Source of the DNA: Enterobacter sp. JUb54
GTDB lineage: Bacteria > Pseudomonadota > Gammaproteobacteria > Enterobacterales > Enterobacteriaceae
Length of the DNA stretch: 64,000 nucleotides
Reading direction: 5' to 3'
NCBI RefSeq assembly: GCF_014298075.1
Contig: NZ_CP060418.1
Span: 868,001-932,000 of the forward strand
Shown here one piece after another: positions 1-64,000 of the stretch (positions within the stretch are counted from its first letter, which is position 1; each line of letters begins with the position of its first letter). The position numbers and the translations under genes were made by a program. The notes under the pieces are model-generated. The model did no database searches. It saw only the letters and a list, made by a program, of their open reading frames with translations, and was not told the DNA's origin.

Positions 1-242
1 TCAACGGGACGACCGAGGGCGGTTTCCGCCAGCCCGGCACACAACGCTTTGACTTCATCCGCCGTCTGCGCTGAGATCATGCCGAAGGTGTTGGTACCCA
101 GCTCATGAACCTTGCCGTTCTCATCATTGAGCACGAGCGTGAATCCTGCACGGGTGAGGTGATTACTGAGTTCGTTAATTTCGGTTAGCGTCTCTTCCTG
201 AAAGTTAACCGTTGCGACGTGAGTAACAATTTCTGTGCTCAT
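1..242 (-). CDS. ydiZ: YdiZ, GhoS-like small protein (C-terminus cut by window edge)
   Basis: The start codon is at 242 behind an AGGGTGA ribosome-binding site, and the reading frame runs off the left edge after about 80 codons. It reads MSTEIVTHVATVNF and later FTLVLNDENGKVHELGTNTF. The place next to pfkB matches ydiZ of E. coli. The second half resembles the GhoS antitoxin fold: both have a DExG turn, then L..N.F, then an A-E-(I/V)-x-x-L segment. GhoS is an endoribonuclease antitoxin that cleaves ghoT mRNA. No GhoT-like membrane toxin is visible nearby, so an antitoxin role is not supported here and the function remains open. It lies upstream of pfkB on the same strand and could share its transcript. 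Confidence 0.75.
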   Translation of the reverse strand, partial: MSTEIVTHVATVNFQEETLTEINELSNHLTRAGFTLVLNDENGKVHELGTNTFGMISAQTADEVKALCAGLAETALGRPV

Positions 243-302
243 TTTTCACCCTGTTGTAATCCATGAAATTTTTAGCATAGACCAAGATGATGATTTGGCG
301 AC

Positions 303-324
303 TCCCTCTGCGTGAGCAGAGGGA
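303..324 (-). terminator. Hairpin after pfkB
   Basis: A perfect 9-bp stem (303-311 with 316-324, loop GTGA) starts 8 nt past the pfkB stop. There is no strong T-run on the minus strand, so it may be a weak terminator or an mRNA 3'-end stabiliser. Confidence 0.4.
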
Positions 325-331
325 AGGGGAA

Positions 332-1264
332 TTAGCGACCGCAGAGGTAGCGGTAGATTTTTTGCGTGTTTTCCAGCGAGCACAGCCGGGTGCCCTGGTT
401 GATGGTGGCGGCGCTACCGGCGGAGACGCCGAAGCGGACCATGTCTTCCAGACTGGCATTTTCAGCCAGACGCAGGGTCATGGCGCCGACCATGCTGTCA
501 CCGGCGCCGACGGTGCTTTGACTTTTCATCGGCGGTGGAACGACATGAACACTACCGCTGGCATCAACGCCCAGCGCCCCCTGGGGACCGAGAGAAACCA
601 CCACCCGGCGTGCTTTACCCGAATGGATTAACTCTTCCGCCGCCTGGCGCACATCATCCGGCTGGCTGAGATCGCGTTGGACCAGAGCACTGAGCTCTTT
701 TTGGTTGGGTTTGACCAGCTCGATATTGCCGACGGTCAATGCCGCCGCCAGCGCGTCGCCGGAGCTGTCAATAATGCAGCGTAGTCCGTGCTGCTGCGCG
801 TTTTTGACCAGTTGGGTCAGGTCATCCACGCTAATGCCCGGCGGAAGGCTGCCGCTGACGACCAGCAACGAACCCGGTTCGATAGCCAGCACTTTTTCTT
901 CCAGCCGCTGGAATTCCTCTGCCGTTAAGGCGGCCCCTGGCATGACAAAACGGTACTGTTCGCCGCTGGTGCTGACGTGCACATGCAGGTTTTGCCGTGT
1001 CCAGTCCTGAGCGTCGATGGTGTCCACCGGGACATGTTCGCTTTCCAGCAGGGCGGTGAGGTGCTCCCCGGTGGCGCCGCCGGCCGGATAAATCGCCGTC
1101 GCCGTACCGCCAAGGAAGGTGATGGCGCGCGCGACATTAATACCGCCGCCGCCGGGTTCGAAAACCGGCGCGCTGCAACGAAGTTTACCTTCAGGATAGA
1201 TTTGCGGGGTCAGCGTGGCGCTGTCGAGCGAAGGGGCCAGCGTAAGCGTATAGATTTTGGTCAT
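332..1264 (-). CDS. pfkB: 6-phosphofructokinase II
   Basis: This is the ATP-dependent 6-phosphofructokinase isozyme 2 of glycolysis, a PfkB/ribokinase-family sugar kinase unrelated to PfkA. The 310-residue product is very close to E. coli PfkB along its whole length. Visible family signatures are the glycine-rich substrate segment EPGGGGINVARA near residue 35 and the C-terminal anion-hole/catalytic motif STVGAGDSMVGAM, whose Asp is the catalytic base. The start at 1264 (MTKIYTLTL) is chosen because it matches the family N-terminus and has GGAGGA just upstream. A longer frame to 1315 adds 17 non-conserved residues. Confidence 0.97.
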   Translation of the reverse strand: MTKIYTLTLAPSLDSATLTPQIYPEGKLRCSAPVFEPGGGGINVARAITFLGGTATAIYPAGGATGEHLTALLESEHVPVDTIDAQDWTRQNLHVHVSTSGEQYRFVMPGAALTAEEFQRLEEKVLAIEPGSLLVVSGSLPPGISVDDLTQLVKNAQQHGLRCIIDSSGDALAAALTVGNIELVKPNQKELSALVQRDLSQPDDVRQAAEELIHSGKARRVVVSLGPQGALGVDASGSVHVVPPPMKSQSTVGAGDSMVGAMTLRLAENASLEDMVRFGVSAGSAATINQGTRLCSLENTQKIYRYLCGR

Positions 1265-1493
1265 CCAGATTCCTCCATGATACGAATTTAGCTGCTGTGC
1301 TTTTAAGCATGGCACTTCTTGTCTGGAAGGGGAAGCGGTGGCAGGTGGTGTTTTGTAAAGCGCTATTTATTTTTATCATTATGAAATAAAGATTGTTCTG
1401 AGAGCCGTCTTATTCAAAAAATGAAATAGTAATTGATTGCTATGTTAATCGTGCTTTTTTATAATTCTTTGCCTTTCATTGGACCTGCAAGAT

Positions 1494-1620
1494 ACAAAAA
1501 ATCATTCAAGATGCGTCGAGGCGGCAAGGAAAGATTTACCTCCGGGAGCACAGCACATGCTGTGATAGAGGAAGTCTTAGCGGCGCCAGCAAAGAAGTAG
1601 CCTGAAGGATGACGCGTATA
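1494..1620 (-). repeat. ERIC-like intergenic repeat (diverged copy)
   Basis: Read on the minus strand this ~127-bp element starts TATACGCGTCATCCTTCAGG, contains the block CTTGCCGCC and ends near TTGAATGATTTTTTGTAT. The ends and internal block line up with the ERIC element at 31500-31627. The central palindrome differs in sequence but remains self-complementary (CAGCATGTGCTG), as expected when only the RNA/DNA fold is conserved. Its proximity to ydiY means it may be transcribed into that leader. Confidence 0.6.
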
Positions 1621-1641
1621 GCGATCCTTGCGAAAGTTTCC

Positions 1642-1665
1642 GGGACCCGACGGGTCTCTCTTTTT
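1642..1665 (+). terminator. Terminator-like hairpin in the ydiY leader
   Basis: GACCC/GGGTC pairing (1644-1648 with 1652-1656, extendable by two pairs) is followed by TCTCTTTTTG. It ends about 20 nt before the ydiY ATG. It may stop readthrough from upstream or act as an attenuator; the sequence does not decide. Confidence 0.45.
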
Positions 1666-1686
1666 GTTGTACGGACTCTAAATTAA

Positions 1687-2445
1687 ATGAAGCTTTTGAT
1701 GACAGTACCCGCAGCGGCATTGCTGGCGGGGGGGCTCTTTGCGTCTATGCACGCACTGGCCGATGATTCCGTTTTTACTGTTATGGATGACCCTTCCACT
1801 GCCAAAAAACCTTTCGAAGGTGCTGTTAACGCCGGTTATCTGGCGCAGTCCGGAAATACGAAAAGTTCTTCAATGACTGCGGATTCAACACTCACCTGGT
1901 ACGGCAGCACCACGGCATGGTCGCTGTGGGGTAATGCCAGCAACACCTCGTCGAACGACCAGCGCTCTTCCGAGAAATATGCGGTGGGTGGCCGTAGCCG
2001 TTACAACCTGACCGACAGCAACTATGTCTTTGGCCAGGCCAGCTGGTTGACCGACCGCTATAACGGTTATCAGCAGCGCGATGTATTAACCGCCGGTTAC
2101 GGTCGCCAGATCCTCAACGGCCCGGTCCACAGTCTGCGTTTTGAATTCGGTCCTGGCGTACGCTATGACGAGTATACCGACGGCGATAACGACACCCAAC
2201 CGCTGGGCTATGCGTCCGGTACCTGGGCCTGGCAGATGACGGATAACACCAAGTTCACTCAGGGTGTATCGGTCTTTGGCGCGCAGGACACGACGCTGAA
2301 CTCGGAAAGTGCATTAAACGTCGCAATCAATGCGCATTTCGCACTGCGGGTTGCCTACAATCTGACCTGGAACTCCGAGCCGCCGGCATCGGCGCCAGAG
2401 CATACCGATCGTCGCACCACGCTGTCGCTAGGTTATAAAATGTAA
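1687..2445 (+). CDS. ydiY: YdiY, DUF481 outer-membrane beta-barrel protein
   Basis: The 252-residue protein matches E. coli YdiY over its whole length. A Sec signal peptide (hydrophobic core up to MHALA, about residues 1-25) precedes a domain of alternating aromatic/polar strands ending in LSLGYKM, the typical end of an outer-membrane beta-barrel. Such DUF481 proteins are thought to be outer-membrane proteins, in some contexts acid-induced; the substrate is unknown. No good Shine-Dalgarno is visible before the ATG (CTCTAAATTAA). A hairpin plus T-run sits in the leader, so expression may depend on conditions. It is divergent from pfkB and lies upstream of a small secreted-protein gene. Confidence 0.9.
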   Translation: MKLLMTVPAAALLAGGLFASMHALADDSVFTVMDDPSTAKKPFEGAVNAGYLAQSGNTKSSSMTADSTLTWYGSTTAWSLWGNASNTSSNDQRSSEKYAVGGRSRYNLTDSNYVFGQASWLTDRYNGYQQRDVLTAGYGRQILNGPVHSLRFEFGPGVRYDEYTDGDNDTQPLGYASGTWAWQMTDNTKFTQGVSVFGAQDTTLNSESALNVAINAHFALRVAYNLTWNSEPPASAPEHTDRRTTLSLGYKM

Positions 2446-2634
2446 TATATTTCAGGCCGGTAAATCCGGCCTGATTGTTTTGAAATTAGCAATAAGTGAC
2501 ATTATTATTTTTGGTCTTCAGTTTTGTTTTTTATAAAAAGAAAATAGCCTCCATATTTCCTTCACAATTGCTTAATTCGACACGCCTTCTGACATGTTTT
2601 ACGTTAATTTGACACAAATAGCTAAATATTGGCT

Positions 2635-2663
2635 CGGACAAAGTTGTGATCTGGATCTATACT
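2635..2663 (+). promoter_or_regulatory. Possible sigma70 promoter for the small secreted gene
   Basis: CGGACA (2635-2640), a 17-bp spacer and TATACT (2658-2663) lie 65 bp before the ATG at 2728. The -10 is close to consensus (5 of 6); the -35 is only a fair match. Confidence 0.4.
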
Positions 2664-2727
2664 GTGGTTTATCGACAGAGACGAGCGCTTTGCCGAAAAA
2701 CCTTAAGTAAATAAGAGAACCACCATC

Positions 2728-2961
2728 ATGAAAAATAGCAAAATCGCAATGGCGGCTGCCGTGCTGTGCACCCTGTCGTTTGGCGCATTCGCCGCCGATC
2801 AGGTCCCACCGTCAGGCGCTACCGAACATACACAAATTGGCATTGCCAAAGCGACGGATGTCGAAGCGGGTTCTAATATTGCTCCCGGTTCACAATCAAC
2901 CGGTCACACTATGGATGATGCTTTTAATGTGCATACTCTTGTTGCCGGTGAGTGGTCCTGA
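2728..2961 (+). CDS. Small secreted protein of unknown function
   Basis: This 77-residue reading frame has a convincing signal peptide: MKNSKIAMAAAVLCTLSFGAFA, with cleavage after AFA. The mature chain is only about 55 residues, rich in Thr, Gly, Ala and His, with no Cys. The ATG is preceded by AAGAGAACCACC, an acceptable ribosome-binding site, and a plausible promoter lies upstream. The N-terminus resembles the leader of YhcN/BhsA (DUF1471) stress proteins, but the mature part does not follow that domain convincingly. I do not recognise it. E. coli has arpB remnants at this position, so it is not part of the shared backbone. It may be a short periplasmic protein or a shortened DUF1471 relative. 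Confidence 0.6.
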   Translation: MKNSKIAMAAAVLCTLSFGAFAADQVPPSGATEHTQIGIAKATDVEAGSNIAPGSQSTGHTMDDAFNVHTLVAGEWS

Positions 2962-3254
2962 TATTTCGCCTGTACATCGCGTATATTAAATTCAGGAAAT
3001 ATAAAGCCGGGTAAAGATGTACCGGTTTATTTCCCGAGTTTTACTTCAAAGTTATTTATGTTTTCTCCTGAATTCCACGCCTGATTATTTTAATGACGGC
3101 AGCGTGGTTTCATGGTTTATCCCCTGACGAATTACCCCATAACTTTTTATCCACCCCCATTGTTTTATCAATCATTGCAACCATTTATCCTGTTCAGACT
3201 TTTAACCCGCAGAAATGATGTGTAGACTAAAGGTCGGTGTTATCAGCAGGCGGC
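2962..3254 (+). other. Non-coding upstream part of the thrS leader region
   Basis: This AT-rich spacer carries short inverted sequences such as AAATATAAAGCCGGG...CCGGTTTATTTCCCG around 2995-3037, which could fold as a terminator-like hairpin for the preceding gene. The thrS promoter is expected near its right end, but I cannot place it exactly. No coding sequence is supported. Confidence 0.4.
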
Positions 3255-3399
3255 TACAGGTGGGAACGGTTCGGTAAACGGGCGTCCTCATATTTCGCAG
3301 AGTGAAGCGGGAGCTGTGCTACAACTTGTTGATAATTATGATTATATTGTTTTGTATGTGCTCTTTCGTGCGGGGCACCACTGCAAATAAGGACATGAA
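3255..3399 (+). promoter_or_regulatory. thrS translational operator (tRNA-Thr mimic leader)
   Basis: ThrS of E. coli represses its own translation by binding a leader that imitates tRNA-Thr anticodon arms. The same layout is readable here. A hairpin (GTGCTC pairing with GGGCAC around 3358-3378) presents a CGT triplet at 3367-3369, 31-33 nt before the ATG, equivalent to the threonine anticodon loop. A further stem-loop region lies upstream (about 3255-3325). The Shine-Dalgarno AAGGAC (3389-3394) follows. That ThrS binding competes with the ribosome is established for E. coli and inferred here. Confidence 0.75.
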
Positions 3400-5328
3400 A
3401 TGCCTGTAATTACGCTTCCTGATGGCAGCCAACGCCATTTTGACCACGCAGTCAGCCCGCTGGATGTTGCTCTGGATATCGGTCCAGGCCTCGCGAAAGC
3501 GACTATCGCCGGACGTGTTAATGGTGAGCTGGTTGATGCCTGCGACCCTATCGAAAACGATGCAACCCTCTCTATCATCACCGCTAAAGATGAAGATGGT
3601 CTGGAGATCATTCGTCACTCCTGCGCGCATCTGTTAGGTCACGCCATTAAGCAACTGTGGCCCAATACCAAAATGGCCATCGGCCCGGTTATCGACAACG
3701 GCTTCTATTATGATGTCGACCTCGACCATACGCTGACCCAGGAAGATATCGACGCGCTCGAAAAACGTATGCACGAGCTCGCCGAAAAGAACTACGACGT
3801 CATCAAGAAGAAAGTCAGCTGGCACGAAGCGCGTGAAACCTTCGTCAAGCGTGGCGAAACCTATAAGGTTTCAATTCTTGATGAAAACATCGCCCATGAT
3901 GACAAGCCTGGCTTGTACCATCACGAAGAATATGTCGATATGTGCCGTGGACCGCACGTACCGAACATGCGTTTCTGCCATCACTTCAAACTGATGAAAA
4001 CCGCAGGCGCGTACTGGCGTGGCGATAGCAACAACAAGATGCTGCAGCGTATTTACGGCACCGCATGGGCCGATAAAAAAGCGCTTAACGCGCATCTGCT
4101 GCGTCTGGAAGAAGCATCTAAGCGTGACCACCGCAAGATCGGTAAGCAGCTCGACCTGTATCATATGCAGGAAGAAGCTCCGGGAATGGTGTTCTGGCAT
4201 AATGACGGCTGGACTATCTTCCGCGAACTGGAAACTTTCGTTCGTTCTAAACTGAAAGAGTACCAGTATCAGGAAGTGAAAGGCCCGTTCATGATGGACC
4301 GCGTGCTGTGGGAAAAAACCGGGCACTGGGACAACTACAAAGATGCGATGTTCACTACCTCTTCCGAGAACCGTGAATACTGCATCAAGCCGATGAACTG
4401 CCCGGGTCACGTCCAGATCTTTAACCAGGGTCTGAAATCGTACCGCGATCTGCCGTTGCGTATGGCAGAGTTCGGTAGCTGCCATCGAAACGAGCCGTCG
4501 GGTGCACTGCATGGCCTGATGCGCGTACGTGGCTTCACACAGGATGATGCACACATCTTCTGTACTGAAGATCAGGTACGTGATGAAGTAAACGCTTGTA
4601 TTCGTATGGTCTACGATATGTACAGCACTTTTGGCTTCGAGAAAATCGTCGTCAAACTCTCAACTCGTCCGGAAAAACGTATCGGTAGTGACGAGACCTG
4701 GGATCGTGCTGAGGCGGATCTGGCAGTCGCGCTGGAAGAAAACAATATCCCGTTTGAATATCAACTGGGTGAAGGCGCGTTCTACGGTCCGAAAATTGAA
4801 TTTACATTGTATGACTGCCTCGATCGTGCATGGCAGTGCGGTACTGTACAGCTGGACTTCTCCCTGCCGCAGCGTTTAAGCGCCTCTTATGTTGGCGAAA
4901 GCAACGAGCGTCAGGTCCCGGTAATGATTCACCGTGCCATTCTTGGTTCACTGGAGCGCTTCATCGGCATCCTGACCGAAGAGTTCGCCGGCTTCTTCCC
5001 AACCTGGCTTGCGCCGGTGCAGGTTGTAGTGATGAATATTACTGATTCTCAGTCTGAATACGTTAACGAATTGACCCGTAAACTACAAAATGCGGGTATT
5101 CGGGTAAAAGCGGACTTGAGAAATGAGAAGATTGGCTTTAAAATCCGCGAGCACACTTTACGTCGTGTCCCGTATATGCTGGTCTGTGGCGACAAAGAAG
5201 TCGAAGCCGGCAAAGTTGCGGTGCGTACCCGTCGTGGTAAAGACCTCGGCAGCATGGACGTAAACGAAGTGATCGAAAAGCTGCAACAAGAGATTCGCAG
5301 CCGCAGTCTTCAACAACTGGAGGAATAA
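3400..5328 (+). CDS. thrS: Threonine--tRNA ligase
   Basis: Class II aminoacyl-tRNA synthetase that charges tRNA-Thr. At 642 residues it has the E. coli length and matches it throughout. In order: the N-terminal TGS domain (1-62), the editing domain carrying [10 protein letters not shown] around residue 73, the catalytic core and the C-terminal anticodon-binding domain. The zinc ligands Cys334 (MNCPGH), His385 (DDAHIF) and His511 (MIHRAI) are all present. Translation is autoregulated through the upstream operator. It is the first gene of thrS-infC-rpmI-rplT; infC starts 3 nt after its stop, with the infC ribosome-binding site inside the thrS 3' end. Confidence 0.98.
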
Positions 5329-6169
<841 letters not shown>

Positions 6170-6198
6170 GTCGTTAACCCTTTTAACTTTTTAATTAG

Positions 6199-6576
<378 letters not shown>

Positions 6577-6584
6577 GCCAGTTG

Positions 6585-6611
6585 AAAGAGGGAGCTTGTC
6601 TCCCTCTTTTT
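6585..6611 (+). terminator. Rho-independent terminator after rplT
   Basis: A 9-bp stem AAAGAGGGA/TCCCTCTTT with a 7-nt loop merges into a T-run (TTTTT). Confidence 0.9.
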
Positions 6612-6658
6612 GTTTATGCCCGTCTTAGAATTATTTCGGGCATAACCCTATCAGAAGA

Positions 6659-6687
6659 TTGACTTTTATTGCTGTAAGCTTTTCAAT
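6659..6687 (+). promoter_or_regulatory. Probable pheM-pheST promoter
   Basis: TTGACT (6659-6664), a 17-bp spacer and TTCAAT (6682-6687) lie 40 bp upstream of the pheM leader peptide, where the E. coli pheST promoter also lies. Confidence 0.55.
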
Positions 6688-6726
6688 ACAGCTCTTACGT
6701 TTAGTTCCTGACAAGGTAATGCAAGC

Positions 6727-6771
6727 ATGAATGCTGCTATTTTCCGCTTCTTTTTTTACTTTAGCACCTGA
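6727..6771 (+). CDS. pheM: pheST leader peptide PheM
   Basis: A 14-codon open frame encodes [14 protein letters not shown], identical to the E. coli PheM leader peptide, with five Phe codons in eight positions. When charged tRNA-Phe is scarce the ribosome stalls on these codons and prevents the downstream terminator from forming, so pheST transcription rises. The attenuator hairpin follows about 50 nt later. Confidence 0.95.
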
Positions 6772-6817
6772 ATCCAGGAGGCTAGCGCGTGAAAGATGAA
6801 ACGGAAAACAGCGCCAG

Positions 6818-6844
6818 AAAGCCTCCCACTGTGGAGGCTTTTTT
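6818..6844 (+). terminator. pheST attenuator
   Basis: AAAGCCTCC/GGAGGCTTT (loop CACTGT, 6827-6832) followed by TTTTTT forms the terminator of the pheM attenuation system. Readthrough gives pheST and ihfA expression. Confidence 0.92.
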
Positions 6845-6931
6845 CGTATATGAACCCGTTCATGCTATTTCAAGCTGCAGGGGCGTTAGTCAGTTTGCGC
6901 CCGCGACGACAGAGACCTTTTTGCCACGTGA

Positions 6932-10402
<3,471 letters not shown>

Positions 10403-10406
10403 ACCT

Positions 10407-10706
10407 ATGGCGCTTACAAAAGCTGAAATGTCAGAATATCTGTTTGATAAGCTTGGGCTTAGCAAGCGGGATGCCAAAGAACTGGTAGAGTTGTTTTTCG
10501 AAGAGGTTCGTCGTGCTTTGGAAAACGGAGAACAGGTTAAACTCTCCGGGTTCGGCAACTTCGATTTGCGGGATAAAAACCAACGCCCGGGTCGTAACCC
10601 GAAAACGGGGGAAGATATTCCCATTACAGCCCGGCGTGTGGTGACCTTCAGACCCGGTCAGAAACTGAAAAGCCGTGTCGAAAACGCTTCGCCCAGAGAA
10701 AAATAA
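10407..10706 (+). CDS. ihfA: Integration host factor alpha subunit
   Basis: A 99-residue DNA-bending protein of the HU/IHF family that forms a heterodimer with IhfB. The sequence ([19 protein letters not shown]..., [20 protein letters not shown]) is nearly identical to E. coli. The arm that inserts the conserved Pro (NPKTGEDIP) into DNA is intact. It is the last gene of the pheST unit and is followed by a strong hairpin shared with the convergent RidA-like gene. Confidence 0.98.
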
Positions 10707-10718
10707 TCTGAACTAACT

Positions 10719-10745
10719 AAAAAGGCCGCTTCTGCGGCCTTTTTC
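10719..10745. terminator. Bidirectional terminator between ihfA and the RidA gene
   Basis: AAAAGGCCGC TTCT GCGGCCTTTTT has an A-run on one side and a T-run on the other, so it can stop both convergent transcripts. Confidence 0.9.
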
Positions 10746-10768
10746 TTTGGCATTTTTTGTATTGAACG

Positions 10769-11122
10769 TTAAGACTTTACGGCCGTTATCATCACTTCGA
10801 CCAGAATGTCCGGGCGCGCCATCTCGGCCTGCACCGCCGCTCGTGCCGGGCTGTGACCTTCCGGCAACCACGCAACCCACTCCTCATTAAATCCGGCAAA
10901 ATCTTGCGCCATATTCTTTAGCCACACCTGCGCGGAAAGCAGGTGGCGATTATCGCTCCCGGCCTCTGCCAGCAATGCATCAACTTTCGCTAACACCTCC
11001 CGGGTCTGCAGCCGGATATCCTGGTCGCTGCTAATCGGGGTTTGCCCGGATAAAAAAATCAGATCGCCATACCCGACGCTGGCGGAAAGACGGGGTTGCG
11101 GGTGGTTACGTTGGATGGTCAT
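10769..11122 (-). CDS. RidA-family imine/enamine deaminase
   Basis: The 117-residue product is a RidA/YjgF/YER057c family member. RidA proteins hydrolyse reactive imines and enamines released by amino-acid oxidases and PLP enzymes. The conserved ligand-binding Arg (R94 in PARAAVQAE) and the following Glu (E109 in VEVMITA) are present. The start at 11122 is chosen because its ATG overlaps the stop of the upstream DadA-like oxidase gene in an ATGA junction, which couples their translation. The imine made by the oxidase would be the natural substrate. The sequence is not the housekeeping RidA. In vivo substrate unknown. Confidence 0.88.
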   Translation of the reverse strand: MTIQRNHPQPRLSASVGYGDLIFLSGQTPISSDQDIRLQTREVLAKVDALLAEAGSDNRHLLSAQVWLKNMAQDFAGFNEEWVAWLPEGHSPARAAVQAEMARPDILVEVMITAVKS

Positions 11123-12372
11123 ACGGCGTGTTCCCATGTCAGGCCTGCTAAAGAAATTGCAGGGTTATCATCATTGAGCAGGGCGGCAAGGACTACCGCG
11201 CTGCCGGCAGCCAGGGTGAAGCCAAGGCTCCCCTGACCGAGGTTCATCCACAGATTCTGATAGCCGGCACGGCCAAGCAGCGGCGGCCCGGCCGGTGTTG
11301 AAGGGCGCATGCCGCACCAGGCTTCAGCATCCTCAATACCCTGTAACTCCGGAAAACTACGGGCGACGATCTTTTTGAGCGCCTGGATCCGCTCCGGGCG
11401 CAGTTCATCGCCGTCGTAGCCGATGTCGACCATCGCCGCAATGCGCAGGCGGTCGCCCAGGCGGGCGTAGACCACCTTATGGCCGTAGTCGGTGACGCTG
11501 AGGTCCGGGGCGATACCGGGCGCTGTCGGGAAGGGCAGGGTCAGACTGTAGCCTTTTAGCGCACACAGCGGCACGCGCACCCCGGTCGTTGCCAGTAAGG
11601 GCGCGCTGCCGTTACCCGCCGCCACGATGTACTCATCGCCGACGATGATTCCCTGGCTGGTGTCGACGGAGTGAATGCGGCCGGCTTGTTTATTCAACTG
11701 CTGCACTTCGCAATGGCTGGTCAGCGTAAAGCTGGGGCTGGCGTTCAGCTTGCGAAGCAGCGCCTGACAGAATTTTTGGCAGTCGGCGGTTTCATCGCCA
11801 GGGGAATAAATACCGCCTTGCAGCGCGGAGTGAATGTATTTCAATGCCGGCTCAAGCTGAATACACTCATCGGCATTCAGCGCCTGCTGATATTGCGGGT
11901 TGATACCTTTTGCGGCTTTATTGAAATCATATGCCCGGCGATGAACAATTAATTTCCCGGAACGTCGCCAGTGAAAGTCGCTCAGATTATCCTCATTCAG
12001 CCATTCCTGCATCACCTGACGGCTCAATAATGACAGACGCAGAATATGGTCGCCGTTGACCTTATTGGTCTGGCTGTTACAGGCGAGGAGAAACTGCAGC
12101 AGCCAGCGCCATTGATCCGGCGCCATTTTCAAACGCATATTCAGCGGAGAGTCGCTTTTCCCCATCCACTTTATTCCCTGCAGGGGAACGCCGCGGTCGG
12201 CCAGCGGTGCCACATAACGGTAGCTAAGCTGTCCGCCATTGGCGAAACTGGTCGCCATACCGGGTTGTGCCTGACGCTCCAGCAATTGAACCTGGTGGCC
12301 GCCTTTAATTAACTCATAGGCCGTTGCCAGCCCAATCACTCCGCCGCCGATAATGACAATGCGCTTTTTCAT
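11119..12372 (-). CDS. DadA-type FAD-dependent D-amino-acid dehydrogenase
   Basis: This 417-residue oxidoreductase opens with the dinucleotide-binding motif IIGGGVIGLATAYEL, and the C-terminal FAD contact region GMRPSTPAGPPLLGR is typical of the DadA/DAO family. DadA enzymes oxidise D-amino acids to imino acids and pass electrons to the respiratory chain. It is distinct from the usual dadAX locus: there is no alanine racemase next to it, and its partners are a RidA gene (4-nt overlap), a LysR regulator and a transporter. It may act on another D-amino acid or a cyclic or N-substituted amino acid; the sequence does not say which. Confidence 0.85.
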   Translation of the reverse strand: MKKRIVIIGGGVIGLATAYELIKGGHQVQLLERQAQPGMATSFANGGQLSYRYVAPLADRGVPLQGIKWMGKSDSPLNMRLKMAPDQWRWLLQFLLACNSQTNKVNGDHILRLSLLSRQVMQEWLNEDNLSDFHWRRSGKLIVHRRAYDFNKAAKGINPQYQQALNADECIQLEPALKYIHSALQGGIYSPGDETADCQKFCQALLRKLNASPSFTLTSHCEVQQLNKQAGRIHSVDTSQGIIVGDEYIVAAGNGSAPLLATTGVRVPLCALKGYSLTLPFPTAPGIAPDLSVTDYGHKVVYARLGDRLRIAAMVDIGYDGDELRPERIQALKKIVARSFPELQGIEDAEAWCGMRPSTPAGPPLLGRAGYQNLWMNLGQGSLGFTLAAGSAVVLAALLNDDNPAISLAGLTWEHAV

Positions 12373-12422
12373 ATCCTGATATATCCGCCACTGATAAATA
12401 CCTGCGCTTTATGTCAAAGCAT

Positions 12423-13337
12423 TTACCGGTGTGGCGCAATTGACTTTTTATTTTCAGGGTATAACTCCAGGTTAATCTCCTGCAGCTGGTGGCGAAGTTG
12501 CTTGCAGAGAAAATCGACCAGTTTCTGGCTAATGGGACTGAGCGAAACATCCGCCCGTCGCAGCAGGCACAGGGGGAGCAGCATCGGCGGCTCGATAGGG
12601 TGAATCAGCGCCGGGTCGAGGTTATGCCGGGCGGAAAAAATATCGGTAATGCTGCATCCCATTCCGCGTTTCACGAACTCGGTGGCCATGTAATAGGTTT
12701 GCACGTTCAGGCGGGTGGTTAAAAAATCACGGCGGGTGGCGATGGCGGCGGAGAGCGAATGAGGGCCGGGCGAGATCCAGCGCTGCTGGTCAATCTCATC
12801 AATCGCCACCGCACCCTGACGGAAATCCCGGTCGATATAGACCAGCGGAACCTCGGCAATCACGGTGGATGTGATCTCCCCTTGCTGAACAGGCTGTAAC
12901 GTCAGGGCCAGATCGATCTCGCGCAGGTCCAGTTTTTTGACCAGGGTCTCAGTATGTTCGGTACTGAGGGTCATCACCAGATTGCTGTTTTGCTGATAGA
13001 AATCGGTAACCAGTTCCGGAACCAGACTCAGGCCGAGACTCGGCAGGCAGCCAAGGCTGATTTTCGCTCTCGGGTCGCGGGCAAGGTTATCGGCCAGCAG
13101 CCGCAGGTTATCCAGATCCTGGTAGATATTCTGGGCTTTTTCGAACAGCGTCAGCGCTTCGCTGCTCGGCAGCAGCTTACCGCGAACTCGCTGGAAGAGT
13201 TGAAAACCGAGCTTCTGCTCGGCGTTTTTCAGCGCTTTGCTGGCGGCAGGTTGAGAGATATTCAGCGATTCCGCCGCGCGAGAAAGTGTGCCGCAGGTCA
13301 TCACGGCGTGGAAGATTTCCAGGTGACGCAGTTTCAT
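12423..13337 (-). CDS. LysR-type transcriptional regulator
   Basis: This 304-residue protein has an N-terminal winged helix-turn-helix (MKLRHLEIFHAVMTCGTLSRAAESLNISQPAASKALKNAE) and a C-terminal effector domain of the periplasmic-binding type. It lies between the oxidase gene (same strand, 50 bp downstream) and the divergent transporter gene (start at 13615), the usual place for the regulator of such a module. Its inducer would be a substrate or product of the oxidase. Confidence 0.9.
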   Translation of the reverse strand: MKLRHLEIFHAVMTCGTLSRAAESLNISQPAASKALKNAEQKLGFQLFQRVRGKLLPSSEALTLFEKAQNIYQDLDNLRLLADNLARDPRAKISLGCLPSLGLSLVPELVTDFYQQNSNLVMTLSTEHTETLVKKLDLREIDLALTLQPVQQGEITSTVIAEVPLVYIDRDFRQGAVAIDEIDQQRWISPGPHSLSAAIATRRDFLTTRLNVQTYYMATEFVKRGMGCSITDIFSARHNLDPALIHPIEPPMLLPLCLLRRADVSLSPISQKLVDFLCKQLRHQLQEINLELYPENKKSIAPHR

Positions 13338-13614
13338 GACGAGTTAACTCAGGGTTATAGAGATCAGATAAAAAGTCATTTTCCAATAACAGTAAGTTAA
13401 CATAAATTTAATCCGCGTTCAGCGCACCGTTCACATATTGCGCTGGCTGCGCCGCCGTCAGGCGGATAATCCGATTCTCAGAACATGATCTGTAAACCCT
13501 ACACACCCCTCAGGCGACAGAGCCAACAATGATAACGAGGGGGGATATTTTCTGAGCAGGTCCGAAAACGCCGCCCTGAAATAACGGCCGGTTTGATTGG
13601 CAATAAGGAGTTAT

Positions 13615-15048
13615 ATGAGTGACTCAACGCTCTCTGGCAACCCGATATCCAGACAAAATATCACCAGAAAAAATATTTTTATTGGCCTGCTGTTAGGGGT
13701 GTTTTTATTGACCGCGCTCTGGTGTCACAACCAGCCCGTCGCGGAATTAGGCTTGCTGAGTTTTACGCCGCTGGTTGCATTAGCGGTGCTGTCGATTGTC
13801 GGCGTGGATATTGTGCTGGCGGTGATCTCTTCCATTATTATCGCGATGATCATGACCTCTACCGGCCTGCCTGAAATGGGCACGATGCTGGCGAAGTCCA
13901 CCGGTTCTTTTATCGCCACCGTTGGTCTGATTATCATGCTCGGCGCCGGGGTCGGCGAAGTGGCCACCCGCACCGGTGCGGCAGTGGAACTGGTGAAATT
14001 TGTGGTGCATCGCATCGGCCTGTCCAGCCAGACCCGGGTTAAATTTGGCATCGTCATCTCGTCGATCCTGATCTGCGGGGCGCTGGGCACGATGGCCGGC
14101 GGAAACGCGATCATTGTGGCGGTTATTATTCCCGTTGCTGCTGCGGTCAGGCTGACGCCGCCGACGGTCGCCGCGCTGATGATGACCGCCGGTTCGATCG
14201 GTCTTTTTACCGGGCCGTTTACTCCCAGCACCGTGACCATCCTTAAACTCGGGGGGCTGAGCTACCCGGATTACCTGCTGTATGTCGGGCTGCCAATGAG
14301 CGCCGTCACCCTGCTGGCCGGTTGGGTGATGGCGGGGCGGATTCAGAAAATGACCGAAGGTAAACTGTGTTATGAGGTTGACCTGTCGGAAAAGGTTCAG
14401 CAGGAAGAGAGCCCTGCGGTGTCTCGCCGCAAGAAGCTGAGCGCCCTGGCCTTTGCGGCAACCATTATCGTGATGGCGGTGATTGGGGTGGTGATTAAAG
14501 CCGGCTTTAGCTTCGCGATTATTGTGATGCTGCTGGTGGCGCTGATCACCGGGCTGGTCGGGGGACTGCGGCCCACGCAGATTTTGCAGGCGCTGTATCA
14601 TGGCTGCGGTCGTCTGGTGTGGATGTTTATCCTCTACTGGCTGTATAACCCGATTCTTGAGCTGATGGACGGGCTCCATGCCTATCAGGGCCTGCTGGAT
14701 TATACCCAGCCGCTGCTGGAGGGGATCTCGCCGGCCTGGCTGTGCTTCTGTATCTTTGCGTTCAATATTATCGGCCACGTGCCTGGCGCAGCGGTGGCGC
14801 AGATGACCTTCACCCACAAAATTTTTGGCCCGATGCTGATGGCCGCCGGGGTGCCGCCGCAGGGAACCACCGCGGTGCTGCTGGCCTCATCGCAGGTAGA
14901 CTGGTTTGGCCCGTTCCCGTCCTCGGATATGTTTGGTCAGATGGGGCTGGCGCAGTCGACGCATCTCAAATATATGCTTTATAACGGCTGGGCTATCGTC
15001 ATCGCCAACATTATTCTCTTTGCGCTATTGTTCCAGGTGCTGGTGTAA
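13615..15048 (+). CDS. Ion-transporter-superfamily permease (NhaC/GntP-like)
   Basis: A 477-residue polytopic membrane protein with about 11-12 hydrophobic segments and two halves, each with a conserved re-entrant-like stretch (ALGTMAGGNAIIVAVIIP near 165; FNIIGHVPGAAVAQMTF near 390). The fold resembles Na+/H+ antiporter NhaC and related ion-transporter-superfamily carriers, but the substrate cannot be read from sequence. The start at 13615 is supported by AATAAGGAG; an upstream ATG in frame lacks this. It is divergent from the LysR gene and next to the DadA/RidA genes, so uptake of the oxidase substrate or efflux of its product is a reasonable inference. Confidence 0.75.
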   Translation: MSDSTLSGNPISRQNITRKNIFIGLLLGVFLLTALWCHNQPVAELGLLSFTPLVALAVLSIVGVDIVLAVISSIIIAMIMTSTGLPEMGTMLAKSTGSFIATVGLIIMLGAGVGEVATRTGAAVELVKFVVHRIGLSSQTRVKFGIVISSILICGALGTMAGGNAIIVAVIIPVAAAVRLTPPTVAALMMTAGSIGLFTGPFTPSTVTILKLGGLSYPDYLLYVGLPMSAVTLLAGWVMAGRIQKMTEGKLCYEVDLSEKVQQEESPAVSRRKKLSALAFAATIIVMAVIGVVIKAGFSFAIIVMLLVALITGLVGGLRPTQILQALYHGCGRLVWMFILYWLYNPILELMDGLHAYQGLLDYTQPLLEGISPAWLCFCIFAFNIIGHVPGAAVAQMTFTHKIFGPMLMAAGVPPQGTTAVLLASSQVDWFGPFPSSDMFGQMGLAQSTHLKYMLYNGWAIVIANIILFALLFQVLV

Positions 15049-15198
15049 GCGCTCTTCAGCCGTCGCGCGGTGCCCGGAATCTCTGGCGCCGCGCTTCCTG
15101 AACCCTCCGCGATAAATGCTGTCGACGGAGGTTTTGCTTTTCTCCCCCGGATCCCCACCGTAAAATCAACGGCATCTCTTTCTTGCGTCACGGAAATT

Positions 15199-16185
15199 AT
15201 GCTGACCTTTGCTCAGATTCAACAGCGCCGCAGCCGGCGCTGGCTTATCGCTTTACTGCTGTTGCTCCTCGCCATGGTCGTGGTCAGCCTCTGCGCCGGA
15301 GAACAATGGATCGGCCCGCAAGAGTGGTTCAGCGCCAAAGGGCAGCTGTTTATCTGGCAGATTCGCCTGCCGCGCACCGTCGCGGTGCTGTTGGTGGGCG
15401 GCGCGCTGGCGCTCTCCGGGGCCATTATGCAGGCGCTTTTCGACAATCCGCTGGCGGAGCCGGGGCTGCTCGGGGTCTCTAACGGCGCCGGAGTCGGGCT
15501 GATTGCCGCGGTATTGCTGGGGAAAGGCTATCTGCCGGGTTGGGCGCTGGGGCTATGCGCCATTGCCGGCGCGCTGCTGATCACCTTTATTCTGCTGCGT
15601 TTTGCCCGCCGCCATCTCTCAACCAGCCGTCTGCTGCTGGCGGGCGTGGCGCTGGGGATCATCTGTAGCGCGCTGATGACCTGGGCGGTCTACTTTTCAA
15701 CCTCCTTCGACCTGCGTCAGCTGATGTACTGGATGATGGGCGGGTTTGGCGGCGTGGACTGGCAGCAGCTCTGGCTGATGCTGGCGCTGCTGCCTGTGCT
15801 GGTCTGGGGATGCCTGCAGTCGCAAGCGCTGAATCTTCTGGCGCTGGGTGAAGTCTCGGCCCGTCAGCTGGGTCTGCCGCTGTGGTTATGGCGGCGGCTG
15901 CTGGTGGTCGCGACCGGCTGGCTAGTGGGGGTGAGCGTGGCGCTGGCGGGGGCCATTGGCTTCATTGGCCTGGTTATCCCTCATATTCTGCGGCTCTGTG
16001 GATTAAGCGATCACCGCGTCCTGCTGCCTGCCTGCGTGCTCGGCGGCGCCAGCGCGCTGTTGGGGGCGGATATTATTGCCCGCCTGGCGCTGTCGGCGGC
16101 GGAACTGCCGATCGGGGTGGTCACCGCGACGCTGGGGGCGCCGGTGTTTATCTGGCTGTTACTGAAATCTGTCCATTCGCACTAA
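15199..16185 (+). CDS. btuC: Vitamin B12 ABC transporter permease BtuC
   Basis: The 328-residue inner-membrane permease is the E. coli BtuC orthologue with about ten transmembrane helices ([32 protein letters not shown]-type motif, [13 protein letters not shown]). With BtuD it imports cobalamin delivered by periplasmic BtuF. The start at 15199 matches the family N-terminus; the longer frame from 15070 is not conserved. In E. coli btuC follows ihfA directly and is followed by btuE. Here the DadA/RidA module lies upstream, and an inverted lipoprotein gene separates it from btuE, so btuC and btuED cannot form the usual single transcript. Confidence 0.96.
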
Positions 16186-16239
16186 GCGACAACGCTTGAG
16201 TAAGCTGGCGCAGCGCAGGCCGCCGCGCCAGCACAGGGA

Positions 16240-17040
16240 TTACCAACCTTTGATGGCATCGCCTTTATAGACTTCCATCGCTTTATCCGCGACTTCTTTG
16301 GTCTGGAAGGCTGCGGTCAGTTCCTGAATCTTCTTGCTGTCTTTGTTGTCATCGCGAGCGACGATAGCATTGACATACGGCGAGTCCGGTCCTTCCATAA
16401 ACAGGCCGTCACGGGCGGCCGAAAGCCCCGCCTGCGCCGAGAAGTTGGTGTTGATAATCGACAGCGCGACGTTCGGGTCGTCCAGCGTGCGGGTCAGCTG
16501 CGGGGTGTCCACTTCAACAATTTTTAAATGTTTCGGGTTGTCGATGATATCCAGCGAGGTTGGCAGATAGCCGACGCCGTCTTTGAGCTTAATTAAGCCC
16601 TGCGCCTGTAACAGCAGCAGGCTGCGGCCCAGCGTAGTGGTTTCGTTGGAGATGGACACCGTCGCGCCATCCGGGAGCTCGTTGAGGTTTTTAATTTTGC
16701 GCGAGTAGGCGGCGATCGGGAAGACAAAGGTCTTGCCGACGACAGCAAACTTGTAGCCACGCTCTTTTGACTGTGCTTCAAGGTAGGGCAGCGTCTGGAA
16801 GGCGTTAGCATCCACGTCTTTATTATTTAACGCTTCGTTAGGCAGCACGTAATCATTGAAGGAGATCACCTCGACATCGAGGTTATATTTTTCCTTTGCA
16901 ACCTGCTCAACCACCTTCCAGATAGCTTCATCCGGGCCGGTGTTGATCGCAACTTTCACCTTGTTGTTATCGTCAGGAGAGCAGGCCGATAACAACACCA
17001 CCGATGTGGCGATTAACACCGAACTTAACAACTTTTTCAT
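16240..17040 (-). CDS. NlpA/MetQ-family substrate-binding lipoprotein
   Basis: The 266-residue protein has a lipoprotein signal with lipobox LLSAC (Cys20) and a periplasmic-binding fold of the NlpA/MetQ type (PNEALNNKDVDANAFQT near 70 and the C-terminal TKEVADKAMEVYKGDAIKGW). Such proteins usually bind methionine or related small ligands for MetNI. No metN or metI gene and no MetJ-like AGACGTCT box is seen nearby, so it is an orphan binding protein. Residue +2 after the lipid Cys is Ser rather than Asp, so inner-membrane retention by the Lol rule is not signalled. It sits inverted inside the btuC-btuED interval. Confidence 0.88.
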   Translation of the reverse strand: MKKLLSSVLIATSVVLLSACSPDDNNKVKVAINTGPDEAIWKVVEQVAKEKYNLDVEVISFNDYVLPNEALNNKDVDANAFQTLPYLEAQSKERGYKFAVVGKTFVFPIAAYSRKIKNLNELPDGATVSISNETTTLGRSLLLLQAQGLIKLKDGVGYLPTSLDIIDNPKHLKIVEVDTPQLTRTLDDPNVALSIINTNFSAQAGLSAARDGLFMEGPDSPYVNAIVARDDNKDSKKIQELTAAFQTKEVADKAMEVYKGDAIKGW

Positions 17041-17263
17041 CTCAAAAACTCTCTCAAATTAGTCCATAAGAAAATGCTATTACATCCATTTAACACTCTA
17101 CACTGAATTGCCCTTCGACCATATTGAGAGGAATTCATGTTGCCAGAGGGCCGGTGCGGTGTAACCGATAGCGGATTCAAAGTACAATAGCGCGCTGTGA
17201 ATCCGCTACAGTAGATAGGGATCACCTTAAACAACAACCGGTTTTATCGACTGAGGGAAGGCT

Positions 17264-17815
17264 ATGCAACACGATATTCTGAATACGGAAGTCACCACTA
17301 TCGATGGCGAAAAAACGACATTGGCGGGCTACGCGGGTCAGGTACTGCTGATCGTGAACGTAGCATCAAAATGTGGTCTGACGCCGCAGTATGAGCAGCT
17401 GGAAACCTTGCAAAAGGATCTCGAAAACGACGGGTTTACCGTGCTTGGTTTCCCGTGCAACCAGTTCCTGGGCCAGGAGCCGGGGAGCGAAGACGAGATT
17501 AAAACCTTCTGCAGCACTACCTACGGCGTGACTTTCCCGCTGTTCAGCAAAATTGATGTCAACGGCGAACATCGTCACCCGCTGTATCAGAAACTGGTCG
17601 ATGCGGCGCCGCAGGCCGTGGCGCCGGAAGGCAGCGGTTTCTACGAGCGAATGGCCAGCAAAGGCCGCGCGCCGGTCAACAGCAACGACATTTTGTGGAA
17701 TTTCGAAAAATTCCTGATCGGCAAAGATGGCCAGGTTATCCAGCGCTTCTCGCCGGATATGACCCCGGACGATCCGCAGCTGGTTGCCGCCATTAAAGGG
17801 GCGCTCGCGAAATAA
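17264..17815 (+). CDS. btuE: Glutathione/thioredoxin peroxidase BtuE
   Basis: A 183-residue glutathione-peroxidase-fold protein. The peroxidatic Cys37 is in [15 protein letters not shown], the Gln/Trp partners are in [13 protein letters not shown] and [10 protein letters not shown]. Despite its name, BtuE is a non-essential peroxidase rather than a B12 transport component in E. coli, able to use thioredoxin or glutathione. Its stop overlaps the btuD start (TAATG), so the two are translationally coupled. Confidence 0.95.
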
Positions 17816-18564
17816 TGCCGTTTTTGATGCAGCTTGCAGATGTCGAAGAGGCCGGGCGGCTGGCGCCGTTTAGCGCGCAGGTCCGCCCGGGCGAAATGGT
17901 GCATCTGGTGGGGCCAAACGGCGCTGGCAAAAGCACCTTACTGATGCGCATGGCGGGGCTGAGCAGCGGCCCCGGACAGGTTCTCTTCAATGAACGCCCG
18001 CTGACGCAGTGGCCGGCGCAGGAACTCTCCCGGCACCGGGCCTATCTGAGTCAGCATCAGGCGCCGCCTTTCGCCATGCCGGTCTGGCATTATCTGTCGC
18101 TGCATCTGCAAAACGGTGTGCAAAACGAACTGCTCGGCACGGTGGCCGCGCAGCTGGGCCTGAGCGACAAGCTCGGGCGTCAGGTCGGCCAGCTGTCGGG
18201 CGGGGAGTGGCAACGCGTGCGCCTGGCCGCGGTGATCCTGCAGGTTCATCCGCGAGCCAATCCGGCGGGGCAGTTGCTGCTGCTGGATGAACCGATGAAC
18301 AGCCTTGACGTCGCGCAACAGGCGGCTCTCGATCGCGTCCTGGCCGGGCTGTGCGAGGCGGGCGTAGCGGTGGTGATGAGCAGTCACGATCTAAACCATA
18401 CCCTGCGGCACGCGCAGCGGGCGTGGCTGATCTGTCGCGGGCAGGCGATCGCCTGTGGCGATACATGCGCGGTATTAACCGAAGAGAATTTAATCGCCGC
18501 TTACGACATTCCCTTTGAGCGTATTGCGGTTGCTGGTCATTTTATGCTCGTTGCATCACAGTAG
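17815..18564 (+). CDS. btuD: Vitamin B12 ABC transporter ATPase BtuD
   Basis: A 249-residue ABC ATPase with Walker [10 protein letters not shown], signature LSGGEWQRV, Walker [13 protein letters not shown] and a switch His in MSSHDLNHT. It drives BtuC-mediated cobalamin import. The start codon overlaps the btuE stop by 1 nt. The length equals that of E. coli BtuD and conservation is continuous, so assignment over other FecE-like ATPases is safe. Confidence 0.95.
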
Positions 18565-18645
18565 CACGATGCTACCTTGCCAGTGCATTGATAAACCAGC
18601 TAAATTATCCTGACGAAATCATAGGGAACAGAGGAATCGTCTGAG

Positions 18646-19110
18646 ATGCGTTTGTGGTTCATTTTATTGACGGCGCTATTTCTGGCTGGCTGTAGCCACC
18701 ACCGGGCGCCGCCGCCGAATCCGCGGCTGGCAGATTCCATCACCGTTATCGCCAACCTAAACGAGCAGCTGCGCAACTGGCGTGGCGCACCGTACCGCTA
18801 CGGCGGCATGTCGCCGCGCGGCGTGGACTGTTCCGGCTTCGTGGTGATGACCTTCCGCGACAAGTTCTCGATGCAGCTGCCGCGCGAAACGCGCGAACAG
18901 GCGGAAGTCGGCACCAAAATTGATAAAAGCGACCTGCTGCCGGGGGATCTGGTGTTCTTCAAAACCGGGTCCGGTGAGAGCGGGTTGCACGTAGGGATCT
19001 ACGATACCGATAATCAGTTTATCCACGCCTCAACCAGCCAGGGCGTGACACGCTCTTCGCTGGATAACGTCTACTGGAATAAGAAATTCTGGCAGGCGCG
19101 CAGAATATAG
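18646..19110 (+). CDS. nlpC: NlpC/P60-family lipoprotein endopeptidase
   Basis: The 154-residue lipoprotein has a short signal ending in the lipobox LAGC (Cys16) and an NlpC/P60 catalytic domain. The catalytic set is complete: Cys62 in GVDCSGFV, His115 in GLHVGIY and His127 in FIHAST. Family members cut peptide links in peptidoglycan stems. It is the last gene after btuED and is followed by a clear terminator. Confidence 0.95.
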   Translation: MRLWFILLTALFLAGCSHHRAPPPNPRLADSITVIANLNEQLRNWRGAPYRYGGMSPRGVDCSGFVVMTFRDKFSMQLPRETREQAEVGTKIDKSDLLPGDLVFFKTGSGESGLHVGIYDTDNQFIHASTSQGVTRSSLDNVYWNKKFWQARRI

Positions 19111-19137
19111 CATCGGGTAGGTACTGTAGATGCAATG

Positions 19138-19167
19138 AAAGGGGAAGCGCGGGCTTCCCTTTTTTTA
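19138..19167 (+). terminator. Terminator after nlpC
   Basis: GGGAAGC/GCTTCCC stem (loop GCGG) followed by seven T residues. Confidence 0.88.
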
Positions 19168-19237
19168 TGTTGATAACCCTGCGGTTCACCCGTGTTAATA
19201 CCTTGTTGAAGGCACTACACTGGAGACAGGAGGAACC

Positions 19238-20680
19238 ATGACCCTGTCTTTTACTACCCACTGGCGTGATGAACTGCCGGATTTCTATACTGCGCTCGCG
19301 CCCACACCGCTGCACAATGCCCGGCTTATCTGGCATAACCCGGCGCTGGCGCAAACCCTGGGCGTCCCTGACACACTGTTCCACCCGGCGCAGGGCGCTG
19401 GCGTGTGGGGCGGCGAAACGTTACTGCCCGGCATGTCGCCGCTGGCGCAGGTCTACAGCGGCCACCAGTTTGGCAGCTGGGCCGGGCAACTGGGCGATGG
19501 CCGGGGGATCCTGCTCGGCGAGCAGCAATTGCCCGATGGTCGTCGCGTAGACTGGCATCTGAAAGGCGCCGGGCTGACACCTTATTCACGAATGGGAGAC
19601 GGGCGGGCCGTACTGCGTTCAACGATTCGTGAAAGTCTGGCATCGGAAGCGATGCATGCGTTAGGGATCCCGACCACCCGCGCCTTAGCCATGGTCACCA
19701 GCGACACCCCGGTACAACGTGAAACCCTCGAGAGCGGGGCGATGCTGATGCGTATTGCCGAGAGCCACGTGCGTTTCGGCCATTTTGAGCACTTCTACTA
19801 CCGCCGCGAGCCGGAGAAGGTCCAGCAGCTGGCGGATTATGTGATCCGCCACCACTGGCCAGAACTGAACGATGAAGCGGATAAGTACGTGCTGTGGTTC
19901 CGTGACGTTGTCACGCGGACGGCGACGATGATCGCCAGCTGGCAGACGGTGGGCTTTGCCCATGGGGTGATGAATACCGATAACATGTCGATTCTTGGCC
20001 TGACCATGGACTACGGTCCTTATGGCTTCCTCGATGACTTCAAACCTGACTTTATCTGCAACCACTCCGATTATCAGGGGCGCTACAGCTTCGAGAATCA
20101 ACCGGCTGTTGGCCTGTGGAACCTCCAGCGCCTGGCGCAGTCGCTGTCACCGTTTATTCCGGTTGAGGCGCTGAATGCGGCATTAGATGGCTATCAGCAT
20201 GCTTTGCTGACGGTATATGGCCGCCGTATGCGCGACAAACTGGGCCTGTTTAGCCAACAGAAAGGCGATAACGACCTGCTGGATGGCCTGTTTGCCCTGA
20301 TGATCCACGAAGGCAGCGACTATACCCGCACCTTCCGGATGCTCAGCGTCAGCGAGCAGCACAGTGCCGCATCGCCGCTGCGCGACGAGTTTATCGACCG
20401 GGCAGCCTTTGATAGCTGGTTCGACCGCTATCGTGCGCGTTTGCGTGACGAGCAGATTGATGATGCTCAGCGTCAGCAGCAGATGCAGAGCGTCAACCCG
20501 GCGCTGGTGTTGCGAAACTGGCTGGCGCAGCGCGCCATTGAGCAAGCAGAGCAGGGCGATATGGCTGAACTGGCGCGTCTGCATCAGGTATTAACCCAGC
20601 CGTTTAGCGACCGCCAGGACGATTATGTTAATCGTCCTCCCGACTGGGGAAGGCATCTGGAGGTCAGCTGCTCGAGCTGA
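19238..20680 (+). CDS. selO: Protein adenylyltransferase SelO (YdiU)
   Basis: This 480-residue pseudokinase of the SelO family transfers AMP from ATP to Ser, Thr or Tyr of target proteins and is linked to redox stress in E. coli. The flipped-ATP kinase core is recognisable: [17 protein letters not shown] near 110, the catalytic-loop segment [12 protein letters not shown] near 241-250, and the metal-binding [11 protein letters not shown] near 257. The C-terminus EVSCSS keeps a Cys at the place where animal SelO has selenocysteine. AGACAGGAGG provides a strong ribosome-binding site. In E. coli ydiV lies between nlpC and ydiU; it is absent here. Confidence 0.96.
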
Positions 20681-20693
20681 TGCCACGCTAAGT

Positions 20694-20722
20694 GCCTTCT
20701 CCGCCCGGTGGCTGGAGAGGGC
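20694..20722. terminator. Hairpin between convergent selO and hemP
   Basis: GCCTTCTCC pairs with GGAGAGGGC (one G-T pair, 11-nt loop) in the 42-bp gap between the two stops, so it may terminate both genes. T-runs are poor. Confidence 0.45.
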
Positions 20723-20911
20723 TTATTTGGTGAGGATCAGTTTGCCCGCATGGGTCTGGCGCAGCAGATAGTGCTGGCCGCCGTGTTCAATCACCACCCG
20801 GCCTTCCGGCCCGAGCAGGGTGCGGCTGTTTATCTTACGATCCGTCGGCACGGGGTAAGGGGCATTGTCTTTTGTTTTTTCTGCTGTGGCAGTGTTATCC
20901 ATTCGCGTCAT
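20723..20911 (-). CDS. hemP: Hemin uptake protein HemP (YdiE)
   Basis: A 62-residue protein matching YdiE/HemP, with the conserved core [36 protein letters not shown] (residues 27-62). HemP-family proteins are small iron-starvation-induced factors connected with haem uptake; in some bacteria they act as transcription activators of haem receptors. A Fur box overlaps the region 27-44 bp upstream, in line with iron control. A second ATG three codons in (MDNT) could also serve as the start. No haem-receptor or transport genes lie in the window. Confidence 0.9.
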
Positions 20912-20937
20912 AGCACCAAAATAAAAATAAAAGCAAC

Positions 20938-20954
20938 AATGATAATCATTATCA
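20938..20954. promoter_or_regulatory. Fur box upstream of hemP
   Basis: AATGATAATCATTATCA contains the perfect palindrome TGATAATCATTATCA, the core of the Fur consensus, in the hemP promoter region. Confidence 0.9.
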
Positions 20955-21041
20955 GTAATGTTAATTTTTACGGCAAGCGTTATTTGTGAAAACCCTGGAT
21001 TTTGGGGGTGTTAGCGGGGGAATAGCGTACAACGAAGGGAT

Positions 21042-21069
21042 GAAACAGCCCTGCCACAGAGTGGCAGGG
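21042..21069 (-). terminator. Terminator after aroH
   Basis: Perfect 9-bp stem CCCTGCCAC/GTGGCAGGG with loop AGA (21049-21069), 18 nt past the aroH stop. The minus-strand tail CTGTTTC has few Ts, so efficiency is uncertain. Confidence 0.65.
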
Positions 21070-21086
21070 ACAGGGCAATACACTAA

Positions 21087-22133
21087 CTACAGGCGGGTAG
21101 CGGTAGCGGCGGCCAGTTCGGCCAGCAGTCGCTCGCTGTCTTCCCAGCTCAGGCAAGGGTCGGTAATCGACTGCCCACGCGTCAGCGGCTGACCGGCAAC
21201 CACCTTCTGGGTCCCTTCCAGCAGGAAGCTTTCCGCCATGATGCCGGCAATGGCGGTGGAGCCTGCACGGATCTGCTGGCAGATATCGGCACACACCTCC
21301 AGCTGACGACGGTGCTGCTTCTGGCAGTTGCCGTGGCTGAAATCCACCACTAGCTGTTCCGGAAGCGCAAACTCGCGCAGCGCCTCGCAGGCCGCGGCAA
21401 GATCTTCCGCGTGATAATTCGGCCGTTTCCCGCCGCGCATGATGATATGGCCATACGGGTTGCCGCTGGTCTGATAGATCGTCATCTGTCCCTGTTTATC
21501 CGGCGACAGGAACATATGGCTGGCGCGGGAGGCGCGAATGGCGTCAACAGCGATGCGGGTGTTGCCATCGGTACCGTTTTTGAAGCCTACCGGGCAGGAG
21601 AGCGCCGAGGCCATTTCACGGTGGATCTGGCTTTCGGTAGTACGCGCGCCGATGGCGCCCCAGCTAATCAGGTCGGCAATAAACTGTCCGGTCACCATAT
21701 CGAGAAACTCGGTTGCGGTGGGGACGCCCAGCTCGTTCACCTGCAGCAGCAGCTGGCGTGCCAGTTCGATACCATGGTTTACCCGGTAGCTGCCATTGAG
21801 GTCAGGATCGGAAATTAACCCTTTCCAGCCCACCACGGTACGCGGTTTTTCAAAGTAGGTGCGCATCACGATTTCCAGCTGCGGCTGGTAACGCTCACGC
21901 ATCTCCTGCAGGCGGCGGGCATAGTCCATCGCCGCGTCGGTATCGTGAATGGAGCACGGGCCGATAATCACCAGCAGGCGGCGATCTTCACCATTAAGGA
22001 TCTTTTCTATCCGACGGCGGGAGGCGGCGACGTGCGCCGCAACATCGGCAGACACCGGGTGGCGCTGCGCCAGTTCCGCGGGCGTCACCAGGCTTTCAAT
22101 GCGCGCGGTACGCAATTCGTCTGTTTTATTCAT
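21087..22133 (-). CDS. aroH: Trp-sensitive DAHP synthase
   Basis: The 348-residue 3-deoxy-D-arabino-heptulosonate-7-phosphate synthase condenses PEP and erythrose-4-phosphate, the first step of aromatic biosynthesis. The sequence follows E. coli AroH (MNKTDELRTARIESLVTPAE..., KPRTVVGWKG, FKNGTDGN, SHGNCQKQHRRQLEVC) rather than AroF or AroG. The start at 22133 is the conserved one; the longer frame from 22280 is leader. A TrpR operator lies about 145 bp upstream, at the end of ppsR, so tryptophan should repress it. Confidence 0.96.
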   Translation of the reverse strand: MNKTDELRTARIESLVTPAELAQRHPVSADVAAHVAASRRRIEKILNGEDRRLLVIIGPCSIHDTDAAMDYARRLQEMRERYQPQLEIVMRTYFEKPRTVVGWKGLISDPDLNGSYRVNHGIELARQLLLQVNELGVPTATEFLDMVTGQFIADLISWGAIGARTTESQIHREMASALSCPVGFKNGTDGNTRIAVDAIRASRASHMFLSPDKQGQMTIYQTSGNPYGHIIMRGGKRPNYHAEDLAAACEALREFALPEQLVVDFSHGNCQKQHRRQLEVCADICQQIRAGSTAIAGIMAESFLLEGTQKVVAGQPLTRGQSITDPCLSWEDSERLLAELAAATATRL

Positions 22134-22276
22134 TGGAGTCTCAAAAATCTGTTTCTTCCGCGGCGAAAATGCCGGGAAGTGATGCGCATCACGATAAACC
22201 AATCTCTGCTTATTGCAAGAGCAGGTCATGATCCTGTATAGGCCACGGGTGATAGCATAAACATATTTTATCCAAT

Positions 22277-22294
22277 GCACTAGCTCATTAGTAC
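22277..22294. promoter_or_regulatory. TrpR operator of aroH
   Basis: On the minus strand GTACTAATGAGCTAGTGC fits the trp operator consensus GNACTAGTTNNCTAGTNC at 15 of 16 defined positions. It overlaps the ppsR stop codon (22288-22290) and sits where the aroH -35 region would be, with TATGCT as a candidate -10 downstream. Confidence 0.85.
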
Positions 22295-23121
22295 ATTCTT
22301 CGATTCAGCCCCATGATGTCCATGATTTTAGTGGCAATTTCTTCAACCGAATAATTGGTACTATTCAGGCAGGGAATTTTATTCTTGCGGTACAGCGCTT
22401 CCACCTCGGTGACTTCCATCCGGCACTGGCGCATCGAAGCATAGCGGCTGTTTTCGCGACGTTCCTCGCGGATAGCGGCGAGGCGCTCCGGGTTAATGGT
22501 CAGTCCGAACAGCTTATGCTGCAACGGCTTAAGGGAGGCCGGCAGGATTAAATTATCCATATCGTCGGCGATAAACGGATAGTTCGCCGCGCGGATGCCG
22601 TACTGCATGGCCAGGTAGAGGCTGGTAGGGGTTTTACCGCAACGGGACACCCCGAGCAGAATCACCTGTGCCTGATCGAGGTTACGCAACGAAATACCGT
22701 CATCGTGGGCGAGGGTGTAGTCGATGGCCGCAATACGGGCATCGTATTTATTGAGGTTACCCGGCGTCAGGCCGTGGGTCCGATGGGCGATGGGGGTCGG
22801 GTCGAGACGCAGCTCCTGCTGTAGCGGAGCCACCAGCGCCTGCACGATATCCTGACAAAAACCCTCGCTTTGCACGATGATATCGCGAATTTCCGGGATC
22901 ACGATGGAGTAGAACACCAGCGGACGGATGCCGGTCTGCTGGTAGATGGTGTCAATCTGCTCCTTGACGGCCCGCGCGCGACTGACATTTTCGACAAACG
23001 GCAGGGTAAAGCTGCTGATGGCAACAGGAAATTGCGACATCACCGCATGCCCCAGCACTTCTGCCGTAATGGCAGTACCGTCAGAAATATAAAATACGTG
23101 GCGATCTACAGCACTTTCCAT
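22288..23121 (-). CDS. ppsR: PEP synthetase regulatory protein (bifunctional kinase/phosphorylase)
   Basis: The 277-residue PpsR (YdiA) inactivates PEP synthetase by ADP-dependent phosphorylation and restores it by Pi-dependent dephosphorylation. The P-loop G157-VSRCGK-T164 is intact and the sequence follows E. coli from [21 protein letters not shown] to [11 protein letters not shown]. It is divergent from its target gene ppsA across a 341-bp shared control region, and its 3' end carries the aroH operator. Confidence 0.96.
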
Positions 23122-23462
23122 TTTTGACCATCCGGTATAATGAGTTTAATTACCTGAAAGCAGATATTAAATTTAAGCATATCCCCCCTCGGCTTGTCTC
23201 ATTTTAAAAATGAAACGGTATTTTTATTTTTAATGAAAAGGATGGTTCAGTTTTCTGTTTTTTCTGGATTCTGTATCAAATTGCAGCAGATTTCAGCAGA
23301 ATCATTGGCTTAGGTATATTGCTGGAACTGTCCTAAAACAGGAAAAATAATTTGCTTGAACGATTCACCGTTTTTTTAAGCCGCATAAATATGTCAGGAT
23401 AAATCCCGTAGTTGATCGTGAGTTTTTTATCACTGGTATTAAATCACAAAAGGATTGTCTCG
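23122..23462. other. Divergent ppsR/ppsA control region
   Basis: This 341-bp AT-rich, non-coding region holds the two divergent promoters, a consensus Cra site at 23356-23369 and a second near-consensus Cra site, AATGAAACGGTATT, at 23209-23222 (13 of 14 positions). The inverted pair CTGTCCTAAAACAG (about 23328-23341) is also visible. No reading frame is supported. Confidence 0.6.
23356..23369 (-). promoter_or_regulatory. Cra (FruR) binding site upstream of ppsA
   Basis: On the minus strand GGTGAATCGTTCAA matches the Cra consensus RSTGAAWCSNTHHW at every position. Cra activates ppsA in E. coli during gluconeogenic growth; the same is inferred here. Confidence 0.8.
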
Positions 23463-25841
23463 ATGTCCAACAATGGCTCGTCACCGCTGGTGCTTTGGTA
23501 TAACCAACTCGGCATGAATGATGTAGACAGAGTTGGGGGCAAAAATGCCTCCCTTGGTGAAATGATTACGAATCTGTCCGGTATGGGTGTTTCCGTACCG
23601 AACGGCTTTGCCACCACCGCTGATGCTTTTAATCAGTTCCTGGACCAAAGCGGTGTTAACCAGCGCATCTATGAGCTGCTGGATGAAACCGACATTGACG
23701 ACGTTTCCGCATTAGCGAAAGCGGGCGCCCAGATCCGTCAGTGGATCATTGACACGCCGTTCCAGAGCGAACTGGAAGACGCCATTCGTGATGCTTATCG
23801 ACAGCTGTCCGCTGACAATGCCGAGGCCTCCTTTGCCGTGCGCTCCTCCGCCACCGCGGAAGATATGCCGGACGCCTCCTTCGCCGGGCAGCAAGAGACA
23901 TTCCTCAACGTGCAGGGCTTTGATGCCGTGCTCGTCGCCGTGAAGCACGTGTTTGCTTCGCTGTTTAACGATCGCGCGATCTCCTATCGCGTGCATCAGG
24001 GTTATGACCATCGCGGCGTGGCGTTATCCGCCGGGGTTCAACGGATGGTGCGCTCCGACCTCGCCTCATCCGGCGTCATGTTCTCCATCGATACCGAGTC
24101 CGGTTTTGACCAGGTGGTGTTTATTACCTCCGCCTGGGGCCTCGGCGAAATGGTGGTGCAGGGGGCGGTGAACCCGGATGAGTTCTATGTCCACAAACCG
24201 ACGCTGGCCGCTGGCCGCCCGGCGATCGTGCGCCGCACCATGGGGTCGAAAAAGATCCGCATGATCTATGCGCCGACCCAGGAGCATGGCAAGCAGGTAC
24301 GTATCGAAGACGTGCCGCAGGAACAGCGCGACATTTTCTCGTTAACCGATGACGAAGTGCAGGCGCTGGCCGTCCAGGCGGTACAGATCGAGAAGCACTA
24401 CGGCCGTCCGATGGATATCGAATGGGCGAAAGACGGCCACACCGGTGAGCTGTTTATCGTGCAGGCGCGTCCGGAAACCGTCCGTTCCCGCGGTCAGGTG
24501 ATGGAACGCTATACCCTGCATGCGCAAGGTCAGGTAGTGGCTGAAGGCCGCGCCATCGGCCATCGCATCGGGGCGGGTCCGGTTAAGGTGATTCACGATA
24601 TCAGTGAAATGAACCGTATCGAGCCGGGCGACGTGCTGGTGACCGACATGACCGACCCGGACTGGGAACCGATCATGAAGAAAGCTGCGGCGATCGTCAC
24701 CAACCGTGGCGGGCGTACCTGTCACGCGGCGATTATTGCCCGTGAGCTGGGGATCCCGGCGGTGGTTGGTTGCGGCGACGCGACGGATCGCATTCAGGAA
24801 AACCAGAACGTGACCGTCTCCTGCGCCGAAGGTGATACCGGCTACGTGTACGCCGAGCTGCTCGATTTCAGCATCAAGAGCTCCAGCGTCGGTGAAATGC
24901 CGGATCTGCCGCTGAAAATCATGATGAACGTCGGTAACCCGGACCGTGCATTCGATTTCGCCTGTCTGCCGAACGAAGGCGTGGGTCTGGCGCGTCTGGA
25001 ATTTATCATCAACCGGATGATTGGCGTACACCCGCGCGCGCTGCTGGAGTTTGATGACCAGGAGCCTGCGCTGCAGAACGAAATCCGCGAGCTGATGAAA
25101 GGCTACGACTCACCGAGAGAGTTCTACGTCGGTCGCCTGACCGAAGGGATCGCTACCCTCGGCGCGGCGTTCTATCCGAAGCGCGTAATTGTTCGTCTCT
25201 CTGACTTTAAATCTAACGAATACGCCAACCTGGTCGGCGGCGAGCGTTATGAGCCGGAAGAAGAGAACCCGATGCTTGGCTTCCGCGGCGCCGGTCGTTA
25301 CGTCTCCGACAGCTTCCGCGATTGCTTCGCCCTGGAGTGTGATGCGGTTAAGCGCGTGCGTAACGATATGGGGCTGAGCAACGTCGAGATCATGGTGCCG
25401 TTCGTACGTACCGTTGCTCAGGCGAAAGCGGTGGTTGAAGAGCTGGAGCGTCAGGGACTTAAGCGTGGTGAAAATGGCCTGAAAATCATTATGATGTGCG
25501 AAATCCCATCGAATGCGTTACTGGCCGATCAGTTCCTTGAGTATTTTGACGGCTTCTCTATCGGTTCGAACGACATGACGCAGCTGGCGTTGGGTCTCGA
25601 CCGCGATTCCGGCGTGGTTTCTGAGCTGTTTGATGAGCGCAACGAGGCGGTGAAAGCGCTGCTGTCGATGGCGATTCGCGCAGCGAAGAAACAGGGTAAA
25701 TATGTCGGTATTTGCGGGCAGGGCCCGTCAGACCATGAAGATTTTGCCGCGTGGCTGATGGATGAGGGGATCGACAGTCTGTCCCTCAACCCGGACACCG
25801 TCGTGCAAACCTGGCTTGGCCTGGCTGAACTGAATAAATAA
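23463..25841 (+). CDS. ppsA: Phosphoenolpyruvate synthase
   Basis: The 792-residue enzyme converts pyruvate, ATP and water to PEP, AMP and Pi, and is required for growth on C3 compounds. An N-terminal ATP-grasp domain is followed by the phospho-histidine swivel domain with catalytic His421 ([11 protein letters not shown]) and a TIM-barrel PEP/pyruvate domain with the conserved [10 protein letters not shown] near residue 750. The start at 23463 (MSNNGSSPL) follows AAAGGATTGT and gives the E. coli length. It is controlled by Cra and, at protein level, by the divergent PpsR. Confidence 0.97.
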
Positions 25842-25860
25842 GCCCGGCGTTAAAACCACA

Positions 25861-25893
25861 AAATCCCCGTCAGTAATGACGGGGATTTTTTTT
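25861..25893 (+). terminator. Terminator after ppsA
   Basis: A 12-bp stem AAATCCCCGTCA/TGACGGGGATTT with loop GTAA is followed by a run of Ts. Confidence 0.93.
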
Positions 25894-26084
25894 ATTTTCT
25901 TTTCCTGATGCTCAACCGCATATTTGCAGTCAGTCACATAAACAGAAAAAAACAAAATATCGTAATCACGCAGTGAATTTCGACAATTGTTGCCTCGCCG
26001 GACATTCTCAATACTGATACCGCGTCATCGGATTCTGATACTAACGACTTAGTGATAAACGCTATCTTGCGTGTAAGGATAATA

Positions 26085-27482
26085 ATGACTATCTCCTCTG
26101 TATTGACGATAAAAAATAAAATTGGTTACGGCCTTGGCGATATGGCCAGCGCGCTGGTGTGGCAAACTGCCACGCTGTTTCTGGCCTATTTTTATACCGA
26201 CGTATTTGGTCTGCCTGCCGCGATTATGGGCACGATGTTTTTAGTCGTGCGGGTGGTGGATGCCGTGGTCGATCCCTGCATCGGTGCGCTGGTGGACCGT
26301 ACCCAGACTCGTCACGGACGCTTTCGTCCCTGGCTGCTGTGGTTTGCGATCCCTTTTGGGGTCAGCTGCATCATCACCTTCTACGTGCCGGACGTCGGCG
26401 AAACCGGAAAAATCATTTACGCCTGCCTGACCTACACCATTCTGAGCTTTATCTATTCGGCGATTAACGTTCCGTACTGCGCGATGCCTGGCTCCCTGAC
26501 CATGGACCCGCACGAACGGCATTCGCTGCAATCGTGGCGCTTTGCGTTATCGTTTATCGGCGGTCTGATTGTCACCGTGATTGCGCTGCCGCTGGTGGCT
26601 CATCTGGGGGGCGGGAATGCGCAGAAAGGCTATTTTTATGCCATGAGCCTGATGGGGCTGCTTGGCATCGTGCTTTTCTTTAGCTGCTTTTTCCTCACTC
26701 GCGAACGCTTCACCCCGCCGCGCGATACCTCCGGTTCATTAGTAAAAGACCTCAAACTGCTGGCCGGTAATAGCCAGTGGCGAATCATCTTCGTGTTTAA
26801 CATTTTATTATTAACGGCTGTCGTTACACGCGGGTCGGCGACCATGTATTACGTCAAGTACGTGATGCAGCGACCGGATATGGTGTTTACGTTTATTGTC
26901 TCCGGAATGATTGCGGCTCTGCTCGGGGCATTATTATCCGAACGCTTATTGGGTAAATTCGACCGGGTCCGCGCCTATCAGTGGACGATTATTACTTTCG
27001 TCTGTTTTGCCACGGCTATTTTCTTTATTCCGGCGAATCAGGTGTGGCTGATATTTGGCGTTAACGTGGTCTTTAGCTTTATTCAGAACCTGACCACGCC
27101 GCTGCAGTGGACCATGTTCTCGGACGTCGTGGATTACGAAGAGCATCGCAGCGGTCGCCGCCTCGACGGGCTGGTCTTTTCCACGGCATTGTTCGCCATT
27201 AAGTTCGGCCTTGCGCTGGGGGGCGCGGTGGTGGGGTGGGTTCTCGGCATTGTCGACTATATCCCTAACGCCACAACCCAGTCGGCGACGGTGCTGAGCA
27301 CCATTAATACCCTGTTCACCTTGATACCCGCGGTTCTGTTTATCGCGATGGCGCTGCTGCTGGTGTTCTACAAGCTCAATAGCGCCACGGCGGACAGCAT
27401 TGCCCGCGATCTTATCCGTCGCCGCGAAACCACCCTCACGGACACTGCGCAACCGGCGCTGAATACCGCCTTACAGGAGTAA
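26085..27482 (+). CDS. GPH-family glycoside:cation symporter
   Basis: This 465-residue protein with about 12 transmembrane segments belongs to the glycoside-pentoside-hexuronide family (MelB, YicJ relatives). Signatures are KIGYGLGDMASALVWQT at the N-terminus, the cation-site region with VDAVVDPCIGALVDRTQTRHGRFRPW near 60-85, and QWTMFSDVVDYEEHRSGRRLDGLVFS in the second half. The start at 26085 has AAGGAT upstream and fits the family. The GH3 glycosidase gene follows 4 nt later, so the imported sugar is likely a beta-linked glycoside or xyloside cleaved in the cytoplasm. The pair replaces the ydiL-ydiD region that separates rprA from ppsA in E. coli. Confidence 0.9.
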   Translation: MTISSVLTIKNKIGYGLGDMASALVWQTATLFLAYFYTDVFGLPAAIMGTMFLVVRVVDAVVDPCIGALVDRTQTRHGRFRPWLLWFAIPFGVSCIITFYVPDVGETGKIIYACLTYTILSFIYSAINVPYCAMPGSLTMDPHERHSLQSWRFALSFIGGLIVTVIALPLVAHLGGGNAQKGYFYAMSLMGLLGIVLFFSCFFLTRERFTPPRDTSGSLVKDLKLLAGNSQWRIIFVFNILLLTAVVTRGSATMYYVKYVMQRPDMVFTFIVSGMIAALLGALLSERLLGKFDRVRAYQWTIITFVCFATAIFFIPANQVWLIFGVNVVFSFIQNLTTPLQWTMFSDVVDYEEHRSGRRLDGLVFSTALFAIKFGLALGGAVVGWVLGIVDYIPNATTQSATVLSTINTLFTLIPAVLFIAMALLLVFYKLNSATADSIARDLIRRRETTLTDTAQPALNTALQE

Positions 27483-27486
27483 TTGT

Positions 27487-29856
27487 ATGACCGAAATTTA
27501 TCAGGATGCCCGTCGCCCGATTCAGGAACGCGTCGCGGATTTGCTGGCGCGCATGACGCTGGACGAGAAAATTGCCCAGATGCACGCCTACTGGCTGGTG
27601 CTCGCGGAAGAGGGTGAACACCGGGAGCGCAGCGACATGAGCGACGAGTTTGCCGGCGTCAGCGCCCAGGCGTCTCTGGCCGAACGTTTAATGCTTGGGG
27701 TCGGGCAGATAACCCGTCCGCTAGGCACCCACATTGTGTCGGCGCAAAGCGGCGTACGCGCGGCCAACCGCCTGCAAAAAATGCTGGTCGAGGAGACCCG
27801 GCTCGGGATCCCGGCGCTGTTCCATGAAGAGTGCCTGGTGGGGCTGCTGTGTAAAGAGGCGACGTTGTTCCCCTCGTCGCTCAACTACGGTTCGACCTGG
27901 GACCCGGCGCTGGTGGCACGGGCGGCGCGGGAAATCGGCGCTGAAGCGCGCTCGACAGGTTGTAAGCAGGGGCTGGCGCCGGTGCTGGATGTGTCACGCG
28001 ACGTGCGCTGGGGGCGCACCGAGGAGACCTTCGGTGAAGACCCGTGGCTGGTCGGAGTCATGGCCTGCGCCTATGTCGAGGGATTACAGGGGGAAAAGCG
28101 CGACCTGCTGGCAACCCTGAAGCACTACGTCGGCCACTCGTTTAGCGAAGGGGCCCGCAACCATGCGCCGGTGCATCTGGGATTTTGCGAACTCAACGAT
28201 ACCTTCCTGCTGCCGTTTGAGATGGCGGTCAAGCTGGCAAACGCCGGGTCAGTGATGCCGGCCTATCATGATATCGACAACCAGCCCGGTCACAGCGACC
28301 ACTTCCTGCTGACCACCCTCCTGCGCGAGCAGTGGGGCTTCGACGGCATTATCGTGGCCGACTATGGCGGCGTCAGTCTGCTGCATCAGCACCACGGCAT
28401 TGCCCATGATGCCGCGGAATCCGCTGCGCTGGCCTTCAACGCCGGGCTTGACGTGGAGCTGCCGAAAGATGACTGCGCGCGCCATCTACAGCAGGCGCTG
28501 GCGCGGGGGCTGATCACCCTCGAGAAAATCGATGAAATTGTCGGGCGTACCCTGACGGAGAAGTTCCGGCTTGGCCTGTTTGAACAGCCCTACACCGATG
28601 TAGCCGGCATTACCTTGCAATCACCTGCGGCCCGTCAGGCGGCGCGTGACGTGGCTACCCGTTCGCTGACGCTGCTGGAAAACCGCGGCATCCTCCCGCT
28701 GAAAGGACAGCCGAGGGTTGCGGTGGTGGGACCCACTGCCGACGATCCGCTGGCGCTGCTCAGCGGCTACAGTTTCCCGGTGCATCTGATCATCAGCGAT
28801 ATGGTCGATGAGGTGTCTCAGGTGACCACGCCGCTGGCGGCTCTGCGCCACACGCTGGGTGAGGCGCGGGTCAAGTACGCCAAAGGCTGCCATATCATCG
28901 AGCAGCGCATGGCGGGGGCGCCGGTGTTCCCCGGCGACAGCGGCGGCAAACCGATGCAGACTTCGCCGGTGTCGTTCGATATCAGCCTGATCCCCGATGC
29001 GGTCAGCGTGGCCCAGCAGAGCGATGTTATCGTCGCCTGCGTGGGCGATCTGGCCGGGCTGTTCCAGAGCGGAACCGTCGGTGAAGGGTCCGATACCGAT
29101 AGCCTGAATCTGCCGGGCGTACAGCAGCAGCTGCTGGAGGCGCTGGTCGCCACCGGTAAACCGGTAATTGTGGTGATGACCGGCGGGCGGCCTTATCACC
29201 TGCAGGGGCTTGAGGACCACGTGGCGGCATTGCTGATGGCCTGGGCGCCAGGACAAGAGGGTGGATGGGCCATCGCCGACGTACTTACCGGGCGTGAGGA
29301 GCCGCAAGGGCGGTTGGTGGTCAGCGTGCCGAAAAGCGCCGGTGCGATGCCTTATTACTACAACCACAAGCTCAAAAGCGGCGGAACACCGTTTGCTTTC
29401 CACTTTGGCTCACGGTATCCGTTTGGCTACGGGCAAAGCTGGACCACCTTTGAGTACGGCCAGCCCGAGCTGCTGGCGTCCCAGGTGGCGTCGGACGGGG
29501 AAATCGCCCTTCAGGTGACGGTACGCAACCGCGGCGATCGTCACGGGAGTGAAGTCGTCCAGCTATACGTTCGCGATAAAGTGGCGTCGATGGTGCGTCC
29601 GCTGCAGGAGCTCAAAGCCTTCCAGCGGGTGACGATTGACGCCGGTGCCAGCGCCACGCTGACCTTCTCCGTGCCGGTCGATATGCTGAACTTCACCCGC
29701 CGTGACGGCAAGCGTATTGTCGAGCCGGGCGAGTTTGAACTGCAGATCGGCGCATCTTCGGCGGATATCCGTGGCACGGCCACCGTGACCGTACGCGGCC
29801 AGGTCCGTGAACTGCCGCAACACTGGCAGATGATGAGCCGCTGTGAAGTGAGCTAA
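27487..29856 (+). CDS. Glycoside hydrolase family 3 beta-glycosidase
   Basis: The 789-residue GH3 enzyme starts with a TIM-barrel domain containing WGRTEETFGEDP and LKHYVGHS and the predicted nucleophile Asp292 in VADYGGV. The alpha/beta sandwich follows, with a likely acid/base Glu near 533 (VGEGSDTD), then a C-terminal fibronectin-III-like domain (RGDRHGSEVVQLYVRD). There is no signal peptide, so it is cytoplasmic and would split a sugar brought in by the adjacent symporter. AGGAG inside the end of the transporter gene is its ribosome-binding site, so the two form an operon. Beta-glucosidase and beta-xylosidase are both possible. Confidence 0.92.
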   Translation: MTEIYQDARRPIQERVADLLARMTLDEKIAQMHAYWLVLAEEGEHRERSDMSDEFAGVSAQASLAERLMLGVGQITRPLGTHIVSAQSGVRAANRLQKMLVEETRLGIPALFHEECLVGLLCKEATLFPSSLNYGSTWDPALVARAAREIGAEARSTGCKQGLAPVLDVSRDVRWGRTEETFGEDPWLVGVMACAYVEGLQGEKRDLLATLKHYVGHSFSEGARNHAPVHLGFCELNDTFLLPFEMAVKLANAGSVMPAYHDIDNQPGHSDHFLLTTLLREQWGFDGIIVADYGGVSLLHQHHGIAHDAAESAALAFNAGLDVELPKDDCARHLQQALARGLITLEKIDEIVGRTLTEKFRLGLFEQPYTDVAGITLQSPAARQAARDVATRSLTLLENRGILPLKGQPRVAVVGPTADDPLALLSGYSFPVHLIISDMVDEVSQVTTPLAALRHTLGEARVKYAKGCHIIEQRMAGAPVFPGDSGGKPMQTSPVSFDISLIPDAVSVAQQSDVIVACVGDLAGLFQSGTVGEGSDTDSLNLPGVQQQLLEALVATGKPVIVVMTGGRPYHLQGLEDHVAALLMAWAPGQEGGWAIADVLTGREEPQGRLVVSVPKSAGAMPYYYNHKLKSGGTPFAFHFGSRYPFGYGQSWTTFEYGQPELLASQVASDGEIALQVTVRNRGDRHGSEVVQLYVRDKVASMVRPLQELKAFQRVTIDAGASATLTFSVPVDMLNFTRRDGKRIVEPGEFELQIGASSADIRGTATVTVRGQVRELPQHWQMMSRCEVS

Positions 29857-29936
29857 ACGTTCAGGTATTTATTCGACAGAGGCGGCCTGTGACTCTGGAA
29901 ACAGGTCCGCATCAGAATCATCTGAGGCAGCAGGAT

Positions 29937-30042
29937 AAAAAAAAGCCCATCGTGGGAGATGGGCAAAGACTACACACAGCAATTCGTTGTTTCACTCAGG
30001 GGATTTCCATGCTTATAAATCAACGTATTGATTCATAACCGT
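29937..30042 (-). ncRNA. rprA: Small regulatory RNA RprA
   Basis: The minus strand reads ACGGTTATGAATCAATACGT... then GGAAATCCCCTGAGTGAAAC... and ends GCCCATCTCCCACGATGGGC plus eight Ts. This is the 105-nt RprA of E. coli almost base for base, including the rpoS-pairing region and the intrinsic terminator. RprA is an Hfq-dependent RNA that opens the rpoS leader for translation and represses csgD and ydaM. It lies next to ydiK as in E. coli. Differences from E. coli are concentrated in the 5' stem (ATGAATCAATACGTTGATT), where pairing is retained. Confidence 0.96.
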
Positions 30043-30077
30043 GCCCTAATAGTAGATATCGCTGATTAATGCGTCGA

Positions 30078-30091
30078 TCGGATTCATCTCA
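30078..30091 (-). promoter_or_regulatory. RcsB box of rprA
   Basis: On the minus strand TGAGATGAATCCGA lies 36-49 bp upstream of the RprA 5' end and fits the RcsB site known for E. coli rprA. It implies induction by the Rcs envelope-stress phosphorelay. Confidence 0.8.
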
Positions 30092-30213
30092 ATAGTTAAA
30101 TTGGTGTGAAGTATGATTGTGAGAATGGCGGGAAATACGGCGAAGAAGGTGAAGGTTAAGGGTGTTTTTATTAGATTTTCTTATATTTAAGGCGGGTTTC
30201 CCCGCCTCATTTT

Positions 30214-31338
30214 TTACTTCTCGCAGCTGTTATTCACCGCATTGAGCTCTTCCAGTTCGGCGAGCACTTGATCCGGATCTTTTGGCGGCGGCGGAACCTC
30301 ATGCAGCCAGGCGTCGAACAGGCGCCAGGAGACGGCGAGCAGCACTGGGCCGATAAACAAACCAATCATCCCGAAGGCGATCAGGCCCCCGATAACGCCG
30401 GAAAGAATCAGGATCATCGGCAGGTCGGCGCCCATTCGAATCAGCATCGGGCGGATAACGTTATCCATAGTGCCGACGACGCAGCTCCACACCAGCAGCA
30501 CCGTGCCCCAGGTGGTATCCCCGGTCCAGTAGAGCCAGATAATCGACGGGATCAGCACAATCAATGGCCCCAGCTGCACCAGACAGGTGAAGATCATCAC
30601 CACGGTCAGCAACGCGGCGTAAGGTACGCCGCTGATGGCCAGACCAATCCCGCCCAGCACCGCCTGGACCAGCGCGGTGACCACGACGCCCAGCGCCACG
30701 GCGCGAACCGCCTGACCGGCCAGCAGCACGGCCGCATCGCCGCGTTTAGCCGCCAGACGGGTGGCAAAATAGCGCAAACCGTAGGCGACCTTTTCACCCT
30801 GCCAGTACAGCAGGGCGCTGAACAGCAGCATCAGACCGCAGTACACCAGCAGCTTGCCAATATGCGCCGCCTGGCCGACAAACCAGGTGGTGGTGGTGCC
30901 GATATAGGGGCGAATCTTAGCCATAATGGCCGCGCCGCCCATATCCAGCAGGCCATGCCAGGCCGCGTAAAGTTTATTACCAATCAATGGAATACTGTTG
31001 AGCCAGGCCAGATCTGGCAGGCTGACGTTGCCGCTGGAGATGATTTTGATCAACGGCGCGCTGTTATCCACCAGGCTGTTGACCAGCAGCGCAATGGGGA
31101 TCACGAACAGTAAAAACAGCAATATGGTCATCACCAGCACGGCGAGGGCACGTTTACCAAACAGCACACGCTGCAGGCGTAACAGCACCGGCCAGGTGGC
31201 AATGACGACGGTGCCTGCCCAGGCGAAAGACAGAATAAAGGGTTGTACCACCCATAAGCAGGAGATAATTATCAGGGACAAGAACAGTACCGACAGCAGA
31301 ACTTGCGGTATATCCCGGGGCTGGCGATCGTTAATCAT
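30214..31338 (-). CDS. ydiK: YdiK, AI-2E/PerM-family membrane protein
   Basis: A 374-residue polytopic inner-membrane protein closely matching E. coli YdiK (LLSVLFLSLIIISCLWVVQPFILSFAWAGTVVIATWPVLL; GTVLLVWSCVVGTMDNVIRPMLIRMGADLP; IGLFIGPVLLAV), with about eight transmembrane helices. The family includes proposed AI-2 exporters and Na+/H+ antiporters; no substrate is established for YdiK. It is transcribed towards rprA and divergent from ydiJ. The C-terminus differs from E. coli (NAVNNSCEK). Confidence 0.92.
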   Translation of the reverse strand: MINDRQPRDIPQVLLSVLFLSLIIISCLWVVQPFILSFAWAGTVVIATWPVLLRLQRVLFGKRALAVLVMTILLFLLFVIPIALLVNSLVDNSAPLIKIISSGNVSLPDLAWLNSIPLIGNKLYAAWHGLLDMGGAAIMAKIRPYIGTTTTWFVGQAAHIGKLLVYCGLMLLFSALLYWQGEKVAYGLRYFATRLAAKRGDAAVLLAGQAVRAVALGVVVTALVQAVLGGIGLAISGVPYAALLTVVMIFTCLVQLGPLIVLIPSIIWLYWTGDTTWGTVLLVWSCVVGTMDNVIRPMLIRMGADLPMILILSGVIGGLIAFGMIGLFIGPVLLAVSWRLFDAWLHEVPPPPKDPDQVLAELEELNAVNNSCEK

Positions 31339-31734
31339 AGAGAAATTTTACCTTTCCAGTGGCGTCAAAATGCTGACGCTGCGTAAATCCATGTACTGAT
31401 AATAATATCAATAATTTCACGGGCCTGATTTTGCACATAAATCTGGTGGGCGCATATGAAAAAAATGTGATAAAAAGTTGAGTGCGCTACGCAATCGTTT
31501 ATACCCGTCATACTTCAAGTTGCTTGGGTGTTGGCTGCACCCGTTCACCCCAGTCACTTACCTGAGTAAGCTCCTGGGGATTCACGGCCTTGCCGCCTAC
31601 AAGCAACTCGAAATATTTTGGGTATATTAGCCATACATAAAATCATCCCGGGCTCGCACACCAATGCGCCAACGAGAGGCAGTCTGAAGGATGAAGTTTA
31701 TACAACACAACATAGTCAGGCAGGGTCAAGCGTT
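31339..31734. other. Divergent ydiK/ydiJ intergenic region
   Basis: This 396-bp gap is AT-rich near ydiK and contains a full ERIC element. A reading-frame extension of ydiJ upstream to 31618 reads into the ERIC sequence and is not coding. No other gene is supported. Confidence 0.65.
31500..31627 (+). repeat. ERIC (enterobacterial repetitive intergenic consensus) element
   Basis: The 127-bp palindromic element begins TATACCCGTCATACTTCAAG and ends TCGAAATATTTTGGGTATA. Its core carries both ERIC hallmark blocks, TTCACCCCAGTCACTTAC and GTAAGCTCCTGGGGATTCAC. The arms pair (GTTGCTTG region with CAAGCAAC), giving a long hairpin if transcribed. It lies about 110 bp upstream of ydiJ. The diverged copy at 1494-1620 lies in the opposite orientation. 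Confidence 0.93.
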
Positions 31735-34700
31735 ATGATCCCACAAATTTCTCAAGCACCAGGTGTCGTTCAACTGGTATTGAATTTTTTGCAGGTACTG
31801 GAGCAACAAGGATTTACCGGCGATACCGCCACAAGTTACGCCGACAGGCTAACCATGGCGACAGATAACAGCGTTTATCAGCTGCTGCCGGATGCAATAT
31901 TATTTCCCCGCTCAACGGCAGATGTGGTTTTGCTGGCAAGGATCGCGGCGGAAGAACGTTTTAAATCACTGGTCTTTACCCCACGCGGCGGCGGCACGGG
32001 AACCAATGGTCAGGCGCTGAACGCCGGGATCATTGTCGATATGTCCCGCTATATGAACCGCATCCTCGAAATTAACCCTGAAGAAGGGTGGGTGCGGGTT
32101 GAAGCGGGGGTGATTAAAGATCAGCTCAACCAATATCTGAAACCCTACGGCTACTTTTTTGCCCCGGAACTGTCGACCAGCAACCGTGCGACGCTGGGCG
32201 GGATGATCAACACCGACGCCTCCGGCCAGGGATCGCTGGTATATGGCAAAACCTCAGACCATGTGCTGGGCGTTCGCTCGGTGCTGATGGGCGGCGACAT
32301 TCTTGATACCCAGGCGGTCCCCGTAGCGCTGGCTGAAACGCTAAGCCAGGAGCAGTCGGCGATAGGGCGCATTTACCGGACGGTATACCAGCGCTGTAAA
32401 GCGCAGCGTCAGCTGATCATCGATAAATTCCCCAAACTGAACCGCTTCCTGACCGGCTACGACCTGCGCCACGTCTTTAATGACGATATGAGCGAGTTCG
32501 ACCTGACGCGGATTCTCACCGGTTCGGAAGGGACGCTGGCCTTTATCACCGAAGCGCGCCTGGACATTACCCGCCTGCCGAAAGTGCGCCGTCTGGTAAA
32601 TATCAAATATGACTCCTTTGACTCGGCGTTACGCAACGCGCCGTTTATGGTCGAGGCAAAAGCGCTGTCGGTGGAAACCGTCGACTCGAAAGTGCTTAAC
32701 CTGGCGCGGGAAGATATCGTCTGGCACTCGGTCAGCGAGCTGATCACCGATGTCCCGGATAAAGAGATGCTGGGGCTGAATATTGTCGAATTTGCCGGCG
32801 ATGAAGCACCGCTTATCGACGACCAGGTGACCACGCTGTGCCAGCGCCTGGATGAACTGATCGCCGCCAGCGAGGCCGGCGTCATCGGCTGGCAAGTGTG
32901 TAACGAGCTGGACGGCGTGGAGCGAATCTACGCGATGCGTAAAAAAGCGGTCGGCCTGCTGGGGAACGCCAAAGGCGCCGCCAAGCCGATTCCGTTCGCC
33001 GAAGATACCTGCGTCCCGCCGGAACATCTTGCCGACTATATCGTTGAGTTTCGTGCTCTGCTGGACGGGCACGGCCTGAGCTACGGCATGTTCGGCCACG
33101 TGGATGCCGGCGTGCTGCACGTCCGCCCGGCGCTGGATATGTGCGATCCGCAGCAAGAAGTGCTGATGAAGCAGATCTCCGACGAGGTCGTGGCCCTGAC
33201 GGCAAAATACGGCGGCCTGCTGTGGGGTGAACACGGCAAAGGGTTCCGGGCGGAATACAGCCCGGCCTTCTTTGGCGAGGCCCTGTACAGCGAGCTGCGC
33301 AAAATTAAAGCGGCGTTCGATCCGCATAACCGCCTCAATCCGGGCAAAATCTGTCCGCCGGAAGGCGTGGACGCGCCGATGATGAAGGTGGACGCGGTGA
33401 AGCGCGGCACCTGGGATCGCCAGATCCCTATCGCGGTGCGCACCTCCTGGCGTGGGGCGATGGAGTGTAACGGTAACGGGTTGTGCTTTAACTTTGACGT
33501 GAAAAGCCCGATGTGTCCGTCAATGAAGGTCAGCAATCACCGTATCCATTCGCCGAAAGGGCGGGCAACGCTGGTGCGCGAATGGCTGCGCCTGCTGGCC
33601 GACCGCGGCGTTGACCCGAATCAGTTGGAGAAGGGGCTGCCGGAAAAACGCGCCAGCCTGCGTACCCTGGTGGAGCGTACCCGCAATAGCTGGCATGCGC
33701 GCAAGGGCGAGTATGATTTCTCTCACGAAGTGAAAGAGGCGATGTCCGGCTGTCTGGCCTGTAAAGCCTGTTCAACCCAGTGCCCGATTAAAATTGACGT
33801 GCCGGAGTTCCGCTCGCGTTTCCTGCAGCTCTATCACAGCCGCTATCTGCGGCCGGTGCGCGACCACCTGGTGGCGACGGTCGAGTCCTACGCGCCGCTG
33901 ATGGCTCATGCGCCGAAGACCTTCAACTTCTTTATTAATCAGCCGTGGGTGCGCAAGCTTTCCGAGAAGCATATCGGCATGGTCGATCTGCCGTTACTCT
34001 CGACGCCGTCGCTGAAGCAACAAATGGTCGGGCATCGTTCGGCGAACATGACTCTGGAGCTGCTGGAAACCCTCAGCGCGGAGCAAAAAGCCAGGATGGT
34101 GCTGGTGGTGCAGGATCCGTTCACCAGCTACTACGACGCGCAGGTGGTGGCGGATTTCGTCCGTCTGGTTGAAAAGGTTGGCTACCAGCCGGTGCTGCTG
34201 CCGTTTTCACCGAACGGCAAGGCCCAGCACATCAAAGGCTTCCTGTCGCGCTTTGCCCGCACGGCGCAAAAGACTGCAGATTTCCTCAACCGCGTGGCGC
34301 AGCTGGGCATGCCGATGGTTGGCGTCGACCCGGCGCTGGTGCTGTGTTATCGCGATGAGTACAACCAGGTGCTGGGCGACAAGCGCGGCGATTTCCACGT
34401 GATGCTGGTCCACGAGTGGCTGCCCAAAGCGCTGCCGGAGACCCGCGAGCAGGATTGCAGCGGGGAAGCGTGGTATCTGTTTGGTCACTGCACCGAAGTG
34501 ACGGCGCTACCCGCCGCGCCGAAGCAGTGGGCTGAGATTTTTGCGCGCTTTGGCGCGAAGCTGGAAAACGTCAGCGTTGGCTGCTGTGGTATGGCCGGGA
34601 CCTATGGCCATGAGGTGAAAAACCATGCCAACTCGCTGGATATCTACGCGCTTTCCTGGCAACAGGCGATTCAGCGTTTACCGCGCAATCGTTGCCTGGT

Positions 34701-34791
34701 GACCGGATACTCCTGTCGTAGTCAGGTGAAGCGTATTGAAGGCAGCGGGGTTCGTCATCCGCTGCAGGCGCTGCTGGAGATTATTGGATGA
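31735..34791 (+). CDS. ydiJ: FAD/Fe-S D-2-hydroxyglutarate dehydrogenase family protein YdiJ
   Basis: The 1018-residue flavoprotein/iron-sulfur fusion matches E. coli YdiJ in length and sequence. An N-terminal FAD-binding type 4 domain (TPRGGGTGTNGQAL near 85; STSNRATLGGMINTDASGQGS near 145) is followed by a 4Fe-4S ferredoxin-type motif CLACKACSTQCP (about 673-684) and a C-terminal CCG domain (VGCCGMAGTYGHE). E. coli YdiJ has been described as a D-2-hydroxyglutarate dehydrogenase. The start at 31735 (MIPQISQAPG) is the conserved N-terminus, though only a weak AGGG precedes it. menI overlaps the stop by 4 nt. Confidence 0.95.
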   Translation: MIPQISQAPGVVQLVLNFLQVLEQQGFTGDTATSYADRLTMATDNSVYQLLPDAILFPRSTADVVLLARIAAEERFKSLVFTPRGGGTGTNGQALNAGIIVDMSRYMNRILEINPEEGWVRVEAGVIKDQLNQYLKPYGYFFAPELSTSNRATLGGMINTDASGQGSLVYGKTSDHVLGVRSVLMGGDILDTQAVPVALAETLSQEQSAIGRIYRTVYQRCKAQRQLIIDKFPKLNRFLTGYDLRHVFNDDMSEFDLTRILTGSEGTLAFITEARLDITRLPKVRRLVNIKYDSFDSALRNAPFMVEAKALSVETVDSKVLNLAREDIVWHSVSELITDVPDKEMLGLNIVEFAGDEAPLIDDQVTTLCQRLDELIAASEAGVIGWQVCNELDGVERIYAMRKKAVGLLGNAKGAAKPIPFAEDTCVPPEHLADYIVEFRALLDGHGLSYGMFGHVDAGVLHVRPALDMCDPQQEVLMKQISDEVVALTAKYGGLLWGEHGKGFRAEYSPAFFGEALYSELRKIKAAFDPHNRLNPGKICPPEGVDAPMMKVDAVKRGTWDRQIPIAVRTSWRGAMECNGNGLCFNFDVKSPMCPSMKVSNHRIHSPKGRATLVREWLRLLADRGVDPNQLEKGLPEKRASLRTLVERTRNSWHARKGEYDFSHEVKEAMSGCLACKACSTQCPIKIDVPEFRSRFLQLYHSRYLRPVRDHLVATVESYAPLMAHAPKTFNFFINQPWVRKLSEKHIGMVDLPLLSTPSLKQQMVGHRSANMTLELLETLSAEQKARMVLVVQDPFTSYYDAQVVADFVRLVEKVGYQPVLLPFSPNGKAQHIKGFLSRFARTAQKTADFLNRVAQLGMPMVGVDPALVLCYRDEYNQVLGDKRGDFHVMLVHEWLPKALPETREQDCSGEAWYLFGHCTEVTALPAAPKQWAEIFARFGAKLENVSVGCCGMAGTYGHEVKNHANSLDIYALSWQQAIQRLPRNRCLVTGYSCRSQVKRIEGSGVRHPLQALLEIIG

Positions 34792-35198
34792 TTTGGAAAC
34801 GTCAGACAACGCTGGAACAGCTCAACGGTATGGGCGAAGGCAACATGGTCGGGCTGCTGGATATTCATTTTGATGTCTTTACCGATGAGACTATCGAAGC
34901 CACCATGCCGGTGGATCAGCGCACGCATCAGCCGTTTGGTCTGCTGCACGGCGGGGCCTCTGTGGTCCTGGCGGAAACGCTCGGCTCGGTTGCCGGCTAT
35001 TTGTGCAGTGAGGGTGAGCAAAAAGTGGTGGGGCTGGAGGTCAATGCCAACCACATTCGTTCGGTGCGCGGCGGCCGGGTGCGCGGCGTATGCCGGGCGC
35101 TCCATGTCGGCTCTCGTCATCAGGTGTGGCAGATTGATATCTCTGATGAACAGGGGCGTTTGTGCTGTTCTTCGCGGCTCACCACCGCGGTTGTCTGA
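34788..35198 (+). CDS. menI: 1,4-dihydroxy-2-naphthoyl-CoA hydrolase
   Basis: A 136-residue hotdog-fold thioesterase (YdiI/MenI) that releases 1,4-dihydroxy-2-naphthoate from its CoA ester in menaquinone synthesis. The helix segment FGLLHGGASVVLAETLGS carries His54 and the catalytic Glu63. Its ATG overlaps the ydiJ TGA (ATGA), so translation is coupled. Three hairpins in a row follow the gene. Confidence 0.95.
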   Translation: MIWKRQTTLEQLNGMGEGNMVGLLDIHFDVFTDETIEATMPVDQRTHQPFGLLHGGASVVLAETLGSVAGYLCSEGEQKVVGLEVNANHIRSVRGGRVRGVCRALHVGSRHQVWQIDISDEQGRLCCSSRLTTAVV

Positions 35199-35205
35199 GG
35201 TCATC

Positions 35206-35290
35206 GGCGAAGAGAGCATCTCTCTTCGCCCCACGGCGTTTAGCGCCGTTCGTTAGCCAATAAGGGGGCGTAGTTTCCCCCTTATCTTCT
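35206..35290. terminator. Tandem hairpins between menI and the YegP-like gene
   Basis: Three stems lie side by side: an 11-bp perfect stem GGCGAAGAGAG/CTCTCTTCGCC (35206-35230), a second ACGGCG...CGCCGT (about 35233-35250), and ATAAGGGGG/CCCCCTTAT (35260-35285) followed by CTTCT. The last can act in both directions for these convergent genes. Confidence 0.75.
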
Positions 35291-35305
35291 CGCTTCAGTT
35301 ACGCG

Positions 35306-35497
35306 TCAGGATGCGGTCTCATCCTTGATAGTATCGCTCGGCCCATTCTTCTGCACCGAGGCAATCCCCTTTTTCGCTGCATCCTTCGAGGAATACATTT
35401 CACTGGTAGCAATGGTTTCGTGGTTATCGGCTTTGAGCAGGAAATACCACGGCTGGGACACGCTTTTCTCAGACTTTTTAATAACGTAATAACCCAT
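35306..35497 (-). CDS. DUF1508 (YegP-like) small protein
   Basis: A 63-residue protein with one DUF1508 repeat: MGYYVIKKSEKS, PWYFLLKADNHETIATSEMYSSKDAAKKGIASVQKN. YegP of E. coli has two such repeats; this single-repeat form is half that length and complete in itself. The start is backed by AAAGGAG. The function of the family is not established. It is convergent with menI and divergent from the GlsB-type membrane gene. Confidence 0.85.
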   Translation of the reverse strand: MGYYVIKKSEKSVSQPWYFLLKADNHETIATSEMYSSKDAAKKGIASVQKNGPSDTIKDETAS

Positions 35498-35662
35498 CTT
35501 TAACTCCTTTGCGGATTAACAATGACCCCTTGATATGTAGACTATGATTGCTTATGCAGCAAGTCATCACTATTAAAAATATAATTCATGAATCATTCAC
35601 GTTATTTATGCTACTATTTAAGAACGATATACTTGTGAGTAACATAGAGGACGGAGTTAACT

Positions 35663-35911
35663 ATGGGTATCATTTCCTGGATCATTTTTGGTCTTATTGC
35701 CGGTATTTTGGCTAAGTGGATTATGCCAGGCAAAGACGGCGGCGGCTTTATCGTCACTATCGTTCTGGGGGTTATCGGTGCAGTTGTAGGTGGTTGGATT
35801 AGCACATTTTTTGGCTTCGGCAAGGTCGATGGATTTAATTTCGGCAGCTTTGCAGTCGCGGTCATTGGTGCATTAGTTGTACTGTTTATCTACAGAAAGA
35901 TTAAAAGTTAA
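35663..35911 (+). CDS. GlsB/YeaQ/YmgE-family stress-response membrane protein
   Basis: An 82-residue, very hydrophobic protein with three predicted transmembrane segments and the family motifs GLIAGILAKWIMPGKDGGGF, LGVIGAVVGGWISTFFGFG and IGALVVLFIYRKIKS. Family members are stress-induced (RpoS or Rcs controlled in several enterics) with no known biochemical activity. A GGAG ribosome-binding site precedes the ATG. A good terminator follows. Confidence 0.92.
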   Translation: MGIISWIIFGLIAGILAKWIMPGKDGGGFIVTIVLGVIGAVVGGWISTFFGFGKVDGFNFGSFAVAVIGALVVLFIYRKIKS

Positions 35912-35990
35912 TATCCCGTCGTCATTCATGCGTCCTCGGCGCAGGTTGCCACGAGGATAAAGATTTGTAGCACGAAGTTAGACGTAAAAT

Positions 35991-36023
35991 AAAAAGCTGC
36001 CCTCAACACCGGCAGCTTTTTTT
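35991..36023 (+). terminator. Terminator after the GlsB-type gene
   Basis: AAAAAGCTGCC/GGCAGCTTTTT with a 9-nt loop and seven Ts in the tail; probably also serves the convergent gene ending at 36053. Confidence 0.88.
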
Positions 36024-36052
36024 GTCTTCAAAGATTAGGTCAGTGAATGAAT

Positions 36053-36379
36053 TCAGCCGCGTTCCGGCATATCAGGGACGGGAACCACTTCCACACGCAC
36101 TTCATAATGTTTGGCTTTATCCGTCGGGATCAGCGGAGTCAGTTTGCTAATGGTCTCAGCCGGGTTGTCGGTGGCAACGGTGGCGGAGAATATCACCGGC
36201 TTTCTCGGCGGGAATGGTGGTAAAGGCATGGGCATCGCGCCGCGGCCCTGGGGCATATCCATCATCGGCTGACCGGCATAATGGTCGGCAGGGGCTGGAC
36301 TCTCGGTTTTATCTGCCGCAAATGCGCTGGCGGCGACAACAGATACGGTGGCTAACAGAGCAATAATCGTTCTTTTCAT
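36053..36379 (-). CDS. Secreted proline/methionine-rich protein of unknown function
   Basis: The 108-residue product has a Sec signal peptide (MKRTIIALLATVSVVAASAFA, cleavage before ADKTES). A Pro/Met/Gly-rich middle (QPMMDMPQGRGAMPMPLPPFPPRKP) is followed by a more ordinary C-terminal segment (ETISKLTPLIPTDKAKHYEVRVEVVPVP). AAGAGGTAACTAAG precedes the ATG. I do not recognise a family. The methionine-rich stretch could bind a soft metal such as copper, but this is only composition. No partner genes point to a pathway. Confidence 0.65.
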   Translation of the reverse strand: MKRTIIALLATVSVVAASAFAADKTESPAPADHYAGQPMMDMPQGRGAMPMPLPPFPPRKPVIFSATVATDNPAETISKLTPLIPTDKAKHYEVRVEVVPVPDMPERG

Positions 36380-36521
36380 CTTAGTTACCTCTTTAGAGTG
36401 TGCCTGGAAGCTTAGAGATAACCTGGTTGGCGAACAATCCCACGGGGGGCGAATCCTCCAAAACTCCTCATTTCATCACGAATGTGAAGTCCTGGCGGCG
36501 TACAGCGGAAAGGGGGCTAAT

Positions 36522-36590
36522 TTAGTTCAGCAGTACGCTCATCACCAGCAGTACTACCATGCACATCGACATAATACTGATATCTATCAT
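36522..36590 (-). CDS. Candidate 22-residue membrane peptide
   Basis: On the minus strand ATG at 36590 opens a frame encoding MIDISIMSMCMVVLLVMSVLLN and ending at TAA. The peptide is one hydrophobic helix with two acidic residues absent after position 3, resembling known single-span enteric micropeptides in form. CGGAGC lies 14-15 nt upstream, further than optimal for a ribosome-binding site. No homologue is recalled. It may be real or a chance hydrophobic frame. Confidence 0.3.
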   Translation of the reverse strand: MIDISIMSMCMVVLLVMSVLLN

Positions 36591-37083
36591 TCTGTACTGC
36601 GTAGCTCCGGGTGAGCAGTGACTCCGACGACATTGGGCCGAAAACTGTAGGAAATTTAAGCGGGAATTGTACATCAAGTTACCAGTAGACTAATACGCTT
36701 TAATCCAGGGTTTTGTCCGAATTTATCTGAATCGCCGCTTCATTTTTCCGGATAACTAACAATCTTCCCGACCGATGTTTATAGATTGTTCTGGTTGGTA
36801 ATGGATGAAATAACCACTGAAAAACGTTATTCACAATTAATTCATTGATTTTGTTATGCCTGTTGTTCACAGAAGGTGCCATTTTCTATTTCAAAAATAG
36901 GCATTTCCGATGCATCTTTTATCTTGCGCCCGAACACCCGCTTATATCCTCATTAACTATCTATTTATCAATGCATTACGTTTGTAAATAGTCCGCTGTT
37001 AACCTGCGAGGCAGGGTCTATGCTTATAAAAAGCGCTAAAAAAGCATCAGAGCAGGGAATATCCCTTCTCCAGCTGGGTTGAA

Positions 37084-37102
37084 GTGATAATCGTTATCAT
37101 TA
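37084..37102. promoter_or_regulatory. Fur box of the suf operon
   Basis: GTGATAATCGTTATCATTA holds the palindrome TGATAATCGTTATCA, a near-consensus Fur site 45 bp before the sufA ATG. Iron-bound Fur should repress suf. Confidence 0.9.
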
Positions 37103-37146
37103 ACATAGCTGCATGCCCTGATGGCGCCAACCAATGAGGTAGAGCG

Positions 37147-37524
37147 ATGGAATTAGATACTGGAACCTTCAATCCCGATGAGTTTAGCTGGCGTGGTCTG
37201 ATGATGACCCCGACCGCCGCTGCCCATATTCGCGATTTGGTGACGAAGCAGCCCGACAAGCAAGGCCTGCGTCTGGGGATTAAAACCAGCGGCTGTGCCG
37301 GATTTGCCTACGTACTCGAACTGATTGCCGAACCGGCGAAAGACGATCTGCTGTTTGAACGTGACGGCGCGAAGCTGTGGGCGCCGCTGCAGGCCATGCC
37401 GTTTATCGATGGCACGGAGCTGGATTACGTCCGGGAAGGATTAAATGAAATCTTTAAGTTTCATAACCCAAAAGCGCAGCACGAATGTGGTTGCGGTGAA
37501 AGCTTTGGGGTTCAGGCGGAGTAA
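37147..37524 (+). CDS. sufA: Fe-S carrier SufA
   Basis: A 125-residue A-type iron-sulfur carrier that receives clusters from SufBC2D and passes them to apoproteins. The three conserved cysteines are in SGCAGFAY and ECGCGESF. It is the first gene of sufABCDSE and sits behind a Fur box. sufB starts 3 nt after the stop. Confidence 0.96.
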
Positions 37525-37526
37525 TT

Positions 37527-39014
37527 ATGTCTCGTAATACTGAAGCAACTGACGATGTCAAAACCTGGTCCGACGGCTCTCTGAATTATAAAGAAGGTTT
37601 TTTTACCCAACTAAAAACCGATGAGCTGGCGAAAGGCATTAATGAAGAGGTGGTGCGCGCCATCTCCGCCCGTCGTAATGAGCCCGAGTGGATGCTCGAG
37701 TTCCGCCTGCGCGCGTTTAACGCCTGGCTGGAGATGGAAGAGCCGCACTGGCTGAAAGCGCATTATGAGCAACTGAATTACCAGGATTACAGCTATTACT
37801 CCGCACCGTCCTGCGGTAACTGCGATGACACCTGCGCATCCGAGCCCGGTGCGGTACAGCAAACCGGCCCGGCGGCCTACCTGACGCAGGAGGTCGAAGA
37901 GGCCTTTAATCTGCTGGGCGTCCCGGTCCGTGAAGGGCGAGAAGTGGCGGTCGACGCGATTTTTGACTCGGTGTCGGTGGCGACCACCTATCGCGAAAAA
38001 CTGGCGGAGCAGGGGATTATCTTCTGCTCGTTCGGGGAGGCTATTCACGACCACCCGGAGCTGGTGAAAAAATATCTCGGGACCGTGGTACCGAGCAACG
38101 ACAACTTCTTTGCCGCGCTGAATGCGGCGGTGGCCTCTGACGGCACCTTTATCTACGTGCCAAAAGGCGTTCGTTGCCCGATGGAGCTGTCCACCTACTT
38201 CCGCATCAACGCCGAAAAAACCGGCCAGTTCGAACGAACCATCCTGGTGGCCGATGAGGGGAGCTACGTCAGCTATATCGAAGGCTGCTCGGCGCCGGTG
38301 CGCGACAGCTATCAGCTGCACGCGGCGGTGGTCGAAGTGATTATTCACAAAGACGCCGAAGTGAAATATTCCACGGTGCAGAACTGGTTCCCCGGGGATA
38401 ACAACACCGGCGGGATCCTCAACTTCGTCACCAAGCGTGCGCTGTGCGAAGGCGAGAACAGCAAAATGTCGTGGACACAGTCCGAGACCGGTTCCGCCAT
38501 CACCTGGAAGTACCCGAGCTGCATTCTGCGCGGTGATAACTCGATCGGCGAGTTCTTCTCCGTCGCCCTGACCAGCGGTCACCAGCAGGCAGACACCGGC
38601 ACCAAAATGATTCATATCGGCAAAAACACCCGCTCGACGATCATCTCGAAAGGGATCTCCGCCGGGAAAAGCCAGAACAGCTACCGGGGGCTGGTGAAAA
38701 TCATGCCCACCGCCACCAATGCGCGCAACTTCACCCAGTGTGACTCGATGCTGATTGGGCCGGACTGCGCGGCGCATACCTTCCCGTACGTTGAATGCCG
38801 CAACAACAGCGCGCAGCTTGAGCACGAAGCGACCACCTCGCGGATCGGCGAAGACCAGTTGTTCTACTGCCTGCAGCGCGGGATCAGCGAAGACGATGCT
38901 ATCTCGATGATCGTCAACGGCTTCTGTAAAGACGTCTTCTCAGAACTGCCGCTGGAATTTGCCGTCGAGGCGCAAAAACTGCTGGCTATCAGTCTGGAAC
39001 ACAGCGTCGGCTAA
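37527..39014 (+). CDS. sufB: Fe-S cluster scaffold SufB
   Basis: The 495-residue scaffold subunit of SufBC2D, on which the [Fe-S] cluster is assembled with sulfur from SufSE. The N-terminal region carries [17 protein letters not shown] and the beta-helix core follows E. coli SufB to the C-terminal [30 protein letters not shown]. The conserved cysteine in [34 protein letters not shown] (residues around 405-435) is present. Confidence 0.97.
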
Positions 39015-39045
39015 GCGCCAGGCGACACGAATTAAGGGAAACAAG

Positions 39046-39792
39046 ATGTTAAGTATTAAAAACTTGCAGGTTGCCGTTGAAGACAAATCGATCCTGCGTG
39101 GCCTGGATCTGGAAATCCGTCCTGGCGAAGTGCATGCCATTATGGGGCCGAACGGCTCCGGGAAAAGTACGCTCTCCGCGACCCTTGCCGGACGGGAAGA
39201 CTATGAAGTCACCGGCGGCAGCGTGGAGTTTAAAGGCAAAGATCTGCTGAGCCTCGCGCCGGAAGATCGCGCGGGCGAAGGGATCTTCATGGCCTTCCAG
39301 TACCCGGTCGAAATCCCCGGCGTCAGCAACCAGTTCTTTCTGCAAACCGCGCTCAACGCGGTACGCGAATATCGTGGTCAGGAGGCGCTGGACCGTTTCG
39401 ACTTCCAGGACCTGATGGAAGAGAAAATTCAGTTGCTGAAGATGCCGGAAGATTTACTGACCCGTTCGGTCAACGTCGGTTTCTCCGGCGGCGAGAAAAA
39501 GCGTAATGACATCCTGCAAATGGCGGTGCTGGAGCCGGAGCTGTGCATCCTTGATGAGTCCGATTCCGGGCTGGACATCGATGCCCTGAAAATCGTCTCT
39601 GAAGGCGTCAACGCGCTTCGCGACGGCAAGCGCGCGTTTATTATTGTGACGCACTACCAGCGTATTCTCGACTACATCAAGCCGGACTTTGTGCACGTGC
39701 TCTATCAAGGGCGGATCGTCAAATCCGGTGATTTTACGCTGGTCAAACAGCTGGAGGAGCAGGGCTATGGCTGGCTTACCGAACAGCAGTAA
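39046..39792 (+). CDS. sufC: SufC ATPase
   Basis: A 248-residue ABC-type ATPase of the SufBC2D complex. Walker A is GPNGSGKST, the signature is FSGGEKKRND, and Walker B is LCILDESDSGLD. ATP-driven dimerisation opens the SufB-SufD interface for cluster assembly. The start at 39046 (MLSIKNLQV) follows AAGGGAAACAAG. sufD overlaps the gene end by 26 nt. Confidence 0.97.
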   Translation: MLSIKNLQVAVEDKSILRGLDLEIRPGEVHAIMGPNGSGKSTLSATLAGREDYEVTGGSVEFKGKDLLSLAPEDRAGEGIFMAFQYPVEIPGVSNQFFLQTALNAVREYRGQEALDRFDFQDLMEEKIQLLKMPEDLLTRSVNVGFSGGEKKRNDILQMAVLEPELCILDESDSGLDIDALKIVSEGVNALRDGKRAFIIVTHYQRILDYIKPDFVHVLYQGRIVKSGDFTLVKQLEEQGYGWLTEQQ

Positions 39793-41041
39793 CACATTGC
39801 AGCAATGGCACCATCTGTTTGAGGCGCAGGGCGCGCAGCGCACCCCAGAGGCCCGCCAGCATCTCCAGCAGGTGCTGCGTCTTGGCCTGCCGACGCGCAA
39901 ACATGAAGAGTGGAAATATACGCCGCTGGAGGCGCTGTGCAACGAGACCTTCGTGGCCCTGCAGCCCGGCGACTTCAGCGCGGCGCAGCGGGACGAACGC
40001 GCGCTGGGGCTGGATGCCTGGCGTCTGGTGTTTATCGACGGACAGTTTAGCCCAGCGCTGAGCGACGATCTGGCCGGCAGTGGTTATGAGGTCAGCGTCG
40101 ACAACCAGCGCCAGGGGCTCCCCGAGGCGCTACAGCCGGAAGTCTTCCTGCACCTTACCGAAAGCCTGGCGCAGACGGTGACCCGCATCCGCGTTAAACG
40201 CCATCAGCGCCCGGAAAAGCCGCTGCTGCTGATGCATGTGACGCGTGGTCTGGCGGGTGGCGAGATGAACAGCGCCCATTACCGCCACCATCTTGAGCTG
40301 GAGAGCGGTGCCGAAGCGACCATCGTCGAACACTATCTGAGCCTCGATGAACAGCGCCACTTTACCGGTGCGCGCCTGACCATGACGGTGGCGGATAACG
40401 CCCACCTGCAGCATCTCAAGCTGGCGTTTGAAAATGCCCGGAGCTATCACTTCTCCCACAATGACCTTACGCTTGGCCGTGATGCCTCGGCCTTTAGCAG
40501 CAGTTTCCTGCTCGGCGGCGCGGTGTTGCGTCACCACACCAGCACCCGGCTGCAGGGCGAGAACAGCGATCTGCGGATCAACTCGCTGGCGATGCCGGTG
40601 AACAATGAAGTGTGCGACAGCCGCACCTGGCTGGACCATCAGGTGGGCTACTGCAATAGCCGCCAGCTGCACAAGACCATCGTCAACAATAAAGGGCGGG
40701 CGGTCTTTAACGGCCTGATCAATGTCGCGAAACACGCGATTAAAACCGATGGTCAGATGACCAACAACAATTTGCTGCTGGGGCGCCTGTCTGAAGTGGA
40801 TACCAAGCCGCAGCTGGAAATCTATGCCGATGACGTCAAGTGCAGCCACGGCGCCACCATCGGGCGGATCGACGACGAACAGCTGTTCTATCTGCGTTCG
40901 CGCGGTATCTCCGGGCAGGCGGCGCAGCACATGATCCTCTACGCTTTCGCCGCCGAACTGACGGAAGCGGTCGCCGATGACACGCTCAGGGCTGCCATTC
41001 TGGCGCGCATTGGCCAACGTTTACCGGAGGAATCAGCATGA
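39767..41041 (+). CDS. sufD: SufD, Fe-S assembly complex subunit
   Basis: The 424-residue SufB paralogue needed for iron entry in SufBC2[21 protein letters not shown] at the start is the E. coli N-terminus, which fixes the start at 39767 inside sufC. The beta-helix core contains the conserved [32 protein letters not shown] (residues ~340-372), with its Cys and His. The gene ends in an ATGA overlap with sufS. Confidence 0.96.
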
Positions 41042-42258
41042 CATTTTCTGCCGAACGGATACGCGCGGATTTTCCGGTGCTCAGCCGGGAGGTTAACGGT
41101 CAGCCGCTGGCCTATCTCGACAGCGCCGCCAGCGCGCAAAAACCAGAGGCGGTGATTCGCGCCGAGGCGGAGTTTTATCGCCATGGCTACGCCGCCGTTC
41201 ACCGTGGTATCCACACCCTCAGCGCGGAAGCCACGGCGCGGATGGAGCAGGTGCGCCAGCAGGCGGCCAACTTCCTGAATGCCCGCTCTGCAGAAGAGCT
41301 GGTGTTCGTGCGCGGGACCACCGAAGGGATCAATCTGGTGGCCAACAGCTGGGGGAATGCCAACGTTGGTGCCGGAGATAACATTATCATCAGCGCCATG
41401 GAGCACCACGCCAATATCGTGCCGTGGCAGATGCTGTGCGCCCGGGTTGGGGCAGAGCTGCGGGTCATTCCGCTCAATCCAGACGGCACCTTGCAGCTGG
41501 ACGCGATCCCTGGCCTGTTCGATGATCGTACCCGGCTGCTGGCGATTACTCAGGTTTCCAACGTGCTGGGCACGGAAAACCCGCTGGCGGCCCTGATCCC
41601 GCTGGCCCATCAGCATGGGGCTAAAGTCCTGGTCGATGGCGCACAGGCGGTGATGCACCATGCGGTCGACGTTCAGGCGCTGGACTGCGATTTTTATGTC
41701 TTTTCCGGACACAAGCTGTATGGCCCCACCGGGATTGGCGTCCTGTATGTCAAAGAGGCGCTGCTGCAGGCGATGCCGCCGTGGGAAGGCGGCGGGGCGA
41801 TGATTGCCACCGTCAGTCTGACCGAAGGAACCACCTGGGCGAAAGCGCCGTGGCGCTTTGAGGCGGGAACGCCCAATACCGGCGGCATTATCGGCCTCGG
41901 GGCGGCCTTCGAGTATATTAACGCGCTGGGCCTGACCCAGATTGCCGAGTATGAGCAGACACTGATGCACTATGCGCTACAGGCGCTGAAGAACGTGCCC
42001 GATCTGACCATTTATGGGCCTGACCATCGCCTGGGCGTGATTGCCTTTAACCTTGGCAAACATCACGCCTACGACGTGGGCAGCTTCCTCGATAACTACG
42101 GCATTGCGATACGCACCGGTCACCACTGCGCGATGCCGCTGATGGCGTTCTATCAGGTGCCGGCAATGTGTCGGGCATCGCTGGCGATGTACAATACGAC
42201 GGAAGAGGTGGATCGGCTGGTCGCAGGACTACAGCGCATCCACACGCTATTAGGCTAA
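41038..42258 (+). CDS. sufS: Cysteine desulfurase SufS
   Basis: The 406-residue PLP-dependent group II cysteine desulfurase provides sulfur for Suf cluster assembly and acts with SufE. The PLP Lys is at position 226 (FSGHKLYGP) and the persulfide Cys at 364 ([11 protein letters not shown]), the same numbers as in E. coli. The conserved NEGH-type His region [10 protein letters not shown] is also present. The start overlaps the sufD stop by 4 nt. Confidence 0.97.
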
Positions 42259-42269
42259 AGGAAGCAATC

Positions 42270-42686
42270 ATGGCGGCGTTACCGGATAAAGACAAACTGC
42301 TGCGCAACTTTAGTCGTTGCGCCAACTGGGAAGAGAAGTACCTCTATATAATCGAGCTCGGCCAGCGCCTGGCACCGCTGCCGGCTGAAGAACATACCGC
42401 GCAACACATCATTCAGGGCTGCCAGAGCCAGGTGTGGATTGTGGTGGAGCAGCGTGACGGCGGCGTGCTTTCGCTGCGCGGGGATAGCGACGCCGCGATT
42501 GTCAAAGGGTTGATCGCCGTGGTGTTCATTCTGTATGACCAGATGACCGCCAAAGACATCACTGATTTCGACGTGCGCCCGTGGTTTGAAAAAATGGCGC
42601 TCACGCAACACCTCACGCCCTCGCGCTCGCAGGGGCTGGAAGCAATGATCCGCGCAATTCGCGCGCAGGCTCTCACTTTTAGCTAA
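42270..42686 (+). CDS. sufE: SufE sulfur acceptor
   Basis: A 138-residue protein that takes the persulfide from SufS Cys364 onto its own Cys51 ([10 protein letters not shown]) and stimulates the desulfurase. The start at 42270 ([14 protein letters not shown]) has AAAGGAAGCA upstream and matches E. coli. The longer frame from 42168 overlaps sufS and is not conserved. It is the last gene of the suf operon. Confidence 0.96.
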
Positions 42687-42788
42687 ACTATTGTTGAAGC
42701 TTTCATTCTGTTAAGCGAGACGGGGTATCCGTCTCGCGGGTGGTTCAACTTTCTGACGGCCTGTCAGTGACTAAGAGGGAAACTCAGT

Positions 42789-43793
42789 ATGAAACGCGCG
42801 TCTCTACTCACTCTTATGCTTTTAGGTGCTCTCGGCGCGTCTCAGGCCGCCAGAGCGGTTGAATACACATTACCGGCCAACGGTAGCCGTCTGGTGGGAC
42901 AGAATCAGACCTACACGGTGCAGGAGGGCGATAACAGCCTGCAAACCATTGCCCGGCGCTTTGACACCGCGGCGATGATCCTGCTGGAAGCCAACAACAC
43001 CGTTGCACCCGTCCCACAGCCCGGGACGCAGATGCTTATTCCACTACAGCTGCTACTGCCCGATGTGCCGCGTGAAGGGATTGTGGTGAACCTGGCAGAG
43101 CTGCGGCTCTATTATTTCCCGCCGGACGGCAACACGGTGCAGGTCTATCCGTTAGGGATTGGGCAACTCGGGCTTGAAACGCCGGAGATGACCACCCGCG
43201 TCGGGCAAAAAATTCCTAATCCGACCTGGACCCCGACCGCCGGTATTCGCCAGCGCTCGCTGGAAAAAGGCATCACCTTACCGGCGGTGGTGCCGGCCGG
43301 GCCGAACAACCCATTAGGCCGCTTTGCCCTGCGCCTGGCGTACGGTAACGGCGAATACCTGATTCACGGTACCAATGCGCAGAACAGCGTCGGGCTGCGC
43401 GTCAGCTCCGGCTGCATGCGGATGTTTACCGACGATATTAAAGCGCTGTTTGCCCAGGTTCGCGTGGGCACGCCGGTGCGGGTGATCAACCAGCCGGTGA
43501 AGTTCTCCATCGAATCGAACGGCACGCGCTATCTGGAAGTGCATCGCCCGATGACCCAGAGCGAAACGCAGAACCCGCAGACCATTGCCTACGTGCTGCC
43601 GGAAGGCTACGCGCAGTTCGCCAACGACAAGGGAACGGATAAAGCGATGGCGGATAAAGCGATGCATCGTCGCATGGGGGTTCCGGTGGTGGTTTCAACC
43701 GGGGCGACGCCTGATGCGAGTGGGGCCAGTTCGGTGCAGTCAGTCCTGAACGGTACGCCGGCGACGGCGTCAGAAACGCGGGTCACGCAATAA
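42789..43793 (+). CDS. ldtE: L,D-transpeptidase LdtE (YnhG)
   Basis: A 334-residue periplasmic enzyme that forms 3-3 (meso-DAP to meso-DAP) cross-links in peptidoglycan. A signal peptide (cleavage around SQAARA) is followed by a LysM domain ([19 protein letters not shown], about 42-88) and a YkuD catalytic domain with [20 protein letters not shown], catalytic Cys209. The layout suf-ldtE-lpp is as in E. coli. It is convergent with lpp and shares its terminator. Confidence 0.95.
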
Positions 43794-43832
43794 CGGATGG
43801 ATAAACAGGGAAGGGAACGGCAAACGGCAGAC

Positions 43833-43866
43833 AAAAAAAATGGCGCACAATGTGCGCCATTTTTAT
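43833..43866. terminator. Bidirectional terminator between ldtE and lpp
   Basis: AAAATGGCGCACA/TGTGCGCCATTTT stem with A-run on one side and T-run on the other, matching the known lpp terminator. Confidence 0.93.
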
Positions 43867-43885
43867 AACACAGCTACAAATACTA

Positions 43886-44134
<249 letters not shown>

Positions 44135-44167
44135 CTAGATTGAGTTAATCTCCATGTAGCGTTACAA

Positions 44168-44173
44168 GTATTA
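44168..44173 (-). promoter_or_regulatory. lpp promoter -10
   Basis: On the minus strand TAATAC followed by TTGTAACGCTACATGGAG is the same as the E. coli lpp promoter start region. The long A/T-rich stretch upstream (AAAAAAATATTCTCATCC) corresponds to its UP-like segment. Confidence 0.8.
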
Positions 44174-44376
44174 CACAAACTTTTTTGGGATGAGAATATT
44201 TTTTTACGGTAATACGCTTATTTTTGATCGTTCGCTCAAAGAAGCATCGAATTTGACAGGCGAGTTAAAAATTCTTTGTGAAAACAGCACGCTTCCATCG
44301 GATTCATCTTAGATAATCTCTTATTAAATAGTAAATTCCGATTTGCATTTTTATTAAGAGGAGCTAAGGATTGAAT
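44174..44376. other. Remaining lpp-pykF spacer
   Basis: This 203-bp AT-rich region lies upstream of the lpp -10 and is non-coding. It holds the lpp -35 and upstream elements; nothing else is recognised before the pykF terminator. Confidence 0.5.
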
Positions 44377-44408
44377 AAAAAAAACGCCTCCGAAGAGGCG
44401 TTTTATAA
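44377..44408 (-). terminator. Terminator after pykF
   Basis: AAAACGCCTC/GAGGCGTTTT with loop CGAA; on the minus strand it is followed by a T-run of eight. Confidence 0.92.
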
Positions 44409-44429
44409 AAATAATTAACTTGTAAAAGA

Positions 44430-45842
44430 TTACAGCACGTGTACGGAAGCGGTATTGGTCGTTCCGCTCGGTACCAGCGCACCAGATACCATCACAACCA
44501 CGTCGCCTTTACGCGCCAGGCCGCTCTGTACCGCCAGCTCTTTGCCGAGACGGTAGAAGTCATCGGTGGAGTCCAGCTGTGCAACCAGCTGCGGCACAAC
44601 GCCTTTGGTCAGCACCAGCTGACGGGCGGTGGTTTCGTTGGTGGTCAGCGCCAGGATGGTCGCATCCGGGAAGTATTTACGTACGGCACGTGCAGATTTA
44701 CCGCCTTTGGTTGCGACCACAATCAGCGGTGCTTCCAGTTTTTCAGCCGTTTCTACAGCGCCACGGCACACTGCTTCAGTGATACGCAGTTTACGGTTGT
44801 CGTTGTTGAACTCCAGACGGCTGGTCATCACGCGGTCGGTACGTTCGCAGATGGTCGCCATGATGGTGACCGCTTCCAGCGGGTATTTACCCTTAGCGGA
44901 TTCGCCAGACAGCATTACCGCATCGGTACCGTCGAGGATGGCGTTAGCGACGTCGCCGGCTTCTGCGCGGGTCGGACGCGGGTTTTTGATCATGGAATCC
45001 AGCATCTGAGTCGCGGTGATAACCACTTTACGTGCGCGGATACATTTTTCGATGATCATTTTCTGTGCGAAGATAACTTCTTCAACCGGGATCTCAACGC
45101 CCATGTCGCCACGAGCAACCATGATGCCGTCAGACGCTTCGAGGATTTCGTCGAAGTTGTTCAGGCCTTCCTGGTTTTCAATCTTGGAGATGATCTGAAT
45201 GTTCTCACCGCCGTGGGCTTTCAGGTGCTCACGAATTTCCACCACGTCAGAACGCTTACGAATAAAGGAAGCGGCAACGAAATCGACGCCTTGCTCGCAA
45301 CCGAAGATTAGGTCCTGTTTGTCTTTTTCTGCCAGTGCCGGCAGGGCAATGGAAACGCCCGGCAGGTTAACGCCTTTGTTTTCGCCCAGGTCGCCGTTGT
45401 TCAGCACTTTACAGATAACGTTTTTACCTTCGATGGCGGTGACTTCCATACCGATCAGACCATCGTCTACCAGTACGGTGTTACCGACGGACAGGTCAGT
45501 GGTGAAACCTTCATAGGTAACTGCCACGATGTCGCTGTTGCCGACTACGGATTTGTCGGTGGTGAAGGTGAAGGTCTGGCCCGCTTTCAGGGAGACGTCA
45601 TTGCCGCCTTCCAGCTTGATGGTACGAATTTCCGGACCTTTGGTGTCCAGCAGGATAGCGGCTGTCTTACCGGTTTTGCTCACCACGTTACGCAGGTTCT
45701 GGATGCGTTGACCGTGTTCAGCATAGTCACCGTGAGAGAAGTTCAGACGCATGACGTTCATGCCCGCGTCCAGCATTTTGGACAGCATCTCTTCGGATTC
45801 GGTTTTCGGACCGATGGTGCAAACAATTTTGGTCTTTTTCAT
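44430..45842 (-). CDS. pykF: Pyruvate kinase I
   Basis: The 470-residue fructose-1,6-bisphosphate-activated pyruvate kinase makes pyruvate and ATP from PEP. Signatures include RLNFSHGDY near 32, the active-site segment [19 protein letters not shown] near 215, [12 protein letters not shown] (Leu to Met compared with E. coli) and [26 protein letters not shown] (about 270-295). The start at 45842 matches [14 protein letters not shown] consensus Cra box lies 206 bp upstream, so Cra should repress the gene in gluconeogenic conditions, opposite to ppsA. Confidence 0.98.
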
Positions 45843-46047
45843 GAAAGTTTTAGTCTTTAAGTTGTGAAGGATATGGAAAACTCGCTCCGTTGGCATGCCG
45901 CCGTGGAGTCAAACCTGTATTGCGAAAGTTGCTATGCCAAGCTCTAAGAATAGATGACAACAAAAGAGCGTGCAGAAGAAAGTGTGCTGGCGGTTCAGCC
46001 CATAAAAAGGAGCAGTATTTTATGCGTTTAGTTGTGCAGTCCAATGC

Positions 46048-46061
46048 GCTGAAACCATTCA
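46048..46061. promoter_or_regulatory. Cra (FruR) box of pykF
   Basis: GCTGAAACCATTCA fits the Cra consensus RSTGAAWCSNTHHW at all 14 positions and lies in the pykF promoter region, as in E. coli. Confidence 0.88.
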
Positions 46062-46319
46062 AGAAAGAATCGGTGGGCATTATACGACGCTGAAACAAAA
46101 AAAGAAAATGAAAACAGCGTTTCATTATATGCCATAAAAATGTAACAAAACTCACACTAATAGCAATCGTATTCGCAACACAAATTTCCACCAGTCGCAC
46201 AGTTAACTGATGGCTATCAGGGGTTGCCTGTCACGGTTCAGCAATAAAAATAGTCCGTTGGCGGGAAAAAAGGAGGGGAGTTTGATTTATCCCAAAATCC
46301 TATCAATAATGATTTGATT

Positions 46320-46331
46320 GATAATGATAAT
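46320..46331 (+). promoter_or_regulatory. Fur-like hexamer repeat before fumD
   Basis: GATAATGATAAT is two exact repeats of the Fur hexamer, 16 bp before the fumD ATG; the third hexamer (TTATGA) is poor. Candidate iron-responsive site. Confidence 0.4.
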
Positions 46332-46347
46332 TTATGAGCAAAAAAGA

Positions 46348-46563
46348 ATGGGAAATAAAGCCAAAGACGACGAGTTGTATCAGGAAATGTGCCGGGTTGT
46401 CGGGAAAGTGGTGCTGGAAATGCGCGATTTGGGCCAGGAGCCGAAACACATTGTCATTGCCGGGGTGGTTCGCACCGCGCTGGCCAACCCGAAAATTGCG
46501 CGCAGCGAACTGACCAGAGCCGCCATGGAGAAAGTGGTTCATGCGTTGTCCGGCCATGAGTAG
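46348..46563 (+). CDS. fumD: Fumarase D (YdhZ)
   Basis: A 71-residue protein matching E. coli YdhZ/FumD (MGNKAKDDELYQEMCRVVGKVVLEMRDLGQEPKHIVIAGVVRTALAN). E. coli FumD was described as a small fumarase unrelated to the class I Fe-S and class II enzymes. The start at 46348 is the conserved MGN; an upstream ATG at 46318 lies in the Fur-like repeat. The ribosome-binding site is weak (GAGCAAAAAAGA). It is divergent from pykF as in E. coli. Confidence 0.9.
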   Translation: MGNKAKDDELYQEMCRVVGKVVLEMRDLGQEPKHIVIAGVVRTALANPKIARSELTRAAMEKVVHALSGHE

Positions 46564-46589
46564 TCAGCCGGCATCACGCTAAAAGGCTC

Positions 46590-47237
46590 TCAGGAAATCA
46601 CAAAGCGAACCACCGCTTTCACCGCGATATCGCAGTGGTGCGCCACCATCGCTTCATCGTCGATGGCCGGCAGCGGATCGTCGAGATACAGGCTATTGAA
46701 GGTGTAAAAGTTCGAGACCTGATAAAAACTAAAGCTGCTGATAAGCCGGTGGACATCCCGTGCCTGCAGCCCCTCCTGAAAAACACCCTGCTGCTGTCCG
46801 CGCTGGAGAATATCCTCCAGAATCGACAGGGCGGTACGGTTCAGCGGCTTTAACTGCCCTGACGACTTCAGCCACTTCCCGCGCTGCATATTCTCCATAC
46901 AGATAACCCGCATATAGTCCGCATGGGTGGCGTGATAGCGCACGCTCCAGCGTACCAGCTGCACCAGCGCCTCTACCGGCGGCAGGTGCTCCAGCCCGAG
47001 CTGCTGCTCGGTTTCGCGAATGCGCGCATAGACGTGTTGCAGCACCGCCTGGTACAGCTGTTCCTTGGTTTTGAAGTAGTACACCACCATCCGCTTGGTT
47101 GTCTGCGCTTCGGTTGCAATTTGCTCCATTCGCGCCCCGGACAAGCCATGTTCGGCAAAGACGACGATGGCGGCGGCAAAAATCCGCTCCTTTAGCGGTT
47201 GCGCTTCATCTTGATCCACGTGATCCACGACAGACAT
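46590..47237 (-). CDS. TetR-family repressor of the dehydroshikimate island
   Basis: A 215-residue regulator with an N-terminal helix-turn-helix (IFAAAIVVFAEHGLSGARMEQIATEAQTTKRMVVYYFKTKEQLYQAVL, about 20-63) and a ligand-binding C-terminal domain. The start at 47237 has AAAAGGAG before it; the longer frame has not. It is divergent from the QuiC-type gene across 124 bp. The likely operator, GAACCAWWTGATACA, occurs in front of that gene and again before the MFS gene. The inducer is probably dehydroshikimate, quinate or a related compound. Confidence 0.88.
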   Translation of the reverse strand: MSVVDHVDQDEAQPLKERIFAAAIVVFAEHGLSGARMEQIATEAQTTKRMVVYYFKTKEQLYQAVLQHVYARIRETEQQLGLEHLPPVEALVQLVRWSVRYHATHADYMRVICMENMQRGKWLKSSGQLKPLNRTALSILEDILQRGQQQGVFQEGLQARDVHRLISSFSFYQVSNFYTFNSLYLDDPLPAIDDEAMVAHHCDIAVKAVVRFVIS

Positions 47238-47309
47238 AACGACTCCTTTTTCCAATGGACAAAAAATACACATAACGATCACAATTTTGCAACCTTATGT
47301 GGCGTGAGT

Positions 47310-47324
47310 GAACCAAATGATACA
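47310..47324. promoter_or_regulatory. Candidate operator copy 1
   Basis: GAACCAAATGATACA lies 38 bp before the QuiC-type start. A second copy, differing only in the two central bases and inverted, is at 49219-49233. Confidence 0.6.
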
Positions 47325-47361
47325 TATTCAGTGCTCACGTCGACTGATGACACGAGGACTT

Positions 47362-49215
47362 ATGCTGCGATCCATTGCCACCGTCTCGATTTCTGGCACC
47401 TTGCCCGAAAAGCTCCATGCTATTGCGGCTGCGGGTTATCAGGGCGTCGAAATCTTCGAAAACGACCTGCTCTATTATACCGGTACGCCGACGGATATTC
47501 GTAATCTGGCAGCGGATTTAGGGCTAAAAATCACGCTTTTTCAACCCTTTCGCGATTTCGAAGGGGCAAGCCGCAGCCAGTTCGCCGCCAACATGGAGCG
47601 GGCGAAGCGCAAATTTGAGCTGATGCATGAACTGGGCTGTGACACCTTACTACTGTGCAGCAACGTCCAGCCAGACTGCTCCGCGGACGTCTCGCTGCAG
47701 ATAGCGGACTTAACGGCGCTGGCGCAGCTGGCCGAGCAGGAAAAGATTGTCATCGGCTATGAAGCGCTAGCCTGGGGCACCCACGTAAACCGCTGGCATC
47801 AGGCGTGGGTGCGGGTGAAAAGCGTCGACAGCCCGGCGCTGGGGATCGTGCTGGATAGCTTCCATATTCTGGCCCGCGGCGACACGCTGCAGGGTCTGTC
47901 AGATGTCCCGGTCGACAAGATCACCTTCCTGCAGCTGGCCGATGCGCCGTTGATGAAGATGGACGTGCTCGAATGGAGCCGCCATTTCCGCTGCTTCCCT
48001 GGACAGGGGCAGCTGCCGCTGGTGGAGTTTGCCTGCGAGTTAACCCGCTGCGGCTATCGCGGGTCGTGGTCGCTGGAGATCTTCAATGACAGCTTCCGCG
48101 CCTCGCCAAACGGCGCCACCGCCAAAGATGGCTACCGTTCGCTGCAGTGGCTGGAAGAGCAGACCCGCCTGCAGCTGGGGCACAGCGACGCGCAGCTGTT
48201 TGCACCGGCAGCTCTGCCGCAGTACCTCGGACTGGAGTTTATCGAATTTGCCGCCAGCCCGTCGGAAGCGAAAGCGCTTGGCGAGCGCCTGACGCAGCTC
48301 GGCTTTTGCCAGCAGGGGCGCCATCGCTCGAAGCAGGTAGCGCTGTGGCGCAACGGCGGAGCGCGGGCGATCGTTAACTATCAGCCCCACAGCTGGGCCG
48401 ACCATTTTCACCAGCGTCACGGCGCCTCATTGTGCGCCATGGCCCTGCGCGTGAGCCACAGCGCCGCGATTGTTGAACGGGCCCGTGCCTACGGCTACGC
48501 CACCTGGCAGGGCGATGCCGGACCCAATGAAAGCCCGATACCCGCGATTTGCGCCCCCGACGGTAGCCTGATCTACCTCATCGAAGCCGGGGACGATATC
48601 TACGCCCGCGATTTCCATCTGTCCGATAGCCCGACGCTGCGCCATGACTACAGCGGTATCGACCACCTGGCGCTGGGCATGGAAGCCGATCAACGCGACA
48701 ACTGGGTGATGTTTTTCCGCAGCGTTTTCGGCTTCACGCTGGAGCATGAGCAGACGTTGCCGGACCCTTACGGCCTGGTACGCAGCCTGGCGGTGCACAG
48801 CCCGCAGGGCAATATTCGCCTGGCGCTGAATATCTCGCAGAGCCGCGCGACCCAGATTGCCCGCTCCGTCGCCTGTTACCAGGGTGCGGGCCTGCAGCAT
48901 GCGGCGTTCGCCTGCCACGACCTGCCGGCTACCCTTGACGACCTGCCGCAGGTGTCGCTGAACGCGCTGCCGATCCCGGCAAACTACTACGACGATTTGC
49001 TGGCGCGCTTTGGCGACGCGGCCAACGTGGAGACCCTGAAACGCCTGCAGATCCTCTATGACCGGGGGCCGCACGACGGCGAATTCCTGCATCTGTACAC
49101 CCGGCCCTTCTCGGCGGGGCGCTTTTTCTTCGAATTGACCGAAAGGCGGGGCGGCTACGCGCTGTATGGCGCGGCGAACGCGGCCGTGCGTCTTTCGGCG
49201 ATGCAGTACAGCTAG
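47362..49215 (+). CDS. quiC: 3-dehydroshikimate dehydratase fused to an HPPD-like domain (QuiC type)
   Basis: A 617-residue two-domain protein. The N-terminal part (1-280) is a sugar-phosphate-isomerase/AP-endonuclease-2 TIM barrel with the metal ligands of QuiC-type dehydratases: Glu in GYEALAWG, Asp in VLDSFHIL, Gln in FLQLAD and Glu in WSLEIFND. The C-terminal part (about 300-617) is a 4-hydroxyphenylpyruvate-dioxygenase-like VOC domain with possible ligands His in GIDHLALGM, His in LQHAAF and Glu in FFFELTERRGGY. The dehydratase turns 3-dehydroshikimate into protocatechuate. The start at 47362 follows CGAGGACTT. The role of the second domain in this family is unclear. Confidence 0.85.
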   Translation: MLRSIATVSISGTLPEKLHAIAAAGYQGVEIFENDLLYYTGTPTDIRNLAADLGLKITLFQPFRDFEGASRSQFAANMERAKRKFELMHELGCDTLLLCSNVQPDCSADVSLQIADLTALAQLAEQEKIVIGYEALAWGTHVNRWHQAWVRVKSVDSPALGIVLDSFHILARGDTLQGLSDVPVDKITFLQLADAPLMKMDVLEWSRHFRCFPGQGQLPLVEFACELTRCGYRGSWSLEIFNDSFRASPNGATAKDGYRSLQWLEEQTRLQLGHSDAQLFAPAALPQYLGLEFIEFAASPSEAKALGERLTQLGFCQQGRHRSKQVALWRNGGARAIVNYQPHSWADHFHQRHGASLCAMALRVSHSAAIVERARAYGYATWQGDAGPNESPIPAICAPDGSLIYLIEAGDDIYARDFHLSDSPTLRHDYSGIDHLALGMEADQRDNWVMFFRSVFGFTLEHEQTLPDPYGLVRSLAVHSPQGNIRLALNISQSRATQIARSVACYQGAGLQHAAFACHDLPATLDDLPQVSLNALPIPANYYDDLLARFGDAANVETLKRLQILYDRGPHDGEFLHLYTRPFSAGRFFFELTERRGGYALYGAANAAVRLSAMQYS

Positions 49216-49218
49216 TTT

Positions 49219-49233
49219 TGTATCAAATGGTTC
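49219..49233. promoter_or_regulatory. Candidate operator copy 2
   Basis: TGTATCAAATGGTTC, the inverse of the site at 47310-47324, lies 4 nt after the quiC stop and 64 bp before the MFS gene. It suggests a separate regulated promoter for the transporter. Confidence 0.6.
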
Positions 49234-49296
49234 ATTAAAAATAACAACCCAAACATAACAACAACATTCATCTGCACCCTACGACAGGAAACGACT

Positions 49297-50619
49297 ATGA
49301 ACTCGTACAGCCATAACCCGACGGCGGCGGCGGACGCCGCGGCTACCGTTCCGCGTTCCCGGCGGCGCATTGGGATCCTCGCGCTGCTGGCCGTCGGCAC
49401 AATGATTAACTATCTCGACCGCACGATACTCGGGATTGCCGCCCCCGGCTTAACCTCTGAACTGGGTATCGACGCGGCGGTCATGGGGATCGTCTTTTCG
49501 GCCTTTGCCTGGACCTACGCCCTGGCGCAAATTCCCGGCGGCCTGTTCCTTGACCGCTTCGGCAACAAGATCACCTACTTTCTGTCGTTAACCCTGTGGT
49601 CGCTGTTTACCCTGTTTCACGGCATGGCCATCGGCCTGAAAACGCTGCTGCTGTGCCGCTTTGGCTTAGGGGTCAGCGAAGCGCCGTGCTTCCCGGTCAA
49701 CAGCCGGGTGGTCAGCGTATGGTTCCCCCAGCAGGAGAGGGCCAAGGCCACGGCGGTGTATACCGTCGGCGAATATCTTGGGCTGGCCTGCTTCTCGCCG
49801 CTGCTGTTCTGGATCATGGGCAGCTTCGGCTGGCGCGCGCTGTTTATCAGCGTCGGCGTGGCGGGCGTGTTATTTGCGCTGGTGTGGTGGCGCTGCTATC
49901 GCGAGCCTCATGAAGACAAACGCCTCAGCCAGCAGGAGCGCGATCATATCGTCAACGGCGGCGGCCTGGCGACGGTCAGCGACCAGCAGGTGGCGTTCAG
50001 CTGGTCGGTTGTGGGTCAGCTGTTGGCGAAACGGCAGATTCTCGGCGCCAGCATTGGCCAGTTCGCCGGCAATTCGGTGCTGGTGTTCTTCCTGACCTGG
50101 TTCCCGACCTATCTGGCGACCGAACGTCATATGCCGTGGCTGAAGGTCGGGTTCTTCGCCATTCTGCCGTTTCTTGCCGCCGCCGGCGGGGTCATGTTCG
50201 GCGGATGGGTCTCCGATAAACTGCTGAAAGCCACCGGCTCGGCCAACCTGGCGCGTAAATTACCGATCGTCGCCGGCCTGCTGATGGCCAGCAGCATTAT
50301 CTCCGCCAACTGGCTGACCAGCGATCTAGCCGTCATTCTGGTGATGTCGTTCGCCTTCTTTGGCCAGGGGATGGTCGGCTTAGGCTGGACGCTGATCTCT
50401 GACATTGCGCCGAAGGGGTTTGGCGGCCTGACCGGCGGGTTGTTTAACTTCTGCGCCAACCTTGCCGGGATCCTCACTCCGCTGGTGATCGGTTTTATCG
50501 TGGCGGCCTTCGGCAGCTTCTTCTATGCGCTGGTCTATATCGGCTGCGCGGCGCTGCTCGGCGTGGTGGCGTATCTGTTTATTCTGGGCGATGTCAAACG
50601 TATTGAGTTATCGCAGTAA
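49297..50619 (+). CDS. MFS transporter, anion:cation symporter type
   Basis: A 440-residue protein with about 12 transmembrane helices and MFS signatures (GTMINYLDRTILGIAAPGL; QIPGGLFLDRFGNKITYF, the loop 2-3 motif; GLGVSEAPCFPVNSRVVSVWFPQQERAKA). These are typical of the ACS family, which moves organic anions such as glucarate, hexuronates or phthalate. CAGGAAACGACT precedes the start. Placement between the dehydratase and the dehydrogenase relative suggests uptake of quinate, shikimate or a similar cyclic acid. Confidence 0.88.
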   Translation: MNSYSHNPTAAADAAATVPRSRRRIGILALLAVGTMINYLDRTILGIAAPGLTSELGIDAAVMGIVFSAFAWTYALAQIPGGLFLDRFGNKITYFLSLTLWSLFTLFHGMAIGLKTLLLCRFGLGVSEAPCFPVNSRVVSVWFPQQERAKATAVYTVGEYLGLACFSPLLFWIMGSFGWRALFISVGVAGVLFALVWWRCYREPHEDKRLSQQERDHIVNGGGLATVSDQQVAFSWSVVGQLLAKRQILGASIGQFAGNSVLVFFLTWFPTYLATERHMPWLKVGFFAILPFLAAAGGVMFGGWVSDKLLKATGSANLARKLPIVAGLLMASSIISANWLTSDLAVILVMSFAFFGQGMVGLGWTLISDIAPKGFGGLTGGLFNFCANLAGILTPLVIGFIVAAFGSFFYALVYIGCAALLGVVAYLFILGDVKRIELSQ

Positions 50620-50630
50620 AGGAGCAGGGG

Positions 50631-51467
50631 ATGATAATTAGTGGTAATACGCGCCTGATCGCCCATCTGGGCTATCCGACCGCCAGCTTTAAAGCGCCGA
50701 TGATCTACAACCCGTGGTTTGACCATCAGCAGGTGGATGTCAAAGTGGTGCCCACGGGGGTGAAGCCGGAGGCGTACGCGACCCTGGTGCCGGCGCTGTT
50801 TACGATGACCAACATCATCGGCGCGCTGGTCACCATGCCGCACAAGATTGCCACCTGCGCGCTGGTCGATCACCTCAGCCCGGCGGCGATGATTGCCGGG
50901 GCCTGTAACGCCATTCGCCGCGAAGCGGATGGCAGCCTGAGCGGCGATATGTTTGACGGCGACGGCTTTGTCCTCGGCATCCGCCGGAAAGGCTTTCAGC
51001 CGGCGGGTACCCGGGCGCTGGTGATTGGCTGCGGCGGCGTCGGCTCGGCCATTGCCGCGTCGCTGGCGGCGGCGGGAGTGCGCGCCCTGACGCTGTTCGA
51101 TAGCCGCCAGGAGGCCGCCAAAGCGCTGGCGGACCGGCTATGGCAACACTATCCGACGCTGGATATCAGCCTGATGCAGTGCGATCCGCAAGGCCATGAC
51201 CTGGTGGTCAACGCCACGCCGTTGGGCATGAAGGCCAGCGATCCGCTGCCCGTGGATCCGCAGCGGCTGACCCCCGGCACCTGGGTGGGCGAAGTGGTGA
51301 TGACCCAGGAGTACACGCCGCTGCTGCAGGCCGCCCAGGCCCGAGGCTGCCCGATCCAGCGCGGTACCGATATGCTGTTCGAAATGATCCCTGCCTACCT
51401 GCGTTTCTTCCATCTGCCGGTGGCGACGCCGGAACAGTTGCGCGAACTGGCGCAAATTGACTACTGA
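50631..51467 (+). CDS. Shikimate-dehydrogenase-family oxidoreductase (atypical)
   Basis: A 278-residue AroE/YdiB-family protein. The NAD(P) site is VIGCGGVGSAIAASLAAAG (about 126-144). The catalytic Lys is retained in VTMPHK and an Asp in MFDGDGF in place of NTDGxG. The N-terminal substrate motif is GYPTASFKAPMIYN. Compared with the AroE motif G-P-I-x-H-S-K-S-P, the two carboxylate-binding serines are replaced by Phe and Ala. It may therefore use a different polyol acid or bind it differently. GGAGCAGGGG lies before the ATG, 11 nt after the transporter gene, so they are co-transcribed. It is clearly not the housekeeping AroE. Confidence 0.82.
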   Translation: MIISGNTRLIAHLGYPTASFKAPMIYNPWFDHQQVDVKVVPTGVKPEAYATLVPALFTMTNIIGALVTMPHKIATCALVDHLSPAAMIAGACNAIRREADGSLSGDMFDGDGFVLGIRRKGFQPAGTRALVIGCGGVGSAIAASLAAAGVRALTLFDSRQEAAKALADRLWQHYPTLDISLMQCDPQGHDLVVNATPLGMKASDPLPVDPQRLTPGTWVGEVVMTQEYTPLLQAAQARGCPIQRGTDMLFEMIPAYLRFFHLPVATPEQLRELAQIDY

Positions 51468-51524
51468 ATCGCATAGCGCCCGGGTAACATAGCGTTTTGT
51501 TTCCGGGTATTCAGCGAGCGTCTT

Positions 51525-52265
51525 ATGACATCTTCCGTCGTGTTGCTGGCTGCGGGGAGCCTGAAAGGGGCATTTATCCCGCTGCTGGCACGTTTCCATC
51601 AGCAAACCGGTATTCAGGTCGAGGCCCGTTTTGGTCCTGCAGGCCTGCTCCGCGAGCGCATTGAATCCGGCGAACGCTGTTCGGTGTTTGCCTCCGCCAA
51701 CAGCCAACACCCTCTGGCGCTGCAGCAGGCCGGGCTGGCGGGGGAGTGTCATCCCTTTGCCCGCAATCAGTTGATGCTGACCGCCCGACGCCAGGCATCG
51801 ACTGACGAGGCCGACTGGCTGGGGCTGCTCAGCAACCCGCAGCTGAGGCTGGCAACCTCGACGCCAGGCTGCGACCCTTCCGGCGACTATACCTGGCAAC
51901 TGTTTACCCGCATTGAGGCCGACTTCCCCGGCGTCGGGCGCGCGCTGATGGCCCGCGCTCAGCAGTTGGTAGGGGGCAGAACCTCGCTCAACGTGCCGCC
52001 GAGGGAGACCGCCGGTGGCTGGCTGATCGGTGAAGATTTAGCCGACCTGTTTATCGGCTATGCCCATTACGCCCGCCAGATGACGGCCAGAGACGACCTG
52101 CGCACGGTGGCGATCCCCGCCCCCTGGAATGTACAGGCGGAATACCTGCTGACGATGACCCAGCCGAGCGCCGGGGCGCAGCAGTTATGCCGCTTTATCC
52201 TCGGCGCCGACGGCCAGCAGTTCCTGCGCAGCGCCGGCTTTTTACCCGCTAACGGCGAATCGTAA
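51525..52265 (+). CDS. ModA-like substrate-binding protein lacking a signal peptide
   Basis: This 246-residue product has the type-II binding fold of molybdate/tungstate-binding ModA relatives: LLAAGSLKGAFIPLLARFHQQTG at the N-terminus, RFGPAGLLRERIESGERCSVFASAN near 35-60, and a conserved C-terminal SAGFLPANGES. It starts with MTSSVVLLAAGSLKGAF, i.e. the mature domain itself. No signal sequence exists, and no upstream in-frame start codon is found before the preceding stop, so it should remain cytoplasmic. It overlaps the convergent ABC ATPase gene by 17 nt. Whether it follows the quinate-type operon or belongs with the ModE-box transporter cannot be settled from sequence. Confidence 0.75.
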   Translation: MTSSVVLLAAGSLKGAFIPLLARFHQQTGIQVEARFGPAGLLRERIESGERCSVFASANSQHPLALQQAGLAGECHPFARNQLMLTARRQASTDEADWLGLLSNPQLRLATSTPGCDPSGDYTWQLFTRIEADFPGVGRALMARAQQLVGGRTSLNVPPRETAGGWLIGEDLADLFIGYAHYARQMTARDDLRTVAIPAPWNVQAEYLLTMTQPSAGAQQLCRFILGADGQQFLRSAGFLPANGES

Positions 52266-52998
52266 ACTGCGGTGCCAGCAGCGGGCCCCCGGAATCGGGG
52301 CGCTCGATTTTATGCACCGGTAACCCGTAGGCGCGCTGCAGGTGGCGCTCGCTGAGCACCGCCTCAGAGCGCCCGGCTAGCCACTCGCCGTCCGGCAACA
52401 GCAGCAAAGTATGGCTGGCGACCTGCAGGGCATGGGTTGGATCGTGGGTGGTGAACAGCACCGTGCGCGACTGGCGATAGGCCAGGTCGCTGATCAGCTG
52501 CAGCACCACCTGTTGATTGGAGAGGTCCAGCGCCGAGCAGGGCTCATCCAGCAGGATATTCTGGCTGTCGCCCACCAGCGCCCGGGCAATGAGCGCCATC
52601 TGCTGCTGGCCGCCGGAGAGCGAACGAAAGGCGCTGGTTGCCAGAGAGGCAATCCCCAACTGGCTCAGCGCCTCGTGGACTCGCCTACGATCGTCGTCGC
52701 CGGGCTGGGCGAACAGATTGACCTGGCGGGCGCGACCCATCAGCACCACATCGGCGACCTGCCAGCTAAAGGCCGGACGGAACGACTGCGGGACGATCGC
52801 CACGCCGCCCTGTTGCTGGAAGCTGCCCGCCAGCGGCGGCAGTACCCCGGTCAGGGTGTCGAGCAGCGTGCTTTTGCCGCGTCCGTTGGCGCCGAGTATC
52901 GCCCAGATATCACCGTGCTGGCACTGCAGGCTGAGCGGGGTAAACAATGGCTTACGATGACCAAACTGCAGGGCCGACAGGCTAAGAGAGGGCGTCAT
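52249..52998 (-). CDS. FecE/BtuD-type ABC transporter ATPase (predicted molybdate/tungstate)
   Basis: A 249-residue ABC ATPase with Walker A GANGRGKST, signature LSGGQQQM and Walker B ILLDEPCSALD. It is the last gene of a three-gene importer and begins at the stop of the permease gene (TGATG overlap). The family covers iron-chelate, B12 and MolC molybdate ATPases. The ModE-type palindrome before the operon favours the molybdate/tungstate assignment. Confidence 0.85.
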   Translation of the reverse strand: MTPSLSLSALQFGHRKPLFTPLSLQCQHGDIWAILGANGRGKSTLLDTLTGVLPPLAGSFQQQGGVAIVPQSFRPAFSWQVADVVLMGRARQVNLFAQPGDDDRRRVHEALSQLGIASLATSAFRSLSGGQQQMALIARALVGDSQNILLDEPCSALDLSNQQVVLQLISDLAYRQSRTVLFTTHDPTHALQVASHTLLLLPDGEWLAGRSEAVLSERHLQRAYGLPVHKIERPDSGGPLLAPQFTIRR

Positions 52999-54002
52999 CA
53001 GGCGGCACTCCGGCGGCGGGACTGCACCAGCAGCCAGGTAAACAGCGGGGCGCCGAGCAGGGCGGTAATGATGCCCACCGGGACCTCCGCCTGGGTCAGC
53101 GAGCGCGCCAGGTCATCCACCACGATCATAAAGCCGCCCCCGAGACAGAAAGCGGTCGGCAGCAGTCGACGGTGGTCGGCACCTACCAGCAGTCGTGCCA
53201 GATGGGGGATCACCAGCCCGACCCACGCAATACTGCCGCTCACCGCCACCTGCGCGGCAACCAGCACGGCGCAGCACACCAGCACGCCACGGCGCAGCGC
53301 GGTCACCGGCACGCCGAGACCGCGGGCGTCTTTCTCATCCAGCGCCAGCAGATTAATCCGCCAGCGCAGCGCCAGCAGGATCGCCGCGGTAATCAGGATC
53401 GGCGGTGCCATCATCGCCACTTTGTGCCAGTTGGCGGTGGCGAAGCTGCCCAGCAGCCAGAAGACGATATTGGGCAGCGTCTCTTCGCTGTCGGCCAGAT
53501 ACTGCATCAGGCTGACGAGGGCGGCGAAAAAGCCGCTGAGGACGATCCCGGAGAGGATCAACACCAGCGTATTTTCCCGTCCTTGTAGCGCGGCAATCAG
53601 ATACACCAGCATCAGCGCCAGCAGGCCAAAACCAAAGGTGGAGGCCATCATCAGCAGAGTGTCCAGCCCCAGTAGAATCGCCAGGGTGCCGCCAAACGCC
53701 GAGCCGGAGGTGACGCCGATAATATGCGGGTCGACCAGCGGGTTCTGGAACACGCCCTGCAGCGTCGCCCCGCACAGCCCCAATGCGCCACCGGCCAGCA
53801 GCGCCATCACCACCCGGGGCAGGCGTACCGACCAGACGATCTGCCCGGCAATTCCGTCCCCGGGCGGCGCCTGCGTCAGCTGGGTTATCACCGCGGCGGG
53901 GCTCAGGTGATACTGGCCGACGCAGAGCGAAGCGAGAGCAATCACCAGGGTCGTCAGCGCCAGCCCGCTCTGTAGCAGGGCCGAATGACGATTACTGCGC
54001 AT
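52998..54002 (-). CDS. FecCD-type ABC transporter permease (predicted molybdate/tungstate)
   Basis: A 334-residue permease with about ten transmembrane helices and the FecCD signatures IVWSVRLPRVVMALLAGGALGLCGATLQGVFQNPLVDPHIIGVTSG and GSIAWVGLVIPHLARLLVGADHR. The start overlaps the binding-protein gene by 11 nt, so the three genes are one unit. MolB of Haemophilus influenzae has the same architecture and carries molybdate and tungstate; sequence alone cannot exclude an iron-chelate substrate. Confidence 0.87.
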   Translation of the reverse strand: MRSNRHSALLQSGLALTTLVIALASLCVGQYHLSPAAVITQLTQAPPGDGIAGQIVWSVRLPRVVMALLAGGALGLCGATLQGVFQNPLVDPHIIGVTSGSAFGGTLAILLGLDTLLMMASTFGFGLLALMLVYLIAALQGRENTLVLILSGIVLSGFFAALVSLMQYLADSEETLPNIVFWLLGSFATANWHKVAMMAPPILITAAILLALRWRINLLALDEKDARGLGVPVTALRRGVLVCCAVLVAAQVAVSGSIAWVGLVIPHLARLLVGADHRRLLPTAFCLGGGFMIVVDDLARSLTQAEVPVGIITALLGAPLFTWLLVQSRRRSAA

Positions 54003-55053
54003 CGGGCGTCCATTTCACGCGATAAAACCGCTGGTAGTAATCTGCGGCGCGGGCGTCAACATCGACTCCCTGATAGCGGGAAGGATAGAGTTTTTTCGCC
54101 ATCCACAGTTCACCGAGCGCCAGCGCTTCCGGCATCGGATAGCCCCAGGCTTTGGCATACTCCGGCATCAGCCACACGCGGTGGTTTTTCACCGCATCAA
54201 TGCCTTGCCACTGCGGATCGTTGACGATCTGCGTCACCACCTGCGGGTAACGGTCCTGCACAAAGATCACCTGCGGATTCCACTGCAATACCTGTTCCAG
54301 CGAGACCTGGCGCGCCCCTTTGACCGTTGCCGCCGCGACGTTTAAGGCCCCGGCGTGTTTCATCATCAGCCCGGTATACTTGCCCGAACCATAGGTATTG
54401 AGGTCCGGGTTGGCCATATACACGCGGACCCGCTGGTCGTCAGGAATATCGGCCACCGGAGCGTTGGCCGCTTTGCGGGCCGCGAAGGTGTAGTCAATCA
54501 GCGCCTGCGCCTGGCTCTGGCGCTCGACCACCTCGCCAATCAGGCGGATGCCCTGCGTCAGCCCTTGGTTATAGGCCTGCTCTTCATCGGCCATCGACGG
54601 GTTCATCTTGTTTTTTTCGCCCGCGGCATCCTGGCGCAATGACACCGCCACCACCGGGATCCCGGCGTTCTGAATCTGCTGAATCATCGCCGGCGGGGCA
54701 TAGTTGGCGACAAACACCACCTGCGGGTGCAGCGCCATCAGGCTTTCGATATTGACCTGGGTTAAGTCCCCGGGCATCGGCAGCTGTTCGATACCCGGCA
54801 TAAAGCGGGCGAATGCCGGGCCGAGCTGTTTTTTCCAGCTGTTCATCACCCCGACGATATCGTCGGCGGCGTTGAGCTGCACCAGCAGGTTCAGGGTCTG
54901 GTGCTGGAGCACCACCACGCGGGTCACATGGTCCGGAATGGTCACTTCACGGCCGAGTTGGTCGGTGACGGTACGTTCAGCAAAGGCATGGCTGGCAAAC
55001 AGGCAGGCGCCGATCAGCGTCAGCCCTGGTAACAGACGGGAGAGAGTTGGCAT
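53992..55053 (-). CDS. FecB/BtuF-type periplasmic binding protein (predicted molybdate/tungstate)
   Basis: A 353-residue binding protein with a signal peptide (MPTLSRLLPGLTLIGACLFASHAFA, cleavage before ERTV) and a class III helical-backbone fold: VTDQLGREVTIPDHVTRVVVLQHQTLNLLVQL near 28-60 and ESLMALHPQVVFVANYAPPAMIQQ near 103. It is the first gene of the transporter operon, 26 bp from a ModE-type box. MolA of H. influenzae has this fold and binds molybdate and tungstate. No outer-membrane TonB receptor is adjacent, which would be usual for a siderophore system. Confidence 0.85.
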   Translation of the reverse strand: MPTLSRLLPGLTLIGACLFASHAFAERTVTDQLGREVTIPDHVTRVVVLQHQTLNLLVQLNAADDIVGVMNSWKKQLGPAFARFMPGIEQLPMPGDLTQVNIESLMALHPQVVFVANYAPPAMIQQIQNAGIPVVAVSLRQDAAGEKNKMNPSMADEEQAYNQGLTQGIRLIGEVVERQSQAQALIDYTFAARKAANAPVADIPDDQRVRVYMANPDLNTYGSGKYTGLMMKHAGALNVAAATVKGARQVSLEQVLQWNPQVIFVQDRYPQVVTQIVNDPQWQGIDAVKNHRVWLMPEYAKAWGYPMPEALALGELWMAKKLYPSRYQGVDVDARAADYYQRFYRVKWTPDAQ

Positions 55054-55078
55054 GAGAAGGCTCGGTTGCGTAAGAAGA

Positions 55079-55106
55079 ATCGCTGTGTATTAGAATATAT
55101 AGCGAT
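55079..55106. promoter_or_regulatory. ModE-type operator of the ABC transporter
   Basis: ATCGCTGTGTA, six bases (TTAGAA) and TATATAGCGAT form an inverted repeat with 9 of 11 matching arm positions. This is the layout of known ModE sites (CGnTATAT...AYATAnCG). It overlaps the likely promoter of the binding-protein gene, where molybdate-loaded ModE would block transcription. Confidence 0.8.
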
Positions 55107-55152
55107 GCAGGAAGCAATTTTTTAGCGACCGATATAGCCGTTCAGAACAACT

Positions 55153-55959
55153 TTACTCGTAAAAAACTTCTTCTTCGGCCATCCGCGCCTCAATCTGGTT
55201 GGCGACGTTTTGCAGCGGGGCGAGATATTTCTGCGCGGCCTGCTCGATGGTCATCGCTTTGGCCATATACACCAGGTTCAGGCAACCAATCACCCGTTGC
55301 TGGAGGCGGATCGGCACGGCGATGGAGGCGATTTTCTCCTCCTGTTGCCAGCCGCGGAAGTTCTCGCCGTAACCGTTGAGGCGCGTTCGTTCGAGGATCG
55401 CGGCTAGCCTGGCTGGCTCCCGCGCCAGCTGGTATTCCACTTCCGGGCGGGCCGCGAGCAGCTCGATCATCGCCTGACGTTCGTGCTCCGGCGCGAAGGC
55501 CAGCCAGGTTAATCCCGAGGCGGTCAGCAGCAACGGCAGGCGGCGCCCGACCATCGCCCGGTGAAAGGAGAGGCGGCTAAAACGGTGGGTGGTTTCGCGT
55601 ACCACCATCGCATCGACGTCCAGCGTGGTGATGTCCGTTGGCCACAATACTTCCCGCAGTAGCTCGCCCAGCAGGGGCGTTGCGAGGGCAGAAATCCAAT
55701 GCTCGTCACGAAATCCCTCACTCAACTGACGGATTTTGATGGTTAAACGGAAGCTGTCATCCGAGCGGCTGCGGCGGACATAACCCTCCTCCTGCAGCGT
55801 CTCCAGCAATCGTCTGACGGTGGTGCGATGCAGGCCGCTAAACTCCGCCAGGGTGCCGACCGTGGCCCCTCCGTCGAATTTATTTAACAAATTTAATAAC
55901 AATAACCCGCGGGTTAAACCGCGCACCGTTTTGTAATCTGCTGCGCTATTCTCTCGCAT
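55153..55959 (-). CDS. mhpR: MhpR, IclR-family activator of mhp genes
   Basis: A 268-residue IclR-type regulator strongly matching E. coli MhpR (YKTVRGLTRGLLLLNLLNKFDGGATVGTLAEFSGLHRTTVRRLLETLQEEGYVRRS; TTHRFSRLSFHRAMVGRRLPLL). MhpR activates the mhp operon with 3-(3-hydroxyphenyl)propionate as effector. The start at 55959 has GAGGGAAT before it and gives the family N-terminus. It is divergent from mhpA, with the 17-bp MhpR palindrome between them. Confidence 0.95.
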   Translation of the reverse strand: MRENSAADYKTVRGLTRGLLLLNLLNKFDGGATVGTLAEFSGLHRTTVRRLLETLQEEGYVRRSRSDDSFRLTIKIRQLSEGFRDEHWISALATPLLGELLREVLWPTDITTLDVDAMVVRETTHRFSRLSFHRAMVGRRLPLLLTASGLTWLAFAPEHERQAMIELLAARPEVEYQLAREPARLAAILERTRLNGYGENFRGWQQEEKIASIAVPIRLQQRVIGCLNLVYMAKAMTIEQAAQKYLAPLQNVANQIEARMAEEEVFYE

Positions 55960-55991
55960 ATTCCCTCGATAAATATCCAGATAAACAACGT

Positions 55992-56008
55992 TGTGCACCT
56001 GGTGCACA
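55992..56008. promoter_or_regulatory. MhpR operator
   Basis: TGTGCACCTGGTGCACA is a perfect 17-bp palindrome around one central base. It is essentially the MhpR site of E. coli and lies about 59 bp before the predicted mhpA transcription start. Confidence 0.92.
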
Positions 56009-56024
56009 TCAGGCGATGTTTTGA

Positions 56025-56052
56025 TTGTAGCGCAATACCCCCTGCCTATACT
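56025..56052 (+). promoter_or_regulatory. mhpA promoter
   Basis: TTGTAG (56025-56030), 16 bp and TATACT (56047-56052). The weak -35 fits a promoter that needs the activator bound upstream. Confidence 0.55.
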
Positions 56053-56149
56053 GGCCTCACTATAAAAATACATTCACATCTGATTAACAAATTGTGCGGC
56101 GCCCGGTTTCCGACGCGACGGCACTTTGTCTGAGTCGTGAGGTTCTGAA

Positions 56150-57814
56150 ATGACAACATCAAATCCGGATATTCAACCTGCTGTACAGCACACCGCCCAG
56201 GTGGTCATCGCCGGCGCGGGTCCGGTCGGCCTGATGATGGCCAACTACCTTGGCCAGATGGGGGTCAGCGTGTTGGTAGTCGAAAAGCTCGATAAGCTGA
56301 TTGATTACCCACGCGCCATCGGTATTGATGACGAATCGCTGCGGGCGATGCAGGGCATCGGGCTGGTGGAGAACGTGCTGCCGCATACTACCCCGTGGCA
56401 CGCGATGCGTTTTCTGACGCCGAAAGGCCGCTGCTTCGCCGATATCCAGCCGATGACCGACGAGTTTGGCTGGCCACGACGTAACGCCTTTATTCAGCCG
56501 CAGGTCGATGCGATGATGTACGAAGGGCTGCAACGCTTTCCCCACGTGCGCTGCCTGTTTTCCCGCGAAGTCGAAGCCTTCAGCCAGTCGGCGCAGGCGG
56601 TGACCCTAAATCTGAAAGGGCCGGAAGGCGAGCGCGAAACGGTTCAGGCCGACTGGCTGGTGGCCTGCGACGGCGGCGGAAGCCTGATTCGCCGCAGCTT
56701 AAATATCCCCTTTGAAGGCAAAACCGCTCACAACCAGTGGATCGTCATTGATATTGCCAACGATCCGCTGGCGACGCCGCACGTCTATCTGTGCTGCGAC
56801 CCGGTACGCCCGTATGTTTCGGCGGCGTTGCCGCACGGCGTGCGCCGCTTCGAATTTATGGTGATGCCGGGCGAAACCGAAGCACAGTTGAGCGAACCGC
56901 AGAATATGCGCAACTTGCTGAGCAAAGTGCTGCCGGACCCGGACAACGTCGAACTGATCCGCCAGCGCGTCTACACCCATAACGCCCGTATCGCCGAACG
57001 CTTCCGGGTGGACCGTATCCTGCTGGCGGGCGATGCCGCGCACATCATGCCGGTGTGGCAGGGGCAGGGCTACAACAGCGGGATGCGCGATGCCTTTAAC
57101 CTCGCCTGGAAACTGGCGCTGGTGGTCAACGGCAAGGCGGGGAGCGGCTTACTCGACAGCTATCAGCAGGAGCGACGCGACCATGCCAAAGCGATGATTG
57201 ACCTCTCGGTCACCGCCGGCAACGTGCTGGCGCCGCCAAAACGCTGGCACGGCACCCTGCGCGATGGGATCACCTGGCTGCTGAATTACGTTCCGCCGGT
57301 GAAGCGTTACTTCCTTGAAATGCGCTTTAAGCCGATGCCGCAGTACCGCGACGGGGCGCTGCTGACGGAAGGCGCAAGCCAGACCTCGCCGGTGGGGAAA
57401 ATGTTCATCCAGCCAAAAGTGACGCTGGAAGACGGCACGGTCACCTTGCTGGATGAGGTCCTCGGCGCCCGTTTCGCGATTATCGCCTGGGGCTGTAACC
57501 CGCAATGGGGGCTGAATCGCGAGCAGATCGCCCAGTGGAATGCGGTCGGGGTGCGCTTTATCCAGGTGGTGCCGGAGGTCCAGATTCACCGCCAGCAGGA
57601 TAATTTCGCCGGAGTGCTGCGCGTCGGCGACACGCAAAACCGCCTGAAAAGCTGGTTTGCTGAATACGACACCGCCATCGCGGTGGTGCGGCCTGACCGT
57701 TTCGTGGCGACGGTGGCTATCCCGCAAACCCTCGGCGGAATGCTGGACCGTCTGGCAAGCAAAATGAGTCTGGCGCCGGTCGGTGACGCCGCTGCTATCA
57801 ACAAGGTGGCCTGA
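56150..57814 (+). CDS. mhpA: 3-(3-hydroxyphenyl)propionate hydroxylase
   Basis: A 554-residue class A flavoprotein monooxygenase that adds a hydroxyl group to 3-(3-hydroxyphenyl)propionate, giving the 2,3-dihydroxy compound, with NADH and O2. FAD motifs: [17 protein letters not shown] near 20 and [34 protein letters not shown] near 288. It is the first gene of mhpABCDFE under MhpR control. mhpB begins 1 nt after the stop. Confidence 0.96.
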
Positions 57815-57815
57815 T

Positions 57816-58760
57816 ATGAATGCCTATTTGCACTGTCTCTCTCACACCCCGCTGGTGGGCTATGTTGACCCGGAACCGGCGGTACTCGACGAAGTGAACG
57901 GCGTGATCGCCGCGGCCCGGGCGCGGATCGCCGCGTTCAACCCTGAACTGGTGGTGCTGTTTGCCCCCGACCACTACAACGGTTTTTTCTACGATGTGAT
58001 GCCGCCGTTTTGCTTAGGGGTTGGTGCAACATCGATCGGCGATTTCTCCAGCGCCAGCGGGACCTTACCGGTGCCGGCGGCGCTGGCGGAAGCCTGCGCG
58101 CATTCAGTGATGAAAAGCGGCATCGACCTCGCAGTCTCCTACTGCATGCAGGTGGATCACGGCTTCGCACAGCCGCTGGAGTTCCTGCTCGGCGGACTCG
58201 ATAACGTGCCGGTGCTACCGGTGTTTATTAACGGCGTTGCCACGCCGCTGCCGGGATTCCAGCGCACCCGCATGATGGGCGAGGCGATGGGGCAGTTCCT
58301 CACCACCCTCAACAAACGGGTGCTGATTCTGGGATCCGGCGGTCTGTCGCACCAGCCGCCGGTGCCGGAGCTGGCGAAGGCCGATGCCCATATGCGCGAT
58401 CGCCTGCTCGGCAGCGGCAGGCAGCTGCCGCCGGAAGAGCGTGAACGGCGCCAGCATCGGGTGATCAGCGCCGCGAAGCAGTTCGTTGACGATCAGAACT
58501 CGCTCTATCCGCTGAACCCGATCTGGGACAACCGCTTTATGAGCCTGCTGGAGCAGGGACGGCTGACGGAGCTGGACGCCGTCAGCAATGACGAACTGTC
58601 GGCGATGGCCGGCAAATCAACCCACGAAATTAAAACCTGGGTGGCGGCCTTTGCGGCGCTGTCCGCGTTTGGCGACTGGCGCTGCGAAGGGCGCTACTAC
58701 CGGCCGATACCGGAATGGATTGCCGGATTTGGCTCACTGAGCGCCACCCCCCGGAACTGA
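57816..58760 (+). CDS. mhpB: 2,3-dihydroxyphenylpropionate 1,2-dioxygenase
   Basis: A 314-residue class III (LigB-type) extradiol dioxygenase that opens the aromatic ring next to the two hydroxyls using Fe(II). Conserved His residues are in [22 protein letters not shown] and [14 protein letters not shown]. The start at 57816 matches the E. coli N-terminus [15 protein letters not shown]; the frame from 57783 overlaps mhpA and is not conserved. Confidence 0.95.
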
Positions 58761-58777
58761 ATCATCAGGAGAGAAAT

Positions 58778-59644
58778 ATGACTTATCAACCGCAGACCGA
58801 AGCCGCAACCAGCCGTTTTCTGACCGTCGAAGAAGGCGGAAGTACGCTGCGCGTTCACCTTAACGACTGTGGCCACGGCGCTGAAACCGTCGTGCTGCTG
58901 CACGGTTCAGGACCGGGCGCCACCGGCTGGGCTAACTTTAGCCGCAATATCGACCCGCTGGTGGCCGCAGGCTACCGCGTGCTGCTGCTGGACTGCCCCG
59001 GCTGGGGGAAAAGCGACACTATCGTCAACACCGGTTCCCGCTCTGACCTCAACGCGCGGATCCTCAAGCAGGTTGTCGATCAGTTAGGGATCGACAAGGT
59101 CCATCTGCTGGGGAACTCGATGGGCGGGCACAGCGCGGTGGCCTTCACCCTGAGCTGGCCGGAGCGCGTCGGCAAACTGGTGCTGATGGGCGGCGGAACC
59201 GGCGGCATGAGCCTGTTCACGCCGATGCCGACCGAAGGGATCAAGCTCCTGAATGCGCTGTATCGTGAACCGACCATCGAAAACCTGAAGCGCATGATGA
59301 ACATCTTCGTCTTCGACACCCGCGATCTGACCGAAGCGCTGTTTGAAGCGCGGCTGAACAACATGCTGTCGCGCCGGGATCACCTCGAAAGCTTTGTGAA
59401 AAGCCTTGAGGCTAACCCGAAGCAGTTCCCGGACTTTGGCCCACGGCTGGGCGAGATCGCCGCTCAGACCCTGATCGTCTGGGGGCGCAACGATCGCTTC
59501 GTCCCGATGGATGCCGCCCTGCGTCTGCTCTCCGGGATCAACGGTGCCGAACTGCATATCTATCGCGACTGCGGCCACTGGGCGCAGTGGGAACACGCCG
59601 ACAGTTTCAACCAGCTGGTGCTGGATTTCCTGGCGCGCCAATAA
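58778..59644 (+). CDS. mhpC: 2-hydroxy-6-ketonona-2,4-dienedioate hydrolase
   Basis: A 288-residue alpha/beta hydrolase that splits the C-C bond of the ring-fission product, releasing succinate and 2-hydroxypenta-2,4-dienoate. Catalytic triad: Ser in GNSMGGHSA, Asp in WGRNDRFVP and His in [10 protein letters not shown]; oxyanion motif [10 protein letters not shown]. The start at 58778 follows CAGGAGAG and equals the E. coli length. Confidence 0.96.
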
Positions 59645-59653
59645 GGAGCCGCA

Positions 59654-60469
59654 ATGAGCACATTTTCTCTCGAACAACTGGCGCAACGACTGCGCGATGC
59701 CGAGACTCACGGCCAGGCCATTGAGCCGCTGCGCGAGCTGATTGGCGTGGATAACGCCGACGCTGCCTACGCTATCCAGCGCCTCAACGTCGAGCACCAC
59801 GTCGCCCACGGGCGGCGGATCGTCGGGCGCAAAGTGGGCCTGACCCACCCGAAAGTGCAGCAGCAGCTGGGGGTCGATCAGCCCGACTTCGGCACGCTGT
59901 TTGCCGATATGTGTTATGGCGATAACGCCCTGGTGCCGTTTTCCCGGGTGCTCCAGCCGAAGGTGGAAGCGGAAATTGCGCTGGTGCTGAAACAGGATTT
60001 GCCCCACGTCGATACCACCTTCGATGAGCTGTATGCCGCCATTGAGTGGGTGCTTCCGGCGCTGGAAGTGGTCGGCAGCCGGATCCGCGACTGGTCGATA
60101 GGCTTTGTCGATACCGTGGCGGATAACGCCTCCTGCGGCGTGTATGTCCTCGGCGGTCCGGCCCGGCATCCGGCGGGGCTGGATCTGAAAAACTGCACCA
60201 TGAGCCTGACCCGTAATCAGGAAGAGGTCTCGCGCGGACTCGGCAGTGAATGCCTCGGCCATCCGCTGAATGCCGCGGTGTGGCTGGCACGCAAAATGGC
60301 CACTCTTGGGGAGCCGCTGCGCGCCGGCGATATCGTGCTGACCGGGGCGCTGGGGCCGATGGTGGCGATTAACGAAGGCGATCGCTTCGAGGCGCACATT
60401 GCAGGTATTGGTTCGGTTGCCGCCACTTTTGTGGCGACCGACGCGGTAGATAAAGGAGAGGTGGCATGA
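59654..60469 (+). CDS. mhpD: 2-keto-4-pentenoate hydratase
   Basis: A 271-residue hydratase (fumarylacetoacetase-like fold) that adds water to 2-hydroxypenta-2,4-dienoate, giving 4-hydroxy-2-ketovalerate. Conserved segments are [47 protein letters not shown] with the metal-binding Glu pair, and [19 protein letters not shown]. It overlaps mhpF by 4 nt (ATGA). Confidence 0.95.
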
Positions 60470-61416
60470 GTAAACGTAAAGTGGCGGTCGTCGGCTCCGG
60501 CAATATCGGTACCGACCTGATGATTAAGATCCTGCGTCACGGGCAGCACCTCGAGATGGCGGTGATGGTCGGTATCGACCCGCAATCTGATGGCCTGGCG
60601 CGGGCCCGCCGGATGGGCGTCGCGACGACCCACGAAGGCGTGGGCGGGTTAATGCAGATGGCGGAATTCGCCGATATCGATTTTGTCTTTGATGCCACCA
60701 GTGCCGGCGCGCACATCAAAAACGACGCCGCGCTGCGCGAGGCGAAACCAGGGATCCGCTGCATCGACCTGACTCCGGCGGCAATCGGCCCGTACTGCGT
60801 GCCGGTGGTTAACCTGGCGGATAACCTCGACCAGCACAACGTCAATATGGTGACCTGCGGCGGGCAGGCCACTATCCCGATGGTGGCGGCTGTCTCACGG
60901 GTGGCGAAGGTTCACTACGCGGAAATTATCGCCTCCATCGCCAGTAAATCGGCGGGGCCGGGCACCCGCGCCAACATCGACGAATTTACCGAAACCACCT
61001 CCCAGGCGATTGAACAAGTCGGCGGGGCGGCGAAGGGCAAGGCGATTATCGTCCTCAACCCGGCAGAGCCGCCGCTGATGATGCGCGACACGGTGTATGT
61101 CCTTAGCGAGGCGGCATCGCAGGACGCGATCGAAGCGTCGATCAACGACATGGCGGCAGCGGTACAGGCCTACGTGCCGGGCTACCGCCTGAAGCAACGG
61201 GTGCAGTTTGAGGTGATTGCGCAAGATAACCCGGTCAACCTGCCGGGCATCGGCCGCTTCTCGGGCTTGAAAACCTCGGTCTATCTGGAGGTCGAAGGGG
61301 CCGCCCACTACCTGCCATCCTACGCCGGTAACCTCGATATTATGACCTCGGCGGCGCTGGCAACGGCGGAGAAAATGGCCCAGTCAATGAACGACGCGGC
61401 GGGAGACAACGCATGA
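60466..61416 (+). CDS. mhpF: Acetaldehyde dehydrogenase (acylating)
   Basis: A 316-residue CoA-dependent aldehyde dehydrogenase that converts acetaldehyde from MhpE to acetyl-CoA with NAD+. The NAD motif is [18 protein letters not shown] and the catalytic Cys lies in [14 protein letters not shown] (about residue 130). It works as a complex with MhpE, which channels the toxic aldehyde. It has 4-nt overlaps with both mhpD and mhpE. Confidence 0.96.
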
Positions 61417-62429
61417 ACGGTAAGAAACTTTATATCTCGGACGTGACCTTACGCGACGGGATGCACGCCATCCGTCATCAGTATTCGTTGGATAACGTAC
61501 GCCAGATTGCTCGTGCGCTGGATCAGGCCGGCGTCGATTCTATCGAAGTGGCCCACGGCGATGGCCTGCAAGGGTCGAGCTTTAACTACGGCTTCGGCGC
61601 CCACAGCGATATCGAATGGATTGAGGCGGCGGCGGAATCGGTGTCGCAGGCCAAAATCGCCACGCTGCTGCTGCCGGGGATCGGCACCCTGCACGACCTG
61701 AAACAGGCCTATCAGGCGGGGGCGCGGGTGGTACGCGTCGCGACCCACTGTACGGAAGCCGATGTTTCCGCGCAGCACATCGCCTTTGCCCGCGAGCTGG
61801 GCATGGATACCGTCGGCTTTTTGATGATGAGCCACATGACCAGCGCGGAACAGCTGGCGCAGCAGGCGAAAAAGATGGAGTCCTACGGCGCCACCTGCAT
61901 CTACGTCGTTGATTCCGGCGGGGCGATGAACATGAACGACATTCGCGATCGCTTCCGCGCCCTGAAGGCGGAGCTGAAGCCGGAAACCCTGACCGGGATC
62001 CACGCGCACCATAACCTGAGCCTCGGGGTGGCGAACTCGCTGGCCGCTGTGGAAGAGGGCTGCGATCGTATCGACGCCAGCCTCGCCGGGATGGGGGCCG
62101 GCGCCGGGAACGCGCCGCTGGAGGTCTTTATTGCCGCAGCGGACAAGCTCGGCTGGGATCACGGCACCGATCTGTACGCCCTGATGAACGCCGCCGATGA
62201 GCTGGTGCGCCCGCTGCAGGATCGCCCGGTGCGGGTCGATCGCGAAACCCTGGCGCTGGGTTATGCCGGCGTCTACTCCAGTTTCCTGCGCCATAGCGAA
62301 GTGGCCGCGGCGCGTTACGGCCTCAGCGCGGTAGATATTCTCGTTGAGCTGGGCAAGCGCCGGATGGTGGGCGGTCAGGAGGATATGATCGTCGATGTGG
62401 CGTTGGATCTGCTGAACCGCGCGAAATAA
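61413..62429 (+). CDS. mhpE: 4-hydroxy-2-oxovalerate aldolase
   Basis: A 338-residue class II aldolase of the HMGL/DmpG family that cleaves 4-hydroxy-2-oxovalerate to pyruvate and acetaldehyde. Metal and catalytic motifs: [17 protein letters not shown] near 10-26, [18 protein letters not shown], and [39 protein letters not shown] (about 198-236). The start overlaps the mhpF stop by 4 nt, matching their physical complex. Confidence 0.96.
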
Positions 62430-62500
62430 AACAACAGGCGGCTGGCAACGTATCAGCCGCCATTCACCTGCTCTGTTACTCCTATCGCACAGGTACTCTT

Positions 62501-63697
62501 ATGACCACAACGACCTCTGGATCGGCTTCACGCCTGGTGTTAACCATCGGGCTTTGTTTTATGGTTGCTCTGATGGAGGGGCTGGATTTGCAGGCCGCCG
62601 GGATTGCCGCCGTCGGCATGGCCCAGGCGTTCTCGCTGGATAAAATGCAGATGGGCTGGATTTTCAGCGCCGGGATCCTCGGCCTGCTGCCCGGCGCGCT
62701 GGTGGGCGGGATGCTCGCCGACCGCCATGGCCGCAAGCGGGTGCTGATTGTCTCGGTGATGCTGTTTGGCCTGTTTTCAATCGCCACCGCGCTGGCGTGG
62801 AGCTTCCCGACGCTGTTGCTGGCCCGCCTGATGACCGGCGTAGGGCTGGGGGCAGCGCTGCCAAATCTCATCGCCTTAACCTCAGAAGCCGCCGGGCCGC
62901 GTTTTCGCGGTACCGCCGTGAGCCTGATGTACTGCGGCGTACCGATTGGCGCCGCGCTGGCGGCGGCGCTGGGCTTCTCGGGGCTGGCGTCGGCCTGGCA
63001 GACGGTATTTTGGGTCGGCGGCGTGGTGCCGCTGCTGCTGGTGCCGATGCTGGTGCGCTGGCTGCCGGAATCCGCCGTTTTTCACACCGGCGCGCAACCG
63101 GCACCGCTGCGCACGCTGCTGGCACCCGGCAACGCTTCCGCGACCTTGCTGCTGTGGCTGTGCTATTTCTTCACCTTGCTGGTGGTCTACATGCTGATCA
63201 ACTGGCTGCCGATGTTGCTGGTTGAGCAGGGGTTCAGCGGCAGCCAGGCGGCTGGCGTGATGTTTGTGCTGCAGCTGGGGGCGGCCTTCGGCACCTTGCT
63301 GCTGGGGGCGTTGATGGACAAGCTCAGCCCGCTACTGATGTCGTTGCTTATCTACAGCGGCATGCTGGCGTCGTTGCTGGCGCTCGGCAGCGCATCCACC
63401 CTGACCGCGATGTTGATCTCCGGTTTTGTTGCCGGGCTGTTTGCCACCGGGGGACAAAGCGTGCTGTATGCCCTGGCGCCCCTGTTCTATCGCACTGAAA
63501 TTCGCGCCACCGGCGTCGGCACCGCGGTGGCGGTCGGGCGGCTTGGGGCGATGAGCGGCCCGCTGCTGGCCGGCAAAATGCTGGCCCTGGGGACCGGCAC
63601 CGTGGGGGTGATGGCCGCCTCCGCGCCGGGGATCCTGCTGGCTGGTGTGGCGGTATTCTGGCTGATGAACCGCCAACGGCGTCAGTCGCTCGCCTGA
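62501..63697 (+). CDS. mhpT: MhpT, MFS transporter for 3-hydroxyphenylpropionate
   Basis: A 398-residue aromatic acid:H+ symporter-type MFS protein with about 12 transmembrane helices and the loop 2-3 signature GGMLADRHGRKRVLI (about 67-81). MhpT imports 3-(3-hydroxyphenyl)propionate in E. coli. It follows mhpE by 71 nt, which contain no clear terminator, and keeps the E. coli gene order mhpABCDFE-T. Confidence 0.9.
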   Translation: MTTTTSGSASRLVLTIGLCFMVALMEGLDLQAAGIAAVGMAQAFSLDKMQMGWIFSAGILGLLPGALVGGMLADRHGRKRVLIVSVMLFGLFSIATALAWSFPTLLLARLMTGVGLGAALPNLIALTSEAAGPRFRGTAVSLMYCGVPIGAALAAALGFSGLASAWQTVFWVGGVVPLLLVPMLVRWLPESAVFHTGAQPAPLRTLLAPGNASATLLLWLCYFFTLLVVYMLINWLPMLLVEQGFSGSQAAGVMFVLQLGAAFGTLLLGALMDKLSPLLMSLLIYSGMLASLLALGSASTLTAMLISGFVAGLFATGGQSVLYALAPLFYRTEIRATGVGTAVAVGRLGAMSGPLLAGKMLALGTGTVGVMAASAPGILLAGVAVFWLMNRQRRQSLA

Positions 63698-63811
63698 ACC
63701 ATCTACCCGGCCCGGCACCTGCTGGCGGGCCGGCATTACCTGGTTTGCATCTTGCGTTGCGGCAGACTTTGACCTAGGGTAAATCATCCTCCATCGATAC
63801 TCTCTGCCGCC

Positions 63812-64000
63812 ATGTCCTTTCACTCCCGTTTACTGAGCGATATTCCCGGCATCCGCTATGCCTTCCTCGACGTCCATGAAACCGCCGCCTTTCCCTATCA
63901 CGAGATGGCGCCGGTGAAGCTGGTGCATGGCAATGTGGTGCATCACTACCAGGCGCCGTTGGCGGAACGTCCGCACGCCGATGCGGTCTTCACCGAATGC
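63812..64000 (+). CDS. Laccase-domain (YfiH-like) protein, N-terminal part
   Basis: The first 63 codons of a gene cut by the right window edge. The reading frame MSFHSRLLSDIPGIRYAFLD..., then VKLVHGNVVHHYQ and RPHADAVFTEC, resembles the start of YfiH/PgeF-family laccase-domain proteins, where QVHG...V and R-A-D-A are conserved. It has a clear ATG, though no strong Shine-Dalgarno (CTCTGCCGCC). It is a divergent paralogue rather than the yfiH housekeeping gene. Family activities reported include peptidoglycan editing and purine nucleoside cleavage; none can be assigned here. Confidence 0.7.
   Translation, partial: MSFHSRLLSDIPGIRYAFLDVHETAAFPYHEMAPVKLVHGNVVHHYQAPLAERPHADAVFTEC

Follow-up and report, generated by a model that had tools for sequence, protein, structure and literature searches.

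A MolABC-type importer behind a ModE-type box in Enterobacter sp. JUb54, its conserved ModA-fold neighbour and the TonB-receptor operons that carry similar boxes

A binding protein/permease/ATPase operon in the genome of Enterobacter sp. JUb54 has the architecture of iron-chelate and B12 importers and lies directly behind a ModE-type box, raising the question of what this importer carries and how it is controlled. We analysed it in a window of 64,000 nucleotides (contig NZ_CP060418.1, positions 868,001 to 932,000), and the coordinates given here are those of the window unless a contig is named (Table 1). The Fec-type architecture recognised in the initial annotation was borne out by the Pfam families of the three genes (Peripla_BP_2, FecCD and ABC_tran), which form one operon on the minus strand. 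Of the NCBIfam models shown, which for molC were the 25 best of 185, none reached its cut-off for any of the three genes.

Table 1. Features of the mol locus in the window
Feature	Position	Strand	Remarks
ModE-type operator (likely)	55079..55106	-	overlaps conserved -10-like hexamer of mol promoter
molA, periplasmic binding protein	53992..55053	-	Peripla_BP_2; 63% identity to H. influenzae MolA (HI1472)
molB, FecCD-family permease	52998..54002	-	Pfam FecCD
molC, ABC ATPase	52249..52998	-	Pfam ABC_tran
'MolD' (our own label), ModA-fold (predicted), no signal peptide	51525..52265	+	convergent with molC, 17-bp overlap of molC 3' end

The box, ATCGCTGTGTA-N6-TATATAGCGAT, is 28 bp long and was found at exactly the position first assigned to it; its distance from the operon had been given as 26 bp and is 25 bp, counted to the molA start codon beginning at 55053. 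Compared with ATCG.TATATA-N6-TATATA.CGAT, which we take to be the ModE-type consensus, it agrees at 18 of 20 defined positions, and 100 shuffles yielded no match to the box pattern. The comparison with the modA promoter that had been proposed as a check was made with a weight matrix derived from six other ModE-type sites of the genome, in which modA or the second mod set was left out when it was itself scored. The mol box reached 26.0 bits in this comparison (modA, 29.1; second mod set, 26.2; the sites of two further loci described below, L013 and L014, 32.7 and 23.8 bits, respectively), and the next best score within the window was 8.7 bits, leaving the mol box as its sole strong ModE-type site. 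When the whole genome was scanned with up to three mismatches, ten distinct places were found, nine of them at 17–20 of 20 positions. Apart from the mol box itself, these nine clear sites comprise two before TonB-receptor operons and six before modA, moaA, genes of the dmsA and narK/narU types (all four named by family models), a second ModABC-like set and a DUF2623 gene. The tenth place, at window position 55965 near an IclR-type regulator (15/20, 8.7 bits), was set aside as a chance match, since a reversed control pattern also gave one match per strand. A modE gene over its family cut-off is present at C1:2430168, and 16 of 16 genomes tested have a ModE family match (15 over the cut-off). 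The box is likely to be a ModE-type operator, as the initial annotation had held, matching the other ModE-type sites of the genome and presumably bound by ModE.

Conservation of the box was evaluated in the best 80 of 249 relatives found, by scoring the stretch from −300 to +30 of molA with a threshold of 14. The best score before molA was 14–19 in all 80 loci, while only 27 of 4453 other windows of the same loci reached 14 (0.6%; 23 windows scored 0). Some of these 27 windows hold boxes that look real in themselves. In eleven further loci, a box with a score of 15–18 preceded molA in nine; of the other two, L103 had no box (top score 12 in the tested stretch), and L102, in which molA is broken, had none in the tested stretch and a score-15 site farther upstream. 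A chance origin of the mol box was ruled out by the shuffles, the 80 loci and the 26.0-bit score. An alignment of 81 promoters revealed a TTGC motif followed, after about 17 bp, by a TTTAAT-like hexamer inside the box; this pair comes from the alignment, as a scan with the sigma-70 consensus found no promoter. As the hexamer lies within the box, ModE bound there would mask the −10 region, the layout expected of a repressor.

The binding protein is most similar to MolA of H. influenzae: the E-value against the structures 3psa and 3psh was 2e-139, compared with 5e-25 for the next structure, and an alignment of 17 MolA sequences contains long invariant blocks. Given this MolA-orthologous binding protein and the FecCD-type permease and ATPase that share its operon, the operon is, judged by sequence, a MolABC orthologue. 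MolA homology together with the ModE-type box makes molybdate or tungstate, and not iron, the likely cargo in Enterobacter sp. JUb54, which agrees with the MolABC-like assignment made initially (orthology, the box score and the boxes in all 80 loci point the same way). The importer would also be a second system besides ModABC, as had been suggested, because modA and modC could be identified in the genome by family along with modE.

Next to the operon, MolD adjoins mol in 75 of the 80 loci, and in 13 of the 80 molA and MolD are present with molBC not beside them. Its predicted fold is that of ModA (fold comparison with VIA-align 2). Judged by alignment with ModA and WtpA, MolD has no signal peptide and starts where the mature domain has its first strand. 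It shows PAG in place of the ModA serine cluster and carries a TSTPxxDPxGDY motif. MolD would be cytoplasmic and probably takes up or buffers the incoming oxyanion. It emerges as a likely partner of mol, conserved beside it and of ModA fold. In the window the best ModE-type match before MolD was only 13/20, whereas MolD of four relatives (L021, L023, L024 and L027) does have an upstream ModE-type box with a score of 17–18.

It had been stated initially that no TonB receptor accompanies the importer. This holds locally, as none is adjacent to the mol operon in the window, but not genome-wide: two of the nine clear ModE-type sites precede operons with TonB receptors. At L014 (C1:1396000-1408000) the site is followed by a TonB receptor and then a Peripla_BP_2 protein that has no neighbouring permease, and at L013 (C1:730000-742000) by a binding protein, FecCD permease, ATPase, methyltransferase, ModD (398.7 bits; cut-off 178.85) and TonB receptor. 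Across the genome, FecCD is matched 16 times, with all but one match over the cut-off, and the TonB plug 19 times. Assuming 2000–3300 transcription units, 20–32 of them with such genes, the chance of finding three of ten sites before such genes is about 3e-5 to 5e-4; with the mol site left out as the origin of the search, the chance for two of the eight other clear sites is 0.001 to 0.007.

Both arrangements recur in relatives. The L014-type binding protein occurs in 9 of 119 genomes of the family, Enterobacter sp. JUb54 included, and a site scoring 16–19 precedes the set in seven of the eight non-self loci; five of these have box and receptor (L120–L124), two have the box without a receptor (L126 and L127), and the eighth (L125) has neither. 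The L013-type binding protein occurs in 5 of 295 genomes of the order, again counting Enterobacter sp. JUb54, and all four non-self loci have a site of 16–19 before it. Among these four, L130 and L131 have a receptor resembling that of L013, L132 has no receptor that we could see, and L133 has a match to the FepA family of siderophore receptors (828 bits; cut-off 493) with its own box of 18 directly before the receptor; a ModD match was found in L130 only. As for the relation to mol, in four Citrobacter loci (L050, L056, L058 and L059) the L014-type pair directly precedes molABC with its own site of 18–19, and in Rahnella laticis (L159) a site of 15 is followed by permease, ATPase, L014-type receptor and binding protein in one operon. 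On the other hand, 73 of the 80 mol loci have no nearby match to the two receptor queries, and among the eight other genomes with the L014-type protein MolA is present in four (in one of them in pieces with stops) and MolB in one (E ≤ 1e-80), indicating that the L014-type pair can do without MolBC. A strict coupling between the two was not upheld by these counts in the eight genomes. In L028, L039 and L045, TonB receptors lie some way upstream of molA; these were discarded as candidates, as they lack a ModE-type box and lie opposite the ABC genes of another importer.

The explanation that we regard as highly probable is that MolABC serves as a type II ABC importer of the molybdenum (probably also tungsten) oxyanion. 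The operon would be transcribed while the cell is short of molybdenum; ligand would be passed from MolA to MolBC and moved inward at the expense of ATP, MolD would probably receive or buffer the oxyanion in the cytoplasm, and once cytoplasmic molybdate rises, Mo-ModE would settle on the box over the molA −10 region and switch the operon off. A general FecBCD-like annotation would suggest an iron-siderophore or cobalamin importer instead, and the named models nearest to the permease and ATPase are indeed of the BtuC, FecC, zinc and heme types, although all those shown fall below their cut-offs. Against this stand the orthology of MolA, the ModE-type box in all 80 mol loci and the fact that the window has btuC and btuD as genes of their own at another place, each over its cut-off. 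Moreover, with a 19-position pattern that we take to be the Fur consensus, the top match before molA was 10/19, the score that occurred most often among 212 random windows, so that no Fur-like site above the null precedes molA and the absence of a Fur box noted initially is upheld; the match at L014 was 12/19, a value reached by 50 of the 212 windows. An iron or B12 identity is hence very improbable and was rejected; the iron-siderophore annotation that the mol operon is likely to receive would most probably be wrong, as had been foreseen, and is corrected here. The initial annotation further took the system for a high-affinity backup to ModABC for bare molybdate or tungstate. The ModE-type box suggests expression under molybdenum shortage, and since MolA is merely 63% identical to its H. 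influenzae counterpart, its affinity could differ. However, in the accessible portion of one report the characterised orthologue, H. influenzae MolBC-A, was measured as low affinity, and deletion of HI1469-HI1473 left the uptake of molybdate at low concentration normal (PMC4031551); the available part of another quotes a Kd of ~100 uM for the H. influenzae system (PMC3928620). Judged by this orthologue the high-affinity claim is not supported, and we consider such a role improbable. A low-affinity importer made mainly under molybdenum shortage is odd all the same, and this counts against the explanation that we favour, as do the two further loci with no box in the tested stretch (L102 and L103), the 13 loci whose molA and MolD stand apart from molBC, the NCBIfam models below their cut-offs and the negative sigma-70 scan. 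That same portion of the first report describes a 10-fold repression of H. influenzae molB by molybdate and suggests an 'unknown factor' (PMC4031551), for which we offer ModE, from the promoter layout, as the candidate missing regulator of mol.

A rival reading is that what MolABC and its boxed partners carry in the living cell is chelated molybdenum (or tungsten), bare molybdate being only a weak surrogate ligand. A molybdate complex with a catechol-type carrier would then pass through ModE-controlled TonB receptors to Fec-type binding proteins and on to MolBC and a second Fec-type importer. Several observations are in line with this proposal: the genome that holds mol has boxes before both the L014 receptor-binding protein pair and the L013 operon, these boxes are kept in most or all non-self loci (7/8 and 4/4), the L014-type pair with its own box stands directly before molABC in 4 of the 80 loci and is joined with a permease and ATPase in R. 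laticis, a FepA-family receptor follows a box in L133, and the Fur-like sites do not exceed the null. MolBC-A, low in affinity for bare molybdate yet molybdate-repressed according to the accessible text of PMC4031551, would fit as well. What speaks against it is the patchy company that these genes keep, namely the presence of MolA in only four and of MolB in only one of the eight other L014-type genomes, the 73 mol loci lacking a nearby receptor match, the distant receptors of L028, L039 and L045 without a ModE-type box, the missing receptor of L132 and the single ModD match among the four L013-type relatives. We therefore hold this cargo to be possible and, on balance, rather unlikely. The broader picture, put forward just as tentatively, is that some Enterobacterales and Pasteurellaceae-like bacteria have a ModE-controlled molybdophore-type route leading from TonB receptors, one of them FepA-like, to MolD as receiver, with Fec-type binding proteins, MolBC and a Fec-type importer linked to ModD and a methyltransferase as its parts. 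If such a route exists, the 'low affinity' of MolA would mean that the wrong ligand was tested; if the link to TonB receptors is right, enteric bacteria would own an uptake path reserved for chelated molybdenum, and the question of why a low-affinity importer is expressed at shortage could be tested directly.

In the literature, the closest parallel to the TonB-receptor link is Azotobacter chroococcum, for which the accessible part of one report describes an ABC transporter with a TonB receptor beside modE and modABC, so that a TonB receptor for molybdate has already been suggested for Azotobacter (PMC4465626). There the receptor is tied to molybdate uptake by a gene-context remark, whereas here ModE-type boxes are kept across several genera; the likeness is one of description only. 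Among the papers listed in our literature search, none described a ModE-controlled TonB receptor, an absence that weighs little as subscription papers lay mostly outside its coverage, and nothing was found on a molybdophore together with a TonB receptor and molybdate. PMC8195247 reports modABC, with no mention of mol in the part examined, and the parts available of PMC7759655, PMC9171197 and PMC11734730 add nothing decisive. ModABC under ModE shares the operator kind found here, and modA of the JUb54 genome has its own site; as an importer, however, ModABC is of type I, its permease is unrelated and its binding protein is of the ModA type. H. influenzae MolBC-A (HI1470-HI1472) with HI1469, which is listed as modA beside molABC in the accessible part of PMC3928620, comprises the same gene set and family. 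Within this comparison, locus L100 (MolA 91% identical) has molA, molB, molC and MolD all in the same direction, whereas in Enterobacter sp. JUb54 MolD is convergent with molC and lies outside the operon, a putative ModE-type operator can be identified, and the same genome has TonB-receptor operons with ModE-type boxes. As far as sequence comparison can tell, the mol importer is of the known MolABC type, and what is new is the conserved MolD together with the TonB receptors behind ModE-type boxes.

The L013 locus of the JUb54 genome encodes, in this order, a binding protein, a FecCD permease, an ATPase, a methyltransferase, ModD and a TonB receptor, and an additional TonB plug match was observed just past the operon, at C1:729495. 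The pair at L014, also in this genome, is preceded by a katG-type catalase/peroxidase gene and has no adjoining permease. At L015, the permease of the second ModABC-like set exceeded the TIGR01581 cut-off, and the genome's best ModE-type site (20/20) stands before the gene of a 95-residue DUF2623 protein (L015 11714-12102). DUF2623 genes in two other genomes (L146 and L154) are likewise preceded by a ModE-type site.

Features and their coordinates
Feature	Location	Remarks
MolD	window 51525-52265	ModA-fold, no signal peptide; conserved adjoining mol
btuC, btuD	window 15070-16185 and 17815-18564	both exceed family cut-offs
L013 six-gene operon	L013 946-7434 (G000 C1:730945-737433)	ModE-type box in front
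L014 TonB receptor and binding protein pair	L014 4705-7979	ModE-type box in front
L015 second ModABC-like set	L015 3109-5505	ModE-type box in front

Judged from sequence, btuC and btuD make up a vitamin B12 importer, which is separate from mol; no ModE-type site scoring at least 14 was found near them in the window. The NCBIfam models close to MolD bear the name periplasmic molybdate-binding protein; MolD is signal-less. In loci L085-L097 of other genomes, molA is paired with MolD and molBC are absent alongside. Since a close MolB was not found in the six genomes searched from this group, MolA there must work with another permease or with none.

At L133, a Pasteurellaceae-like locus, a further Fec-type operon, preceded by a site of 15, faces an L013-type importer and a FepA-family receptor, the latter with a box of 18 before it.
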